Shown here: piece by piece, positions 1 through 64,000 of the stretch
Layout: each line of letters begins with the position of its first letter
Numbering within the stretch: position 1 is the stretch's first letter
NCBI GenBank assembly: GCA_947170265.1
Contig: CAMVSV010000006.1
Coordinates: 27,061 to 91,060 of the forward strand
Source: an uncultured Prevotella sp.
Lineage (GTDB): Bacteria; Bacteroidota; Bacteroidia; Bacteroidales; Bacteroidaceae
Length of the DNA: 64,000 nucleotides
Reading direction: 5' to 3'
The notes under the pieces: generated by a model
Seen by the model: the letters and a program-made list of their open reading frames with translations, nothing else
Databases searched by the model: none
Told to the model about the DNA's origin: nothing
Made by a program: the position numbers and the translations under genes

Positions 1-80
1 GTGAACACTGCCGTTATCTGGTTGAGGATACCAGCCACGTTCTCAGAATAGACTAATAATGTATAGAATTTCTTTTCCAT
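1..80 (-). CDS. ilvN: Acetolactate synthase small subunit, N-terminal fragment (runs off window edge)
   Basis: Reverse complement from the ATG at 80 reads MEKKFYTLLVYSENVAGILNQITAVFT, a typical ACT-domain IlvN N-terminus, directly downstream of ilvB. Confidence 0.85.
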   Translation of the reverse strand, partial: MEKKFYTLLVYSENVAGILNQITAVF

Positions 81-133
81 GCGTGTAATAATTATTGAGG
101 GACTTTTCCTCCTTTATCATATCCGGGACGAAT

Positions 134-1846
134 TTAAATGTCGAGCACCAACGACATCTCGTCAACGCTCTTGCCGGGAACCACCATTGGCAATACGTTT
201 TCCTCAGGCTTGACAGCACACTCCAGGAGGTAGGGACCATCAAAGGCAAGCATCTCCTTCACCTTCTGTGCGAGTTGGTCGCGGTCGGTGACAAGCGAAT
301 AGCCTATGTCATAGGCCTTTGCTATGTGTTCATACTGAGGATTCATCATCTCTGTGAACGAGCGACGACGCTGATAATACAGGTCTTGCCACTGGCGCAC
401 GTTGCCCAGATATGTGTTGTTGAGAAGTATCATCTTCACCGGCAGACGATGCTCCATTATGGTTCCGAGCTCTTGTATGCTCATTTGGAAGCCTCCATCA
501 CCCATGAAGAGACAAATCTGTCGCTGCGTTCCGAAGGCCGCTCCTACGGAAGCTGGGAGTCCGAAGCCCATGGTGCCCAGTCCACCGCTGGTCACAATGC
601 TCCTCTTTGTGCCATACTTGAAATACCGGCTTGAGAACATCTGGTTCAGTCCAACATCGTTCACAAGCACCGCGGTGCCGTCGGTAGCCTCGGCAACGGC
701 ATTGACCACCTCGCCCATAAGCAACGGACCGTCGGTGGGATGAATGGCGGGGTCTATGACCACTTTCCTTTCTTCCTCCTCATATTTGTCAAACTCCCGG
801 CGCCACTGGCTGTGGTCGCGTTTCTTGAGTAGCGCAGTGATGGCGGCAAGCGACTCTTTGCAATCTGCCACCACTGGCACGTCAACCTCTATATTCTTGT
901 TTATCTCCGAAGGATCAATATCAAGCTGTATTATCTTTGCCTGCTTGGCATAGGTGGAAGGCTTTCCTATAACCCTGTCGCTGAAACGCATGCCAATGGC
1001 AATGAGCACGTCACACTGCTGAGTGAGCATGTTGGGAGCATAGTTTCCATGGAGTCCGAGCATACCCACGTTGAGAGGATGGTCAGAAGACAGAGCCGAC
1101 AAGCCCAGCAACGTGCGACCGGCTGGAATACCGGCTTTCTCAAGGAATGCCACGAGCTCCTCCTGCGCATTGCCGAGTTCCACACCTTGTCCAACGAGTG
1201 CCAATGGGCGCTCGGCACCATTAATCAGTGCGGCAGCCTTCTCCACAGCCTTGCTGTCCAACAACGGATAGGGACGATACGACCTTACCCTATGCACCTT
1301 GACAGGGTTCCATTCGCAAGTTTGCATCTGTGCGTTTCTCGGGAAATCAAGCACCACGGGACCCGGTCTGCCGCTGCGTGCTATAAAGAATGCACGGCTC
1401 ACGGCCCATGCCACATCCTCGGGTCGGCGTATCTGATAGCTCCATTTCGATATTGGCTGGGCCACACCAACGAGGTCTATCTCCTGAAAAGCATCGGTAC
1501 CAAGTGCGTTGGTACCCACCTGTCCTGCTATCACCACTATTGGTGTGGAGTCGATCATGGCATCGGCAACACCTGTTAGGGTGTTTGTAGCACCCGGACC
1601 GCTTGTAACGAGGGCAACGCCCACCTCGCCGCTTACCCTGGCGAAGCCTTCAGCGGCATGAGCAGCAGCTTGTTCGTGACGCACGAGCACATGCTCGAAT
1701 GTGTTGTTGCCGTTGTAAGTATACTTATACAGTTCATCAAAGACAGGCATGATGGCTCCTCCAGGGTAGCCGAAAATTGTTTTCACACCTTCTTGTCTGA
1801 GCGAGCGCAGCAGTGCCTCTGCACCGGAAATAATTTCTTTTGCCAT
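134..1846 (-). CDS. ilvB: Acetolactate synthase large subunit, biosynthetic
   Basis: 570 aa ThDP enzyme: GYPGGAIMPVFDELY, RHEQAAAHAAEGFARVSG, GDGGFQMSIQEL. Confidence 0.96.
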   Translation of the reverse strand: MAKEIISGAEALLRSLRQEGVKTIFGYPGGAIMPVFDELYKYTYNGNNTFEHVLVRHEQAAAHAAEGFARVSGEVGVALVTSGPGATNTLTGVADAMIDSTPIVVIAGQVGTNALGTDAFQEIDLVGVAQPISKWSYQIRRPEDVAWAVSRAFFIARSGRPGPVVLDFPRNAQMQTCEWNPVKVHRVRSYRPYPLLDSKAVEKAAALINGAERPLALVGQGVELGNAQEELVAFLEKAGIPAGRTLLGLSALSSDHPLNVGMLGLHGNYAPNMLTQQCDVLIAIGMRFSDRVIGKPSTYAKQAKIIQLDIDPSEINKNIEVDVPVVADCKESLAAITALLKKRDHSQWRREFDKYEEEERKVVIDPAIHPTDGPLLMGEVVNAVAEATDGTAVLVNDVGLNQMFSSRYFKYGTKRSIVTSGGLGTMGFGLPASVGAAFGTQRQICLFMGDGGFQMSIQELGTIMEHRLPVKMILLNNTYLGNVRQWQDLYYQRRRSFTEMMNPQYEHIAKAYDIGYSLVTDRDQLAQKVKEMLAFDGPYLLECAVKPEENVLPMVVPGKSVDEMSLVLDI

Positions 1847-1892
1847 GTATCCTAAATCCTTCTTTCCTTATTCGTCTGTTATTATGTGTCGA

Positions 1893-3695
1893 CTATTCTA
1901 TTATTCTAACGCCACCCTTGTCGGCTGAGCTCACACTCTGTGCATAAGCACGAAGAGCCTTGCTCACTACACGGTCGCGTCGCAGCGGCTGTTGGGGACG
2001 GGCAGCCAACTCTTCTTCGCTGAGACACACGTTTATGCTTCGTGATGGAATGTCTATCTCAATGATGTCGCCGTCGACAATCTTTCCGATATTGCCGCCC
2101 GAGGCTGCTTCCGGCGAAATGTGTCCGATGCTCAGTCCACTGGTGCCGCCAGAGAAACGGCCGTCGGTGATGAGTGCGCACTCTTTTCCGAGGTGCATGC
2201 TCTTGATATACGACGTAGGATAAAGCATCTCCTGCATGCCGGGGCCACCCTTTGGACCTTCATGGGTTATCACCACGCAGTCACCGCTCTTCACCTTTCC
2301 GCCGAGGATGCCCTCGCAAGCATCTTCCTGAGAGTCAAACACCACTGCCGGACCGCGGAAGTGCCACAGACTTTCGTCAACTCCGGCTGTCTTCACTACA
2401 CAGCCGTCCTGAGCGATGTTTCCAAAGAGCACCGCCAAGCCACCATCTTTGGTATAGGCATGTTCTATGTCGCGTATACAACCCGTAGCACGGTCGGTGT
2501 CGAGGCTCTCCCAGCGTGTGTCCTGACTTCCCATCTTGGTAGAGAACTTGTTAGCCGGTGCGCTGTGGTATATCCTGTCAGCTTCAGAATCAATGTTATC
2601 GCCGGTGATGTCATATTTTGCCATTGCCTCAGAGAGTGTCAATCCGTCAACCCTCGGTGCGCTACCGTCAATCAGCCCACCCTTGCTGAGCTCATTCATG
2701 ATGCCAAGAATGCCACCGGCACGGTTACATTCCTGTACTGAATACTTCTGGGTATTGGGAGAGAGCTTGCACAAGCATGGCACCTTACGGCTCAGCTGGT
2801 CTATGTCCTGCATCTTGAAGTCGGCTCCTGCTTCCTGTGCCACGGCCAACAGGTGGAGCACAGTGTTGGTGCTTCCTCCCATGGCAATGTCGAGTGTCAT
2901 GGCATTGAGGAAGGCGCTGCGTGTGGCTATGGAACGCGGCAACACACTCTCGTCGCCGTCGTTGTAGTAAGCAAAGGCATTCTTCACCACCTGACGGGCA
3001 GCATCCTTGAACAGCTCAATGCGGTTCTTGTGGGTAGCGAGTATTGAACCATTGCCAGGGAGAGAAAGACCGATGGCTTCGGTCAAGGAGTTCATTGAGT
3101 TGGCGGTGAACATTCCTGAACAGCTGCCACAACCGGGGCATGCACACTGTTCCAGTTGACGCATGTCGTCGTCGCTCACCGACGTGTCGGCTCCTTTCAC
3201 CATTGCCGTTATGAGGTCGGCATTCTCTCCATGCCATCTACCTGCTTCCATCGGTCCTCCAGAACAGAACACCGTTGGTATGTTGAGTCGCATAGATGCC
3301 ATTAGCATTCCCGGTGTCACCTTGTCGCAATTGGAAATACAAATCATGGCGTCCGCCTTATGGGCATTAACCATATATTCCACAGAGTCGGCAATGATGT
3401 CTCGGCTGGGCAGCGAATAGAGCATGCCGTCGTGTCCCATGGCTATGCCGTCGTCAATAGCAATGGTATTGAACTCTGCAGCATAGCATCCCATGGCTTC
3501 TATCTCTGCCTTCACTATCTGTCCTATCTCATGGAGATGGGTATGTCCGGGCACAAACTGAGTGAACGAGTTGACTATCGCAATGATGGGTTTTCCAAAC
3601 TGTTCGGGTTTCATACCTGCTGCCACCCACAGAGCGCGGGCTCCAGCCATTTTTCTGCCTTCGGTGCATACTGCACTCCTCAACTGATGTTTCAT
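1893..3695 (-). CDS. ilvD: Dihydroxy-acid dehydratase
   Basis: 600 aa; [49 protein letters not shown]. Confidence 0.97.
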
Positions 3696-3720
3696 AATTA
3701 TTCTGTATATAATCCGTTTG

Positions 3721-3754
3721 CAAAGGTAGCGAGAATTCGTTGATTGTGCAACAA
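3721..3754 (-). promoter_or_regulatory. Bacteroidetes-type promoter upstream of ilvD
   Basis: Minus-strand TACCTTTG at 3721-3728 with TTG about 20 nt further upstream, matching TTTG-N19/20-TAnnTTTG. Confidence 0.55.
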
Positions 3755-3853
3755 TTTTATATTATTATATTCCCTTCCGCCTCCTGTTACACAGGTTTGC
3801 TAATGGGTTTTATAGCAAATTGTTACATAGCCCTGCAAACATACATAAACAAA

Positions 3854-3883
3854 AATCCCCGATGTCTTGCGACACCGGGGATT
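3854..3883 (-). terminator. Rho-independent terminator downstream of the OmpA-family gene
   Basis: AATCCCCG-ATGTC-TTGC-GACAC-CGGGGATT hairpin; minus strand continues with a T-run. Confidence 0.7.
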
Positions 3884-3932
3884 GAATATTGTTGTGATAA
3901 GGTTATTACTTCTTACTTACAGTGCTTGTCGA

Positions 3933-4979
3933 TTATTTTACATAAACGATAGCCAGACGGTTAGAAGTGGTGCCCTGAACACCCTTACCTACTGCCTCGT
4001 CAACAACAACGCCACGACCCTCGAGGTATTCCTTAACGGCGTTAGCACGGTTCTGAGACAGGATCTGGTTCTTCTCAGCATTGCCTTCAGGTGAAGCTGT
4101 ACCAACGATCTGTACATGCTTGCCAGCTGCGATGTTGTCAAGAGCCTTCTTAGCGTCAGCGGTGAGGTTGTACTTAGCCTGTGCGAAGGTAACGAATACG
4201 AGGTCGTCAACGCGAACTTCCTTACCAACCTGAACTTCCTTGATAACTTCCTTCTCGATAACCTCGGGCTTGCGGTTGCGCAGGTCGTTGATGATAGCGT
4301 TGAGAGCATCGATTTCAGCCTGATCGCGGAGCTGAGCGAGTTTGAAGTTGTGAGTACCGTTAGAGTTACCGAACTTGTAAACTACACCAGCGTTGAGCTG
4401 AACCCAAGAGTTGTTGATGTTGTACTTGAAAGAACCAAGCTCTGTGAAGTTGATAGAAGGCTCGATGAAAATCTGCCAAGCCTTAGCCTCGCCGAGGTTG
4501 AAGGCGAAATCAAGAGCAGCCTTAGAAGTCAGGCCGTTAGCAGCGGGATCTGCCTTAGAACCCTCGAGCTCACCAAATCCGTGAAGCCAACCGAAACCAT
4601 AGAGTGCGCTAACTTCGAATGCGCGAGGCTCACCTTTGTAACCACCGAAGAGGTTAGACAGGTTTACATTACCCAGCAAGTTAACGTTAACAGACTTGAA
4701 ACCAGTCTTCAGCCAGTTGCCACTACCACCGTAGCGGTTGCCAAGATAAGCATTGCCTTCAGCTACGAGACCGAAAGCAGGAGTGATGTTCTTACCAACG
4801 CGAACGCCGAAGTTGGGGTTCAGGTTGCTCAACCAGCGGTTTTCTGTAGTCTTTGTGCTAACACCGCCCTGTATGCCTACATACCAGTTGTCGGAGAACT
4901 TGCTTCCCTCAACAGTTACCTGTGCAGAAGCAGACACTGCCATTGCAGCAGCAGCAAACATTAAAACTAACTTTTTCAT
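3933..4979 (-). CDS. OmpA family outer membrane protein
   Basis: Signal peptide MKKLVLMFAAAAMAVSASAQ, N-terminal beta-barrel, C-terminal OmpA domain (VQIVGTASPEGNAEKNQILSQNRANAVKEYL). Confidence 0.93.
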   Translation of the reverse strand: MKKLVLMFAAAAMAVSASAQVTVEGSKFSDNWYVGIQGGVSTKTTENRWLSNLNPNFGVRVGKNITPAFGLVAEGNAYLGNRYGGSGNWLKTGFKSVNVNLLGNVNLSNLFGGYKGEPRAFEVSALYGFGWLHGFGELEGSKADPAANGLTSKAALDFAFNLGEAKAWQIFIEPSINFTELGSFKYNINNSWVQLNAGVVYKFGNSNGTHNFKLAQLRDQAEIDALNAIINDLRNRKPEVIEKEVIKEVQVGKEVRVDDLVFVTFAQAKYNLTADAKKALDNIAAGKHVQIVGTASPEGNAEKNQILSQNRANAVKEYLEGRGVVVDEAVGKGVQGTTSNRLAIVYVK

Positions 4980-5234
4980 TTTCTCTCTGATTTTTAATTA
5001 ATTATTATTAAAAAGAATTATATAATCTTCATTTTCAATGTGCAAAATAAGAAAAAATAATTTTAACCACCAAATTATTTTAATAAAAAGTGCTGTTACC
5101 GAACACATTTTGAGATTTTCTTTAATTAAAAATGATATAAATTATGATTTTACAGGGAGTTTGGCACTTTTCATTTAGTTTATGCTCAAACCTCTGAATG
5201 GTGGTTGTACTTGTGGAGCCCATTATATATAAAT

Positions 5235-5273
5235 AAGGTGTAGGGATTTAAAGAACAAAAATCCCTACACCTT
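5235..5273. terminator. Probable bidirectional terminator
   Basis: 15-bp perfect stem AAGGTGTAGGGATTT / AAATCCCTACACCTT, T-rich on both flanks; follows the vor operon on the minus strand. Confidence 0.7.
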
Positions 5274-5303
5274 TTCCGTTGTTGCATGTCGCGTGAATTG
5301 CGA

Positions 5304-5852
5304 CTATTGCTTCTCAATGATGTTCATTCCAGCCTCCACGGCTTCCATGTTGAGGGGAATCATGTGGTGATGGCGCTCCGGCAGCGATTTGAAGAGGGCT
5401 TTGTTGAGTCCATCTGTGCTCACCACGGGGCAAACCTTGAGGAGTCCGCCGAGCACTATCATGTTGAACACCTTGGAGTTTTTCATCTCTGCTGCCTTGT
5501 CCATGGCATCTATGCGATACACGGTGATGTCGTTACGTCTTGGTGGGTTTATTATACCATAGCCGTCGTAGATAAGTATTCCGCCTGGTTTGATTTTGGG
5601 TTCAAACTTGTCGAGCGATGGTTGGTTGAGCACTATTGCTACGTCATAGGTGCTCAATATGGGGGATGATATTCTCTCGTCGCTCACAATGACAGTAACG
5701 TTGGCTGTTCCTCCGCGCTGTTCGGGTCCGTAGGCTGGCATCCAGGTCACTTCCTTGTCTTCCATGAGTCCTGAGTAGGCGAGTATTTTTCCCATGGAGA
5801 GCACTCCCTGTCCTCCGAAACCACTTATTATTATTTCCTTTTTCATGATCAT
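5304..5852 (-). CDS. 2-oxoacid:acceptor oxidoreductase gamma subunit
   Basis: IISGFGGQGVLSMGKILAYSG...YGPEQRGGTANVTVIVSDERISSP; operonic with alpha and beta subunits. Confidence 0.92.
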   Translation of the reverse strand: MIMKKEIIISGFGGQGVLSMGKILAYSGLMEDKEVTWMPAYGPEQRGGTANVTVIVSDERISSPILSTYDVAIVLNQPSLDKFEPKIKPGGILIYDGYGIINPPRRNDITVYRIDAMDKAAEMKNSKVFNMIVLGGLLKVCPVVSTDGLNKALFKSLPERHHHMIPLNMEAVEAGMNIIEKQ

Positions 5853-5873
5853 TACCTGATTAATTGTTTCCTA

Positions 5874-6641
5874 TCAAAGACCGGTTGTGTCCTTGAGGTC
5901 TCCTTTTTCGTAGAATTTGAACATATTCTCCTTCATCCATTCGTTGGCTTTTACTGGTGAGAGTTTCCAGCCGCTGTTGCAGGTGCTCACTACTTCCACG
6001 AGTGACGAGCCTTTGCCTTGCATGGATGCCTCGAAGGCTTTGCGTATGGCTTTTTTCGTCTTGCGTATAGATGCTACGCTTTCCACGCTCTGTCGTGTCA
6101 CGAAGCATGTTCCCTCAAGTTGGGCTGCAATCTCTGTGATCTTCAGTGGAAAGCCATGGAGCTCCGGTGTACGTCCGTAGGGACATGTAGCCGTTTTCTG
6201 CCCTATGAGTGTCGTTGGAGCCATCTGTCCGCCTGTCATTCCGTATATGGCGTTGTTGATAAAGATAATGGTTATGTTCTCTCCGCGATTCAGTGCGTGT
6301 ATGGTCTCGGCGGTACCTATACATGCGAGGTCGCCGTCGCCTTGGTATGTGAACACGAGGCGTTCGGGCCAGAGTCGCTTCACTGCCGTTGCCACAGCGG
6401 GAGCTCTTCCGTGTGCGGCTTCCTGCCAGTCAATATCAAGGTATCTGTATGCAAACACGGCGCATCCCACGGGGCACACACCTATTGTCTGCTCTTCCAT
6501 TCCCATTTCTTCTATTATCTCGGCTACGAGTTTGTGAACCACTCCGTGCGAGCATCCCGGGCAGTAATGCATAGGGGTGTCGTTCATGAGTGACGGTTTC
6601 TTGTATACGAGGTTTTCCTGACTTATTATTTCATTGTTCAT
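5874..6641 (-). CDS. 2-oxoacid:ferredoxin oxidoreductase, thiamine pyrophosphate-binding beta subunit
   Basis: YCPGCSHGVVHKLVAEI, GDGDLACIGTAETIHALNRGENITIIFINNAIYGMTGGQMAPTT. Confidence 0.93.
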   Translation of the reverse strand: MNNEIISQENLVYKKPSLMNDTPMHYCPGCSHGVVHKLVAEIIEEMGMEEQTIGVCPVGCAVFAYRYLDIDWQEAAHGRAPAVATAVKRLWPERLVFTYQGDGDLACIGTAETIHALNRGENITIIFINNAIYGMTGGQMAPTTLIGQKTATCPYGRTPELHGFPLKITEIAAQLEGTCFVTRQSVESVASIRKTKKAIRKAFEASMQGKGSSLVEVVSTCNSGWKLSPVKANEWMKENMFKFYEKGDLKDTTGL

Positions 6642-6658
6642 AGCTTGTCCTCCTATTC

Positions 6659-7747
6659 TTACCGGTTGATGATTTTTGTTTTCAGCGCATTGACTATCTC
6701 TTCCGGGTCTGGAACGATGCCTCCAAGTCGTCCGAAGTGTTTCACGGGCACGGCACCGTTGATGGCGAGTTTCACGTCTTCCACCATCTGTCCGGCATTG
6801 ATTTCTGCCACGAGCACTCCTTTCTTACCCTGTGCCATTTCCTTGATTTGCTTCTCCGGGAAGGGCCATAGCGTTATAGGTCGGAACAGTCCCACCTTTA
6901 TTCCTTCTTCCCTTGCTAGTTCAATGGCTTTCTCTGCTATTCGTGCTGCGCTGCCGAATGCCACTATCATGCAGTCGGCATCGTCCATCTGCTGTGTCTC
7001 ATAGCGTACCTCGTTGTCTCTGATGGTCTGGTATTTCTCCTGCAGGTGCAGGTTTCTGCTTTCCATGACCTCGGGTTTGAGTTCGAGCGACGTCATGATG
7101 TTTGGTTGTCTGTCTTTCGTGCGTCCAGTTGTTGCCCATGGGCATTCCTTTATAATCTGTTCAGCTGTACGGCGCGGTTTCTGTTCTGGCAGCACCACCT
7201 TCTCCATCATCTGTCCTATCACTCCGTCGCTGAGTATCATGGCGGGGTTTCGGTACTTGAAGGCGAGCTCAAAGGCGAGGTCCATGAAGTCAGCCATCTC
7301 CTGCACCGAGTTTGGAGCAAGCGTAATCACATAGTAGTCGCCGTTGCCTCCGCCTCGTGTGGCTTGGAAGTAGTCGCTCTGTGAGGGTTGTATGGTGCCC
7401 AGTCCGGGACCTCCACGCTGCACGTTGACAAACACTCCCGGTATCTCGGCTCCAGCCATATAGGCTATACCCTCCTGCATGAGGGCTATGCCTGGGCTCG
7501 ACGATGAGGTGAACACCCTCTTTCCGGCTCCTGCCCCACCGTAAATCATGTTTATCGATGCCACTTCGCTCTCTGCCTGCAGCACCACCATGCCTGTTGT
7601 CTCCCATGGCTTGAGCAATGCGAGTGTCTCAAGCACTTCACTCTGTGGGGTTATGGGGTATCCGAAATATCCGTCGGCACCGCATCGTATGGCAGCATAG
7701 GCTATCGCCTCGTTGCCTTTCATCAGTCTCACATCTTTTTCTGCCAT
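6659..7747 (-). CDS. vorB: 3-methyl-2-oxobutanoate (2-oxoacid) dehydrogenase subunit VorB, alpha subunit
   Basis: MKGNEAIAYAAIRCGADGYFGYPITPQSEVLE...; PFOR/KOR/VOR alpha family. Confidence 0.9.
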   Translation of the reverse strand: MAEKDVRLMKGNEAIAYAAIRCGADGYFGYPITPQSEVLETLALLKPWETTGMVVLQAESEVASINMIYGGAGAGKRVFTSSSSPGIALMQEGIAYMAGAEIPGVFVNVQRGGPGLGTIQPSQSDYFQATRGGGNGDYYVITLAPNSVQEMADFMDLAFELAFKYRNPAMILSDGVIGQMMEKVVLPEQKPRRTAEQIIKECPWATTGRTKDRQPNIMTSLELKPEVMESRNLHLQEKYQTIRDNEVRYETQQMDDADCMIVAFGSAARIAEKAIELAREEGIKVGLFRPITLWPFPEKQIKEMAQGKKGVLVAEINAGQMVEDVKLAINGAVPVKHFGRLGGIVPDPEEIVNALKTKIINR

Positions 7748-7748
7748 G

Positions 7749-7982
7749 CTATTCCTCCACTTTCTTTCTATAAACTGTTATACATCCATCCGGACATACT
7801 ATCGCACATGAGGTGCATCCTGTGCAGAGCTCTGCCATTGCAGGCTCCACATAGGGGTATCCGTGTACGTTTACTTTCTTCTGTGCCAATGCTATGACCT
7901 TTTGCGGACATGCCACTATGCACAGCTGGCATCCCTTGCATCGGTCGGTGTTTACCACGATGGCACCTTTCATCTTTGCCAT
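7749..7982 (-). CDS. 4Fe-4S ferredoxin-type subunit of the oxidoreductase
   Basis: Two CxxCxxCxxxCP motifs: CKGCQLCIVACP and CTGCTSCAIVCP. Confidence 0.92.
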   Translation of the reverse strand: MAKMKGAIVVNTDRCKGCQLCIVACPQKVIALAQKKVNVHGYPYVEPAMAELCTGCTSCAIVCPDGCITVYRKKVEE

Positions 7983-8063
7983 AAGCTTATAATGTTTAAT
8001 AAAACTACCTTCAAGACTACGGATAAGGTATACGAGGGGCTATGCTCCACTGTAACTTCGCCA

Positions 8064-8243
8064 TCAAGGGTTGTAAGCATCCTTGTGATAGAAGTTCAGT
8101 ATGTCTTCGAGCATCTGCTTTGCTTCCACGGCGGGCGACTGTGCATCAAGGGCTATGGCTTCCATGTAGCAGTCCAGCGCATGCTGCCAGTCACTCTTTC
8201 GCCGATATTCATTGCCTTTCCTATACCATTCTTCGCTTGTCAT
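8064..8243 (-). CDS. Small TPR-like protein at the head of the vor operon
   Basis: 59 aa, below the ORF track cut-off: MTSEEWYRKGNEYRRKSDWQHALDCYMEAIALDAQSPAVEAKQMLEDILNFYHKDAYNP; one TPR-like helix pair, compactly spaced with the ferredoxin gene. Confidence 0.75.
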   Translation of the reverse strand: MTSEEWYRKGNEYRRKSDWQHALDCYMEAIALDAQSPAVEAKQMLEDILNFYHKDAYNP

Positions 8244-8259
8244 TATCTTTATATGGGGT

Positions 8260-9138
8260 TTATTTGTAGAATTCTTTCTTGCCTGCCGAGAGGGTGTTCT
8301 TCATCAGTGAGCAGATGGTCATCGGTCCCACTCCTCCGGGCACGGGTGTGATGAAGCTGCACTTAGGTGCCACCTCGTCAAACTTCACGTCACCATTCAG
8401 ACGGAAACCGCTCTTGCGGCTACTGTCAGGCACTCTTGTTGTGCCTACGTCTATTATCACCGCACCGTCTTTCACCATGTCTGCCGTGACAAAGTCAGGA
8501 CGACCAATAGCTGCTATTATGATGTCAGCCTCCCGGCATTCCTTCTTCAGGTCTTTGGAACGGCTGTGGCACACCGTCACAGTGGCATCACCATATTGTT
8601 TCTGCATCATGAGCTGTGCCATGGGCTTGCCAACGATGTTCGAGCGTCCGAGCACCACACATTTCTTTCCACTTGTCTGTATGTTGTAGTGGCGCAACAG
8701 GGTGAGTATTCCCAGTGGTGTTGCAGAGATGAAGCAAGGCAGACCTATTGCCATGCGTCCCACATTCACTGGATGGAAGCCGTCAACGTCTTTCCTATAG
8801 TCTATGGCTTCAATGATTTTCTGCTCGTCAATGTGCTTGGGCAGTGGCAGCTGCACTATAAATCCGTCAACATCGTCGTCGCGGTTGAGCTTGTCGACGC
8901 AAGCGAGGAGCTCCTCCTCGGTAATGTCGGCTTCATAACGAATGAGTGTGGACTTGAAGCCACACTGCTCGCATGCTATCACTTTGTTTTTCACATACGT
9001 CTCTGACCCTCCGTCGTGTCCCACGAGCACAGCGGCGAGGTGTGGTCGTTTACCTCCTGCTTCTACAATGCTTTTCACCTCTGCGGCAATCTCGGCTTTG
9101 ATAGCTGTTGCCGTTGCTTTTCCGTCGATTATCTGCAT
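8260..9138 (-). CDS. folD: Bifunctional methylenetetrahydrofolate dehydrogenase / methenyltetrahydrofolate cyclohydrolase
   Basis: [53 protein letters not shown]. Confidence 0.97.
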
Positions 9139-9163
9139 TCTTCCTGTATTTTGTGTTTCGTTG

Positions 9164-10507
9164 TTACATCTTCGGCATCTTTGGCATGCCCTTCATTCCA
9201 CGCATCATGTTTGCCATGCCTGCTCCCGTTACCATCTTCATCATCTTGCGAGTCTGGTCGAACTGCTTTATCAGCCTGTTCACCTCCTGAATGTTGGTGC
9301 CCGAGCCTTTGGCTATGCGCTGTCTGCGGCTGGTATTGAGTATCTCCGGATGCGAACGTTCCTTTGGTGTCATGCTCTGTATGATAGCTTCAATGCCCTT
9401 GAAGGCATCGTCGTCTATGTCTATGTCTCTTATGGCTTTGCCCACACCAGGAATCATTGCAGCGAGGTCTTTCAGGTTACCCATCTTCTTGATCTGCTGT
9501 ATCTGGTTCATGAAGTCGTTGAAGTCGAACTGGTTTTTCTGTATCTTCTTCTGCAGGCGGCGTGCCTCTTCCTCGTCAAACTGTTCCTGTGCCCTTTCCA
9601 CGAGCGACACCACGTCGCCCATGCCGAGAATACGGTCTGCCATACGCGTGGGATGGAACACATCTATAGCCTCCATCTTCTCGCCGGTACCAATGAACTT
9701 TATAGGCTTTGTCACCACGGTGCGTATGCTCAGGGCAGCACCACCACGAGTATCACCATCGAGTTTGGTGAGCACCACGCCGTCGAAGTCGAGACGGTCG
9801 TTAAACTCCTTGGCGGTGTTCACGGCATCCTGACCTGTCATGGAGTCTACCACGAAGAGTGTCTCATCGGGATGAATGTGATTTTTAAGACTTTCTATCT
9901 CATTCATCATCTCCTCGTCAACAGCCAGTCGACCGGCGGTATCGATAATCACCACGTTGTAGCCTTTTACCTTGGCTTCCTGCAGGGCATGGTCGGCAAT
10001 CTCGTTCACGTTCTTGCTCTCAGGCTCGGAATACACTGGAACGCCAATCTGTTCGCCCACCACATGAAGCTGCTGTATGGCAGCCGGACGATAAACATCG
10101 CATGCCACAAGCAGCGGATTCTTCTTCTGTTTGTTCTTGAGCATGTTGGCAAGCTTGCCGCTGAAGGTGGTCTTACCCGAGCCCTGCAGTCCCGACATGA
10201 GCACCACCGAGGGTTTGCCTTCGAGTTTCAGCTCCACAGCCTCGCCACCCATGAGCTCTGCCAGCTCATCGTGTACGAGCTTCACCATAAGCTGTCCGGG
10301 CTTGATGGCAGTGAGCACGTTCATGCCCAAGGCTTTCTGCTTCACAGTGTCGGTAAAGCTCTTAGCCACTTTATAGTTAACGTCGGCATCCAGCAGTGCG
10401 CGCCTTACGTCTTTGAGAGTCTCTGCTACGTTTATCTCCGTGATTTTTCCTTCACCCTTGAGTATCTTGAAGGATCTCTCTAATCTATCACTAAGGTTCT
10501 CAAACAT
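9164..10507 (-). CDS. ffh: Signal recognition particle protein Ffh
   Basis: [40 protein letters not shown] and an M-domain with a Met-rich C-terminus. Confidence 0.97.
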
Positions 10508-10886
10508 TGTTTGCTTTGTATTTGTTGTTTGTTCTTTATTCGCCTATGCCCAGACTCCTGAGCTCTAATCAGGGTGCAAAGTTAGTGAAAATCATGCTAT
10601 TATTACCACAAAAAAACCGTTAATTTTATAAATATGGTGGAGGTGTAGTACAATGATTGCCCATCAAAGCTCATCATCAAGCTCAGGAGCACCGTCCAAT
10701 ACTGCCGTTTATTTCCATTACTTGTAAAAAACAAGCACTCCAGCATGTTCAAAACATTACAGAAAAAGCCACCGACAAGCCGTTAAAACATGTTTCTTAA
10801 TCGCAAAAATCATTATTTCTTTTGCATGTTTACAAAATATCCTTATCTTCGCACCGTTAAGATTTTGAATCATTGTCTAAAGAAAG

Positions 10887-11774
10887 ATGGAATACTACAT
10901 CAGCATTCAAAACGAAAAACGCGGTCCCTATAGCATAGAAGAGCTGCGTACAAGAGGCATAGGAACGGAAACGCTCGTAAGCACCGACGGAACTCAGTGG
11001 ACTCCGGCATGGCAGATTGACGAGCTCAGAGAGCTGTTCAACGCAAACAAGAACGGAAGCGTTGACGCTGACACCAGCAAAACGGCAAACGAAGGAGAGA
11101 CTGTGCCACCCGAAATGGGAGATTACCGTTCTGCAGAACAAGCAGACCATAGATATAGCCCCATTGCCGTGGAGCCCATCAAGCCGGAAAAGAAGCGGTC
11201 CAACTTTGGCGGATGCATACTCGGACTGCTCATAGTGGCTATAGTAGGGGCTACGATGGTGTTTACCTGTCCCAATGAACAAGCTCACAAAGCCAAGCTC
11301 TCAGAGCTTGTAAACAACTCCATGGACGAGGTGATGGGAAGAAACTCACCCTCCGATGGAGACCTATTGGTCAAAGGTCTGCAAATGGTTGGCGGCTTAT
11401 TGTTCAACAAGGTAGCTGATACCGCCATTGACAACATGGTGAGCGTGGACAACTATTTCGTTTGTTCCCTCGGAAGAGTACACTACGACAGCAAGGACCA
11501 CATTGTGTCGCTCGGACTGCTGGGCCACATCTTCACCATCAACCAGGAAGACATGACCAAAGCCGTGGAGAAATACTATCTTGACTTCCAAAGCAAGGCC
11601 GAGACAAAGGTGAAGGATGAGATAAAAGAGAACGTGGTTGACCCAATGAAAAACGCCATAAAGGACGCATTGGGAGGTATCATTGGCGAAATAACGGGTA
11701 GCAGCGACGACGATGCCGACAACGACAATATCACCGACAACTACGGCAGCGGCGACAATGACTCAGAAGAATAG
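10887..11774 (+). CDS. GYF_2 (DUF4339) domain protein with one TM segment and an acidic tail
   Basis: MEYYISIQNEKRGPYSIEELRTRGIGTETLVSTDGTQWTPA is a GYF_2 pattern; TM GCILGLLIVAIVGATMVF; promoter TATCTTCG upstream. Confidence 0.75.
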   Translation: MEYYISIQNEKRGPYSIEELRTRGIGTETLVSTDGTQWTPAWQIDELRELFNANKNGSVDADTSKTANEGETVPPEMGDYRSAEQADHRYSPIAVEPIKPEKKRSNFGGCILGLLIVAIVGATMVFTCPNEQAHKAKLSELVNNSMDEVMGRNSPSDGDLLVKGLQMVGGLLFNKVADTAIDNMVSVDNYFVCSLGRVHYDSKDHIVSLGLLGHIFTINQEDMTKAVEKYYLDFQSKAETKVKDEIKENVVDPMKNAIKDALGGIIGEITGSSDDDADNDNITDNYGSGDNDSEE

Positions 11775-12776
11775 CCTGAGCACCAAAGGCAGATGGTCGC
11801 TGTATCCATTGAGATAACGCGGACCAAGATAATTGCGGCGGGGTTTCACTCCGCCGTATTTCGTATCCTCCTCAAGGAGAAAAGCAGCATCGTTTATGTA
11901 GCACTCCTTAGCGACCTCAGCCAACGACGGTGACAGGAAGATATGGTCAAGGCTGCCCCACTCTCCCTGATAGCGGTAGGTAGCTTTGGCACCGTGAGTG
12001 CCGGTAGCATTCTTGCTCACGTTTACCAACCCATGCTGTTCGAGCTGCACGAGTGCTGGTGAAGAATGGTAGTCGTTGAAATCGCCCACGACAATGATGC
12101 GGGCATCGCCACACAAGCCATGCAGCGAGTCTACGGCATGGCACAGGCGGTCAGCCACCTGACGGCGGAAAGGCCGCGACGCCTTCTCGCCACCGCTACG
12201 GCTCGGAGCATGAACCACAAACACATGGAGCGTGTCGCCCGAGACCGTCTCTCCCTCCACATAGAGAATGTCACGGGTGGGACGCATGTCGCGCACCAAA
12301 GGCACCCGTAGAGCCTCCTGACGTATCGGACGGAAGGAGAAAGGGGAATATAACAGCCCCACATCCACACCGCGCTCGTCGGGCGACTGGGTCACAATGT
12401 ACTCATATCTTGCATTTCTGAGCAACGAGCGCTTGGTAAGGTCGCGCATCACCGTGTCGTTTTCCACCTCACAGAGAGCCACCATGTCGGGCAAGGTCCA
12501 CTGCCTGTCTCCAGCCTTCTGCTCTCCACACGACAATATGGTCTGCCCCAGACGGTTGAGCTTGCGCCAATAGCGCTTGCGAGTCCAGTGGTAACTGCCA
12601 TCAGGCAGAAACTCATGGTCGTCTTTCAGAGTGTCGTGGTCGGTATCGAAGAGGTTCTCCACGTTGAGTTCCACCACTGTGAACACCTCGCGCTGTGCAC
12701 AAACAACGAAAGGCATCAGCGACAGCCATGCCGTCGCAATGCCTTTCATTATTATTGTGATGTGTCTGCGCTCCAT
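11763..12776 (-). CDS. Endonuclease/exonuclease/phosphatase family protein
   Basis: ELNVENLFDTDHD, VALCEVEN, VVGDFNDYHSSPAL, YSDHLPLVLRL. Confidence 0.88.
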   Translation of the reverse strand: MERRHITIIMKGIATAWLSLMPFVVCAQREVFTVVELNVENLFDTDHDTLKDDHEFLPDGSYHWTRKRYWRKLNRLGQTILSCGEQKAGDRQWTLPDMVALCEVENDTVMRDLTKRSLLRNARYEYIVTQSPDERGVDVGLLYSPFSFRPIRQEALRVPLVRDMRPTRDILYVEGETVSGDTLHVFVVHAPSRSGGEKASRPFRRQVADRLCHAVDSLHGLCGDARIIVVGDFNDYHSSPALVQLEQHGLVNVSKNATGTHGAKATYRYQGEWGSLDHIFLSPSLAEVAKECYINDAAFLLEEDTKYGGVKPRRNYLGPRYLNGYSDHLPLVLRLFF

Positions 12777-12809
12777 AGATGTGTGCTAATATACCGGTCT
12801 GCGATGCCG

Positions 12810-13604
12810 TCACCGTTTTATCTCGATGTCGCGACGCACATTGTCGCGTATCTTCTTCAGATAGCCCTTCATGCCCTCAGCGTCCTTGTTGTCGATGATT
12901 TCAAGCAGCTCCTTGAGCTCTGTGCGTATCTGCGACACCTGGTCGTGGGTATATGGGTTGAAGAGTATTTCCTGAAGGAGATAGTCGTCTTCGTTGAGCA
13001 CACCCTTGGCTATTCGCATGTGACGCTTGAAAGTTGTACCCGGTGCGTCCTGATGCTTCATTACCGCAGCAAACACGAAGGTCGACACGAAAGGTATCGA
13101 CAGCGAGTAAGCCACGGTCTTGTCATGCTCCTCAAAGGAATACTCGTAAATGTTGAGTCCGAGGCGGCTGTAGAGGTCTTTGAAGAAAATCCGTCCCATG
13201 TAGTCGCCCTCGGTGATGATGATAGCATTTTCCTCTGAGAGCTGGTTGAGGTTGGCAAAAGTGGGACCGAACATCGGGTGAGTGGAGACGAAAGGTCGTC
13301 CTGTCTGCTCATACCACTCCTTCAGTCCTGTCTTCACCGATGCAATATCGCTTATTATGCACTCCTTTGGCAGGTAAGGGAGCATCTCCTCAAATGCCGA
13401 GATGGTGTATTTCACCGTGACGGCATTAATCACGAGTTCAGGTCGGAACTCCTTCACCTCCTCAAACTTCTGGAAGCGCTGACAGTTGTAGGTGAACCTG
13501 AGGCGGCGTGGGTCTTTCTCAAACACCGCCACCTCGTGGTCAAAGCTTAGCAGGTCGATGAAGAAGCTTCCCATCTTGCCTGCTCCCATTATAAGTATTC
13601 TCAT
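12810..13604 (-). CDS. tyrA: Prephenate dehydrogenase
   Basis: MRILIMGAGKMGSFFIDLLSF Rossmann start; DIASVKTGL, STHPMFGPTFANL; in an aromatic amino acid operon. Confidence 0.87.
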   Translation of the reverse strand: MRILIMGAGKMGSFFIDLLSFDHEVAVFEKDPRRLRFTYNCQRFQKFEEVKEFRPELVINAVTVKYTISAFEEMLPYLPKECIISDIASVKTGLKEWYEQTGRPFVSTHPMFGPTFANLNQLSEENAIIITEGDYMGRIFFKDLYSRLGLNIYEYSFEEHDKTVAYSLSIPFVSTFVFAAVMKHQDAPGTTFKRHMRIAKGVLNEDDYLLQEILFNPYTHDQVSQIRTELKELLEIIDNKDAEGMKGYLKKIRDNVRRDIEIKR

Positions 13605-13679
13605 TGCCTTTGTCTTTTCTGATAGTTACAGTTGCCATAGAAGCCATCGTATCTGTGATAACTATGGCAACCATGCTAT

Positions 13680-14744
13680 CTATTTATTTATGATGTCGAG
13701 CTGCTGGCGCACACTCTCCTTGTGTATCACCTCAAAAATGCTCTTCACGCTCTCAGCAGAGATGCCGCAGAGTGCTCCTTGTGCCCCGCGCTTGTCGAGT
13801 ATCTCGCTGTAGCGGCTGGTCTGCAGCACGGTCATGTTGTTTTCTTTCTTGTACTGACCAATCTCACGGCATACACGCATACGCTTGGCAAGCATGTTCA
13901 TCAGCTCATTGTCAATCTCGTCGATCTGCTTTCTGAGGTTCTGTATGCCTTCCACGGTGCTGGCATGATCGCGAATGACAAGCAGCGAGAGTATGTAGTC
14001 GAGCACTTCAGGTGTTACCTGCTGCTTGGCATCGCTCCAAGCCTCGTCGGGAGAGCAGTGACTCTCTACTATCAAGCCTTCGAAGCCAAGGTCCATGGCC
14101 TGCTGGCACAGCGGGGCAATGAGTTCGCGACGCCCACCGATATGGCTTGGGTCGTTGATGATAGGAAGGTTTGGTATGCGTCGTTTCAGCTCAATGGGTA
14201 TCTGCCACATGGGCAGGTTGCGATATATTTTCTTGTCGAAGCTTGAGAAACCGCGATGGATGGCTCCAAGACGCTTGATGCCAGCCTGGTTGATGCGCTC
14301 AAGGGCTCCTATCCACAATTCAAGGTCGGGGTTTACTGGGTTTTTCACGAGCACCGGCACGTCAACACCTTTCAAAGAGTCGGCGAGAGCCTGCATGGCA
14401 AAGGGGTTCGCCGAGGTACGCGCGCCAATCCACAGAATGTCGACATCGTATTTCAGGGCAAGTTCCACATGCTCGGGAGTAGCTACTTCGGTAGACACGA
14501 GCATTCCTGTCTCCTTCTTCACGCGCTGGAGCCATGGCAGTGCTTTCTCTCCGTTGCCTTCGAAGCCTCCGGGCTTGGTGCGTGGCTTCCACACTCCAGC
14601 CCTGAAGTTGTGGCATCCTTTCATGGCGAGCTGCTGGGCTGTCTCCATCACTTGTTCTTCTGTCTCTGCTGAGCACGGTCCAGCTATAACTATTGGTCGT
14701 TGGTTGTCGCTGGGAATGTTGAGGGGTTCTAATTCAAGTTCCAT
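13680..14744 (-). CDS. Bifunctional 3-deoxy-7-phosphoheptulonate synthase / chorismate mutase
   Basis: IAGPCSAETEEQVMETA...FRAGVWKPRTKPGGFEG, NDPSHIGGRRELI; C-terminal chorismate mutase helix LRKQIDEIDNELMNMLAKRMRVCREIGQYK. Confidence 0.94.
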   Translation of the reverse strand: MELELEPLNIPSDNQRPIVIAGPCSAETEEQVMETAQQLAMKGCHNFRAGVWKPRTKPGGFEGNGEKALPWLQRVKKETGMLVSTEVATPEHVELALKYDVDILWIGARTSANPFAMQALADSLKGVDVPVLVKNPVNPDLELWIGALERINQAGIKRLGAIHRGFSSFDKKIYRNLPMWQIPIELKRRIPNLPIINDPSHIGGRRELIAPLCQQAMDLGFEGLIVESHCSPDEAWSDAKQQVTPEVLDYILSLLVIRDHASTVEGIQNLRKQIDEIDNELMNMLAKRMRVCREIGQYKKENNMTVLQTSRYSEILDKRGAQGALCGISAESVKSIFEVIHKESVRQQLDIINK

Positions 14745-14817
14745 ATCTTTTGTTTTTGTTGTTGATTATTCTATGTTTGCTGTTTTGTTGGTACAATGGT
14801 CTCTGGGGTTCGGTGTG

Positions 14818-15993
14818 TCATTGCTGAAACACAGCCTTTATTCTGTCGAGGGCTTCCTCTATCTTTTCTTTCTTTGCACAGAGTGAGATGCGTATGTATC
14901 GGCTGCCGTTGGTGCCGAAGATAAATCCCGGGGTTATGAACACCCGTGCCTCATGGAGCACCCGTTCGGTGAGTTGCTCCACATTGTCGTAGCTCTCTGG
15001 GATTTTTCCCCATAGAAACATTCCCACCTGTTGAGGGTCATAGGTGCAGTTGAGCGTCCTCATTATTTCCTCTGCCACGTTGCGGCGCTCGCGATAGGTC
15101 TGGATGTTGGCTTGCCTGTGCCACTCTTCATCGTTGGTGGTGAGAGCCTCGGCGGCAGCAAGCTGCAGTCCGCGGAAAGTACCGGAGTCAATGTTTGACT
15201 TCACTTTCATTATCCACGAGATGAATGTGGGGTTGGTGATACACATTCCCACGCGCCATCCCGGCATGTTGTGACTCTTCGACATTGAGTTGAACTCTAT
15301 GCAGCAGTCCTTGGCACCTTCAATCTGCATTATCGAGAGTCGCTCCTCATTCAGTATGAACGAATAGGGATTGTCGTTGACCACCACAATGGAGTGTTTC
15401 CTTGCAAAGTCCACGAGTTTCTGATAGGTGCTGCGCTGTGCTGCACCACCCGTGGGCATGTTGGGATAGTTTGTCCACATGAGTTTCACCCTACTCAGAT
15501 CCATCTTCTCCAAGGCTTCAAAGTCGGGTTGCCATGAGTTGTCCTCCCTGAGGTCGTAGTTCACAACCTCTGCTCCGAGCAGCGTGGATAGTGAAGTGTA
15601 GGTGGGATAGCCGGGGTTGGGCACGAGCACCTGGTCGCCGGGGTTCACAAAGGCGAGCGTCACATGGAGTATGCCCTCCTTCGAGCCGATGAGCGGCAGC
15701 ACCTCTTGGTTGCCGTCAATGTCTACTCCATACCATTTCTTGTAGAAGGCTGCCATGGCATGACGCAGCTCTGGCGTTCCCATGGTGGGCTGGTAGCCGT
15801 GGGCATCAGGCATGGCTGCCACTTCGCAGAGTTTCTTCACCGTTTGTGGCGAAGGTGGCATGTCGGGGCTTCCTATGGCGAGGCTTATGATGTCGAGTCC
15901 TTCGCTGTTGAGCTTTGCCACTTCTTTCAGTTTGCGTGAGAAATAGTATTCCTGCACGTTGTCAAGGCGGTTTGCCGGTCTAACATTCTTCAT
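14818..15993 (-). CDS. Class I/II PLP-dependent aminotransferase
   Basis: LAIGSPDMPPSPQTV, NPGYPTYTSLSTLLGAEVV, NDNPYSFIL, SMSKSHNMPGWRVG; start overlaps pheA stop by 14 nt. Confidence 0.92.
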   Translation of the reverse strand: MKNVRPANRLDNVQEYYFSRKLKEVAKLNSEGLDIISLAIGSPDMPPSPQTVKKLCEVAAMPDAHGYQPTMGTPELRHAMAAFYKKWYGVDIDGNQEVLPLIGSKEGILHVTLAFVNPGDQVLVPNPGYPTYTSLSTLLGAEVVNYDLREDNSWQPDFEALEKMDLSRVKLMWTNYPNMPTGGAAQRSTYQKLVDFARKHSIVVVNDNPYSFILNEERLSIMQIEGAKDCCIEFNSMSKSHNMPGWRVGMCITNPTFISWIMKVKSNIDSGTFRGLQLAAAEALTTNDEEWHRQANIQTYRERRNVAEEIMRTLNCTYDPQQVGMFLWGKIPESYDNVEQLTERVLHEARVFITPGFIFGTNGSRYIRISLCAKKEKIEEALDRIKAVFQQ

Positions 15994-16810
15994 ATTCTCC
16001 TAATATTTTCAGTTCCTTGGTAAGTGGTGTTATGGCATCTACCGACTGGCGGTAGCGTGTGATATTGTCGTAGGTCACGTCTACATAGAACATATACTCC
16101 CACTCTTGTCCGATGATGGGCAGCGACTGTATCTTGGTGAGGTTGATATTGTAGAACGAGAGTATGGTAAGCACCTTGGAAAGCGAGCCTTCCTCATGGG
16201 GCAGCGAGAACACGAGGCTTGCCTTGTTGGCTTTCTCTATCGTGCGCAGGAAGTCGGCTTTCTGCGGTGCCGATGCCACGAGGAAGCGTGTGAAGTTGTG
16301 CTTGTTGTCTTCAATGCTGTTTTCAAGCACCTTCAGTCCATAGTATCTGGCAGCGTCGGCACTGCAAATGGCAGCCCATCCTCGACATTGGTGCTCGGCG
16401 ATGTACTGTGCCGAGCCGGCGGTGTCTTCCGCCTCTACGGCTTTGAGCTCCGGATGGTTGGCAAGGAAGCCTCTGCACTGCATGAGTGCGACAGGATGGG
16501 AATGCACCTCCCTGACGGTGTCCCAGCTGTCTGACGGCAGGCAGCATATACAGTGCTCTATGTGGAGCTTGTGCTCACCCACCACTGTCGTTCCCGACTG
16601 TGTGAGCAGCTCATAGTTGTGGAGCAGTGAGCCTGCTATGGTGTTTTCTATTGCCGTCATGGCAAGCACCGTCGGGTCTCTCTTTACGTTTTCGAACACC
16701 TGCTCAAAGGTACTGCAACAGATGAGCTGTATCTGTTCGCCCTTGAAATACTGGTGTGCTGCGATGTCGTGGAACGACCCTATCTCTCCTTGTATTGCTA
16801 TTCTCTTCAT
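15980..16810 (-). CDS. pheA: Prephenate dehydratase
   Basis: MKRIAIQGEIGSFHDIAAHQYF..., C-terminal ACT domain (KASLVFSLPHEEGSLSKVLTILSFYNINLTKIQSLPI); start moved to 16810 from the ORF-track start at 16867. Confidence 0.94.
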   Translation of the reverse strand: MKRIAIQGEIGSFHDIAAHQYFKGEQIQLICCSTFEQVFENVKRDPTVLAMTAIENTIAGSLLHNYELLTQSGTTVVGEHKLHIEHCICCLPSDSWDTVREVHSHPVALMQCRGFLANHPELKAVEAEDTAGSAQYIAEHQCRGWAAICSADAARYYGLKVLENSIEDNKHNFTRFLVASAPQKADFLRTIEKANKASLVFSLPHEEGSLSKVLTILSFYNINLTKIQSLPIIGQEWEYMFYVDVTYDNITRYRQSVDAITPLTKELKILGEYEEC

Positions 16811-16815
16811 TGCTG

Positions 16816-16856
16816 TAAAAAAATAAACCCCGCTGCACTCTATGTGAAGCGGGGTT
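16816..16856 (-). terminator. Attenuator terminator hairpin between the leader peptide and pheA
   Basis: Minus strand AACCCCGCTTCAC-ATAGA-GTGCAGCGGGGTT followed by TATTTTTTTAC, ending 6 nt before the pheA ATG. Confidence 0.88.
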
Positions 16857-16902
16857 GTTAGTTTCATACCTTATTATTATTATGCGCACCGACCCGCTTC
16901 AC
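16844..16902 (-). promoter_or_regulatory. Alternative antiterminator structure of the pheA attenuator
   Basis: Minus-strand GTGAAGCGGGT (16892-16902, inside the leader ORF) is complementary to CCCGCTTCAC (in 16844-16856), the 5' arm of the terminator. Confidence 0.82.
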
Positions 16903-16957
16903 AGTTTCCTGCAAAGTAAAAATAAAAGCCGTAAAAGTACGCAAAATTGATATTCAT
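16880..16957 (-). CDS. Phe/Tyr-rich leader peptide of the aromatic amino acid operon
   Basis: ATG at 16957 to TAA at 16880: MNINFAYFYGFYFYFAGNCEAGRCA; 9 of residues 5-15 are Phe or Tyr; upstream of the hairpins and downstream of a canonical promoter. Confidence 0.88.
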   Translation of the reverse strand: MNINFAYFYGFYFYFAGNCEAGRCA

Positions 16958-16984
16958 TTGTCAGTTTATTTATGATTTCGAGTG

Positions 16985-17016
16985 CAAAAGTAAAACATTT
17001 CCACAAACTGCACAAA
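16985..17016 (-). promoter_or_regulatory. Promoter for the leader/pheA operon
   Basis: Minus strand TTTG (17013-17016), 20 nt, TACTTTTG (16985-16992). Confidence 0.75.
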
Positions 17017-17099
17017 CATTTTGAAAGAAAAATAGCTTGGAAAACTGTTTTTTTATCTATAATTGCAGAAAATTATTAGTATTTTTGCAATCATAAACA

Positions 17100-19400
17100 A
17101 TGCATACCATGTTAAAGGATATAATAAACGGCATCATTGCAACCCTTATTGCCACTACCATGCAAGCACAGACACTCGTGATAAACGAGGTGATGACTGC
17201 CAACATCGACATGTTTCTGAGTCCATCAACCAATTTTGACGGGTGGATAGAGCTGTATAATCCCACTTCCAAGGCTATAGACATAAATGGATACTATGTG
17301 AGCGACGATGCCTCAGACCTGAAGAAATGGCAATACCCCCATTCGCTCACTATAGCACCCAAGGGCTTTGCCACATTGTGGTTCGACCATTATGAAGACC
17401 TTGACACCCAAGTGCCCTTCAAGCTTGACAACGGCGGAGGCTCCATATTCGTGAGCAATGGCACAGGAACAGTCGTTGCACGAGCCGACTACCCGCAGTG
17501 CATCTCCCGCACCAGCTATGCACGGACAGCCGACAACGGCGACACATGGGGCATGACTGCCGAGCCTACACCCGGTAGGACGAACCAGACCTCTACATTC
17601 GCTACCGAGCAACTCGCCATACCCTACATTGACAAACCATCGCAGATGCTTGGCAGCAAGAGCGTGAGACTTAGCGTTGACATTCCAGAGGGAACAACGC
17701 TGCGCTACACCACCGACGGCACGACACCAACGATGAGCAACGGCATGACCAGCAGCGACGGCAGGTTCTCCATCGGGGAAACCACAGCCTTCCGTTTCCG
17801 CCTGTTCAAGAAAGGAATGCTTCCCAGCAAGCCTGTCACCCGCACCTTCATAAAGCCCGGCATGGAGCACACACTGCCCGTGGTAGCGGTGGTATGCGAC
17901 GACAACTACCTCTACGACGACGAGATAGGAGTGATGGTCAAGGGCACCAACGGCAAGAGCGGCAATGGTCAGGACGAACCCTGCAACTGGAACATGGAAT
18001 GGGAGCGTCCGGTGAGTTTCACATTGTTCAACACCGACGGCTCGGAAGCCTTCTCTCAAGACACATGGCTGGAGCTGTCGGGAGGCTGGAGCCGCGCCTA
18101 CGAGCCCCACTCCTTCAAGCTCAAGGCCAACAAAGTGTTCGGCACGAAGAAGTCCATGGAATATGCTTTCTTTGCCGACAAACCCATAAAGAAATATAAA
18201 AGCATACTCATGCGCAACGGTGGAGGCGATACCTCCAGCCGCATACTCGATGCCGCACTACAGACCATAGCCATGCGTTCGGGAATAGACCTTGACATGC
18301 AAAGCTACATGCCCACCGTGCACTATATCAACGGAGTGTATAAAGGACTGATAAACATGCGCGAACCCTCCAACAAGCATTATGTATGGGCAAACTACGG
18401 ATGGGATGACGACGAGATTGACTTTCTGGAAATGAATGGCAGCCTCGTGCCGGAATTCAAATGCGGCGACAGCAAGGCGTTTGACCAATGGCTGCAACTG
18501 TCGGACAATGCTGAGGACAACGACACCTACCACGCCATCTCAGACTTGGCAGACATAGACGAATACATAAACTACATGGCACTGGAGCTTTTTCTTGGCA
18601 ACAACGACTGGATGAGAAACAACATAAAAATGTTCCGCCACCGCAACAACGGCAAATACAGAACCATACTCTTCGACCTTGACGCCGCCCTGAAAGCCTC
18701 CTACCCTTTTGCAAAGATTGAAGAAGCCTGTAAGGATAACAATCCGCAGGGCAGGCTTTTCGTCAACATGCTCAGGAACGACAGCTTCCGCCGGCAGTTC
18801 ATCGACACCTACTGCCTCATGGCAGGCAGCATATACCGTTACGACAGAGCTGCGAAGATTGCCGATGAGCTCGCCAAGAATGTGGAATCAACACTTGCCG
18901 TGGAAAATCTCTCTGCATGGACAAAGATCAAATTCCTCAAGAAATACCTCGCATCGTTCATCACCAACATGGAAGGAAACATAAGGAAATTCGCACCCAT
19001 GCAACTCACAGACACCGAAGCCATGACTGTAAGCCTCAACAGCAACACCCGTCACTCAGAGCTGAGACTCAACGGAATAGCCATACCCTACAACGACTTC
19101 AGCGGAAAGCTCTTCCCACCAGCCACCGTCACGGCGACACCCACCGACGACTATATATTCGAGTGCTGGAAAGTAGCCGACAGTGATATGGTCTACTCCA
19201 CCGATGCAGAGATTGTTCTCCCACTGGAAGGCATACAGCTCACCGCCATCTTCCACAGAGACCCCTCAGGCATAAGAACCCTGCAACGCGAAGAGCCTGC
19301 CCACAAAGGCTTGTACGACCTTCAGGGCAGACCCATACCACAATCACCCGTCAAGGGAGTTTATATCAGAGATGGCAAGAAAGTGGTTGTGAACAAGTAG
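17100..19400 (+). CDS. CotH kinase family protein with lamin-tail and chitobiase-like domains
   Basis: LVINEVMTANIDMFLSPSTNFDGWIELYNPTSKAIDINGYYVSDD is LTD-like; LRYTTDGTTPTMSNG; CotH-like KSILMRNGG...; YRTILFDLDAAL. Confidence 0.83.
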   Translation: MHTMLKDIINGIIATLIATTMQAQTLVINEVMTANIDMFLSPSTNFDGWIELYNPTSKAIDINGYYVSDDASDLKKWQYPHSLTIAPKGFATLWFDHYEDLDTQVPFKLDNGGGSIFVSNGTGTVVARADYPQCISRTSYARTADNGDTWGMTAEPTPGRTNQTSTFATEQLAIPYIDKPSQMLGSKSVRLSVDIPEGTTLRYTTDGTTPTMSNGMTSSDGRFSIGETTAFRFRLFKKGMLPSKPVTRTFIKPGMEHTLPVVAVVCDDNYLYDDEIGVMVKGTNGKSGNGQDEPCNWNMEWERPVSFTLFNTDGSEAFSQDTWLELSGGWSRAYEPHSFKLKANKVFGTKKSMEYAFFADKPIKKYKSILMRNGGGDTSSRILDAALQTIAMRSGIDLDMQSYMPTVHYINGVYKGLINMREPSNKHYVWANYGWDDDEIDFLEMNGSLVPEFKCGDSKAFDQWLQLSDNAEDNDTYHAISDLADIDEYINYMALELFLGNNDWMRNNIKMFRHRNNGKYRTILFDLDAALKASYPFAKIEEACKDNNPQGRLFVNMLRNDSFRRQFIDTYCLMAGSIYRYDRAAKIADELAKNVESTLAVENLSAWTKIKFLKKYLASFITNMEGNIRKFAPMQLTDTEAMTVSLNSNTRHSELRLNGIAIPYNDFSGKLFPPATVTATPTDDYIFECWKVADSDMVYSTDAEIVLPLEGIQLTAIFHRDPSGIRTLQREEPAHKGLYDLQGRPIPQSPVKGVYIRDGKKVVVNK

Positions 19401-19433
19401 CCACAAAGCCAGCTTTTCCATGCCACGCGCTGC

Positions 19434-20312
19434 CTATCCCAGTCCCAACGGATTGTTGCGATAAGCAGCGCGTGTCTTCTGCTCAATACCCTCGGCACTA
19501 TAGTCACCACTCACGCCCGAAGCCTCGTCGGGTTCCAGTTCAAGCACCCTCTCGCCATCCTCTGTGGCACCAATGGTATCACCCATGGCAAGCCTCAAGG
19601 CACCACGCTCACGGAATGCAGTCACGCAGAACGGGTTCTCCTCCACTACCTTATCATAATAGCCGAGGGCTTCGTCATTGGAGCCACGCGCCTTTTCTAT
19701 GCGTGCCTTCAGCAAGAGCACATCCTCATTGGTAGAAGCATGCTCCAAGAGCCAGGCTGCATCGCCATCGGCACCATTGAGGTCGCCAAGGTCAAGGAGC
19801 ATCTCTGCACGACAGAGATAGGCATCGCCATATTTGTCATTAAGAGAAATGGCTTGGGTGAGCATGGCAAGAGCCGACACCACGTCGCCAAGGCCCTTCT
19901 TGGCACGGGCACAGAGATAGCTCGCCTGGGCATCAGAGCCATCGAGCGCCATGGCTTTCTGGCTTGCCTCGTCCATCATGGCATAATCTTCCATCATGAA
20001 TGCCACATTGGCAATGCGGATGAACACCTGAGTGTTGTCGGGCTGAGCCCCGGCAAGCACCCGGAGCTGTTCCAAGGCTTCAGCAAGCAACCCCTTGCGC
20101 ATGAGCACCAGCGAGAGATAGTCGCGCACCTCCAGATCATCGTGCAGCTCCAATGCCCCACGGAAGAACCTTTCGGCATAGTCCATCTGTCCCATGCGCA
20201 TGGCTTTCACGCCATCATACTTTAGCACGTCAAACTGCCGTGCCTCATCATTTCTTTTCTTGTCGTCGGCAGACTCTGTTGCGCCGCCAAACAGTGATTT
20301 CAGAAAACCCAT
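19434..20312 (-). CDS. Tetratricopeptide repeat protein
   Basis: Repeated TPR helix pairs, e.g. DYAERFFRGALELHDDLEVRDYLSLVLMRKGLLAEALEQLRVL. Confidence 0.85.
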   Translation of the reverse strand: MGFLKSLFGGATESADDKKRNDEARQFDVLKYDGVKAMRMGQMDYAERFFRGALELHDDLEVRDYLSLVLMRKGLLAEALEQLRVLAGAQPDNTQVFIRIANVAFMMEDYAMMDEASQKAMALDGSDAQASYLCARAKKGLGDVVSALAMLTQAISLNDKYGDAYLCRAEMLLDLGDLNGADGDAAWLLEHASTNEDVLLLKARIEKARGSNDEALGYYDKVVEENPFCVTAFRERGALRLAMGDTIGATEDGERVLELEPDEASGVSGDYSAEGIEQKTRAAYRNNPLGLG

Positions 20313-20513
20313 ATTATTTCATCGTTATTGTTGCTCATCCCCCGACATTTCCACCATGTGGAACCGTCAACACAGGAATTGATTTATACAGACTGCAAAA
20401 ATAAGGAAAATATCCGGAAACGAGCACTACAAACTCACATTTTACCATGTCTCACCCACAATGACAAAGCTCTGAGCAATTGTCAACAGGAGGCAAAACA
20501 TAACAAAAATCCC

Positions 20514-20532
20514 CGTGAAACATTTTGTAAAT
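20514..20532 (+). repeat. Left copy of a 19-bp direct repeat flanking the R-M island
   Basis: CGTGAAACATTTTGTAAAT, identical to 30224-30242. Confidence 0.8.
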
Positions 20533-20801
20533 TTCTATGCCACGAAGAGATTTTCTCACCTAAAAAGCTTAACTTTGTGGGCAATACGCGGGCACGCGCA
20601 TACAACATAGTTGTCAGGGAACCAAAGGTGGAAACGATTGGCGCAGATGGGAGGATAGCAGGAAGAACTACCCAGAAAACTACCCAAGAAAACAGCCGAA
20701 ATCATATTGGAGGCCATTAGGCAGGAACCTTCTATAAGCAGAAAATAAGTGGGAGTTTGTCATGGACTTCCGTAAGAAAAAGAAATACAGAACATAATAA
20801 T

Positions 20802-22313
20802 ATGGCAAAGAAAAAGAACGAGAATACCACCTCGATAGGATTTGAAGAGGTGATTTGGCGAGCAGCCGACAAACTGCGTGGCAACCTGAATGCCTCGGAG
20901 TATGAGGGTGTGGTGCTTGGACTGATTTTCCTGAAGTATATCAGCGACAAGTTTGAAGTGAAGTATGCGGAACTGTCGGAAGATGAATACGCTGATGTGG
21001 AGGACAAGGACGAGTACGAGGCTGACGGCGTGTTCTTCGTACCGCAGGAAGCCCGATGGAATGTCATCAGTCTGGCGGCTCATACGCCAGAGGTTGGACG
21101 CATCATCGACGATGCGTTGCAGGCCATAGAGCGTGAGAACCCGAAACTAAAGGGCGTACTGCCCGGCAACTATGCCCGTCCTGAATTGGACAAACGCCGC
21201 TTGGGAGATGTTGTTGACCTCTTCTCAAACATCGAGATGTATGCTTCTGGCGAAGAGAAAGACCTCCTTGGCCGTGTCTATGAGTACTGTCTGCAGAAGT
21301 TCGCTTCGATGGAAGGTAAGAATGCTGGCGAGTTCTATACGCCCAGCTGCATCGTACGCACCATCGTTGAGATACTGCAACCCTTCCAAGGCCGTGTCTA
21401 CGACCCCTGCTGCGGCTCTGGCGGTATGTTCGTTCAGAGTGCCAAGTTCATCAAGAACCACCAGAAGGAACTCTCGGGCATCAGCGTCTATGGTCAGGAA
21501 GCAAACCCCAGCACATGGAAGATGGCACACATGAATGTGGCTATTCGTGGACTGGAGGCCAATCTCGGGCAATCGTATGCCGACACGTTCTTTAACGACC
21601 AGCATCCCACATTGAAAGCCGACTTCATCATGGCGAACCCACCGTTCAACCTCAGCGACTGGGGAGCGGACAAACTGGAGAAAGACCCGCGCTGGAAGTT
21701 CGGATTGCCGCCTGCCGGCAACGCTAACTTCGCTTGGATGCAGCACATGATTCACCACCTCTCCCCTACGGGTCGCATCGGTCTGGTATTGGCCAATGGT
21801 GCCTTGTCATCACAGACAGGTGGCGAGGGTGACATCCGCCAGCGCATCATCGAAGCCGACTTGGTGGAAGGTATCATTACCCTGCCCTCGCAGTTGTTCT
21901 ACTCCACGGGCATTCCCGTATCATTATGGTTCCTGACGCGCAATAAGCAGCAACCCGGCAAGACGCTCTTCATCGATGCCCGCCAGATGGGTACGATGGT
22001 GACCCGTGCCGTGCGTGAGTTGCAGCAGGAAGATATTGCCCGTATTGCTGACACCTTCAATCAGTTCCGCAGTGGTACGCTCGAAGACGAAAAGGGATTC
22101 TGTGCCGTGCGTTCCATCGAGGACATCCGTGCGCAGGACTTCATTCTCACCCCAGGCCGCTATGTGGGCATTGCCGAGCAGGAAGACGACGGAGAACCGT
22201 TTGAGGACAAAATGAAGCGGCTGACCTCGGAACTGAGCGGGCTCTTTGAGCAGAGCCACCAGTTGGAGGAGGAGATTAGGAAGCAGTTAGGGAGTATTGG
22301 ATTCAACGTATAG
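20802..22313 (+). CDS. hsdM: Type I restriction-modification system methyltransferase subunit
   Basis: GFEEVIWRAADKLRGNL, GEFYTPSCIVRTIVEIL, DPCCGSGGMFVQSA, MANPPFNLSDWG. Confidence 0.95.
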   Translation: MAKKKNENTTSIGFEEVIWRAADKLRGNLNASEYEGVVLGLIFLKYISDKFEVKYAELSEDEYADVEDKDEYEADGVFFVPQEARWNVISLAAHTPEVGRIIDDALQAIERENPKLKGVLPGNYARPELDKRRLGDVVDLFSNIEMYASGEEKDLLGRVYEYCLQKFASMEGKNAGEFYTPSCIVRTIVEILQPFQGRVYDPCCGSGGMFVQSAKFIKNHQKELSGISVYGQEANPSTWKMAHMNVAIRGLEANLGQSYADTFFNDQHPTLKADFIMANPPFNLSDWGADKLEKDPRWKFGLPPAGNANFAWMQHMIHHLSPTGRIGLVLANGALSSQTGGEGDIRQRIIEADLVEGIITLPSQLFYSTGIPVSLWFLTRNKQQPGKTLFIDARQMGTMVTRAVRELQQEDIARIADTFNQFRSGTLEDEKGFCAVRSIEDIRAQDFILTPGRYVGIAEQEDDGEPFEDKMKRLTSELSGLFEQSHQLEEEIRKQLGSIGFNV

Positions 22314-22316
22314 ATT

Positions 22317-22345
22317 CTCATTTATGGAAGAGAACAAGAATATAA
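22317..22345 (+). repeat. Copy 1 of an hsdS-start-like direct repeat
   Basis: CTCATTTATGGAAGA-(gaac)-AAGAATATAA right after the hsdM stop; near-copy at 24530-24559 holds the hsdS start. Confidence 0.7.
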
Positions 22346-23469
22346 CAATAATGGCTGAACAGCAAAATAATGTGCTGTTTAAGGATGCTTGTCTGATAAT
22401 TGACCAGGCGCAAGCCTACGCTTACCGTTTGGTCAACGAAACACTCATCAAGCGCAATTGGCTGTTAGGCTTGCGCATTCAGCATGAAGTACTGCAAGGG
22501 CAGCGTGCTGAATATGGTGAACAGACCATTCAAGGATTAGCGGTTCAATTAGTGGAAAAGTATGGTGATAGCTTTAGTAGAAGAAATTTGTATCACTATC
22601 TAGATTTCTACAAGTCATTCCCGAACTTTTTCCACGCAGAGAGTGGAAAATCTATCGAAGAACAAATTGTGAACGCACTGCGTTCGCAATCAAGAGACAA
22701 TCTAAAAAACATTTTGAACTCACTGCGTTCACAATCGCCTATTCGCCTATCATGGACCCATTACCGTATTATTTTGCAGGAGAATACGGATAGAGGTAGG
22801 GCATGGTATGAGCAAGAGGCTACACGCGAAATGTGGAGTACACGCACCTTGCAGCGCAATGTGTCTTCACAGTATTACCATCGGCTTTTGCAATCGCAGA
22901 ATCAAGAGGTAGTGCATAACGAAATGCAAGCCCTTACTGCTCCGTTGCAAGACAAACTGGAATATCTGAAAAACCCTGTTGTGGCAGAGTTTCTTGGGTT
23001 TAAGAGCAACACCGCTTACACGGAAAGCAAGTTGGAGCAAAGCATCATCGACCATCTCGTCCATTTTCTTATGGAATTAGGCAAAGGGTTCGCCTTCGTT
23101 GACCGCCAGAAGCATATTCATACGGAGAAGGAAGATTATTACATAGACCTTGTGTTTTACAATTATCACCTTCGCAGTTTTGTGCTGATTGACCTAAAAA
23201 CTACAAAACTTTGCCATCAGGACGTGGGGCAGATGGATATGTATGTGAGAATGTACGATGAGATGGTGCGGCCGGAAGGACACAACCCAACCATTGGACT
23301 CTTGCTTTGTGCTGAAACCGACGAAGACATTGCCCGCTATTCTGTACTGAACGACAATGACCAACTATTTGCAGCCAAGTACCTGACATATATGCCAACT
23401 AAAGAAGAACTGCGCCGCGAGATAGAGCAGCAGAAGGAATTCTATCGTCTGCAACATAAGGAGGATTGA
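22324..23469 (+). CDS. DUF1016/YhcG family PDDEXK nuclease domain protein
   Basis: YGEQTIQGLAVQLVEKYGDSFSRRNLYHYLDFYKSFP, LSWTHYRIILQ, DYYIDLVFYNYHLRSFVLIDLKTTKL; start at 22324 or 22351. Confidence 0.88.
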   Translation: MEENKNITIMAEQQNNVLFKDACLIIDQAQAYAYRLVNETLIKRNWLLGLRIQHEVLQGQRAEYGEQTIQGLAVQLVEKYGDSFSRRNLYHYLDFYKSFPNFFHAESGKSIEEQIVNALRSQSRDNLKNILNSLRSQSPIRLSWTHYRIILQENTDRGRAWYEQEATREMWSTRTLQRNVSSQYYHRLLQSQNQEVVHNEMQALTAPLQDKLEYLKNPVVAEFLGFKSNTAYTESKLEQSIIDHLVHFLMELGKGFAFVDRQKHIHTEKEDYYIDLVFYNYHLRSFVLIDLKTTKLCHQDVGQMDMYVRMYDEMVRPEGHNPTIGLLLCAETDEDIARYSVLNDNDQLFAAKYLTYMPTKEELRREIEQQKEFYRLQHKED

Positions 23470-23504
23470 CTATGGGAGAATATATAAACCGAAAATTTAA
23501 AAAT

Positions 23505-23888
23505 ATGAAGAAATTGTTATTAATGCTTTTGCTGTTTATTCCTCTGATGGGATTCTGCCAGTCGGAAGAGAAACAGTATTACATCTACAACATCGTATCT
23601 TTTGAGGGTGTTTTTACTAAAGAAGACTTTAAAGTTTTTTATGACGATGGTATAGAAGTAAAACGAATGCGTAATGATAAGGGCGAAAAGGCGAGATTCT
23701 CAACACCCGCAGGAGCATTGATGTATTTTATTTCTCAAGGTTGGGAGATGTACTTAAATGGCGCAACGTCTAGAGGAGCTTCAATTCAAGGAACCGGTTC
23801 TTCTCAAACCAGTTCATATTGGATTCTGCGTAAGCCCTGCACGAAGGAAGAGTTTGAAAAAGCTGTTGAGGCTGCAAAAAAGAAGTAA
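23505..23888 (+). CDS. Hypothetical secreted protein embedded in the R-M locus
   Basis: Signal peptide MKKLLLMLLLFIPLMGFCQS, then 108 aa of unrecognised sequence. Confidence 0.65.
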   Translation: MKKLLLMLLLFIPLMGFCQSEEKQYYIYNIVSFEGVFTKEDFKVFYDDGIEVKRMRNDKGEKARFSTPAGALMYFISQGWEMYLNGATSRGASIQGTGSSQTSSYWILRKPCTKEEFEKAVEAAKKK

Positions 23889-23890
23889 AA

Positions 23891-24526
23891 ATGACGTTCA
23901 AAAAGACAGAAAAGGAAATAATCAGAGCCATTGTGAAATTCGGTGAAAAAGAACATTCTATGGCTAAAGTGCTAAACGAAAGCAAACTACTGGAAAAACG
24001 TGGTATCGTCATTGCTTTTGCAAGCAGCCGTAATTATGTCTTTTTTGACAAAATAAAATATGATTGGGAAGATGCAAAAGCGATAAGTTATATCTCAGAA
24101 CTAATCTCGCTTCTCAAGTATCTTATTGCAAATAGGCTTATCACCATATTGCCCATAAATGTAAGGGAGTTACATGTAGTAGGACGCCTGCACTCGAAAC
24201 TATTGAGACCTGGGTATACCGAAGTAGATGATGCTATTCTTGAAGTTGATTCGAATATGGGTGATTGGATAGACAAAGTAACCAATCAACAAACATATTG
24301 GCCAAATTGCTATACTGAAAAGGAATTACCAATATCTGCTTATTTCGAGTGCTGGTTCTCTGTAAGTCAAGAACTGAAAGATTTAGTAGAAAATGATTTC
24401 TTGACTGAAGTACAACTTCGTTTCAAAAAACAGCAACGCTTAACTTGGATTTCAATAATTGTTGCAGGTTTTATTGGTATTGCAAGTATAATTATAAATG
24501 TTATAGGATTATTCCTACAAAAATAA
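23891..24526 (+). CDS. Hypothetical protein with a C-terminal transmembrane segment, embedded in the R-M locus
   Basis: 211 aa; C-terminal RLTWISIIVAGFIGIASIIINVIGLFLQK; no family recognised. Confidence 0.7.
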   Translation: MTFKKTEKEIIRAIVKFGEKEHSMAKVLNESKLLEKRGIVIAFASSRNYVFFDKIKYDWEDAKAISYISELISLLKYLIANRLITILPINVRELHVVGRLHSKLLRPGYTEVDDAILEVDSNMGDWIDKVTNQQTYWPNCYTEKELPISAYFECWFSVSQELKDLVENDFLTEVQLRFKKQQRLTWISIIVAGFIGIASIIINVIGLFLQK

Positions 24527-24529
24527 ACT

Positions 24530-24559
24530 CTCATTTATGGAAGAATGGAAAGAATATAA
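24530..24559 (+). repeat. Copy 2 of the hsdS-start direct repeat
   Basis: CTCATTTATGGAAGA-(atgga)-AAGAATATAA, including the hsdS ATG. Confidence 0.7.
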
Positions 24560-25784
24560 GTTAGGAGAGATTCTGTGTGAAAAGGGGTACATTAGAGGTC
24601 CCTTTGGCTCTGCCTTAAAGCGAGGAGATATGCTAAATGAAGGAATCCCCGTTTACGAGCAACAACATGCTATTTATGGTAAAAGGGACTTTAGATATTA
24701 TATAAGCAAGGATAAATATGAAGAAATGAAACGTTTTACAGTTTATCCTGGAGATATTCTTATAAGCTGCTCTGGTACTATAGGAGAAGTCTCAATAATA
24801 AAAGAGGAAGACCTTAAAGGAATAATTAGCCAAGCTCTTCTTCTACTTCGCCCGAAAAAAGAAGTTGTTACGCCTGAGTTTCTTCTGTATTTTTTCAGAA
24901 CTCCCCAAGGACATAATTCTATAACATCTCGTTCTTCTGGTTCTGTTCAAGTAAATATTGCCCGTAGAGATGTTATTGAACAGATTCCCTTGTATCTACC
25001 TCATAGAAAAATGCAGAACAGAATTGTCTCCATCCTCAAATCTCTTGATGACAAAATCGAGGTGAACAGGCGGATAAACGAGAATTTGGAACAGCAGGCA
25101 CAGGCATTGTTTAAGTCATGGTTTGTGGACTTCGAGCCATTTCGCGACCAGCCTTTTGTGGAGTCGGAATTGGGGATGATTCCTAAAGAGTGGAGAGTTG
25201 GGACGATAGGTGAGTTATGTTCCCTTGTATCTGGTTTTGCATTCCAATCCTGTACTTATGTTGACAAGGGTTTATATCGTTTAGTGACTATAAAAAACGT
25301 ACAAGACGGCTATTTAAATTCAGATGGTGCAGTATGTCTTAATGAAGTGCCGTCAAGAATGCCAATACATTGTTTATTAAAGATTGGAGATATTCTTCTT
25401 TCGCTTACAGGGAATGTTGGAAGATGTTGCTTTGTTAACGAAAAAAGGTTGCTGTTAAATCAACGCGTAGCAAAAATAATTCCAAATAAGGATTCATTTT
25501 GGGGTTATATATATACTTTCTTCAGAAATGAAGATATTAAGACACTTTTAATGTCAATTGCAAAAGGAACCGCACAGGCAAATTTAAGTCCTGTTGAAAC
25601 ATTAAAGCTTACCACTATTGTACCAACTAATGAGGTAATAGAGAAGTTTTCGAAGATAGTAAATAGTCTTTATGAGGAGTTTATTAAAAATACGATTGAA
25701 TCCCGCCGCCTCGCCCAACTCCGCGACACCCTTCTCCCTCGCCTGATGTCGGGTAAAATAAAAGTGGGGGACGTAACGTTATAA
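24537..25784 (+). CDS. hsdS: Type I restriction-modification specificity subunit
   Basis: Two target recognition halves with conserved spacer NRRINENLEQQAQALFKSWFVDFEPF and C-terminal RLAQLRDTLLPRLMSGKI. Confidence 0.95.
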   Translation: MEEWKEYKLGEILCEKGYIRGPFGSALKRGDMLNEGIPVYEQQHAIYGKRDFRYYISKDKYEEMKRFTVYPGDILISCSGTIGEVSIIKEEDLKGIISQALLLLRPKKEVVTPEFLLYFFRTPQGHNSITSRSSGSVQVNIARRDVIEQIPLYLPHRKMQNRIVSILKSLDDKIEVNRRINENLEQQAQALFKSWFVDFEPFRDQPFVESELGMIPKEWRVGTIGELCSLVSGFAFQSCTYVDKGLYRLVTIKNVQDGYLNSDGAVCLNEVPSRMPIHCLLKIGDILLSLTGNVGRCCFVNEKRLLLNQRVAKIIPNKDSFWGYIYTFFRNEDIKTLLMSIAKGTAQANLSPVETLKLTTIVPTNEVIEKFSKIVNSLYEEFIKNTIESRRLAQLRDTLLPRLMSGKIKVGDVTL

Positions 25785-25802
25785 ATAAAGAAAGGACAGA
25801 AT

Positions 25803-26828
25803 ATGTATGTACCACCATTTAATATAACGGAAAAAATACTACATCTGATTTCGGAGATCGCAGAACAGGTGGGAATGCTCAAGGCTCGGATAGGCGGCGA
25901 CACGCCTTCGCCTATGCTGCGAAAGAAGAATCAGATAAAGACCATCCATTCATCGCTGGCTATTGAGAACAACACGTTGTCGTTGAATCAGGTGACGGAC
26001 ATCATCGACGGCAAACACGTATTGGGCGCTCCCGATGAGATACAAGAGGTGAAGAATGCCATTGAAGCCTATCGGCTGATGTCACAGTTGGATGCGTTTA
26101 GTGAGAAAGACCTGCTGAAGGCTCATGGACTGATGATGAACCAACTGGTGCGTAATGCAGGACATTACCGTCAAGATGGTGTCGGTGTGTTCGACGGCAA
26201 TGGCAACTGTCTGCATATGGCTCCTCCTGCAGCGCGGGTGCCAGAACTGATGGATGATTTGTTTCAGTGGGTCAAGACCTGCAAGACGCATCCGTTGGTT
26301 TATTCTTGTGTGTTCCATTATGAGTTTGAGTTTATCCACCCCTTCATCGACGGCAACGGTCGCATGGGGCGTTATTGGCAGACTATGCTGCTTAGCCGAT
26401 GGAAAGGGCTGTTCGCTTGGCTACCTGTAGAGACTATTGTGAGGAAACATCAACAAGATTATTACAGTGTCATTGCCAAATGTGATGCTGTCGGTGAGAG
26501 CACGCTGTTTGTGGAGTTTATGCTGCAATGTCTGCTGGAAACGATGGAAAATTATGAAGAAATCGAGGATGAAGAAGTCGAAGGACTGCACGATAAGCTG
26601 CACGATAAGCTGCGCGATAAATTTCCGGAGCTATCAGATAAAGCCATCGAAGTACTTGAAGTCATCCACGCTCATCGTAGCTTTAATGCCTCAGAAATTG
26701 GAGAGCAGGTGGGTCTTTCGGAGCGTCAGGTCAAGACCTATATCACCAAACTGAAGCAAGTGGGACTTCTTGTACGTGTGGGCAGTAACAAGACAGGATA
26801 TTGGAAAGTAATGATAGACGAGATATGA
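25803..26828 (+). CDS. Fic family protein with N-terminal inhibitory motif and C-terminal winged helix
   Basis: HPFIDGNGRMGRYWQ Fic motif; SLAIEN matches (S/T)xxxE(G/N); C-terminal NASEIGEQVGLSERQVKTYITKLKQVGLLVRVGS. Confidence 0.93.
   Translation: MYVPPFNITEKILHLISEIAEQVGMLKARIGGDTPSPMLRKKNQIKTIHSSLAIENNTLSLNQVTDIIDGKHVLGAPDEIQEVKNAIEAYRLMSQLDAFSEKDLLKAHGLMMNQLVRNAGHYRQDGVGVFDGNGNCLHMAPPAARVPELMDDLFQWVKTCKTHPLVYSCVFHYEFEFIHPFIDGNGRMGRYWQTMLLSRWKGLFAWLPVETIVRKHQQDYYSVIAKCDAVGESTLFVEFMLQCLLETMENYEEIEDEEVEGLHDKLHDKLRDKFPELSDKAIEVLEVIHAHRSFNASEIGEQVGLSERQVKTYITKLKQVGLLVRVGSNKTGYWKVMIDEI
26587..26622 (+). repeat. 12-bp tandem repeat (about 3 copies) within the Fic gene
   Basis: ctgcacgataag / ctgcacgataag / ctgcgcgataaa, encoding LHDKLHDKLRDK. 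Confidence 0.75.
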
Positions 26829-29800
26829 GCACGAACCAATTCACAGAAGACAGCTACGAGCAGACGCTGATAGACCTATTCAAGCGAATGGGTTACCAGT
26901 ATGAGTGCGGCTACGACGTGGAACGCGACTTCCGCGAACCGTGGTATGTGTCTGACTTGCAACAATCATTGCGCAAGCTGAACCCGAAGATGAGCGATGA
27001 GGTGCTGACAGAGGCTTACCGCATCGTGACCCATGTGAACGAGGGTACGCTGGAGCAGCGCAATGAGCAGATGATGGACTTCCTGCAAAATGGTGTGGAG
27101 GTGAAGTATGTGGCCAACGGTCGCAACCAGACAGCGCTCGTCAAGCTGATTGACTTCGAGCATCCCACGCAGAACGCTTTCAAGGTGTGCAACCAGTGGC
27201 GCGTCGTAGAGAAAGAGAAGATACGCTGCGATATCGTTGTCTTCGTGAATGGATTGCCTTTGGTAGTCATCGAACTGAAATCGCCCGCTAACGATAATGT
27301 GGAAGAAGACGATGCCTATCTGCAAATCAAGCAGTATCAGCAGAAGTGCCCTTCGCTGTTTGTCTTTAATGCGTTCTCCGTGACCAGCGACATGCTGACC
27401 ACTAAAGCCGGAACACTAACTGCCAAGCAGAACCGCTACATGGAATGGAAATCGAGAGATGGAAAGACCGAATCGTCAGAGGTCATTGACTACGAGACGT
27501 TCTTTGAAGGCATCTTCCGCAGGGAGAGGCTGATTGATATACTGCAGAACTTCCTGTGTTTCGACCACAAGGACGGACGCACTGCAAAGATTATGGCGGC
27601 TTATCACCAATACTTTGCCGTGAACAAGGCTGTTGCCAAGACGCACAAGGCGATTGGCGGCAATGGCAAGATTGGTGTGTTCTGGCACACACAGGGCAGC
27701 GGTAAGTCATTGTCGATGGTGTTCTATGTTCACAGGCTGATTCAGCAGTTCCCGCAATGTACCATCATCGTGGTGACCGACCGCAACGACCTCGACCAGC
27801 AACTGTATGAGCAGTTTGCAGGATGTCAGAAGTTCCTGCGTCAGGAACCGCAGCACGTGGGCTTCGAACTGAACGAGAAAGGCAAACTGACTAAGACTGC
27901 CGGACGAGATGACCTGGTGCGCAAACTGAAAGACCTGCAGACGGGTGGCATCATCTTTACTACTATACAGAAGTTTGAGGAAGGAACTGGTTTGTTGTCA
28001 GAGCGAGAGAACATCATCGTCATCACCGATGAAGCCCACCGCTCACAATATGGTGACGAACATTGGGACGTGAAGGCCGAGCGCATGAAGAAAGGCTATG
28101 CGCTGCTGATGCGTGAGGCTCTGCCGAATGCTTCCTTCATCGGTTTTACGGGTACGCCTATCAGTGAAGCCGACCGTGACACCAAGGAGGTGTTCGGCGA
28201 CTACATCGATGTGTATGACATGACGCAGGCCGTGGAGGATGGTGCCACACGTCCCGTCTATTACGAGAGCCGTGTGGTGAATCTGAAGCTGGACGAGGAT
28301 GTACTGAAGAAACTCGATGATGAGTTTGACCGATTGTCTGACGAAGGTGCCACAGAAGAACAAATCAACAAGGCACGGCAGGATAACAGCGGCATCAAAC
28401 AGATACTCTGCCATCCGGATACCATCGACAGCCTTGTTCGTGACATCATAGAACATTATGAAACAAATCGCCAACAGGAACTGACGGGCAAGGCTATGAT
28501 TGTGGCTTACAACAAAGATGCTGCCGTGAAGATATACCGCAAGATGCTGGAGCTTCGCCCTGAATGGACAGAGAAAGTTCATGTGGTGGCCAGTGCTGCC
28601 AATACAGACAAGGAAGAGTGGCATGATGTGATTCAACCCAAGATGAACAAGGAGTATGCAGCCCTGTTTAAAGAGGACAACAGTCCCATGAAGATTGCTA
28701 TCGTGGTAGATATGTGGCTGACAGGTTTCGACGTGCCGTCATTGGCTACGATGTATGTCTATAAACCCATGAAGGGGCATAACCTGATGCAGGCCATCGC
28801 CCGTGTAAACCGTGTGTTCCCCGAAAAAGAAGGTGGATTGATTGTTGACTATGTGGGTATTGCCGGAGCACTGAAACAGGCCATGCAAGACTATACACAG
28901 CGCGACCGTCAGCAGTTTGGCGACCCCGACATCAACAAGACGGCACGTGTGAAGTTCCAAGAGAAACTGGAAATATGCCGCGACTTGCTCTATGGTTTTG
29001 ACTACAGCGGCTTCTATACAGGCACCGACCCGGAGAGAGCGCAGCTCATCAAAGGTGGTGTCAACTTCATGCTGGCTCCACAGCGTGCGGAGCAGATGAA
29101 GAATTTCATAAAGGAAAGTCAACTGCTGCATAATGCGCTGACACTTTGCCGCTCGCTGGCAGAGCCGCAGGAGAAACAAGAGGTGGCCTTCATGGATGCC
29201 GTGCGTGTGCTATTATCACGTCTGGCTCAGAAAGGGAAAATTACCAAGCAGGACATCAACGAGCGCATTAGCCATTTGTTGGAACAGAGCATCCAGAGCC
29301 AAGGTGTCATCAACCTCTTCAAGTCAGAAGGTGCAAACTTTTCGCTCTTTGAGGAAGCATTCCAAAAGGAGATTCGGAAGATGAAAGAGAAAAATCTTGC
29401 CGTGAAACTATTGGAACGTTTGCTGAAGGAGCGCATCCACGGCTTTGAGCGTACCAATGTGGTGCAAAGCAAAAAGTTCTCCGACCTGCTGAACATGGCC
29501 CTCAGCAATTATCTGAAAGGAATGCTGACGAATGAGGAAGTCATTGAAGAACTGCTGAAGATGGCTGAGGAAATCAAGCAGAACGAGGAAGAAAGCAACA
29601 AACTGGGGCTGACCGTTGAAGAAAAGGCTTTCTACGATGCTTTGTCTTCGCCTGAGGGAGTTCGTCAGGCTTATACCGACGAGCAGTTTGTGGCTCTCAC
29701 TCGTGAGCTGACAGAGCAGCTTCGCCGCAATCGTACCATTGACTGGAACCGCAAGGAGTCTGCCCGTGCGAAAATGCGTGTATTGGTAAAACGACTTTTG

Positions 29801-30172
29801 AAGAAATACAAGTATCCACCCGAAGGACAGGAGAAGGCTCTTGAAACGGTGATGGCACAGTGCAACAAGTGGGCTGATGACGATGATAACGTTACAGAGC
29901 GCAAGTTGTATAACGTAGAGGATGACCGTGACATACGTAATCTTGTTTATAATCGTCTCATCATGAATGCTGACACATCTGACTACGACCTGCAACGTGA
30001 AGTAATGGAAGTGTATGGTGAGCGTTACCCAGACATGCGCATCATAGACTGGCAACGTGTAATTGCAGATTACACTCCGATGGTGCGCAATGCTGCCAAA
30101 AAGCCGTCGGTAAAAGTTGTCGAAATGCAACAACAGCAATATGGTATGGCAGCAGAGCCTGAAGAAAGCTGA
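26825..30172 (+). CDS. hsdR: Type I restriction endonuclease subunit R
   Basis: MSTNQFTEDSYEQTLIDLF, VVIELKSPAN (PD-ExK), TQGSGKSLSMVFY (Walker A), ITDEAHRSQYG, FTGTPI; ATG overlaps the fic stop by 4 nt. Confidence 0.95.
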   Translation: MSTNQFTEDSYEQTLIDLFKRMGYQYECGYDVERDFREPWYVSDLQQSLRKLNPKMSDEVLTEAYRIVTHVNEGTLEQRNEQMMDFLQNGVEVKYVANGRNQTALVKLIDFEHPTQNAFKVCNQWRVVEKEKIRCDIVVFVNGLPLVVIELKSPANDNVEEDDAYLQIKQYQQKCPSLFVFNAFSVTSDMLTTKAGTLTAKQNRYMEWKSRDGKTESSEVIDYETFFEGIFRRERLIDILQNFLCFDHKDGRTAKIMAAYHQYFAVNKAVAKTHKAIGGNGKIGVFWHTQGSGKSLSMVFYVHRLIQQFPQCTIIVVTDRNDLDQQLYEQFAGCQKFLRQEPQHVGFELNEKGKLTKTAGRDDLVRKLKDLQTGGIIFTTIQKFEEGTGLLSERENIIVITDEAHRSQYGDEHWDVKAERMKKGYALLMREALPNASFIGFTGTPISEADRDTKEVFGDYIDVYDMTQAVEDGATRPVYYESRVVNLKLDEDVLKKLDDEFDRLSDEGATEEQINKARQDNSGIKQILCHPDTIDSLVRDIIEHYETNRQQELTGKAMIVAYNKDAAVKIYRKMLELRPEWTEKVHVVASAANTDKEEWHDVIQPKMNKEYAALFKEDNSPMKIAIVVDMWLTGFDVPSLATMYVYKPMKGHNLMQAIARVNRVFPEKEGGLIVDYVGIAGALKQAMQDYTQRDRQQFGDPDINKTARVKFQEKLEICRDLLYGFDYSGFYTGTDPERAQLIKGGVNFMLAPQRAEQMKNFIKESQLLHNALTLCRSLAEPQEKQEVAFMDAVRVLLSRLAQKGKITKQDINERISHLLEQSIQSQGVINLFKSEGANFSLFEEAFQKEIRKMKEKNLAVKLLERLLKERIHGFERTNVVQSKKFSDLLNMALSNYLKGMLTNEEVIEELLKMAEEIKQNEEESNKLGLTVEEKAFYDALSSPEGVRQAYTDEQFVALTRELTEQLRRNRTIDWNRKESARAKMRVLVKRLLKKYKYPPEGQEKALETVMAQCNKWADDDDNVTERKLYNVEDDRDIRNLVYNRLIMNADTSDYDLQREVMEVYGERYPDMRIIDWQRVIADYTPMVRNAAKKPSVKVVEMQQQQYGMAAEPEES

Positions 30173-30223
30173 TTGATAATGGCAATGAATCCAAACTTAA
30201 GGCAAAATCCTGGAAAAACGGCG

Positions 30224-30242
30224 CGTGAAACATTTTGTAAAT
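30224..30242 (+). repeat. Right copy of the 19-bp direct repeat flanking the R-M island
   Basis: CGTGAAACATTTTGTAAAT, identical to 20514-20532. Confidence 0.8.
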
Positions 30243-30356
30243 AAATGTGAAGATATGTAAATTATTTGCCAAATTCTTTAACATTTGGGTTGCGAGAAAG
30301 GCCCTAAAAATCACCCTTGTAACTCATTGGAAATCAATCGTTTGAAAAGGGCATTT

Positions 30357-30444
30357 CAAAAGAGCCTCTTTTAGCGTGCAAAAGAGCCACTTTTGGAAGG
30401 TAAAAGAGCCTCTTTCACAACGCAAAAGTGGCACTTTCGTTTTC
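30357..30444. repeat. Array of four 22-bp palindromic tandem repeats (AAAAGAGCCTCTTTT core)
   Basis: CAAAAGAGCCTCTTTTAGCGTG / CAAAAGAGCCACTTTTGGAAGG / TAAAAGAGCCTCTTTCACAACG / CAAAAGTGGCACTTTCGTTTTC, each 22 nt. Confidence 0.85.
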
Positions 30445-30626
30445 TCACTGTGCGGAGAATATTTTTTGTTCACATTCGTTAACTGTTTCACGGAATTGAA
30501 AAATCCCGGAAACCGTGACATTTCTTCCCATCCCGTAGCACATAATGCTTCACTGTTTTTCCCTTAAACGCTTTGGAGTTTCAGGTAATGTTTGTAAATT
30601 TGCAATCAAGAGAAAAACGATTGTTT

Positions 30627-31361
30627 ATGAAACACCACAGAATAGCAGCCATATTGATAATGTGCATGATGGCGGCAATGACATACGCACAGGAAAGCAA
30701 CGTGTATAAGCTCGCCAACCAGAACGGCATGGAAGCTCTCATCACTACCGAGGGAGGACGCGTAGTGTCGCTGAAAGCTCCCAACTGGAACGGCAGGATG
30801 GAAAACGTGATAAGCGAAAAGCCTCCACGCCAGCAACTGCCCGCCATGACGGTAGAGAGCGCAGACAACAACCGCATCACACTGCGCAACGAAGACGTGA
30901 AGATAACCTATACGCTCACCGACCAGAATGCCCTCGACATAGACATTCTCAACTATGGACAGAACAGTGCCGTGGGAAACGTGATGATAAACATTGGCGG
31001 CGACCCCTCGCGCAACATCCTTGCCCAGCATCTGTGGATAGACTGCAAGAAGTTCAAGAAAGCCCGCCAACTGAGTGCCTACCACAAAGAGCTTGCCGAA
31101 AACGGCTCCCTCCTGCAAAGCGGATTTGCCCATACCTTCCAGCTGCTACACCCCGGCAACAACCGCAAGCCCGCAGTGATAATGTATGACACACAGAGCG
31201 GCAGAGCCCTTACCGTATATACCACCGCACCGGCTGTGCGCCTGTATTCCTATCCCGGTCTTGACGGTGTAGGCTTCGCACCACAGTCGTCGGCAACGCG
31301 CACCAAGCTGGTATTCAAGTTCACTACCGACCCACCGGTGATAGCCCCGTCACAGATGTAA
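30627..31361 (+). CDS. Secreted aldose 1-epimerase (galactose mutarotase)-like protein, shortened
   Basis: Signal peptide; KLANQNGMEALITTEGGRVVSLKAPNWNGRMENVI and SGRALTVYTTAPAVRLYSYPGLDG resemble GalM blocks. Confidence 0.6.
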   Translation: MKHHRIAAILIMCMMAAMTYAQESNVYKLANQNGMEALITTEGGRVVSLKAPNWNGRMENVISEKPPRQQLPAMTVESADNNRITLRNEDVKITYTLTDQNALDIDILNYGQNSAVGNVMINIGGDPSRNILAQHLWIDCKKFKKARQLSAYHKELAENGSLLQSGFAHTFQLLHPGNNRKPAVIMYDTQSGRALTVYTTAPAVRLYSYPGLDGVGFAPQSSATRTKLVFKFTTDPPVIAPSQM

Positions 31362-31430
31362 AAACCTCACTCACAGCAGAATTGCCACACACTATTAATG
31401 AAAATCAAGTAAATGTGAGTTAAAAAACAA

Positions 31431-31469
31431 AAAAAGCCCGACAACAACTTTCTTGTTATCGGGCTTTTT
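31431..31469 (+). terminator. Rho-independent terminator
   Basis: AAAAAGCCCGA...TCGGGCTTTTTC hairpin after the mutarotase-like gene. Confidence 0.8.
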
Positions 31470-31486
31470 CTATAATTTTGCAGCAG

Positions 31487-32317
31487 ATGAAAGCACTCAC
31501 GACCATAAGCACTTTTCTGCTGCTGAGCATCAACACCATGGCACAGCAGACGACAGATATGTCCGACACCATGAGCTTTGAGCCCATAGAGTCGGAATAT
31601 ATGCATGCACCGCGCGAAGCCACGGAGGCTGAGAAGGAGTATGCACGACAGCTCGCACTTCAGCGACAGGAACAACAACAGATAGAATACAACCTACCCG
31701 TGGTTGACGAGAACGGACAAGTGGTGACAGCCAACGACTATTATGCCCCCTACCCCTTCCTCTATCCCGACTATTATGTGCCATACACTCCACTGCCGTG
31801 GAACCTGCACAAGGGATTGAACGTGAACCTCGGCACCTCGGTATTTGCCAATTTCGGCAAAGGAGTGAACCACGGAGCAGGCTTTACGCAGGATGTGGCA
31901 CTGCAATATGTTACAAACCTCTCACCAAAAGCCACACTCGCCGTGGGAGGCTATCTCAACAACACCATCTGGGACGGCAGCAACTACACCGCAGCCGGCA
32001 TCATCGCATTGCTGGGCTATCGCTTCAACGAGCACTGGAGCGCCTATGCCTTCGTGCAGAAAGCCTTCACAAGCAGCAACTACGGACGCATGGGGTGGTT
32101 CAGCCCCTACTATGGCGGCTTCGGCTACGGCCATCCATGGGGCTATGGCTTGCACGCCTACGGCTATGACCGCCGCATGATGGACCGCATTGGTGGCGGT
32201 GTGCGCTATGAGTGGGGCAATCACAACTCCATAGAGATACAAGTGGAGGTAGACCACATGCCCAACCACCACGACACATTCTACAACCACCGCCGCTATG
32301 ACTATCCTGTGAGGTAA
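31487..32317 (+). CDS. Outer membrane beta-barrel-like hypothetical protein
   Basis: Signal peptide MKALTTISTFLLLSINTMAQ; aromatic/Gly-rich barrel-like repeats ending in VRYEWGNHNSIEIQVEVDHMP. Confidence 0.65.
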   Translation: MKALTTISTFLLLSINTMAQQTTDMSDTMSFEPIESEYMHAPREATEAEKEYARQLALQRQEQQQIEYNLPVVDENGQVVTANDYYAPYPFLYPDYYVPYTPLPWNLHKGLNVNLGTSVFANFGKGVNHGAGFTQDVALQYVTNLSPKATLAVGGYLNNTIWDGSNYTAAGIIALLGYRFNEHWSAYAFVQKAFTSSNYGRMGWFSPYYGGFGYGHPWGYGLHAYGYDRRMMDRIGGGVRYEWGNHNSIEIQVEVDHMPNHHDTFYNHRRYDYPVR

Positions 32318-32346
32318 GCTTTTCCTTTGAGAGAAAGAGGAGAAGC

Positions 32347-34293
32347 TTACCTTGTGCTTCCCGAAAAGTTCAACCTCAGACTGTTGAGCACCACGCTCAC
32401 ACTGCTGAATGCCATCATTGCGCTTGCCCACATGGGTGTAATCTGGAAAGATATGCCGAAAAGGAAAGGCACGCCGGCAGCCAGTGGTATGCACACGACA
32501 TTGTAGACGAAAGCCCAGAAAAGGTTCTGACGTATCATGCCTACGGTGCGCCGGCTAAGAAGAATGGCTTCGGGAATGCGCCGGAGGTCGTCACCCATGA
32601 GCGTTACCTGAGCCACATCCATTGCCACATCGGTGCCTTTGCCCATGGCTATGCCCACATCGGCAAGGGCAAGAGCCTGGGTGTCGTTGATGCCGTCGCC
32701 AACCATTGCCACACAGTGCCCATCCTGCCTCAGTGCCTTCACCAATGCTTCCTTATCCTGCGGCAGTACCTTGGCGTGGAAGTTGCCGATACCAGCTTTC
32801 GCAGCCCAGAAAGCCACCGCCTCGGGCTTGTCACCACTGGTGAGGTGAACATCTATACCCATATCTTTCAGTTCAGATACAGCTTCCCGTGCAAAGGGCT
32901 TGAGCGTTTCGCGCTCCTCAAGCGGCAGCGCGTCGGCTTTCGTGAAGTCTATCTGCCGGTTAGGAATGGTGAGCGTGCCGGTCTTGTCGGTCACCACCAC
33001 GTCCACTCGCTGCAACAGCTCCAACGCCGTGGCATCCTTTATCAGTATCTGATTCTGTGCAGCCTTGCCCATTCCCACCATGAGAGCCGTGGGTGTGGCA
33101 AGTCCCATGGCACACGGACAGGCAATCACCAGCACCGCCACTGCCGAGAGTATGGCTTGCGGCTGTGCCTGCATGCCTCCCACGGCACACCATATAATGA
33201 ACGTGAGCACAGAGATGGCAGCCACCACAGGCACAAACACCACCATTGCCACCTTGTCAATGGTGCGCTGTATGGGGGCCTTGGAGCCTTGTGCCTGCTG
33301 CACCATCCGTATTATCGCAGCCAAGGCGGTGTGTTCGCCCACCTGACGTGCCCTTATGCGCAGGTTGCCTTGCGTGAGCACGGTGCCGGCAAGCACACTG
33401 TCGCCCCGCCGCTTGGCCACGGGTGCCGGTTCTCCGGTAATCATTGCCTCGTCAATGTAGGCGGCATCGTCGGTCATGAAGCTTGAAGCCATGGTCACCA
33501 TGCCGTCGACCGGTGCTTTCTCTCCCGGACGCAGTTCCAGGATGTCGCCTATGGCTATTGTCTCCATCGGCACCTCCCTGTATTCTTCCATACCGTCGTC
33601 ACCTGCAGACACCACCCTTGCCGTCTTGGGCTGCATGCCCATCAGCTTGCGTATGGCTCCTGCCGTTCCCCTCTTGGCTTTTGTCTCAAGCACTCGTCCG
33701 GTGAGCACAAAGGTTATTATCATCACGCTGGCATCAAACCATGTGTGCCACTCAATGCCTCTTGAGCCCCAGAAGGCATCGCCGAAGAAGGTATTGAAGG
33801 TGCTATAGATGAAGGTGATGGCGGTGGAGAATGTCACGAGGGTGTCCATGTCAGTCACCCCGTGGCGCAGTCTCCGCCATGTGTTCACATAGAATGTCCT
33901 TCCGCAATAGGCTATATTGGCAAGGGCAAGCATCATGCACACCTGATTGGCAGCATCACGGTTGCCTATGTGCAGCATGTTCATGCTCACAGCCATGGTG
34001 AGCAGAGCCAGCAGCCACGACAACAGGGTCTTCCGGCGAAGCAATACATATTCGCGCTGTTCAATCGTCTCCACGCTTTCATCACTTGAGACAATCATGT
34101 CGAAGCCTATGGCATTGAGTGAGGCTTTCATATTGTCGGGGGTAACCTGCTGAGGGTCGTAGTCAACGATGGCTGTGCGACTCGCCAGCGATACATTCGC
34201 AGAAGACACCCCGTCAAGAGAACGGAGTGTCTTTTCCACATGTGCGGCACAGGCAGAACATGCCATGCCCACTATTGGCAGTGTTTGTTTCAT
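32347..34293 (-). CDS. copA: Copper-type heavy metal translocating P-type ATPase
   Basis: HMA domain GMACSACAAHVEKTL, CPCAMGLATPTALMVG, DKTGTLT, MVGDGINDTQAL. Confidence 0.93.
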   Translation of the reverse strand: MKQTLPIVGMACSACAAHVEKTLRSLDGVSSANVSLASRTAIVDYDPQQVTPDNMKASLNAIGFDMIVSSDESVETIEQREYVLLRRKTLLSWLLALLTMAVSMNMLHIGNRDAANQVCMMLALANIAYCGRTFYVNTWRRLRHGVTDMDTLVTFSTAITFIYSTFNTFFGDAFWGSRGIEWHTWFDASVMIITFVLTGRVLETKAKRGTAGAIRKLMGMQPKTARVVSAGDDGMEEYREVPMETIAIGDILELRPGEKAPVDGMVTMASSFMTDDAAYIDEAMITGEPAPVAKRRGDSVLAGTVLTQGNLRIRARQVGEHTALAAIIRMVQQAQGSKAPIQRTIDKVAMVVFVPVVAAISVLTFIIWCAVGGMQAQPQAILSAVAVLVIACPCAMGLATPTALMVGMGKAAQNQILIKDATALELLQRVDVVVTDKTGTLTIPNRQIDFTKADALPLEERETLKPFAREAVSELKDMGIDVHLTSGDKPEAVAFWAAKAGIGNFHAKVLPQDKEALVKALRQDGHCVAMVGDGINDTQALALADVGIAMGKGTDVAMDVAQVTLMGDDLRRIPEAILLSRRTVGMIRQNLFWAFVYNVVCIPLAAGVPFLFGISFQITPMWASAMMAFSSVSVVLNSLRLNFSGSTR

Positions 34294-34326
34294 ATCATGT
34301 CGTTTCTGTTGGTCGTCAGCACTATG

Positions 34327-35421
34327 CTATCTATGCTGCTCGAGAAGGATCTGAAGTATTCGCTCGGCAGTGCGACCGTCCCACCGGTCGGGTATGGAGC
34401 ACTGCTTCCAGTCGTTGGCAACCATTCTGCCCACAGCTTCCGAGAGTTTCTCAGGATCTTCGCCGACCAAGATGTTTGAACCTTGCTTCACTGTCTCAAT
34501 ATGTTCAGTATAGCTGTTGAGCGTGATGCACGGCACATTGTCGAAGGTAGCTTCCTCCGCCACGTTTCCGCTGTCGGTGACAATGCCTTTGGCGTGGGCT
34601 ATGAGATAACTGAACTCCAGATACGGCATTGGCTCCGTGGCAATGAATGTGGGTGAGTCACATTCGCCGGTGCCGATGACAGCCTGCAGTGCACTCTGCC
34701 GCAAAGGAGCAATGACCGGAGTGCCATCGGCGGCTTCCATCATGGCTCGGAGCATGGCCTTGAGATTTGCCTCGTCAGCCATGAGAGCCTTGCGGTTGAG
34801 GGTGAACACGATGTACTGTCTGTCGCCGATGCCTTTGTTTGTGAGCACCTCCGGTTTTCTGAACATTGCTTGGTTAGCCCTGATGTTGTCGATGAGGATG
34901 TTTCCAACCATGTAGACCTTAGAGAGCTCGGCACCTTCCTTGTTGGCTATGGAGTTGTTTGATATTCCAGCAGTGAAGAGCAGATCGCTGAGCCCGTCGA
35001 TTACGAGACGGTTGATTTCCTTTGGCATGGAGATGTCAAACGACCGTGTGCCGGCGGCGATGTGGGCGAGTGTTATTCCCTGTTTCTTTGTCACTATGGC
35101 AGCAGCCATTGTCGATGCGAGGTCGTCGACGACGACCACCACGTCGGCAGGGTGTTGCTGGAGATAGTGTTCAAAGTGTGCCATCACCTGTCCGGTGAGC
35201 TCGTTGAGGTTGTTGCATGTCACTCCGAGACACACGTCGGGACGTGGTATCTGCAGCGCATCGAAGAGTGTTGGTTCGAGAGTGTCGTCTCCGCTCTCGC
35301 CGGCAAACACCAGTTCGCATTTCACGTCGCGTCCATTCTCCCGTGCTTTCCCAATGGTTCTTATCAGCGGAGCCACCTTGATGAAGTTGGGGCGCGCTCC
35401 CACAAAGATGCAGATGTTCAT
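34327..35421 (-). CDS. wecB: UDP-N-acetylglucosamine 2-epimerase (non-hydrolyzing)
   Basis: VGARPNFIKVAPLIRTI, VVVDDLAST, HIAAGTRSFD, VTDSGNVAEEATFDNVPCITL. Confidence 0.92.
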   Translation of the reverse strand: MNICIFVGARPNFIKVAPLIRTIGKARENGRDVKCELVFAGESGDDTLEPTLFDALQIPRPDVCLGVTCNNLNELTGQVMAHFEHYLQQHPADVVVVVDDLASTMAAAIVTKKQGITLAHIAAGTRSFDISMPKEINRLVIDGLSDLLFTAGISNNSIANKEGAELSKVYMVGNILIDNIRANQAMFRKPEVLTNKGIGDRQYIVFTLNRKALMADEANLKAMLRAMMEAADGTPVIAPLRQSALQAVIGTGECDSPTFIATEPMPYLEFSYLIAHAKGIVTDSGNVAEEATFDNVPCITLNSYTEHIETVKQGSNILVGEDPEKLSEAVGRMVANDWKQCSIPDRWDGRTAERILQILLEQHR

Positions 35422-35471
35422 ATATATAATTAGGTGTTATGGTTTAACCGCCTTGGGATGTCGCTGAAGGA

Positions 35472-36425
35472 TTACTCTCCCTTGAAGAGTTCCTTGATGC
35501 CTCCTATGCTTCCCATGACGTTGGTGGCTTCGTAGGGCAGGTAGACGGTCTTGGTCTTGTCACCCTTTGCAAGCTCTTCCATCATCTTTATGTATTTCTG
35601 TGCGAGCAGATAGTTGGCAGGATTGGTTGACTTGCCCACAGCTTCGGTTATTTTCTCTATCGCTATGGCTTCAGCTTCGGCTTTGCGTATGCGTGCCTGT
35701 GCCTCACCCTCTGCCTTGAGTATCTCTTGTTGCTTCTGAGCTTCGGCTTTGTTTATGGTTGCGGCTTTCTCACCTTCCGACTGGAGTATCTGGCTTTGCT
35801 TGTTACCTTCGCTGGTGAGTATCACGGCTCTCTTGTTTCTCTCTGCCTGCATCTGCTTCTCCATGGCGGTGAGCACACTCTCAGGGGGCATGATGTCCTG
35901 CAGCTCCACTCGGTTAACCTTTATTCCCCATTTGTTGGTGGCATCGTCGAGCACCGAACGCAGTTTGGTGTTGATGGTGTCGCGAGAGGTGAGGGTCTGG
36001 TCGAGCTCCATCTCACCAATGATGTTTCTCAGTGTTGTCTGCGTGAGTTTCTCTATGGCGTTCGGAAGGTTGTTTATCTCGTATACGGCTTTGAAGGGGT
36101 CTACTATCTGGAAATACAGAAGTGCATTGATCTGCATCTGGATATTGTCTTTGGTGATAACGTTCTGACGGTCGAAGTCGTAGACCTGCTCCCTGAGGTC
36201 TATGGTACTGGAGTAGATGTATCTTCCGTTCTTCACCGTAACGATTTCCTTCGGGTGGTCGATAAACGGTATGATGATGTTTATTCCGGGATTGAGCGTG
36301 GCATAGTATTTTCCGAGCCTTTCAATTATCTTTGTTTCCGACTGCGGTATTATCACGAGTGTTTTCTTAACGATGATGATAACGAGAGCCACGATGGCAA
36401 TAAGTACAATGATCAGCATTTCCAT
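35472..36425 (-). CDS. SPFH/Band 7 (paraslipin/stomatin-like) protein
   Basis: N-terminal TM, GINIIIPFIDHPKEIVTVK, long Ala/Glu/Lys/Gln coiled coil, C-terminal LPYEATNVMGSIGGIKELF. Confidence 0.93.
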   Translation of the reverse strand: MEMLIIVLIAIVALVIIIVKKTLVIIPQSETKIIERLGKYYATLNPGINIIIPFIDHPKEIVTVKNGRYIYSSTIDLREQVYDFDRQNVITKDNIQMQINALLYFQIVDPFKAVYEINNLPNAIEKLTQTTLRNIIGEMELDQTLTSRDTINTKLRSVLDDATNKWGIKVNRVELQDIMPPESVLTAMEKQMQAERNKRAVILTSEGNKQSQILQSEGEKAATINKAEAQKQQEILKAEGEAQARIRKAEAEAIAIEKITEAVGKSTNPANYLLAQKYIKMMEELAKGDKTKTVYLPYEATNVMGSIGGIKELFKGE

Positions 36426-36472
36426 AATTGTTTGTTTTTAAGTGTTAGTAATTACAAAGGTGTGGATTAGGT

Positions 36473-36928
36473 TCAGTTGTCGGCGGGCTCAACGGTGAGT
36501 ATTATGCTCTCACGAGCCACCACCCTCACTTTCCTTCCTTTCTCGATGGTTGTGGGTGAGGTGGAGCATGCTTTCCAGTCGTCGCCGTCGATAGCCACTC
36601 TGCCGTAGTCGCCAGCCTGTATGTCCTGACTGACGGTGCCTATGCGTCCCATGAGTGCATCGGCATTGCTTAGCCGCTGCTTGTCTTCCCTGTGGAGCCA
36701 GCGCAGTGCCTGCGGGCGTATGAAGACAATGCTCAGCAGGGAGAACACGGAAAAGACTATGATTTGTGCCACCAGGCTGTCGGTGAATAGCGACACCAAG
36801 GCTGTGGCAACGGCTCCTATGGCGAAGCATAGCACATAGAGGTCGCCGTTGGTGAGTTCAAGAATGAGGCAGAGGAGCGACATGAGCAACCATAACTGCC
36901 ACATGTGGGCTAAGAAATATTCTATCAT
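36473..36928 (-). CDS. NfeD family protein
   Basis: TM helices followed by OB-fold GRIGTVSQDIQAGDYGRVAIDGDDWKA; paired with the SPFH gene. Confidence 0.87.
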   Translation of the reverse strand: MIEYFLAHMWQLWLLMSLLCLILELTNGDLYVLCFAIGAVATALVSLFTDSLVAQIIVFSVFSLLSIVFIRPQALRWLHREDKQRLSNADALMGRIGTVSQDIQAGDYGRVAIDGDDWKACSTSPTTIEKGRKVRVVARESIILTVEPADN

Positions 36929-36997
36929 GGTTATTTGTTTTTATGACGGTGGGTGGCAAGCACCCACCGTTGGTTGTTTCACATAGTGTTGTCTGTT

Positions 36998-37828
36998 CTA
37001 CTTGCCAGCCTTGTAGTAGGTCATGGCTTCGGGTATCCATCCCTGTATGTTCTTTATTCGGGAAGCATCGGAGGGGTGGTCGCTGAAGATGGAATTGCTG
37101 CCTCCGCCTGTTGCCGATGCCATGCGTTGCCAGAAGGTCACGGCTTCGTTGGGGTTGTAGCCTGCCATGGCAGCAAAGATGAGTCCCATGTGGTCGGCTT
37201 CGCTCTCCTGCTTGCGTGAAAATCCTGAGGTGAGAGCCTTGCCTCCTATTCCTATGAGTATTTGTCCGAGTTGCTGTGCGTCGGCACTCACTCCGGCACC
37301 TGCTGCAAGCACGCTGAGTGCCTGCATGCCATACTGGTTCTTATACTGGTTGCTTATCTGTTCGGCAGAGTGCTTTGCCACGGCGTGGGCAATCTCGTGA
37401 CCCAGCACCACGGCGAGCGATGCCTCGTTCTGTGTCACAGGAAGGAGTCCTTCATACACTACAATCTTTCCGCCGGGCATACAGAAGGCATTCACACCCT
37501 TGTCCTGCACAAGGTTGAACTCCCACTGATAACCACTGAGCTCGTTAGACATGTTGTTTGCCTTCAGATAGCTCTCCACGGCATTGGCAAGCTTCTTTCC
37601 TACCCTTTCCACCATCTGCGTATTGGCGGTATTGGTGGATTTCTTTGCTGACTTCATATACTTGGAATATTCCTGGTTGCTCAGCGACAGCATCTGTTCG
37701 TCGGTAACCATGAGGCTTTGCTTGCGCCCGGTGATGGGCACGGTGCGCGAGGTGCCGCAGGAGGCAAGCACCATGATGCCGCAGAAAAGCATTGCGGCAA
37801 GTGTCTTGAAATAGTTATTTCTTCTCAT
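36998..37828 (-). CDS. M48 family metallopeptidase, lipoprotein
   Basis: Lipobox MVLASCG; zinc motif HEIAHAVAKH; QESEADHMGLIFAAMAGYNP. Confidence 0.93.
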   Translation of the reverse strand: MRRNNYFKTLAAMLFCGIMVLASCGTSRTVPITGRKQSLMVTDEQMLSLSNQEYSKYMKSAKKSTNTANTQMVERVGKKLANAVESYLKANNMSNELSGYQWEFNLVQDKGVNAFCMPGGKIVVYEGLLPVTQNEASLAVVLGHEIAHAVAKHSAEQISNQYKNQYGMQALSVLAAGAGVSADAQQLGQILIGIGGKALTSGFSRKQESEADHMGLIFAAMAGYNPNEAVTFWQRMASATGGGSNSIFSDHPSDASRIKNIQGWIPEAMTYYKAGK

Positions 37829-37926
37829 ATTGATGTTTTATATTATTGTTTCAATTTGTTTGCTGGAAAAGCTCTGGATGTAAACATTGCGAGAGGTGTG
37901 GGGCGTGGTTGACAATCTTGCGTCTC

Positions 37927-38802
37927 TCAGCCGGTGAGTTTATGCAAACGGTATTCTGAGGGTGTGGAGCCAGTCTCACGCTTGAAGAACTTGGTGAGCG
38001 ACACTGCACATGGGAAATTCAGACGATAGGAAATCTCGTTTATGCTTTCATCGCTGTAGGCAAGCCATACCTTTATTTCCTTTATCAGCACCTGATTGAC
38101 CCACTGCTTGACGGTGCGCCCGCTGAGCTGCTTGATGAGTGTGCTGAGATAGTGGGGAGCCACACACAACTCGCCGGCATAGAACGCCACAGAGCGCTCT
38201 TCCACGGCATGGCGGCTCACAAGGTCGGCAAAGCGGCGCATCATGCCGTCATGGCGAGACAGAGGTTGGTCGTTGGAGGCAGCACCGTCAGCCTCATCAA
38301 CCTTGATGGTGCACACATATTGCAGCAACGACCGAGTAAGCAGCCTGATGTTTTCTCTTGGGAACACGGGCTGTTGCAACAGCTGCCACATGAGGTTCAT
38401 GTGTCCATCCACCACGCTGCGGCTTTCGTCTGTCAGATGTATGCACCTGTAGGACGAGAAAAACCGAAGAGTGTCGTTGGTGATATGGAAATTGAAGGCG
38501 GTAAACTGGAAGTCGGCAGAATGGAACCTTTTTTCCACGAGGGTGTCGCTGCCAAACACCACCAGGTCACCTGCTACAAAGCGTCTCTCCACAAGGTTGA
38601 ACGAATAGCAAGCCTCGCCACCCGTCACGAGCACAACCCTGCCTTCTTGCACCAGATATGGCTGTGTGGGTATAAGGAACTGCTTGTCGTGGAGAGTGAA
38701 ATTCCTCAACATGAAGAAGCCTTCATGCAAGTACATCTGTCCGTTAGCCTGCCACTCATCGGTGTGGCTGAACAATGCGAGAGATATGGTATCAATCAAC
38801 AT
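37927..38802 (-). CDS. AraC family transcriptional regulator
   Basis: C-terminal double HTH: VAPHYLSTLIKQLSGRTVKQWVNQVLIKEIKVWLAYSDESINEISYRLNFPCAVSLTKFFKRETGSTPSEYR. Confidence 0.93.
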   Translation of the reverse strand: MLIDTISLALFSHTDEWQANGQMYLHEGFFMLRNFTLHDKQFLIPTQPYLVQEGRVVLVTGGEACYSFNLVERRFVAGDLVVFGSDTLVEKRFHSADFQFTAFNFHITNDTLRFFSSYRCIHLTDESRSVVDGHMNLMWQLLQQPVFPRENIRLLTRSLLQYVCTIKVDEADGAASNDQPLSRHDGMMRRFADLVSRHAVEERSVAFYAGELCVAPHYLSTLIKQLSGRTVKQWVNQVLIKEIKVWLAYSDESINEISYRLNFPCAVSLTKFFKRETGSTPSEYRLHKLTG

Positions 38803-39013
38803 AGTGCGCAGTCAGAATTTCATTGTCAAAAACGATATTGTAACATGCTACAAAGTTATTGTTTTTTCAACTAACACGATTATTTAAAGGCAAAAATCTT
38901 ACAATATGGCAGGAAAAAAGACTAAAACGTTAACTACTCTTAACTCAAAAACCAATAATTTTGCAGCAGAAAAAAGAAATACTTGCTACTCACAATATAT
39001 TTAATGTAAAAAG

Positions 39014-40393
39014 ATGACAACAGGAAAAATGATGAGAGCAGCTGGCATCGTGATTGCGATGACACTTGCTACAGCTGCTCGAGCCGGCGGGCTCATGACC
39101 AACACAAACTACCACATCGCCTTCGACAGAATGATGGCACGCGGGGCGTCAACGGAAATAGACGCCGTATACAGCAATCCGGCTGGAATCGCATGGACAC
39201 ATCTGGGATGGCAGCTGTCGTTTAACTGGCAGGTGCCAACGCAGGACCGCGACATCACTACCACTTTTCCACTCTTCACCGACGAAAACCACACCCATAA
39301 GTTCAAGGGCGACGCCTCGGCACCGTTCGTGCCAGGACTCTTTGCTACCTACAACACCGGCAAATGGGCGGTGGGAGCCATGTTCGGCATCGTTGGAAGC
39401 GGAGGATATGTGAAATACAACGAGGGTGTGCCAATGTTCACCGCACCGCTCATCACCCTGCTCTACAGCCAGTCGAAAGGAATGCTCACACCCGACACCT
39501 ACACCATCGACGCACAGATGAAAGGCAAACAGTATATCTACGGCGGACGACTTGTGGGAGCATACAAGATTACCGACAATATCTCTGCAGCTGCCGGTGT
39601 GAACATCAACTACTACAGCGGCTACTATCGCGGGCATGTAAACGCCATTCTCAAGCAACCCGTCGTTGAACTTGTGGGAATGCAGCTCGACTGCGACCAG
39701 ACCGGATGGGGATGGAGCCCCTTCGTGAGCGTTGACTACCACAACGACAAGCTCACACTCGCTGCCAGATACGAGTTCCGCACTAAGATGAACCCGAAGA
39801 ACAAGACCAACTCGCTCGGTGCCAACGCCATAAACCCGGCAACGATGCAACCTATGGACCAGCAGACACTCATGACGCTGCTCGGCGACAAGCTCTCAGC
39901 CTACCAAGATGGAGCCCACACACGCTACGACATGCCGGCTCTCCTCTCCGTGGCTGCCGGATATGAGTTCACACCGAAGCTCAGGGCACAGCTGGAATAC
40001 CATTTCTTCGACGACAAACATGCCAAGATGGCTAACGACCGTCAGAAAGCGCTTACCCACGGCACTCAGGAAGTGCTTGCCGGAGTGGAATACGACATAA
40101 ACAAGACCTTCACCGTGAGTGCCGGAGCACAACGCACCGACTACGGACTCTCCGACGACTTCCAGACCCACACCTCGTTTGCATGCGACAGCTGGAGCGT
40201 GGGACTCGGAGGAGCTGTCAATCTCAACGAACACCTACGCATCAATGCCAGTTACTTCTGGACGATGTATAGCGACTACACCAAGCACACCGAGGCTGGT
40301 ATTCCCGGCTATTGCGGCACAACCCTTGAAGGCACGGACGTGTTCTCACGCACCAATGGAGTGTTTGGAGTGGGAGTAGACTACAAGTTCTGA
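39014..40393 (+). CDS. OmpP1/FadL/TodX family outer membrane protein
   Basis: Signal peptide, FDRMMARGASTEIDAVYSNPAGIAW; C-terminal barrel ending GVGVDYKF; promoter TAATTTTG upstream. Confidence 0.85.
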   Translation: MTTGKMMRAAGIVIAMTLATAARAGGLMTNTNYHIAFDRMMARGASTEIDAVYSNPAGIAWTHLGWQLSFNWQVPTQDRDITTTFPLFTDENHTHKFKGDASAPFVPGLFATYNTGKWAVGAMFGIVGSGGYVKYNEGVPMFTAPLITLLYSQSKGMLTPDTYTIDAQMKGKQYIYGGRLVGAYKITDNISAAAGVNINYYSGYYRGHVNAILKQPVVELVGMQLDCDQTGWGWSPFVSVDYHNDKLTLAARYEFRTKMNPKNKTNSLGANAINPATMQPMDQQTLMTLLGDKLSAYQDGAHTRYDMPALLSVAAGYEFTPKLRAQLEYHFFDDKHAKMANDRQKALTHGTQEVLAGVEYDINKTFTVSAGAQRTDYGLSDDFQTHTSFACDSWSVGLGGAVNLNEHLRINASYFWTMYSDYTKHTEAGIPGYCGTTLEGTDVFSRTNGVFGVGVDYKF

Positions 40394-40497
40394 GAAACGC
40401 ATCCCAACCAAGAGATGCTCAACTTCTCCAAAGGAGTGAAGTAAGAAACCAAGAGAAAGAAAACAAGACATTATTTACAGCTTTATTTTTCATTAGG

Positions 40498-40535
40498 ACA
40501 GCCATTTGCCTTCGCTTGCAAATGGCTGTTTCTTT
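40498..40535 (+). terminator. Terminator downstream of the FadL-family gene
   Basis: ACAGCCATTTGC-cttcgctt-GCAAATGGCTGT followed by TTCTTTTT. Confidence 0.8.
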
Positions 40536-40626
40536 TTATCCCAACCACCAAAAAGGCTTCCTGCAACTGCCAAACTACAATGGCAGTGTACTGGTAGTTT
40601 TTGAGCGCGCCTGTATTCTCCGTAAA

Positions 40627-40714
40627 AATACTCGAGTATTTTGGGCTCAATACTGGAGTATTTTGGGCACAATACTGGAGTATTTTGGGCTCAATACTGA
40701 GCGCATACTACGAA
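40627..40714. repeat. Array of three full plus one decayed 22-bp palindromic tandem repeats (AATACTSGAGTATT core)
   Basis: AATACTCGAGTATTTTGGGCTC / AATACTGGAGTATTTTGGGCAC / AATACTGGAGTATTTTGGGCTC / AATACTGAGCGCATACTACGAA. Confidence 0.88.
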
Positions 40715-40791
40715 GACGAGAATGCGAATCAATGAAAACAAGGGGATAAAAGCATGAAAGACAAGGAGATGGAAGAATGAAAAACAACAGC

Positions 40792-40819
40792 AAAGGGCTG
40801 TCTCGCGACAGCCCTTTTT
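40792..40819 (+). terminator. Hairpin terminator, stronger in plus orientation
   Basis: AAAGGGCTGTC-TCGC-GACAGCCCTTTTT. Confidence 0.7.
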
Positions 40820-40965
40820 CTATTATACAAAAACATTATGAACTTACGGTCAAAGCCGTGTTTTGATTTCTTATGGCTAAACGTTATTGTTTCGACTGCA
40901 AAGGTACGTTAGTTTGCCATACCATGCAATACCTAAATGTTGGTGTTTTTTTCTTCCGGGAAATG

Positions 40966-43269
40966 TCAGAGACGTATGAGAGTGGAGCCTGTGAGCGATG
41001 CCGGACCACCGGAAAGCTGAACGGCATAGATACCCGACGGCAATCCCTTCAGGTCTATGGTTACGGAGCCTGACATGGTGGGTACCGTCTGCTTTAGGAG
41101 CAGCTGTCCGGAGGTGGAATAGACGCTCACGGTCAGAACATTATGAATGGAATGAGACTTCTGTGGCAATGCTGCTGCTTCCGACGGAAAACAGATGGAA
41201 AGCATTTTGCCGTTGAGCGCGAAGGAGGCTTCAGCCGGCTGGTGACGATCAATGAGGCTGCCAATGGCCGAGGACTGCCGCGAGAGCACCTCCACCATGC
41301 CGGCATAGACGTCAATCTCTCCATAGCCTTCAATGTTGTTGGGATAGGATGCCGACACGTCGGTGTGGCGACTTGTGAGGCTTATTATGTCGAGCACCTG
41401 CGAGGGGGTGAGCATGGGGTCGGCTTGAAGCCACAGGGCTATTGCTCCTGCCACCACAGGCGTAGACATGGATGTTCCGCTGCTGGAGTTCCACGCATAG
41501 GTGCGTCCCTTCCACTGGAAATACGACCTGATGTTCTCTACGTCGCCCTCGCTGGGGTCGGCAGCGAGATAATAGCTGTTCATAGACGACACCACACACG
41601 ATCCCGGTGCGAGCACGTCGGGCTTGACCCTGCCATCGAGCGTGGGTCCCATGGCAGAGTAGTTGGCTCGCGTGCCGTCGTCAGCAAAGGGTTTGGTTAG
41701 ATGAACTCCCTCGGCATTGAAGAAATTGTTTCGATGGGAAGTGGCACCAACACATATCACACAAGGTGCAGATCCTGGAGAGCCAATGGTGTAGGGTCCT
41801 TTCTGCTGATGGCAAAGCTCGGCATTGAGGTCGTTGGTGACCAGCGAGCCGGACAACCGGAACAGCTCAACATCGGCATCCAAGCCTACCATCTCTACCG
41901 ATACCGGCACCTGACGTCCGAGCTGACGGTCGGTCTGAATGATGTACTCATAGGCTCGCTCCCCGGGATTGTAGCACGAAGGATAGCCGGCAAGCCTCAC
42001 TATGTATTCCTTTCCGCCAAGCTGCAGCGTGTCGGCAACGGAAAGAGTGTCACTTTGCTGGGTATCGAGATGATAGAGCAGCGTGTCGGGGCGTTCGTTG
42101 TAGACCACGGTGCGAAGGGTGAAGCTATGGGACGACCGCATGATAAGGTATACGCTTGGCGAGAAGCTTGACACGAAGGTACCTGCCCGCTCTTCGCCTG
42201 GCAGCTTGTGGACATAGCTGTTAGTGTTGCCGTCGTTGCCTGCCGATGCCACGATGATGCGTCCCGGACCTGTTATGCGCTCCAGGAACTCGTAGAAAAG
42301 CTGGTCGTTGCCATCGAGGTCCTGATGTCCACCCTCGCTGAAGGATATCACACACGGCTTTCCCACCTTGTCGGCATAGTCGAAGATGTATTTGAAGCCA
42401 AGGGCATCGGTAGCCGTGGTATAGAGAAGGCGACGGTTCTCGTCGACAAGCTCAATATTGTTGCTCGTGGCATTGGCAACGACACACAGGTCGCTCTCCC
42501 ACGCCATGCCACGATAGGGAGAGCCACAGCCCGTGCCGGCAGCAATGCCGAGGGTGTGGGTGCCGTGCATGAACTGCTTGCCGTCGAAAGAGTGGGCATA
42601 GCGCAACATGGACTGTGTGGAACCAATGTCGACACCCACTGGCAAACCATAGTTCAGAGCCTCATCATCGATAGACAAGGGCATGCGATGCCCCTGTGAG
42701 GAGGGCTGTGGTGCCAGCTGGTCCCAGAAAGCCTTGATGCGATGGTGCTGGAAGTCGGCAGAATAGAAATTGGGATGGGTGAGATCGAAGCCAATGTCCT
42801 GTATGCCCAGGAGCACACCCTTGCCTGTGAAGGCTTGCGGCAGGTTGGTGCCAAGAGCCACATCGCGGGAGTTGACACACAAGGGCACTGTGTCGAGCAT
42901 CGCCACAGAATGGGGTCCTGCCTCTATGCGACTCACCGAGGGATAGAGCGACAGTGCCCCGAGCTGCCTTACAGGAACACTTACAATGCAGATGTTGCCA
43001 ACGGAGGCATGGCACTCGCTGCCTGTAGCGGCAAATGCCTCGGAGGCATCGTCACACACACGCACAAAAGACATGATACGCTGCTCTGAAGACATGGGTG
43101 AAGGATTATGGGGAGAGGCATTCACACGCGACAAGCCGCGAGAAGACACACAGCCGTAGCCTGCCGCTTCGGCTATAAAGCGCGACATCTTGCTCACATC
43201 AGCCACCTGGGCACACACACCCAGCACGGCAAGGAGCAACAGCACCGTGAGACTTATCCTTGAATGCAC
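40966..43269 (-). CDS. S8 (subtilisin-like) serine peptidase with T9SS type A-like C-terminal domain
   Basis: GIQDIGFDLTHPNF, HGTHTLGIAAG, GTSMSTPVVAGAIALWL; C-terminal VYSTSGQLLLKQTV...LKGLPSGIYAVQL. Start uncertain: GTG at 43269 fits the signal peptide. Confidence 0.85.
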   Translation of the reverse strand: MHSRISLTVLLLLAVLGVCAQVADVSKMSRFIAEAAGYGCVSSRGLSRVNASPHNPSPMSSEQRIMSFVRVCDDASEAFAATGSECHASVGNICIVSVPVRQLGALSLYPSVSRIEAGPHSVAMLDTVPLCVNSRDVALGTNLPQAFTGKGVLLGIQDIGFDLTHPNFYSADFQHHRIKAFWDQLAPQPSSQGHRMPLSIDDEALNYGLPVGVDIGSTQSMLRYAHSFDGKQFMHGTHTLGIAAGTGCGSPYRGMAWESDLCVVANATSNNIELVDENRRLLYTTATDALGFKYIFDYADKVGKPCVISFSEGGHQDLDGNDQLFYEFLERITGPGRIIVASAGNDGNTNSYVHKLPGEERAGTFVSSFSPSVYLIMRSSHSFTLRTVVYNERPDTLLYHLDTQQSDTLSVADTLQLGGKEYIVRLAGYPSCYNPGERAYEYIIQTDRQLGRQVPVSVEMVGLDADVELFRLSGSLVTNDLNAELCHQQKGPYTIGSPGSAPCVICVGATSHRNNFFNAEGVHLTKPFADDGTRANYSAMGPTLDGRVKPDVLAPGSCVVSSMNSYYLAADPSEGDVENIRSYFQWKGRTYAWNSSSGTSMSTPVVAGAIALWLQADPMLTPSQVLDIISLTSRHTDVSASYPNNIEGYGEIDVYAGMVEVLSRQSSAIGSLIDRHQPAEASFALNGKMLSICFPSEAAALPQKSHSIHNVLTVSVYSTSGQLLLKQTVPTMSGSVTIDLKGLPSGIYAVQLSGGPASLTGSTLIRL

Positions 43270-43343
43270 CGAGACAAAGATAAACAAAACATTTGATAAT
43301 TCAAAAATTATACCTAATTTTGCGGGCAAAAACAAGAAGACAA

Positions 43344-43928
43344 ATGGAAAACAACTCTCACAAGTATATAGCAGTGAGCTACAAGCTGTATACACAAAAC
43401 GACGGACAGGCAGAGATGGTTGAGGAAGCAACCGAAGAACAGCCGTTCAACTTCCTTACAGGATTTGGAATAGCACTTGAAGCCTTTGAAGAGGCACTCA
43501 TTGACATAGAAGAAGGCAAGGACTTTGACTTCACACTGCCACAGGAGAAAGCCTACGGCACATACGAAGAGGGACGAGTGATTGACCTTGACAAAGCCAT
43601 ATTCACCATAAACAACCACTTCGACCACGAACACATCTTCGAGGGTGCCGTGGTGCCGCTGCAAAACGAAGACGGCAACCGCTTCCTCGGAAAGGTGGTG
43701 AACATAAGCGACGACAAGGTGAAGATGGACTTGAACCACCCACTCGCAGGCAAAGACCTCAACTTCAAAGGCAAGGTGATAGAGTCGAGAATGGCTACCG
43801 AGAGTGAAGTGGAAGGATTTATCAAGCACATTGAGCAGCACAGCTGCGGATGCGGATGCGACGATTGCGGAGACGGATGCGACCACGAACACCATCACGA
43901 CGGATGCGGATGCGGACACTGCCACTGA
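43344..43928 (+). CDS. slyD: SlyD-type FKBP peptidyl-prolyl cis-trans isomerase with metal-binding tail
   Basis: YKLYTQNDGQAEMVEEATEEQPFNFLTGFGIALEAFEEAL...; C-terminal HSCGCGCDDCGDGCDHEHHHDGCGCGHCH. Confidence 0.9.
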   Translation: MENNSHKYIAVSYKLYTQNDGQAEMVEEATEEQPFNFLTGFGIALEAFEEALIDIEEGKDFDFTLPQEKAYGTYEEGRVIDLDKAIFTINNHFDHEHIFEGAVVPLQNEDGNRFLGKVVNISDDKVKMDLNHPLAGKDLNFKGKVIESRMATESEVEGFIKHIEQHSCGCGCDDCGDGCDHEHHHDGCGCGHCH

Positions 43929-44005
43929 CAAAGCACTACATGCTGGCAGAATAGCATACTGCACATGACCCAACACAGCAAACACCACACGCCAAGACAA
44001 CACCT

Positions 44006-45091
44006 ATGAGCAACACCTTCGGCAAGATATTCACACTGACGACTTTCGGTGAAAGCCACGGAAAAGCCATCGGAGGCATCGTTGACGGCATGCCACCGGG
44101 CATAGCCATCGACATGGACTTTCTACAACACGAACTTGACAGACGCAAACCGGGACAGAGCCACATAACCACCAGCAGGCAAGAAGCCGACAAAGTGGAG
44201 CTTCTCTCAGGAGTGTTTGAAGGAAAGTCGACAGGCACACCCATCGCCTTCGTGGTGGAGAACACCAACCAACACTCTTCTGACTACGACAACATGAGAG
44301 GGGTGTACAGACCGTCGCATGCCGACTACACCTACGACTGCAAATACGGCATAAGAGACCACAGGGGAGGCGGTCGCTCGTCGGCAAGAGCCACCATTGC
44401 ACGAGTAGTTGGCGGAGCACTCGCCAAGATGGTACTCAGGGAGATGGGAGTGGACATATATGCCTATACGTCACAGGTAGGAGACATTACACTTGAACAT
44501 GACTACACCCACTACCGAAAGGAAGATATAGAGACAAACATCGTGCGCTGTCCAGACAACGGCAAGGCACTGCTCATGGAACAACTCATTGCCAGCGTGA
44601 AGGCAGAAGGAGACACCATAGGAGGAGTGATAACGGGAGTGGTGAAAGGATGCCCTCCGGGGGTGGGAGAACCAGAATTCGGGAAACTACATGCCATGCT
44701 CGGCAGTGCCATGCTCGGCATCAACGCCGTGAAGGGATTTGAATATGGGGAAGGGTTCTCTTCCGCCACAGCACGCGGAAGCCAGTTGAACGACCTTTTT
44801 ACAACGGAAAACGGACGCATAAGAACGCTTACCAACCACAGCGGAGGAATACAGGGAGGAATAAGCAACGGAGAAGACATATACTTCCGTGTGGCTTTCA
44901 AACCCGTTGCCACACTGCTCAGGGAACAGCAGACCATTGACCGCGACGGCAATGCCACCATACTGAAAGCCCGCGGACGCCACGATCCGTGCGTGCTGCC
45001 CAGAGCCGTTCCCATAGTGGAAGCCATGGCGGCAATGACCGTGCTTGACGCCATTTTGCTTAGTGGCTCACAAAAAAGTGTTAAAAAGTAG
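44006..45091 (+). CDS. aroC: Chorismate synthase
   Basis: [52 protein letters not shown]. Confidence 0.97.
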
Positions 45092-45289
45092 ATTATATGC
45101 AAAAAAAACTCACTCAAAAAGCGAGTGGGAAGAAAAAATAATAGTATATTTGCAAAAGAGTAGCTGGTGTTTGCGAAAATCCCGACTACATCTAGTTAAG
45201 TCTAGTTTAGTTTTTGTGTTGGTTGAGAGCTGCCAGAAGGCAGCTCTCACATTATTTACACACCAAGGGAAGTCCCAGTATTCCAACTA

Positions 45290-46195
45290 CTAAACCACGC
45301 CGACAATCTCGCTGACACTGTGGCAGCCATGAGCATCGAGCCAGGAATTGATACCGTTGTGCACCTTGATGGTAACGGCAGGGTCAAGGAAATTGGCTGT
45401 GCCAATCTCTATTGCAGTGGCACCAGCCATGAGGAACTCTATGGCATCCTCTGCAGTGCATATTCCACCAAGACCAACAACGGGAATCTTGACGGCCTTT
45501 GCCACCTGCCACACCATGCGAACAGCTACGGGCTTAACGGCAGGACCACTCAAGCCACCGGTGCCGATGCTCAGGCGAGGCTGACGCCTCTCAATGTCGA
45601 TGCTCATGCCCATCAACGTATTGATGAGCGACACGCTATCGGCACCCTCTGCCTCCACAGCACGCGCAATGTCGGCAACGTTGGTCACATTGGGAGAGAG
45701 CTTCACTATGAGAGTCTTGTCATAACGCGCCCTCACGGCACGCACCACGCTTGCAGCTCCCTCACAAGTAACACCGAAAGCCATGCCTCCCTGCTTCACG
45801 TTAGGGCAAGAGATGTTGAGCTCAATGGCGGGAATATGCTCCAAGGCATTAACCCTCGACGCACACTCGGCATAGTCGTCGGGAGAAGAACCACTCACAT
45901 TGACAATCACATTAGTATCCAAATCCTTTATCCGAGGATATATATCTGTACAGAAATAGTCTACTCCCTTGTTCTGAAGACCAACACAATTGAGCATGCC
46001 CTGAGCCGTCTCAACCATGCGCGGATAGTCATTCCCCTCGCGGGCATGGAGAGTAGTGCCCTTGACAATGATGCCACCAAGCTCGTTCAGAGGCACAAAA
46101 TCGGCAAACTCCAAGCCATAGCCGAAGGTGCCGGAAGCCGTCATCACAGGATTTTTCAATGCAAGGTCTTTTATCTTTACTCTTAAATCAGCCAT
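45290..46195 (-). CDS. pyrD: Dihydroorotate dehydrogenase, catalytic subunit (class 1B)
   Basis: [71 protein letters not shown]. Confidence 0.96.
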
Positions 46196-46272
46196 AATTC
46201 ATTCTTTTATTACAATGTTACATGACGTTCCACAGCAGGAACGACATGATTCATACTTATCCTAAACAAATA

Positions 46273-47052
46273 CTACTCTTCAAACCACATAAGCTTGCGA
46301 GTGTTGAACACAGGACCTTCCTTGCAGACACACAGATTGCCATCGACGGTCTTCTCAACACAACACAGGCAGGCACCCAAACCGCAAGCCATAAGGTTTT
46401 CAAGCGAGGCCTCACAGTCTATGCCCGCACGAGAAGCATAACGTGCCACGGCAACCATCATAGGCTTGGGACCGCAGGTAGAGATGCGTGAAAACGACGG
46501 CTGACAAAGAATGGAGTGGTTGGTGACAAAGCCTTTCTCGCCCATGGAGCCGTCTTCTGTGGTGACATACACCTCACCAACACTGCGGAAACGCTCTAAC
46601 TCAAGAAGGTCGGTGGCAGAACGTGCACCCAAAAGAAACAACGGCACAGCACCACGGCTCTTCAGATACTCACCATAGTAGAGCAAAGGAGCCACGCCAA
46701 CGCCTCCACCTACGAGCAATACACGTTCACCACTTGCCACATCACGCGAAAAACCGTTGCCTAAGGGAAGAACGCAGTTCACCACATCGCCCTCATGGAG
46801 CGACACAAGGCGACGTGTGCCTTCGCCAACGGCTGCAACAAGGAGCCACAACTCATTGTTTTCTACATCTACATAGTGAATGGAAATGGGACGGCGGAGC
46901 ATGGTCTGAGGCGAATTGTCAACACGCACCTCTACAAACTGACCGGGGAGCATCGCTGGAAGGGTGGCATCATGAGTGAGTCGTAACAACGCATAGCGAC
47001 CGTTCAACGCCTCTACTGCTACCACTTTCAGGTCTAATACATATTTCTTCAT
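46273..47052 (-). CDS. pyrK: Dihydroorotate dehydrogenase electron transfer subunit
   Basis: PGQFVEVRVD, LLVGGGVGVAPLLY, C-terminal 2Fe-2S cysteines ENLMACGLGACLCC; start set at MKKYVLDLK. Confidence 0.95.
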   Translation of the reverse strand: MKKYVLDLKVVAVEALNGRYALLRLTHDATLPAMLPGQFVEVRVDNSPQTMLRRPISIHYVDVENNELWLLVAAVGEGTRRLVSLHEGDVVNCVLPLGNGFSRDVASGERVLLVGGGVGVAPLLYYGEYLKSRGAVPLFLLGARSATDLLELERFRSVGEVYVTTEDGSMGEKGFVTNHSILCQPSFSRISTCGPKPMMVAVARYASRAGIDCEASLENLMACGLGACLCCVEKTVDGNLCVCKEGPVFNTRKLMWFEE

Positions 47053-47199
47053 ATACATTATATTATATCTATGCGCAAAATTACATAAAAAAAAGTTACC
47101 ACCCAACCCATGAAACAAAGAAAATGGTGCTCCCCGTTCAAAGGAAGCACCATCAGTATAGCAAATATTTATAGGCAGGGAATGAACAGAATGCCACCG

Positions 47200-47730
47200 T
47201 CACTTCTTCGGAGTGAACGCCTGCCATGTCTGATCGTCAAAGAATATGCGTATCTCGGTTATCTGACGTTGAGGCTTCTCTGGCATCTTCATCTCAAACT
47301 GACCAGCCGTGCGACCAGACACACTCGATGTATGCATCATGCCATCGGCACCAACAGAAGAAGACGAACCATAGTTTCGGGGAGAACCGGAAAGTGTGGT
47401 TGGGGTGGGTGCTGACGATGATGGAACGGCAACATGAGAAGCTCCATCAAAATCAATCATACCTTCAGTAGCTTTAATATTTGATACGGAAGAAGACTGG
47501 TCGTCGGAAGCCGAATCCTTAAACATTGGACCATTGCCAGTGATTAGCCATTCAATGTTTATCTTCGTGAATTTACTCCTTATGGCTTCAACGGTGTTAA
47601 GGGTAGGCTTAGTCCTTCCGTTGAAGATGCTGCTCAGTGATGCCGATGATATTCCAATGAAGTCGGAAAAGGTCTGCTGAGTCATGTGCTGAGCCTCCAT
47701 GAGCTGCTTAATTCTGTCTATCATATCCAT
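47200..47730 (-). CDS. XRE family helix-turn-helix regulator
   Basis: N-terminal HTH IKQLMEAQHMTQQTFSDFIGISSASLSSIFNGRTKPTL; low-complexity Ser-rich middle; TACCTTTG promoter upstream. Confidence 0.87.
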   Translation of the reverse strand: MDMIDRIKQLMEAQHMTQQTFSDFIGISSASLSSIFNGRTKPTLNTVEAIRSKFTKINIEWLITGNGPMFKDSASDDQSSSVSNIKATEGMIDFDGASHVAVPSSSAPTPTTLSGSPRNYGSSSSVGADGMMHTSSVSGRTAGQFEMKMPEKPQRQITEIRIFFDDQTWQAFTPKK

Positions 47731-48922
47731 GTGTTAACGTCAAAAATGACTATATTTTGGTGATTTTCGTAATTTTTACAAAGGTAAAACAAATAATTTA
47801 TATCTCCAAAATATTAAAGAGAAAAGTAAAAAACATAAAATTAAGTTTATTGTTTTAAACTTTTAAATTTCAATATTTAAATCACTAAACAACCGCTTTT
47901 CAATTTGTAAACCTAAATATCCAGCGGATAAAGGAGTATAAGCAAATATTAAGTGGAAAAGCATAACAAACTGGGTATAAATCAATAGTTTCACATTTAT
48001 ATTACAATTATGGTATTATCTATGCATAAAATAGTTCCCATAACCTTTATACTATTGTTATATTCTTTTGGTTTTTATAATAAATTCCTCTTTCTCAGTG
48101 ATTTATGTGTTAAATTATTCTTATGCATACATATTCGGTTTTACGTTTGTTTATCATGTTTTACATTTACATTCAGAAAATAAACAAACTTAAAATAGAA
48201 TACGTTTTGTTTAGTTTTACAAAACAACACACCGATTGTTAATTTACAAACATGTTAATCTGTTATTTAATTTACACTTTTAAAATGCTAAAGAATGTGA
48301 ATACCGAATATTTAACCTCCGAAAAAACGCTAAATTTCAAATGCTGAAAGATTTTCGGACAAAGGTTAAGGCGGTTCAAAATTTTTAAAATATGAGGGGG
48401 TATTTTTGAGGTTAACCTATTGATAGTGTGCTCGTTTACCCTCAAAAAAACGTTCATATAAAAAATCGCTTCTAGAAGAAAAACGGGTCTATTCACTTGA
48501 AAAACGATGGAAATTCCATAAAAAAACGTGATGAAAATTCATCGTTTCCTACCCTATTTCAATATCAAGTGCCATGTTTTTTTATATATTTTCATTCCCC
48601 AAAACCTTTTCTTTTTGATACATAGTTTTTTGCTGTCTGTATGACATGAGAGAACGTGCTCCAACTATCAAGTTGCAATCTTCCGCATTGTTGACATTTG
48701 ATCTTCCAACTACTAAAAAGGAGCCCCCACTCTCCCACAACATGACTAAGAAAGAAGTGAAGAATAGCAAGCCATTTTCTTACTATTCTACTTGAATTAA
48801 TGTGAATGTGAATCTCGTTGGCTGCTATGCCAACCTGACAAGCTTGACTTATTATCTGGCAAGGTTGCCCTATTATCAGAAAAGGGATGTTGTGAAATCT
48901 GAGAAAAGAACTTTGATTTTTG

Positions 48923-49939
48923 TCAGTGAAGAATAAAGAACACCAGTTCCTTCATGAGATCACCCACTGAGGTGTTGCCTGTGCTATCGAGTCCTTTGCT
49001 TCTTGCGTCTATCTCTCTAATCTTTCCGATGATGTTCATGGTTTTCATTGCCGAGTAGTTTCGCAAGCCTGTCATATACTCACTTGCCCATTTTATTCCG
49101 AGCGCTCTACAGATGGTTGCTTCATCTTTTTGCGGGAGATAGTGCACTATCATGAGATTTTGGAAAAAGCCGAACACTATTGGCAGAAAAGCATAGAGTG
49201 ATCCTGACTTTGGGTTTTTCTCAAAATAGTTGATTATCTGGTTTGCTTTCAGAATGTTTTTCGCCACAATGGCATTTCTCATTTCAAAGGGGTTGTATTC
49301 CTTACTCACTCCTATTTTTTGTTCCACGAGATCGGGAGTGACGGTTCTGTTGCCATCGTTCATGCCCACAAACAGCTTGTCGAGCTCAGAAACGAGCCTG
49401 TGAAGGTCGGCACCCACATGGTCAGCTACCATAGCCGTGGCTTTGCGCTCTATCGTAGCATTTTTTGATTTTATGTAATCTTCTATGAATGTGGGCAGCT
49501 GTCTGTCGCTGAGTTTCTTGCTTTCATAAACCACTCCAGCACTGTCGGCGAGGCTTATCACCTTTTTGCGTCTGTCTATGGTTCCGTTTTTATGGCACCA
49601 GACGAGTATTGTGGTCTTCACGGGTGACTTCAGGTATTTTTCCAGGGCTTCAAGCGACTTTACGTTTTGCGCTTCCTTGACTATCACCACCTGATGTTCA
49701 GCCATCATGGGATAGCGTCGGGCCATGTCTGCCACCTGCGATGCCGTAATGTCGGATCCGAACACCACAGTCTGGTTGAAGTCTCTTTCCTCGGGTGTAA
49801 GCACATTTTCCTCTATATATTCCGCTATGCGGTCTATATAGTAAGCCTCGTCGCCCATGAGAATATATATGGGTGAGAAGCGTCGAGCCTTCAGGTCGCT
49901 CATTATTTCGTTGAATGAGTGTTTTTCCTTCGCTGCCAT
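48923..49939 (-). CDS. holA: DNA polymerase III subunit delta
   Basis: PIYILMGDEAYYIDRI, RRYPMMAEHQVVIVKEAQ, FEMRNAIVAKNILKANQIINYF. Confidence 0.9.
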   Translation of the reverse strand: MAAKEKHSFNEIMSDLKARRFSPIYILMGDEAYYIDRIAEYIEENVLTPEERDFNQTVVFGSDITASQVADMARRYPMMAEHQVVIVKEAQNVKSLEALEKYLKSPVKTTILVWCHKNGTIDRRKKVISLADSAGVVYESKKLSDRQLPTFIEDYIKSKNATIERKATAMVADHVGADLHRLVSELDKLFVGMNDGNRTVTPDLVEQKIGVSKEYNPFEMRNAIVAKNILKANQIINYFEKNPKSGSLYAFLPIVFGFFQNLMIVHYLPQKDEATICRALGIKWASEYMTGLRNYSAMKTMNIIGKIREIDARSKGLDSTGNTSVGDLMKELVFFILH

Positions 49940-49961
49940 TGTGCTATTACTGAAGTTTTAC

Positions 49962-49987
49962 TACCTTTGCAAGGCGATGCAAAGGTA
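49962..49987. promoter_or_regulatory. Interlocked divergent promoters for holA (-) and the HSDR_N gene (+)
   Basis: TACCTTTGCA-aggcga-TGCAAAGGTA: 10-bp perfect inverted repeat made of two opposed -7 elements, each with a TTG/TTTG about 20 nt upstream. Confidence 0.7.
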
Positions 49988-50058
49988 AGCAATAGCCTGC
50001 TAAACACCAAATATATTTCTTAATTTAAAAGCCACCAGGCAATAGTATAGAAAGCGTC

Positions 50059-50508
50059 ATGACACCACTCAACCTTCCATCTTATGCCGTGAGAGTTCGG
50101 CAGAACAACGGTCGCAACACCATATTCGACCCTCTGCGCCGCAGATATGTGGCCCTCACGCCAGAGGAGTGGGTGCGCCAGCACTTCATAAACTTCCTTA
50201 TTGCCTACAAGCACTACCCTGCCTCATTGCTTGCCAATGAGCTTCAGCTCAAGGTGGGTTCAAAGTCCATGCGTGCCGACACGGTGCTCTACGATGCCAC
50301 GCTCCAGCCACGCATGATTATAGAATATAAGGCTCCCACTGTGGCTATCACCCAGCGGGTGTTCGACCAGATTGTCACCTACAATCTCCTTCTCCATGTT
50401 GACTATCTTGTGGTGTCAAACGGCATCAACCACTATATATGCCGCATGGACTACGAACACCAATCCTATGAATTTCTTCCAGAAATCCCCGATTACCAGA
50501 AGTTGTAG
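50059..50508 (+). CDS. Stand-alone type I restriction enzyme R N-terminal (HSDR_N-like) domain protein
   Basis: IFDPLRRRYVALTPEEWVRQHFINFLI...ADTVLYDATLQPRMIIEYKAPTVAI, a PD-(D/E)xK-like core. Confidence 0.82.
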   Translation: MTPLNLPSYAVRVRQNNGRNTIFDPLRRRYVALTPEEWVRQHFINFLIAYKHYPASLLANELQLKVGSKSMRADTVLYDATLQPRMIIEYKAPTVAITQRVFDQIVTYNLLLHVDYLVVSNGINHYICRMDYEHQSYEFLPEIPDYQKL

Positions 50509-50576
50509 GAAACTTGAGAACTTGTCATAGAATTCATTAGCGCTCACACATTCAACCACAATATTCCATAAAATCC

Positions 50577-51068
50577 CTAAAGTAGTTTCAATGCTATTGC
50601 TGCGCAAGCCTCGGCATCGGCAAGGGCGTGGTGATGGTGGCTGAGGTCGTATCCACATGCTGCTGCAACGGTGTGAAGCTGGTGGTTGGGCAACATGGGC
50701 ATCAAACGGCGCGAAGCACGCAGAGTGTCGTGAAATTCATAGGCGGGATAGTCCATCTGATAGACTCTGAACACAGCTTTCAGACAGCTTTCATCAAACC
50801 TGCTGTTGTGGGCAACGAGCGGCAACCCCTCTATAAGCGGTGCTATCTGCTCCCACACCAAGGGAAACACCGATGCCCTGTCTGTGTCTTCCCTGCACAG
50901 TCCATGAACTCTGGTGCACCAATAACTGTAATAGTTTGGTTCGGGTTGTATGAGCGAGTAAAAGCGGTCAGTCACCTCGCCATCTCTCACTACCACTATC
51001 CCTACCGAGCACACAGAACAACGCTCGCTGTTTGCCGTCTCAAAATCTATTGCTGCAAAATCTTTCAT
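50577..51068 (-). CDS. 3'-5' exonuclease, DnaQ/epsilon-like
   Basis: AAIDFETANSERCSVCSVGIVVV (ExoI DxE), LVAHNSRFD, HHHALADAEACA. Confidence 0.9.
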   Translation of the reverse strand: MKDFAAIDFETANSERCSVCSVGIVVVRDGEVTDRFYSLIQPEPNYYSYWCTRVHGLCREDTDRASVFPLVWEQIAPLIEGLPLVAHNSRFDESCLKAVFRVYQMDYPAYEFHDTLRASRRLMPMLPNHQLHTVAAACGYDLSHHHHALADAEACAAIALKLL

Positions 51069-51219
51069 CGTCATGAAAAAAGCTTGGTTTACCGCAAAGA
51101 TACTATAAAATGGAAGAAAAAAGGCTGCATAGTTCAAAGAAATTCGTATCTTTGACGCGCAAACATATATATAATAAGGTGTGGCAATGTGACATGTCAC
51201 GGGAACAAAACACATAGAT

Positions 51220-52095
51220 ATGGCAATGACTAAATGGATAGGAGGAGTGCTCGGCTGGATAGTGTCGGGGGGCAGCATACTGGGAGCCTTGGCAGGCTAC
51301 TGCATAGGAGCATTGATAGGCGATGCCTTGGATGGTAGCAGCGACAACGGCAGCCAACAACGTTACGGCAGCTCGTCGCAAGGCCATTCCGCCAGCGACA
51401 CCGACGAAGGCGAACGCAACTCATTTCTTTTCTCCATGCTCGTACTGGCATCGTATATCATCCGTGCCGACGGCAAGGTGATGCACTCCGAGATGACTGT
51501 GGTGCGCCAGTTCCTCCGCCATAACTTCGGAGTGGCTGCCGAACAGCAAGGCGAAGAAATTCTGTTGCGCCTCTTTGAGGAACAGAAACGGCAAGGCATG
51601 GGCATGTTTCGCGAAACCATAAGGAAGGCATGCATTGAAATACGCTTCCACATGAACTACAGCATGCGCCTGCAGCTGCTCGACTTCCTTGCCATGATAG
51701 CCAAGGCCGACGGCAGTGTGCCCAACGTTGAGGTAGAAGCTTTGAAAGAAGTGGCTACAGTGATGGGACTCAGCAAGGAAGACGTGGAGTCGCTCCTTGC
51801 CATGGACTATTCATCTCACCACCAGAATGGCTACAGTTATGGCAATAGTGGCTATGGCAGCCATGGTGGCAGCGCCTCCAGCGATGCCTATCAGCTGCAA
51901 CAAGCATATAAGGTGTTGGGCATCAGTGCCTCCGCCACCGACGATGAAGTAAAGAAAGCCTACAGGCAGATGGCTCTCAAGCACCATCCCGACCGTGTGG
52001 CAACGCTTGGCGACGACGTAAAGAAAGCTGCCGAGCGTAAGTTCCAAGAGATAAACCAAGCCAAGGACATCATTTACAAGGCACGGGGACTGTAA
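51220..52095 (+). CDS. DjlA-like TerB plus DnaJ domain protein
   Basis: N-terminal Gly-rich membrane segment, TerB-like ASYIIRADGKVMHSEM, C-terminal J domain with HPD (KHHPDRVATLG). Confidence 0.9.
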   Translation: MAMTKWIGGVLGWIVSGGSILGALAGYCIGALIGDALDGSSDNGSQQRYGSSSQGHSASDTDEGERNSFLFSMLVLASYIIRADGKVMHSEMTVVRQFLRHNFGVAAEQQGEEILLRLFEEQKRQGMGMFRETIRKACIEIRFHMNYSMRLQLLDFLAMIAKADGSVPNVEVEALKEVATVMGLSKEDVESLLAMDYSSHHQNGYSYGNSGYGSHGGSASSDAYQLQQAYKVLGISASATDDEVKKAYRQMALKHHPDRVATLGDDVKKAAERKFQEINQAKDIIYKARGL

Positions 52096-52101
52096 CCAAA
52101 C

Positions 52102-52142
52102 AAAAGCAGCCGTTTGCTATTGTTTCGCAAACGGCTGCTTTT
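52102..52142. terminator. Bidirectional terminator between convergent genes
   Basis: 16-bp stem AAAAGCAGCCGTTTGC / GCAAACGGCTGCTTTT. Confidence 0.8.
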
Positions 52143-52183
52143 GTCTTACCGTATGATTATTTTCTTTTTCAAGACACGTTTGT

Positions 52184-53047
52184 CTATGCCTCTGCTTCGG
52201 GCACTGTTGTTTCCATTTCAGGTGTCTCGTCCACCTTTTTCACGGTCTTGCGAATGGCGCGCTTGCGCTTCGGTTTCTCCTCCACAGGTGTCTCAGTCTT
52301 CACGCCGGCAAGCTCAGGATCAACTATTATTCGTCCGCAGTATTCGCAAACGATGATTTTCTTGTGCATCTTCACGTCAAGCTGACGCTGTGGCGGAATC
52401 TTGTTGAAGCATCCTCCGCATGCGTCACGCTGCACATATACTATGCCCAGACCATTGCGTGCATTCTTGCGTATTCGCTTGAAGCTCGTGAGCAGTCGCG
52501 GTTCTATCCTCTGCTCTATCTCCTTGGCTTTCTCTTTGAGTTTCTCTTCCTCCTCGCGGGTCTCCTGCATGATTTCGTCGAGCTCGTCTTTCTTTTCCTC
52601 AAGGTCTTTCTGGCGTTCGTCAAGGGTTTCCTGTGCACGCTCGAGGTCTGCCGTGCGCTCCTCCACCTTTGCCTTTGCCTCGTTTATCTTCTTCTCGCAG
52701 AGCTCAATTTCAAGCGTCTTAAATTCTATCTCCTTGCTCAGCGTGTCATATTCGCGGTTGTTCTTAACCTCGTTGAGCTGGTCCTTGTACTTGTTCACGA
52801 TGATGTTGGCTTTCTCTATCTCGCCCTTCTTTATCACCACCGCAGCCTTGTAGTCTTCCACCTCAGCCTTGATTTTCTCTATTCTGGTGGTCAGACCAAC
52901 GATGTCGTCTTCCAGGTCTTGCACCTCAAGAGGCAGTTCTCCTCTGAGTGCTCTTTTCTCGTCAATGGCTGAGAGCGTTGTTTGCAACTGGTAGAGGTTC
53001 TTCAGCTTCTCCTCCACTGTGAACTCTTTTGGATCTTTCTTTGCCAT
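52184..53047 (-). CDS. Coiled-coil protein with C4-type zinc ribbon
   Basis: Long coiled coil then CGGCFNKIPPQRQLDVKMHKKIIVCEYCGRIIVDPEL. Confidence 0.9.
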   Translation of the reverse strand: MAKKDPKEFTVEEKLKNLYQLQTTLSAIDEKRALRGELPLEVQDLEDDIVGLTTRIEKIKAEVEDYKAAVVIKKGEIEKANIIVNKYKDQLNEVKNNREYDTLSKEIEFKTLEIELCEKKINEAKAKVEERTADLERAQETLDERQKDLEEKKDELDEIMQETREEEEKLKEKAKEIEQRIEPRLLTSFKRIRKNARNGLGIVYVQRDACGGCFNKIPPQRQLDVKMHKKIIVCEYCGRIIVDPELAGVKTETPVEEKPKRKRAIRKTVKKVDETPEMETTVPEAEA

Positions 53048-53061
53048 AATCTGTAGGGTAT

Positions 53062-53853
53062 TTATATATAAATTATCGGATTCGTGTTAACGGCAGTGAT
53101 GTAGCAGTTCACTCCTGCACATTCGCGGCTTATTATCTCCTTGAGCAGCTCCGGCGTGTACTGTTCACTCTGATAGTGACCTATTACGCATATCTGCAAC
53201 TGCTGCTCAGTACCGAAGAAATCGTGGTAATGCATCTCTCCAGTGATGAAGGCATCGGCACCGGCTCTGAGAGCATCGCCCAGGAGAAACGCACCGGCTC
53301 CACCACACAGCGCCACCCTGCTGATGGGTCTCTGCAGTAGCTCATTGGCTTGCACACATTCCACCATGAACTCCTTCTTCACCATCTCCAAAAAGTGGGT
53401 AGCACTCATGGGCTCCGGCAGCGTGCCAATCACGCCCGATGCGCCCTCCACGCCACACTCTGTGCGCGGCTCAGAGAGAAACCTCACGTCGTTGAGACTC
53501 AGTCTCTGAGCCATCTTGAAGTTCACGCCACCGCACGCATTGTCGAGGTTGGTATGCATAGACACCACCGCCACATCATTCTTTATAGCTTTCACCACAC
53601 AACGCTCCACATAGCTCTGGTCGCCAATATGAGCAAGTTTACGGAAGATAAGCGGATGGTGGCTCACTATGAGGTTGCAGCCCCGTTGCAGGGCTTCGTC
53701 TATGACCTTTTCTGTCACGTCAAGACACAATAATACCCCTGACACTTCCCACGCTTCTGTCAGTCCTACCTGCAAGCCGGCATTATCATAGTCTTCCTGC
53801 AGGGGCAGAGGCGCGAACCGTTCAAGGGCATCCAGAACTTCTTTTATTTTCAC
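53062..53853 (-). CDS. Nif3-like dinuclear metal center hexameric protein
   Basis: PLPLQEDYDNAGLQVG, NLIVSHHPLIFRKL, HTNLDNACGGVN, GEMHYHDFFG. Confidence 0.93.
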   Translation of the reverse strand: MKIKEVLDALERFAPLPLQEDYDNAGLQVGLTEAWEVSGVLLCLDVTEKVIDEALQRGCNLIVSHHPLIFRKLAHIGDQSYVERCVVKAIKNDVAVVSMHTNLDNACGGVNFKMAQRLSLNDVRFLSEPRTECGVEGASGVIGTLPEPMSATHFLEMVKKEFMVECVQANELLQRPISRVALCGGAGAFLLGDALRAGADAFITGEMHYHDFFGTEQQLQICVIGHYQSEQYTPELLKEIISRECAGVNCYITAVNTNPIIYI

Positions 53854-54036
53854 GCGTAAATATATTTGCGTGCAAAGTTACGGAAAAAGGTTGAATTTAA
53901 GAAGCAATTATGGAGAATTAACTCAGAATGCTCGCAAATAAAAGGTAGGACAGGAAAATCAGTGAACCAATGGTAACTATTCGCGAAGCGGTATAAAGTA
54001 AGTCAGATAGTGGGACAAAACCACGAAGATAAAGAG

Positions 54037-54072
54037 AAAAGCCTCATTCACCAGTCGGTGAGTGAGGCTTTT
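54037..54072 (-). terminator. Terminator overlapping the 3' end of the upstream nuclease CDS
   Basis: AAAAGCCTCATTCAC...GTGAGTGAGGCTTTT; minus strand continues CTTTTCTCTTTATC. Confidence 0.6.
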
Positions 54073-54884
54073 GCTTCTATTCTGTTCTCCACATCGTCGG
54101 GCAGCTGTGGAAAGAAGTCCATTCCCGTGAGCTTCTCCACTTGATCCACGGTATATACATGTTGGTTCATGGGCTGTTTCTTTCCGATGTTGTCGTAGAC
54201 GAAGGCAATGGCTTTTGGCTCTCCCGTGCGACACATCACCACCTTGAAGAAGGCATCTGGCACCCGAACCTTGTTCTTTCCAATGGTTTTCATTTCCTTC
54301 CTACTATCATAAACAGGTCCGCACACTATGTCTATAGCACCATATTTTCGTGACCAGTCGCGGCAGAGCATTTCCACGTCGTTCCATTCATATTTGTTCA
54401 GTCCATGGTTTTGCGGGCAGATGTTGGTAAAAAGAAACGACTCGTTCATTGCCTGTGCATCCCACTTGTTGTCGCCGGCAGGACACATGTGTCCGCGGTC
54501 GTAGCGTGAGTTATAGTAGTCCCAGTCTGTTGCTCTCGGCTGCGCCACGCTCTCGTCTTCATGAAACACTTCCTTGCCTCTCTGGTTCTGTCCGTAGGTA
54601 TGATTCCTTGTCAGGTGCCATGCCACCCAGTTGGCACATCGTGTGGTGCTGTTATAGGAAACGGTATATCCTTTGCGCTTGAGTATCTGTTCGTTGCGGT
54701 CAGTGAGGGGTGCCGGCAACTCATAGGCAGGTTTCTCTGTCTGTTGCTTTTTCTCCGTCTGCGCATAGAATGTGCTGATGCTGTGTTCCTGAGTCGCAGC
54801 TGTAGGTTGCTGTCCTTTCTTGCATGCCGTGGCTGCGAGCAATACTGCCATTGCCATGACTGCGGTGTGTGGTGGGATTTTCAT
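54048..54884 (-). CDS. DNA/RNA non-specific endonuclease (secreted/lipoprotein)
   Basis: RYDRGHMCPAGDNKWDAQAMNESFLFTNICPQNHGLN (DRGH active site); N-terminal lipobox-like ATACKK. Confidence 0.9.
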   Translation of the reverse strand: MKIPPHTAVMAMAVLLAATACKKGQQPTAATQEHSISTFYAQTEKKQQTEKPAYELPAPLTDRNEQILKRKGYTVSYNSTTRCANWVAWHLTRNHTYGQNQRGKEVFHEDESVAQPRATDWDYYNSRYDRGHMCPAGDNKWDAQAMNESFLFTNICPQNHGLNKYEWNDVEMLCRDWSRKYGAIDIVCGPVYDSRKEMKTIGKNKVRVPDAFFKVVMCRTGEPKAIAFVYDNIGKKQPMNQHVYTVDQVEKLTGMDFFPQLPDDVENRIEAKASLTDW

Positions 54885-54919
54885 TCTTGTCATTGCTTGT
54901 TGTCTGTTCTCGCTTGTTT

Positions 54920-55840
54920 TTACCAATCGTCAAGGTCGGCATGGGCTTCCACCCTACGCTCCACCTCATCATTGAGATTGCAGAAAAAGTCTATGCCCGT
55001 GAGACGTTCCACCTCATCCACTGTACGCACATAGGCGTGCATGGGTGCGTGTCCGTCGTCGTTGTCGTAGTAGAAGCCTATGGCTTTGGGTTCCCCTCTC
55101 ATGCAGAGCACCACCTTATAGAATCCGTCGGGCACAGCCACTTTGTTTCTCCCTATGGTCTTGGGGCTCTGTGAGCTATACACCGGTCCACAGGCAATGT
55201 ATATGTCACCGTATTTCTCTGCCCACTTGCGACATTTCATCTCAAGGTCGTTCCAGTCGCCACCGTTGAGGTCATGGCTCTGGGGGCACATGTTGGTGAA
55301 AAGGAAGCAGTCTTCCTGCGCCTCACGGCTCCATTTGTTGTCGCCCGAGGGACACATGTGTCCACGGTCATAGCCCGAACCCGAATAGTCAGCATTGGTG
55401 GCTTTGGGAAAGTCCACGTCGTCGTCCTCCTGATACTTCACTCCCTTGCGTTTGAACGGTCCCGTGGTGTGTGATGCCGTGAGGTGCCATGCCGTCCACT
55501 GTGGACATCTTCTCTGTTCATCATAGGCTGTGGTGTAACCTGTGCGGCGCAGTATGGTGGTCAGCGACGACCTCGGTATCTCCAGTTCCTGCGTGCCTTC
55601 CACTTCATCCATGTTACCGCCAGCCTCACTGCCATCGCCATCAAAGTCGGCATCGGCATATTCAGCCTCATCTCCATAGCCGTATGAGCCCTCATCACCT
55701 GTCTGGCTACCATCATTCTCTATGGTCTGCTCCGTTGGAACAGTCTCCTGCCGGATCTCCTTATGCCCTTTTCCTATCATGTGCAGTGCCAACAGCACCA
55801 CCAACGCAATCACAAACGTGTCAAAACTTGATTTCTTCAT
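54920..55840 (-). CDS. DNA/RNA non-specific endonuclease, membrane anchored, paralog of its neighbour
   Basis: GYDRGHMCPSGDNKWSREAQEDCFLFTNMCPQSHDLNGGDW; N-terminal TM FDTFVIALVVLLALHMIG. Confidence 0.9.
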   Translation of the reverse strand: MKKSSFDTFVIALVVLLALHMIGKGHKEIRQETVPTEQTIENDGSQTGDEGSYGYGDEAEYADADFDGDGSEAGGNMDEVEGTQELEIPRSSLTTILRRTGYTTAYDEQRRCPQWTAWHLTASHTTGPFKRKGVKYQEDDDVDFPKATNADYSGSGYDRGHMCPSGDNKWSREAQEDCFLFTNMCPQSHDLNGGDWNDLEMKCRKWAEKYGDIYIACGPVYSSQSPKTIGRNKVAVPDGFYKVVLCMRGEPKAIGFYYDNDDGHAPMHAYVRTVDEVERLTGIDFFCNLNDEVERRVEAHADLDDW

Positions 55841-55892
55841 ATCGCCTGCAAAGCTAAGAAAAAAATCTGACTCGGCATGAGTCACAAAAAGA

Positions 55893-55933
55893 AAATCGGA
55901 CTGATGCTCCACCACCCTGCATCAGTCCGATTT
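55893..55933 (-). terminator. Rho-independent terminator of the small ORF unit
   Basis: 15-bp stem AAATCGGACTGATGC / GCATCAGTCCGATTT; minus-strand continuation TTTTCTTTTTG. Confidence 0.82.
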
Positions 55934-55966
55934 CTGTTATCTCTCAAATTTTCAACATTATCCTAT

Positions 55967-56071
55967 TTACGCGAGGCAATTCACTCGCCCGAAGTTATAC
56001 ATTTTAAGCATGTTCTCACAATAGTTCGTAAAACTCTTGTTGTTAAACACTTTCTCTATTATCCTTTTCAT
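55967..56071 (-). CDS. Putative 34-aa small protein
   Basis: MKRIIEKVFNNKSFTNYCENMLKMYNFGRVNCLA; between a canonical promoter (56198-56205) and a strong terminator; below the ORF track cut-off. Confidence 0.5.
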   Translation of the reverse strand: MKRIIEKVFNNKSFTNYCENMLKMYNFGRVNCLA

Positions 56072-56197
56072 AATCTTATCCTTTCTTTCGTTAAATCTTT
56101 TTACCTTTTGTATTCACTAATACTCTCTTCAAGATTGAAGCATCTTAGCTGCGCGCGCTAATGTCTTTGTGTTATCCTTTTAATCTTTTTGACGATG

Positions 56198-56228
56198 CAA
56201 AGGTAAGGAGTTTTGACATATCACGCAA
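56198..56228 (-). promoter_or_regulatory. Promoter of the small ORF unit
   Basis: Minus strand TTG, 20 nt, TACCTTTG (56198-56205). Confidence 0.65.
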
Positions 56229-56438
56229 CAACTGTAAGCTTTTAAAGGTCAAAACCTCCATTATTTTTGACATTCATCAACCCACTTGACAAGTGTCAAT
56301 TCATCTGTTTTCAAGAGCCTCACTCTATATAATATAATAAATGTACGCGCGCGTAAGAAGTCCATCCCACTACCCTTCCACACCATATTTTTGCGGGTAC
56401 AGACTTATAATCTCAAACATTTTGTCTACTTTTGCAAT

Positions 56439-57506
56439 ATGAATACCTACCGAATGCCCGCAGAATGGGAACAACAGAGCATGGTGCAGCTCACATGGCC
56501 ACATGTCGGCACCGACTGGGCACCCATCCTCAGCGATATTACCCACACCTATGTGCAGATGGCTCGCGAGATAGCCGCCAGGGAACACCTGCTGATAGTG
56601 GTTCCCGCCAACAGCAACCTGCCCAAAGAAATCGCCACGCTGGAAAACACCAGCATAGTGAACTGTCCCACCAACGACACCTGGGCCCGCGACCACGCCT
56701 TCATAACCCTTGTGCCCACCACTGAAGACAACAACGGTGACAACCTGCCACCACTGCTACTCGACTTCCGCTTCAACGGATGGGGAGAGAAATTCGAGCA
56801 TCAGCTCGACAACGCCATCAATATCACACTCTTCAAGCAGCCACAGCTGTTCAGAGGCTGCCTCTACGGCGACATGAACGACTTCATACTCGAAGGCGGC
56901 TCCATAGAGAGCGACGGCAACGGCACCATCTTCACCACCAGCCAGTGCCTGCTTGCCCCCCATCGCAACCAGCCCCTGTCGCAAGCCGACATTGAGCAGC
57001 AACTCAAGCTCAGGCTGCATGCCAACCGCATAGTGTGGCTCGACCACGGAAACCTCATTGGCGACGACACCGACGGACACATAGACACCATTGTGCGCAC
57101 GGCACCCGACGACACGCTCATCTATGTGAGCTGCAACGACAGCTGCGACGACCACTTCCACGACTTCAAAGCCCTCGAGCAACAGCTAATCGGCCTGCGC
57201 ACTACCGGCAACAAGCCCTACCGGTTGCTTCCACTGCCCATGCCCGACCCCATCTACGACGGCGACGACCGTCTTCCAGCCACCTATGCCAACTTCCTCG
57301 TGATAAACTCAGCTGTGCTTGTGCCCACCTACGACCAACCCCACAACGACAGCGTTGCCATGAAAACCATACAGCAGGCATTCCCTCAACGCGAGATCAT
57401 ACCCATAGACAGCCGGAGCATCATCAGGCAGCACGGCTCCATACACTGCTGCACCATGCAGTTTCCCTCAGAAGTGATGAAGAAAAACCTGAAGACAAGA
57501 GATTAG
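56439..57506 (+). CDS. aguA: Agmatine deiminase
   Basis: MNTYRMPAEWEQQSMVQLTWPH, NDTWARDHAFITL, RFNGWGEKF, LEGGSIESDGNGT, QHGSIHCCTMQFP. Confidence 0.95.
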   Translation: MNTYRMPAEWEQQSMVQLTWPHVGTDWAPILSDITHTYVQMAREIAAREHLLIVVPANSNLPKEIATLENTSIVNCPTNDTWARDHAFITLVPTTEDNNGDNLPPLLLDFRFNGWGEKFEHQLDNAINITLFKQPQLFRGCLYGDMNDFILEGGSIESDGNGTIFTTSQCLLAPHRNQPLSQADIEQQLKLRLHANRIVWLDHGNLIGDDTDGHIDTIVRTAPDDTLIYVSCNDSCDDHFHDFKALEQQLIGLRTTGNKPYRLLPLPMPDPIYDGDDRLPATYANFLVINSAVLVPTYDQPHNDSVAMKTIQQAFPQREIIPIDSRSIIRQHGSIHCCTMQFPSEVMKKNLKTRD

Positions 57507-57519
57507 CATACAAGAAAAT

Positions 57520-58393
57520 GAAGATAGGAATAATACAACAGCACAACACAGCCGACCGCGACGACAACATGCAGCGGCTTGCCAAGAGCATCTCCACGCT
57601 TGCCTCTGAAGGAGCCGAGCTCATAGTGATGCAGGAACTTCACAACAGTCTCTACTTCTGCCAGGAAGAGAACGTCAGCAACTTCGACCTTGCAGAGCCC
57701 ATACCAGGACCCTCAACCGAATACTACGGAACTCTGGCAAGGAAACACAATGTGGTCATCGTGACATCGCTGTTTGAGCGCCGTGCACCAGGACTCTACC
57801 ACAACACCGCCGTGGTAATAGAGCGCGACGGAACCATTGTCGGCAAATATCGCAAGATGCACATCCCCGACGATCCGGCATACTACGAGAAGTTCTACTT
57901 CACACCCGGAGACCTCGGCTTCCATCCCATAACTACCAGCGTGGGCACCCTCGGAGTGCTCGTATGCTGGGATCAGTGGTACCCCGAGGCAGCACGCCTC
58001 ATGGCACTGCAAGATGCCGACCTGCTCATCTATCCCACCGCCATAGGATATGCCTCCAACGACGACCACGACGAGCAGCAACGTCAGCGCGAGGCATGGA
58101 CCACCGTCATGCGCGGACATGCCGTGGCTAACGGATTGCCCGTGGTGGCAGTAAACCGCACCGGATTCGAGAGCGACCCCTCTGGAGCCACCGACGGCAT
58201 ACGGTTCTGGGGATCATCGTTCATTGCCGGGCCACAGGGCGAGATGCTCTTCCGCGCCGGCGAGGATGACGACGAAGCCACCGTCATCGACGTAGACATC
58301 GCCCACAGCGAACAAGTGCGCCGTTGGTGGCCATTCCTGCGCGACCGCCGCATAGACCACTACCCCGACATTGTTCGCCGGTACATAGACTGA
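57520..58393 (+). CDS. aguB: N-carbamoylputrescine amidase
   Basis: MKIGIIQQHNTADRDDN, VMQELHNSLYF, YRKMHIPDDPAYYEKFYFTPGD, VCWDQWYPEAARLMAL (E-K-C nitrilase triad). Confidence 0.95.
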
Positions 58394-58432
58394 CACTCTC
58401 CTGACATTCACCACAGGAAAAGACCCAACTGA

Positions 58433-58468
58433 AAACAGCCGCTTGCAACGATGTGCAAGCGGCTGTTT
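58433..58468. terminator. Bidirectional terminator between convergent genes
   Basis: 15-bp perfect stem AAACAGCCGCTTGCA / TGCAAGCGGCTGTTT. Confidence 0.82.
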
Positions 58469-58496
58469 CCATATATATAGGCTTTGTCCCGAGAGA

Positions 58497-59810
58497 CTAT
58501 TGTTTCTTCTTTCCGAAATCCGGGTCAATCTTCAGGAACCATGTAACGAGGAACGTAAGAACGCACGTTGCCATGACTATTATGAAGAAAGTCTGGTAGC
58601 CCACGGAGTCCTTTATCCAACCCGACACCATTCCAGGAAGCATCAAACCCAGATAGCTGATGCCCGTGCAGATGGAATAATGAGAAGTCTTGAACTCTCC
58701 CTGACTGTAATAGAGCATATAGAGAGTGAGCACTGTAAAGCCCAGACCATAGCCAAACTGCTCAATGAACAGACAAGTGCTGACAAACGACAATCCCATG
58801 ACCGTTGAAATGTCGGGCATGGCGTAGGCCAGATAGATATACACTGCATCGGGCAGCGTGATGGCGCATACCAAGGGCCACAGCCAGCGTTTCATGCCGT
58901 CGCGACTCACGAGTATGCCACCGAGTATGCCGCCGAGGGTCAGACCGATGAGTCCCACCGTGCCATACGAGAGTCCATACTCCGTAGGTGCCATTCCCAG
59001 TCCGCCTTCCGAGTTCGGGCGCATCAGGAACGTCTTGGTCATGGTGTTCAGAAGAGCTTCTGGGAAACGATACAGGAGCAGGAAGCAGATGGCTATTACC
59101 GTGGTGCGCACTGGGAACTTGGTGAAGAAGGTTGAGAGGGTGTGCTTCAGTCCGCTCCACACCTCGGCAGCACTGCTTCTCGTCTTCTCGCTGTCGGCAG
59201 TGCTGTTGGGCAATACGAAGCTGTGAAACAGCCACAACGCAATGAAGATGCCTGCCAGTCCGTAGAACACAAGGCTCCATGCAAAAGCCACGCTGTTGCG
59301 GAACCACACCATCAGCATGCCGGGAATAGCCACCACCACGCCGTTTCCGAAGATCACCGCCAGACGGTAGAACGTGTTTCTTATTCCCACGAAATAGGTC
59401 TGTCTGTGCTCATCCAGCTCAATCATATAGTATCCGTCAGCGGAGATGTCGTGGGTGGCGCTGGCAAAAGCCATGATGAAGAAACAGCACATTGACATCT
59501 GGAACCACACAGGGGTGTTCAGCGTGAACGCCACACCTGCCAGTGCCGCACCTATGAGTATCTGCATGCTCAGTATCCACCAGCGTTTGGTAAGCAACAG
59601 GTCGACAAACGGACTCCACAACGGTTTGATAATCCATGGAAGGTTGAGCCAGCCGGTATAGAGTGCCAGCTCGGTGTCGGTAAGCCCCATCTGCATATAC
59701 ATCACGGCAGCCACACCCGTTACCAGCACGTTGGGCAGTCCCTCGGCAAAATACAGCGTGGGCACCCATGCCCAAGGGTTTCTGCCTTTAGTCTTGATTG
59801 ATTTGTTCAT
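58497..59810 (-). CDS. MFS transporter, AmpG-like
   Basis: 12-TM-like; PTLYFAEGLPNVLVTGVAAVMYMQMGLTDTELALYTGWLNLPWIIKPLWSPFVD. Confidence 0.85.
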   Translation of the reverse strand: MNKSIKTKGRNPWAWVPTLYFAEGLPNVLVTGVAAVMYMQMGLTDTELALYTGWLNLPWIIKPLWSPFVDLLLTKRWWILSMQILIGAALAGVAFTLNTPVWFQMSMCCFFIMAFASATHDISADGYYMIELDEHRQTYFVGIRNTFYRLAVIFGNGVVVAIPGMLMVWFRNSVAFAWSLVFYGLAGIFIALWLFHSFVLPNSTADSEKTRSSAAEVWSGLKHTLSTFFTKFPVRTTVIAICFLLLYRFPEALLNTMTKTFLMRPNSEGGLGMAPTEYGLSYGTVGLIGLTLGGILGGILVSRDGMKRWLWPLVCAITLPDAVYIYLAYAMPDISTVMGLSFVSTCLFIEQFGYGLGFTVLTLYMLYYSQGEFKTSHYSICTGISYLGLMLPGMVSGWIKDSVGYQTFFIIVMATCVLTFLVTWFLKIDPDFGKKKQ

Positions 59811-59822
59811 TTATGTTATTCT

Positions 59823-62800
59823 TTATTTGTAAATTTTCTTTATTTCCACGTTCTTGTAATAGTGCAGGAGTATGTCTCTGTAGGAGAACCCTTTCTCGCC
59901 CATCACGGCAGCTCCAATCTGGCAAAGGCCCACGCCATGTCCCCATCCTCGTCCTTTTATCACGAAGGTGGTGGCATCGCCGTTGCTTCCGTGCTGGTGT
60001 TTCTCCACGGTGAAGTTGCTGCTGAGCAGGTGTGTGGCGCTCAGGGCGCGTCTTATCTCCAGCTCTTTTCCTATGATGAACGACATTTTCTCACCCACGA
60101 TCTTCAATCGCCATATCCTGCCGCTCTTGCCGCGTGAGAGCGGTTCAAGGGCGATGATGCGTCCGAAATCCATCTTCAGCTTCTCACTCACGAGGCGCGA
60201 GAGCTCTTCCTGACTGTATTCCACGGTCCAGTCGTAGTAGTCGGTCGTTTCCTGGTCATAGTCGTTGAGCACCTGTTTCAATATGCTTTTGTCTGCCATG
60301 GCGCAATAGGGGTCAGCCACCGAGAGAAGATACGACTTTGGCTTGTCTTCCCAACAATACTGGAACTCCTCGGTCTGTCCGCCGCAGCACTTTGAGAAGC
60401 GTGCGTCGCAGATGCCTTCTTCTGCCATGAGCACCTGCCCGCGTGTCTTCTTCACGGCCTCTTCCACCTTCGGGTTTCCGGCGTGTGTTATGCCTTGGTA
60501 GCGCTGGCAGTGGTCGTCGGCACACACGTCGAAGATGCCATGGTCTTCGCGGTCATACCATCTTATGATTTCGTCGTCTTTCTTTATGAACGAGAAGAAG
60601 CCGTTGTGCTCACCTTCCACAGTCTGCTGTCGTTTCTCCATCTGTGCTATGAGCCACGAACGTGAAATCACGGCATGTGCCTTCAGCAGTTCGAGCGATG
60701 CGTTCTGACTCATCTCGCTCGAGATGACGCTCATGAGATAGTCTTCCACGCGCAGCTCGTTGATGGCGCAGATACTGTCGGAGTCTACCACGAGATGGAG
60801 TGTTCCGCGGAAGGTCTGCCGCTGCCGCCGCTGCCAGTGGAAGTCCACGCCTATCATCACGTCCTCAATAGAGAACGAGGCATCGCGTTGCTTGGGAATG
60901 AACACCAGTTCCCTGTACTGGTTGCCGTTCCATAGTATGCCTCCCTCGCTGAATGCCACGGTCTGTTCGCCGGTGATGGTCTCTCCCTTGGCAAGATAGG
61001 CGTTGTTGAGCGTGAAGCGTATGGTCTGTGCACTCACTATCCCTACTGTGACCGTGGGTTCTGCCTCATAGTAAGAGGCGGCGGCATGCTGGTCATCGCA
61101 GTTTTTTATACGTTCAGCCACGCCTCTCATCTGCTCGGGCGTGAGGCTTATCTCTGCGAGAATGTCCTGCATGCGTTGAGTGGTCAGCTTCTCAAAATCG
61201 TCGGGACGTGCAGTGATAACCAATCCTGCCATGTCGAGGGCTCCCGGACTTATCATCAGCTGGCTGTCGTCGGTGGCATAGTAACAGTCGGGACGGTGCT
61301 TGCGTCGTGGCAGCACCACGCTGACATAGGCATTGTCGGTACGCCATGCCACGATGTTCATCATCGGCTCGTCGTCATGGGCATCATTAGGCAGCGCATG
61401 GTAGAGCATTCCGAAGAGCTTGCTGCCACTCTCGGCAGTGGTGCTCTTCACGGCATAGGCAGCGCAGGCATAGTCGTTGACCATCGAGAGCGTGCTGCCG
61501 TCGGGCAGCTCAGCCAGTGTCTCCATGCTGCGGCTGAGGCGTTGCCATGTATGTTGCAGGGGCACCACCCCCGAGGTTCCAGCTTGGAAGTGCATGTGGT
61601 CGGGAGCCGATGCTCCGCACTTGGGACCGTTGTAGAACACCATCAGCTCGGGATAGGCATCGAGCAGGCTATATATCTCTCTGTAGTTGTCGTAGATGCG
61701 CTGTGGCTGATGTCTGAGCGACGGTATGGTGAAGTGCATGGGTAGTATGGGGAAGGGGTTCACCAGCAGTTCAAAATCGTTGTCGATGACTCTGGTGAAC
61801 TGGCTCTCAGGGCGATTCTTGGCACAGAGGAAGCAGGGACGCTGCTCAATGGTCTTCTTGTCAATCCTGGCACCGGTGCTCACCATGCGTGCGGGGTTGA
61901 ACTGAACGCGCCAGTCGGCGAGGTCGTCATCGAGTTGTTTCACCTGCACCTTCTGCAAATCAAGGAAACGCTGCCCGGCATCATCCCACACCTCTATCTG
62001 CCTGATGAAGAAACGCTGCAGGCTACTGTCTGACGTGGTGTCGAGCTGCCCGCTTGCCAACTGTTTCCTGGCAGCAAGCTCAATGGTTCTCAAACGGTCT
62101 TTATAGAGATTGTTGGCATTGATCTTGTCGAGGCTGAGGGCGGCATCGCTGTTGCCTCCCCATCGGCGGCATAGGTAGAGCTCGTCGTAGATCCTGCCTA
62201 TGCGGTAGCGACGGCTGAAGGCGAGTCCCATGGCATAGTCTTCGCCATAGCTGGTGTTGGGGAACTTCAGCTGTCGGGCTATGGGTGTGAAGAAGGCGCG
62301 TGGTGCTCCGAGCCCGTTTATTCGCAGGGCATTGTTGGGACCGTTGTCGTCGGTCCACTCGCGATGGTCGATGAGTCCGGGAGGAAGGGTGTTGAGGTTG
62401 AAGTCGCACATGCGGTAGGAGCCAACAATCATTGCAGCATGCTGGGCATAGAAGGCATCCACTATGCGTTGCAGGGTCTTGGGCGAGGAGTAGAGGTCGT
62501 CGCTGTCGAGCTGCACGGCAAAGCGTCCGCAGCGCGGGTCACCGAGGGCAACGTTCCAGCAACCTCCTATGCCGAGGTCGCGACGCTCGGGTGTGATGTG
62601 CAGCAGCCTGCGGTCTTTCCTTGCGAGCTCGGCGAGTATCGTGGTGGTGCCATCGGTAGAGTGGTTGTCCACCACTATCACGTTGAAAGGGAAGGTGGTT
62701 TTCTGGGATAGTGCTGACTCCACGGCATCGCGTATGGTCTTCTCGCGGTTAAACACCGGAATGACCACGCTTGCCTCAAGGTCGAACTCCTGCTCCCCAA

Positions 62801-63560
62801 AGTCGGGTTCCTGATAGTATGCCGTGTCGACGAGAGCACCTATGGTGCGCAGGTGATGGGTAGCAGCATGCTCCATCTCTATCTGCACCTCTCGGTTGCG
62901 AGGGTTGACATAGTCAAACTGTTTCTCGCCGCTGGCTCTGAGGTCGAGCTCCTCCTCTGTATACAGGTATTCGTTGAGGTGAACCACACTGCCCTCGCGG
63001 CTGAGGAAGAGTCGCAGGTCATACCATCCGGCATAACTGTAGCCACGGCTCTGCGACGATGCCGTGTCGCCCATGGCAGCCTCAGCGTCACGCTGATAGC
63101 GTTTGAGACCCTCGCCACTGAGAAGCACCACCGACCCGAAGTCGAAGTCGTCACGAAGGCTGCCCTCCTGATAGTCAATCACGGGGTGCTTAACCACAGC
63201 AGAGTTCTCCACGCTGTAGTGATCACCATAGACGAGCATCGCACCGGTGTCGGCAGCCACACGCACCATGCGTTCCACGGCACAGTAGCCGAGTGTGAGC
63301 GGGGTGTGCTTCATATACAGAAGAGCATACTCCGATGTCACCATGCTCGCCATGCTGCACATGGTGCTTGCGGAGAGCAGCTGGTCAACAACCAAGAACG
63401 AGCAGTGGTCGGGAACGGTATGGCCTTTGGCAAAAGCCTCCGACACCAACAAGAATACATGCTCCACAGCCTTGCACTGCCGCAGCTGAGCCACCAACGG
63501 CTCTGCCACAAGCATGTCGCTGCAAGGCAGGAAACAGTCAACAAATCCTTTCTTCAACAT
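59823..63560 (-). CDS. Fusion protein: glycosyltransferase family 2, DUF4922 (HIT/GalT-like), SpoIID/LytB
   Basis: GT2: [24 protein letters not shown]...[12 protein letters not shown]4922: [15 protein letters not shown]...[10 protein letters not shown] (HxHxQ); Spo[37 protein letters not shown]...[18 protein letters not shown]. Confidence 0.9.
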
Positions 63561-63916
63561 AGTTTCACTTTCTTATTACATGCAAAAGTAGCATTTTTCA
63601 CGCATTTTCCACCACTACTGTCCTACCTTTTTCCCACCTTTTCCACCTTTTTTATATAATATAGCCTCTTGCCATAACCCAATCTGCATGTAAATGGCAC
63701 GTTGTTGTCGCATCACAGATGCTCATATTCCAAGGTGTCGGATTGCAAAACATGAGCGGTCGAAAGATTTCCATTGAATATAAGGATTTTCAATCATAGA
63801 TAACCTTGTCAATATGGAAGTGACTTCATGGTGTTTGTCACCCAGAATGGGCAGTGAGCAGTCAGCCCCTTTCGGGGCGTACCAATCCGAGAAACGCTGT
63901 CCTTATGGGCAGGAGT

Positions 63917-63961
63917 GAGTTGGGCTGGATTGAGTTGGGCTGGATTGAGTTGGGCTGGATT
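63917..63961 (+). repeat. 15-bp tandem repeat, 3 perfect copies
   Basis: GAGTTGGGCTGGATT x3. Confidence 0.9.
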
Positions 63962-63999
63962 TGCAATCCAGCCCCTATGAATATTAGGATTTGCAATCC
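63952..63999. repeat. REP-like hairpins
   Basis: GGGCTGGATT-TGC-AATCCAGCCC (63952-63974) and GGATT-TGC-AATCC (63987-63999). Confidence 0.7.
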
Positions 64000-64000
64000 G

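Follow-up and report, generated by a model that had tools for sequence, protein, structure and literature searches.

A candidate ribosome-mediated Phe/Tyr transcription attenuator upstream of pheA in Prevotella and its conservation in related Bacteroidales

Introduction

What sets the expression of the genes for phenylalanine and tyrosine biosynthesis in an uncultured Prevotella sp., and what does the short, strikingly aromatic reading frame that precedes pheA contribute? Ribosome-mediated attenuation requires the leading ribosome to keep pace with RNA polymerase. The promoters and ribosome-binding signals of Bacteroidota are unlike those of Escherichia coli and, to our knowledge, few studies have addressed coupling in this group. 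Here, a stretch of 64,000 nucleotides containing this locus (hereafter, the window) was analyzed together with the corresponding regions of related genomes. On the basis of sequence comparison and modeling, it is very probable that a ribosome-mediated transcription attenuator sets expression of the pheA-aminotransferase-DAHPS/CM-tyrA genes according to how much charged tRNA-Phe and tRNA-Tyr is available.

Results and Discussion

Organization of the pheA locus

Examination of the minus strand of the window revealed, in order, TTTG, a gap of 20 nt, TACTTTTG, an ORF of 25 codons, a hairpin with a T-tract (16856-16817), and pheA. The features of this region are as follows:

17013-17016, minus strand: -33-like promoter element TTTG, 20 nt from the -7 element
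16985-16992, minus strand: -7-like promoter element TACTTTTG (TAnnTTTG)
16880-16957, minus strand: leader peptide ORF, 25 codons, MNINFAYFYGFYFYFAGNCEAGRCA, with a counterpart in 79 of 80 Prevotella-type loci
16913-16945, minus strand: control codons 5-15 (five Phe, four Tyr)
15980-16810, minus strand: pheA, encoding prephenate dehydratase with a weak ACT match, start ATG at 16810
14818-15993, minus strand: class I/II aminotransferase
13680-14744, minus strand: DAHP synthase fused to chorismate mutase
12810-13604, minus strand: tyrA-like prephenate dehydrogenase

A preliminary description of this DNA had recognized a Bacteroidetes promoter here, and both TTTG and TACTTTTG were indeed found at that place on the minus strand. 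The 20-nt spacing between the two elements is the commonest among leaders of the host's family, and TAnnTTTG was found upstream in 85 of 87 unique family leaders, as compared to 6.0 in shuffles. Transcription would start just upstream of the leader. The 25-residue leader, with nine Phe/Tyr among residues 5-15, was likewise confirmed on the minus strand; no clear Shine-Dalgarno sequence is visible for this leader.

In the window, about 70 nt separate the leader stop from the pheA ATG (16810), and 6 nt separate that ATG from the end of the T-tract. Given that the genes comprise pheA, an aminotransferase, DAHPS/CM, and tyrA, the operon serves the synthesis of Phe as well as that of Tyr. The gene upstream of the leader (17100-19400) is divergently oriented, such that the terminator before pheA cannot end a transcript coming from upstream. 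An in-frame ATG is also present at 16867 (minus strand), within the leader region, from which pheA would gain 19 codons, reading through the terminator; automatic annotation may pick this wrong pheA start.

The full architecture was defined as an ORF in which 7 or more of 12 residues are aromatic, a terminator of -10 kcal/mol or better, and a matching complementary segment, which had to sit just after the last aromatic codon. Among 636 tiles covering both strands of the window, only the pheA leader showed this architecture; of 1590 control tiles taken at other loci, none did. When further aromatic leaders were sought in the genome, 30 of 74 matches to a run of five Phe/Tyr codons were inspected and, of these, only the pheA leader was distinctive by its ORF.

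Mutually exclusive hairpins in the leader RNA

The RNA segments considered below, all read from the minus strand, are:

16909-16916, minus strand: segment 1, 5' arm of the 1:2 hairpin, CUUUGCAG
16897-16904, minus strand: 3' arm of the 1:2 hairpin, CUGUGAAG
16893-16902, minus strand: segment 2, 5' strand of the antiterminator, GUGAAGCGGG, within the leader ORF
16844-16853, minus strand: segment 3, CCCGCUUCAC, partner of segment 2 (antiterminator) or of segment 4 (terminator)
16826-16856, minus strand: intrinsic terminator hairpin (segments 3:4), -19.3 kcal/mol
16817-16825, minus strand: T-rich tail of the terminator, TATTTTTTT
16885-16895, minus strand: pause-like sequence GGGUCGGUGC/G, with G-10 at 16895, the 3' end at C16886, and +1 at G16885

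The terminator hairpin and T-run described earlier as lying 6 nt before pheA were recovered (16856-16826, -19.3 kcal/mol), as was a complement of the terminator 5' arm within the leader, with GTGAAGCGGG (16902-16893) matching CCCGCTTCAC (16853-16844) perfectly over 10 nt. Because the 10 bp 2:3 pairing uses the terminator arm, antiterminator and terminator are mutually exclusive, both by sequence and on folding, as had been proposed. Folding of the ribosome-free RNA revealed an additional hairpin that the preliminary description does not include, namely, CUUUGCAG-GAAA-CUGUGAAG (1:2; 16916-16897). Segment 1 of this hairpin (CUUUGCAG) comprises the 3' part of the final Tyr codon, the final Phe codon, an Ala codon, and a G. 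With its addition, the predicted structures complete a full four-segment design.

The computed energies are about -15 to -17 kcal/mol for 2:3 alone, -19.3 kcal/mol for 3:4, and about -8.7 kcal/mol for 1:2. Equilibrium folding of the ribosome-free RNA favors the terminator (P about 0.96), such that antitermination relies on timing, as in known attenuators.

A proposed switch

In the mechanism proposed, the last Tyr and Phe codons would pair with the antiterminator segment to form the 1:2 hairpin, and RNA polymerase would probably wait about 11 nt past this hairpin until the leading ribosome comes. As to the direction of the response, we infer that scarcity would favor expression: were Phe or Tyr scarce, the ribosome would stall at the control codons, the 1:2 hairpin would be opened, and segment 2 would be left free, in which case 2:3 would form and transcription would continue into pheA. 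Were Phe and Tyr both ample, the ribosome would cover segment 2, 3:4 would form, and transcription would stop before pheA. In the absence of translation, 1:2 and 3:4 would form, rendering the switch off by default.

That stalling frees the leader-internal segment and that completion of translation masks it, as the preliminary description had it, was reproduced in a model of ribosome masking. With the A-site on any of codons 5-15, segment 2 lies outside the ribosome over its full ten nucleotides; eight of these remain outside at codon 16, five at codon 17, and two at codon 18, after which none do, the segment thus being hidden by codon 19. The ORF is so long in 22 of the 127 unique leaders that the ribosome, on reaching the stop, would have passed segment 2 entirely. 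In such cases, termination would require 1:2 to re-form behind the ribosome. Stops lying far downstream were noted in L087-L090, L108, L114, L129, and others.

Distribution of the leader among relatives

A single PheA scan of the species-genome collection provided a set of 80 Prevotella-type loci, in 77 of which an aromatic leader lies at most 350 nt from pheA. In two others (L041 and L024), such a leader is found farther upstream of pheA, bringing the total to 79 of 80; it was not found in L025, the one exception. In L024, the terminator and pheA are set apart by short repeats, rich in GC, that span about 300 nt.

Aromatic leaders were also detected in 47 of 52 regions from the family, a sample spanning nearly all of its sampled genera; of the five leaderless regions, four encode a PheA that is divergent (about 30% identity). 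Among 72 additional regions of the family, set aside as a hold-out, an aromatic leader is present in 66; 64 of these passed the full set of criteria given above, and all 66 are followed by a hairpin and T-tract. Here, four of the six leaderless regions are again of the divergent PheA type. Family members encoding such a divergent PheA (about 30% identity) with no aromatic leader before it include L131-L134 and L370-L373.

Beyond the family, a sample of the order yielded leaders reaching 7 of 12 aromatic residues or more in 24 of 27 usable loci, with the remaining three at 6 of 12. Leaders were identified in most of the loci from other orders of the class (L164, L166-L179, L181, and L186), while outside the class, they were seen in two loci (L165 and L180) and not in ten others (L182-L185 and L187-L192). 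A deep sample of the class showed a patchy distribution, with leaders in 7 of 18 new loci.

The candidate attenuator is common to most relatives in the order and not peculiar to the host genome. The comparison of orthologous regions that the preliminary description had suggested gave the reverse of the outcome that would count against attenuation, with leader, terminator, and matching antiterminator segment being conserved and co-varying.

A pause-like sequence at a preferred distance from the control codons

The pause-like sequence of the window, which also goes beyond the preliminary description, lies 11 nt past the 1:2 hairpin and 27 nt past the last control codon. Its G-10, C-1, and G+1 agree with the consensus pause. 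The consensus elemental pause is conserved among diverse bacterial polymerases and is lengthened by pause hairpins (PMC6336406). The idea of a hairpin-independent pause, entertained when the 1:2 hairpin had yet to be seen, was dropped upon folding of the ribosome-free RNA.

Among leaders, the motif T-R-Y-G was found a few nucleotides past segment 2 in 42 of 70 cases, as compared to 10.0 in shuffled sequences, and its distance to the 1:2 hairpin (3' arm) is mainly 11 or 13 nt. T-R-Y-G could, however, be no pause but a side effect of the codons chosen or of some other signal, a reading that touches this one step and not the attenuator itself. The motif was, after all, spotted by eye before being counted, and in the deep class sample it was in range in only 2 of 7 leaders, limiting the claim to the family and its near relatives. 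On the other hand, T-R-Y-G is kept in those loci where the stretch is non-coding (16 of 21, as compared to 3.4 shuffled). Moreover, a prediction fixed before the hold-out was examined, namely T-R-Y-G with Y positioned 25-30 nt past the last aromatic codon, was borne out in 29 of 35 hold-out leaders (at most 80% identity; drawn from the same family and thus phylogenetically dependent), as compared to 4.1 in shuffled sequences (maximum, 10 in 500). Together with the preferred spacing from the 1:2 hairpin, these results speak against a side effect, a reading that we consider rather unlikely, although it retains some weight.

In considering hisG leaders as a test of the motif, none was found in the host genome (L260) or in L254, the two family members examined, and the hisG leaders of other Bacteroidales are diverse, offering few and mixed examples for this purpose. 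A His-rich leader ORF and terminator were nonetheless noted before hisG in several Bacteroidales families (L257, L265-L268, L271, L273, L274, L276, L280, and L282).

Proposed joint sensing of Phe and Tyr

The attenuator could also sense mainly one amino acid, or a general slowing of translation, rather than Phe and Tyr jointly. Since the 1:2 hairpin uses the last control codons, it may stay closed when the ribosome stalls at the first of the aromatic codons; masking and folding suggest that stalls at codons 5-11 would keep 1:2 intact and that perhaps only codons 12-15 (Tyr-Phe-Tyr-Phe) count, these then being what may be the effective control codons. Still, both amino acids are represented in the last three control codons of most family leaders, mostly as Phe-Tyr-Phe, and the operon serves both products. 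Sensing of a single amino acid or of slowed translation thus appears improbable, and joint Phe/Tyr sensing, as judged from sequence, would fit both the switch-proximal control codons and the contents of the operon.

Selection on RNA rather than on the leader peptide

To the 3' side of the aromatic codons, the GUGAAGCGGG-like segment is translated as CEAG in Prevotella or as VKRE in Bacteroides-like genera, and elsewhere lies 3' of the leader stop. Among 118 anchored unique loci, segment 2 falls in the three reading frames in 44, 39, and 8 cases, and after the leader stop in 27. Being kept across all three frames and past the stop, the segment is selected as RNA and not as peptide. In the family, segment 2 starts at a median of 11-12 nt past the last aromatic codon, matching where the front edge of the ribosome would be.

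Variants of the segment and of the terminator arm change together across loci (GAGCGGGA, ACGGGATT, GACCGGGA, GGCAGGA, CGAGGCTT, and others). Complementarity between segments 2 and 3 of the same locus exceeds that with permuted partners, with z = 17.5 for 76 loci, relatedness being partly controlled. With one locus per GTDB family (24 loci), z = 9.5 was obtained and 0 of 20000 permutations reached this value, again with relatedness partly controlled.

The 1:2 hairpin is predicted in 85 of 87 unique family leaders. In 48 distinct Prevotella-type sequences, pairing is seen in 383 of 384 cells (99.7%), with the one freely varying pair being G-C in 23, A-U in 21, and C-G, G-U, and U-G in one each; the covariation score exceeds those of all 500 shuffles and of all slid versions. 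In other genera, the register of the hairpin shifts (e.g., UUUUACUUU-AGCAAC-AAAGUGAAG), with the hairpin itself being kept. Codon usage shows the same constraint. At the second-last control codon, TAC appears 58 times and TAT 0 times, as compared to 110:88 for earlier Tyr codons; at the last control codon, TTT appears 58 times and TTC once, as compared to 142:49 for earlier Phe codons. Codons are so chosen at these two positions because they form the arm of the 1:2 hairpin.

These observations bear on two readings other than transcription attenuation. Were the leader a functional small aromatic peptide, with the terminator only trimming read-through, the strong conservation of the aromatic core would be explained; however, the C-terminal part is frame-shifted or truncated by stops among loci that keep the nucleotide segment, it is codon choice and not the amino acids alone that is fixed, and segment 2 co-varies with the terminator arm, rendering this reading highly implausible. 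Equally remote is a role for the leader not in transcription but in translation, through coupling or through reinitiation at pheA, given that, despite the proximity of the leader to pheA in the window genome, the leader-pheA distance varies widely (e.g., -461 relative to pheA in L024), a hairpin and T-tract follow 66 of 66 hold-out leaders, and segment 2 co-varies with the 5' arm of that hairpin.

Relation to known attenuators

The preliminary description had likened the logic of transcription attenuation at this locus to that of enterobacterial pheA. In agreement, the same script that was used here finds E. coli K-12 pheL with a matching layout. As in E. coli pheL-pheA (Rfam RF01859, Phe_leader), a short aromatic leader precedes pheA, the terminator is mutually exclusive with the alternative pairing, and segment 2 directly follows the last control codon, at a distance of 8 nt in the case of E. 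coli. In pheL, moreover, T-R-Y-G is present as TGTG and ends 27 nt past the last control codon, a distance equal to that in the window. By contrast, pheL contains Phe codons but no Tyr codons, and E. coli pheA is not in an operon with tyrA; in the window, segment 2 is found inside the ORF, the promoter is of a different type, and a clear Shine-Dalgarno sequence is lacking. The RF01859 covariance model scored 23.5 bits over the full model against a cut-off of 55 (E = 0.059 in 231 nt), and no Rfam match at the curated cut-off was obtained for the window leader.

Likeness to the E. coli his and trp leaders extends to control codons in segment 1, a 1:2 hairpin, the choice between 2:3 and 3:4, and a pause-like site past segment 2, the last being read in the window from sequence alone. 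In hisL (GGCGATGTGTG), T-R-Y-G, which we take to be the mapped his pause, ends 26 nt past the last His codon, the corresponding distance in the window being 27 nt. Unlike the window leader, the his and trp leaders serve other amino acids and genes. In the four-segment model, control codons are in segment I, a pause occurs past segment II, and II:III competes with III:IV, while without translation, I:II forms along with III:IV (PMC1183508). The mechanism suggested for the window matches this model region by region.

Within the class, the available part of a report on the Flavobacterium psychrophilum transcriptome describes strong clues to leader-peptide attenuation before amino-acid operons, as well as a structured element before pheA that is common within Flavobacteriaceae (PMC9723704). 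This element belongs to the same class and precedes the same gene as that considered here; leader sequence, 1:2 hairpin, pause site, and Phe/Tyr sensing are not given in that part of the report (PMC9723704). In Bacteroides thetaiotaomicron, a transcriptome map mentions sORFs resembling leader peptides (PMC7366714). Both attenuation ahead of amino-acid operons in flavobacteria and a structured element preceding pheA had, as such, already been suggested in 2021; the kind of regulator is known and its lineage was partly hinted at. Bacteroidetes cases may also be listed in a comparative survey from 2010 (Lopatovskaya and co-workers). As far as the literature shows, what is new here is the proposed dual Phe/Tyr control, the codon-level constraint imposed by 1:2, the spacing rule, and tandem copies.

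Coupling and tandem attenuators

It seems somewhat more likely than not that most sampled Bacteroidales, together with many other Bacteroidia, use a joint Phe/Tyr attenuator in which the last control codons double as an arm of the pause hairpin and polymerase pauses at ribosome-contact distance, with some lineages stacking two such attenuators with segments that do not cross-pair. The attenuator predicts close coupling between ribosome and RNA polymerase in these bacteria and, if the above holds, tight transcription-translation coupling would be an old and general trait. Being conserved and comprising a ribosome ruler and a pause-like site, it could serve, in bacteria that are abundant in the gut, as a ready reporter of coupling, of pausing, and of the sensing of charged tRNA. 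With it, a further regulatory RNA is recognized ahead of pheA in much of the order, and none of the Rfam models reports this RNA at cut-off.

Two complete attenuators are arranged in tandem before pheA in L136 and L139, which belong to different GTDB families. The segment/terminator scores of the copies, each with its own partner, are 22 and 23 in L136 and 24 and 18 in L139, as compared to cross-scores of 10-13. According to the available part of a report on Salmonella mgtCBR, two leader ORFs are likewise found there in one leader region, although mgtCBR is a Mg2+ transport and virulence operon and that part describes no duplicated aromatic attenuator (PMC3641672). A similar, if weaker, tandem appearance was noted in L163, L166, L174, and L151.
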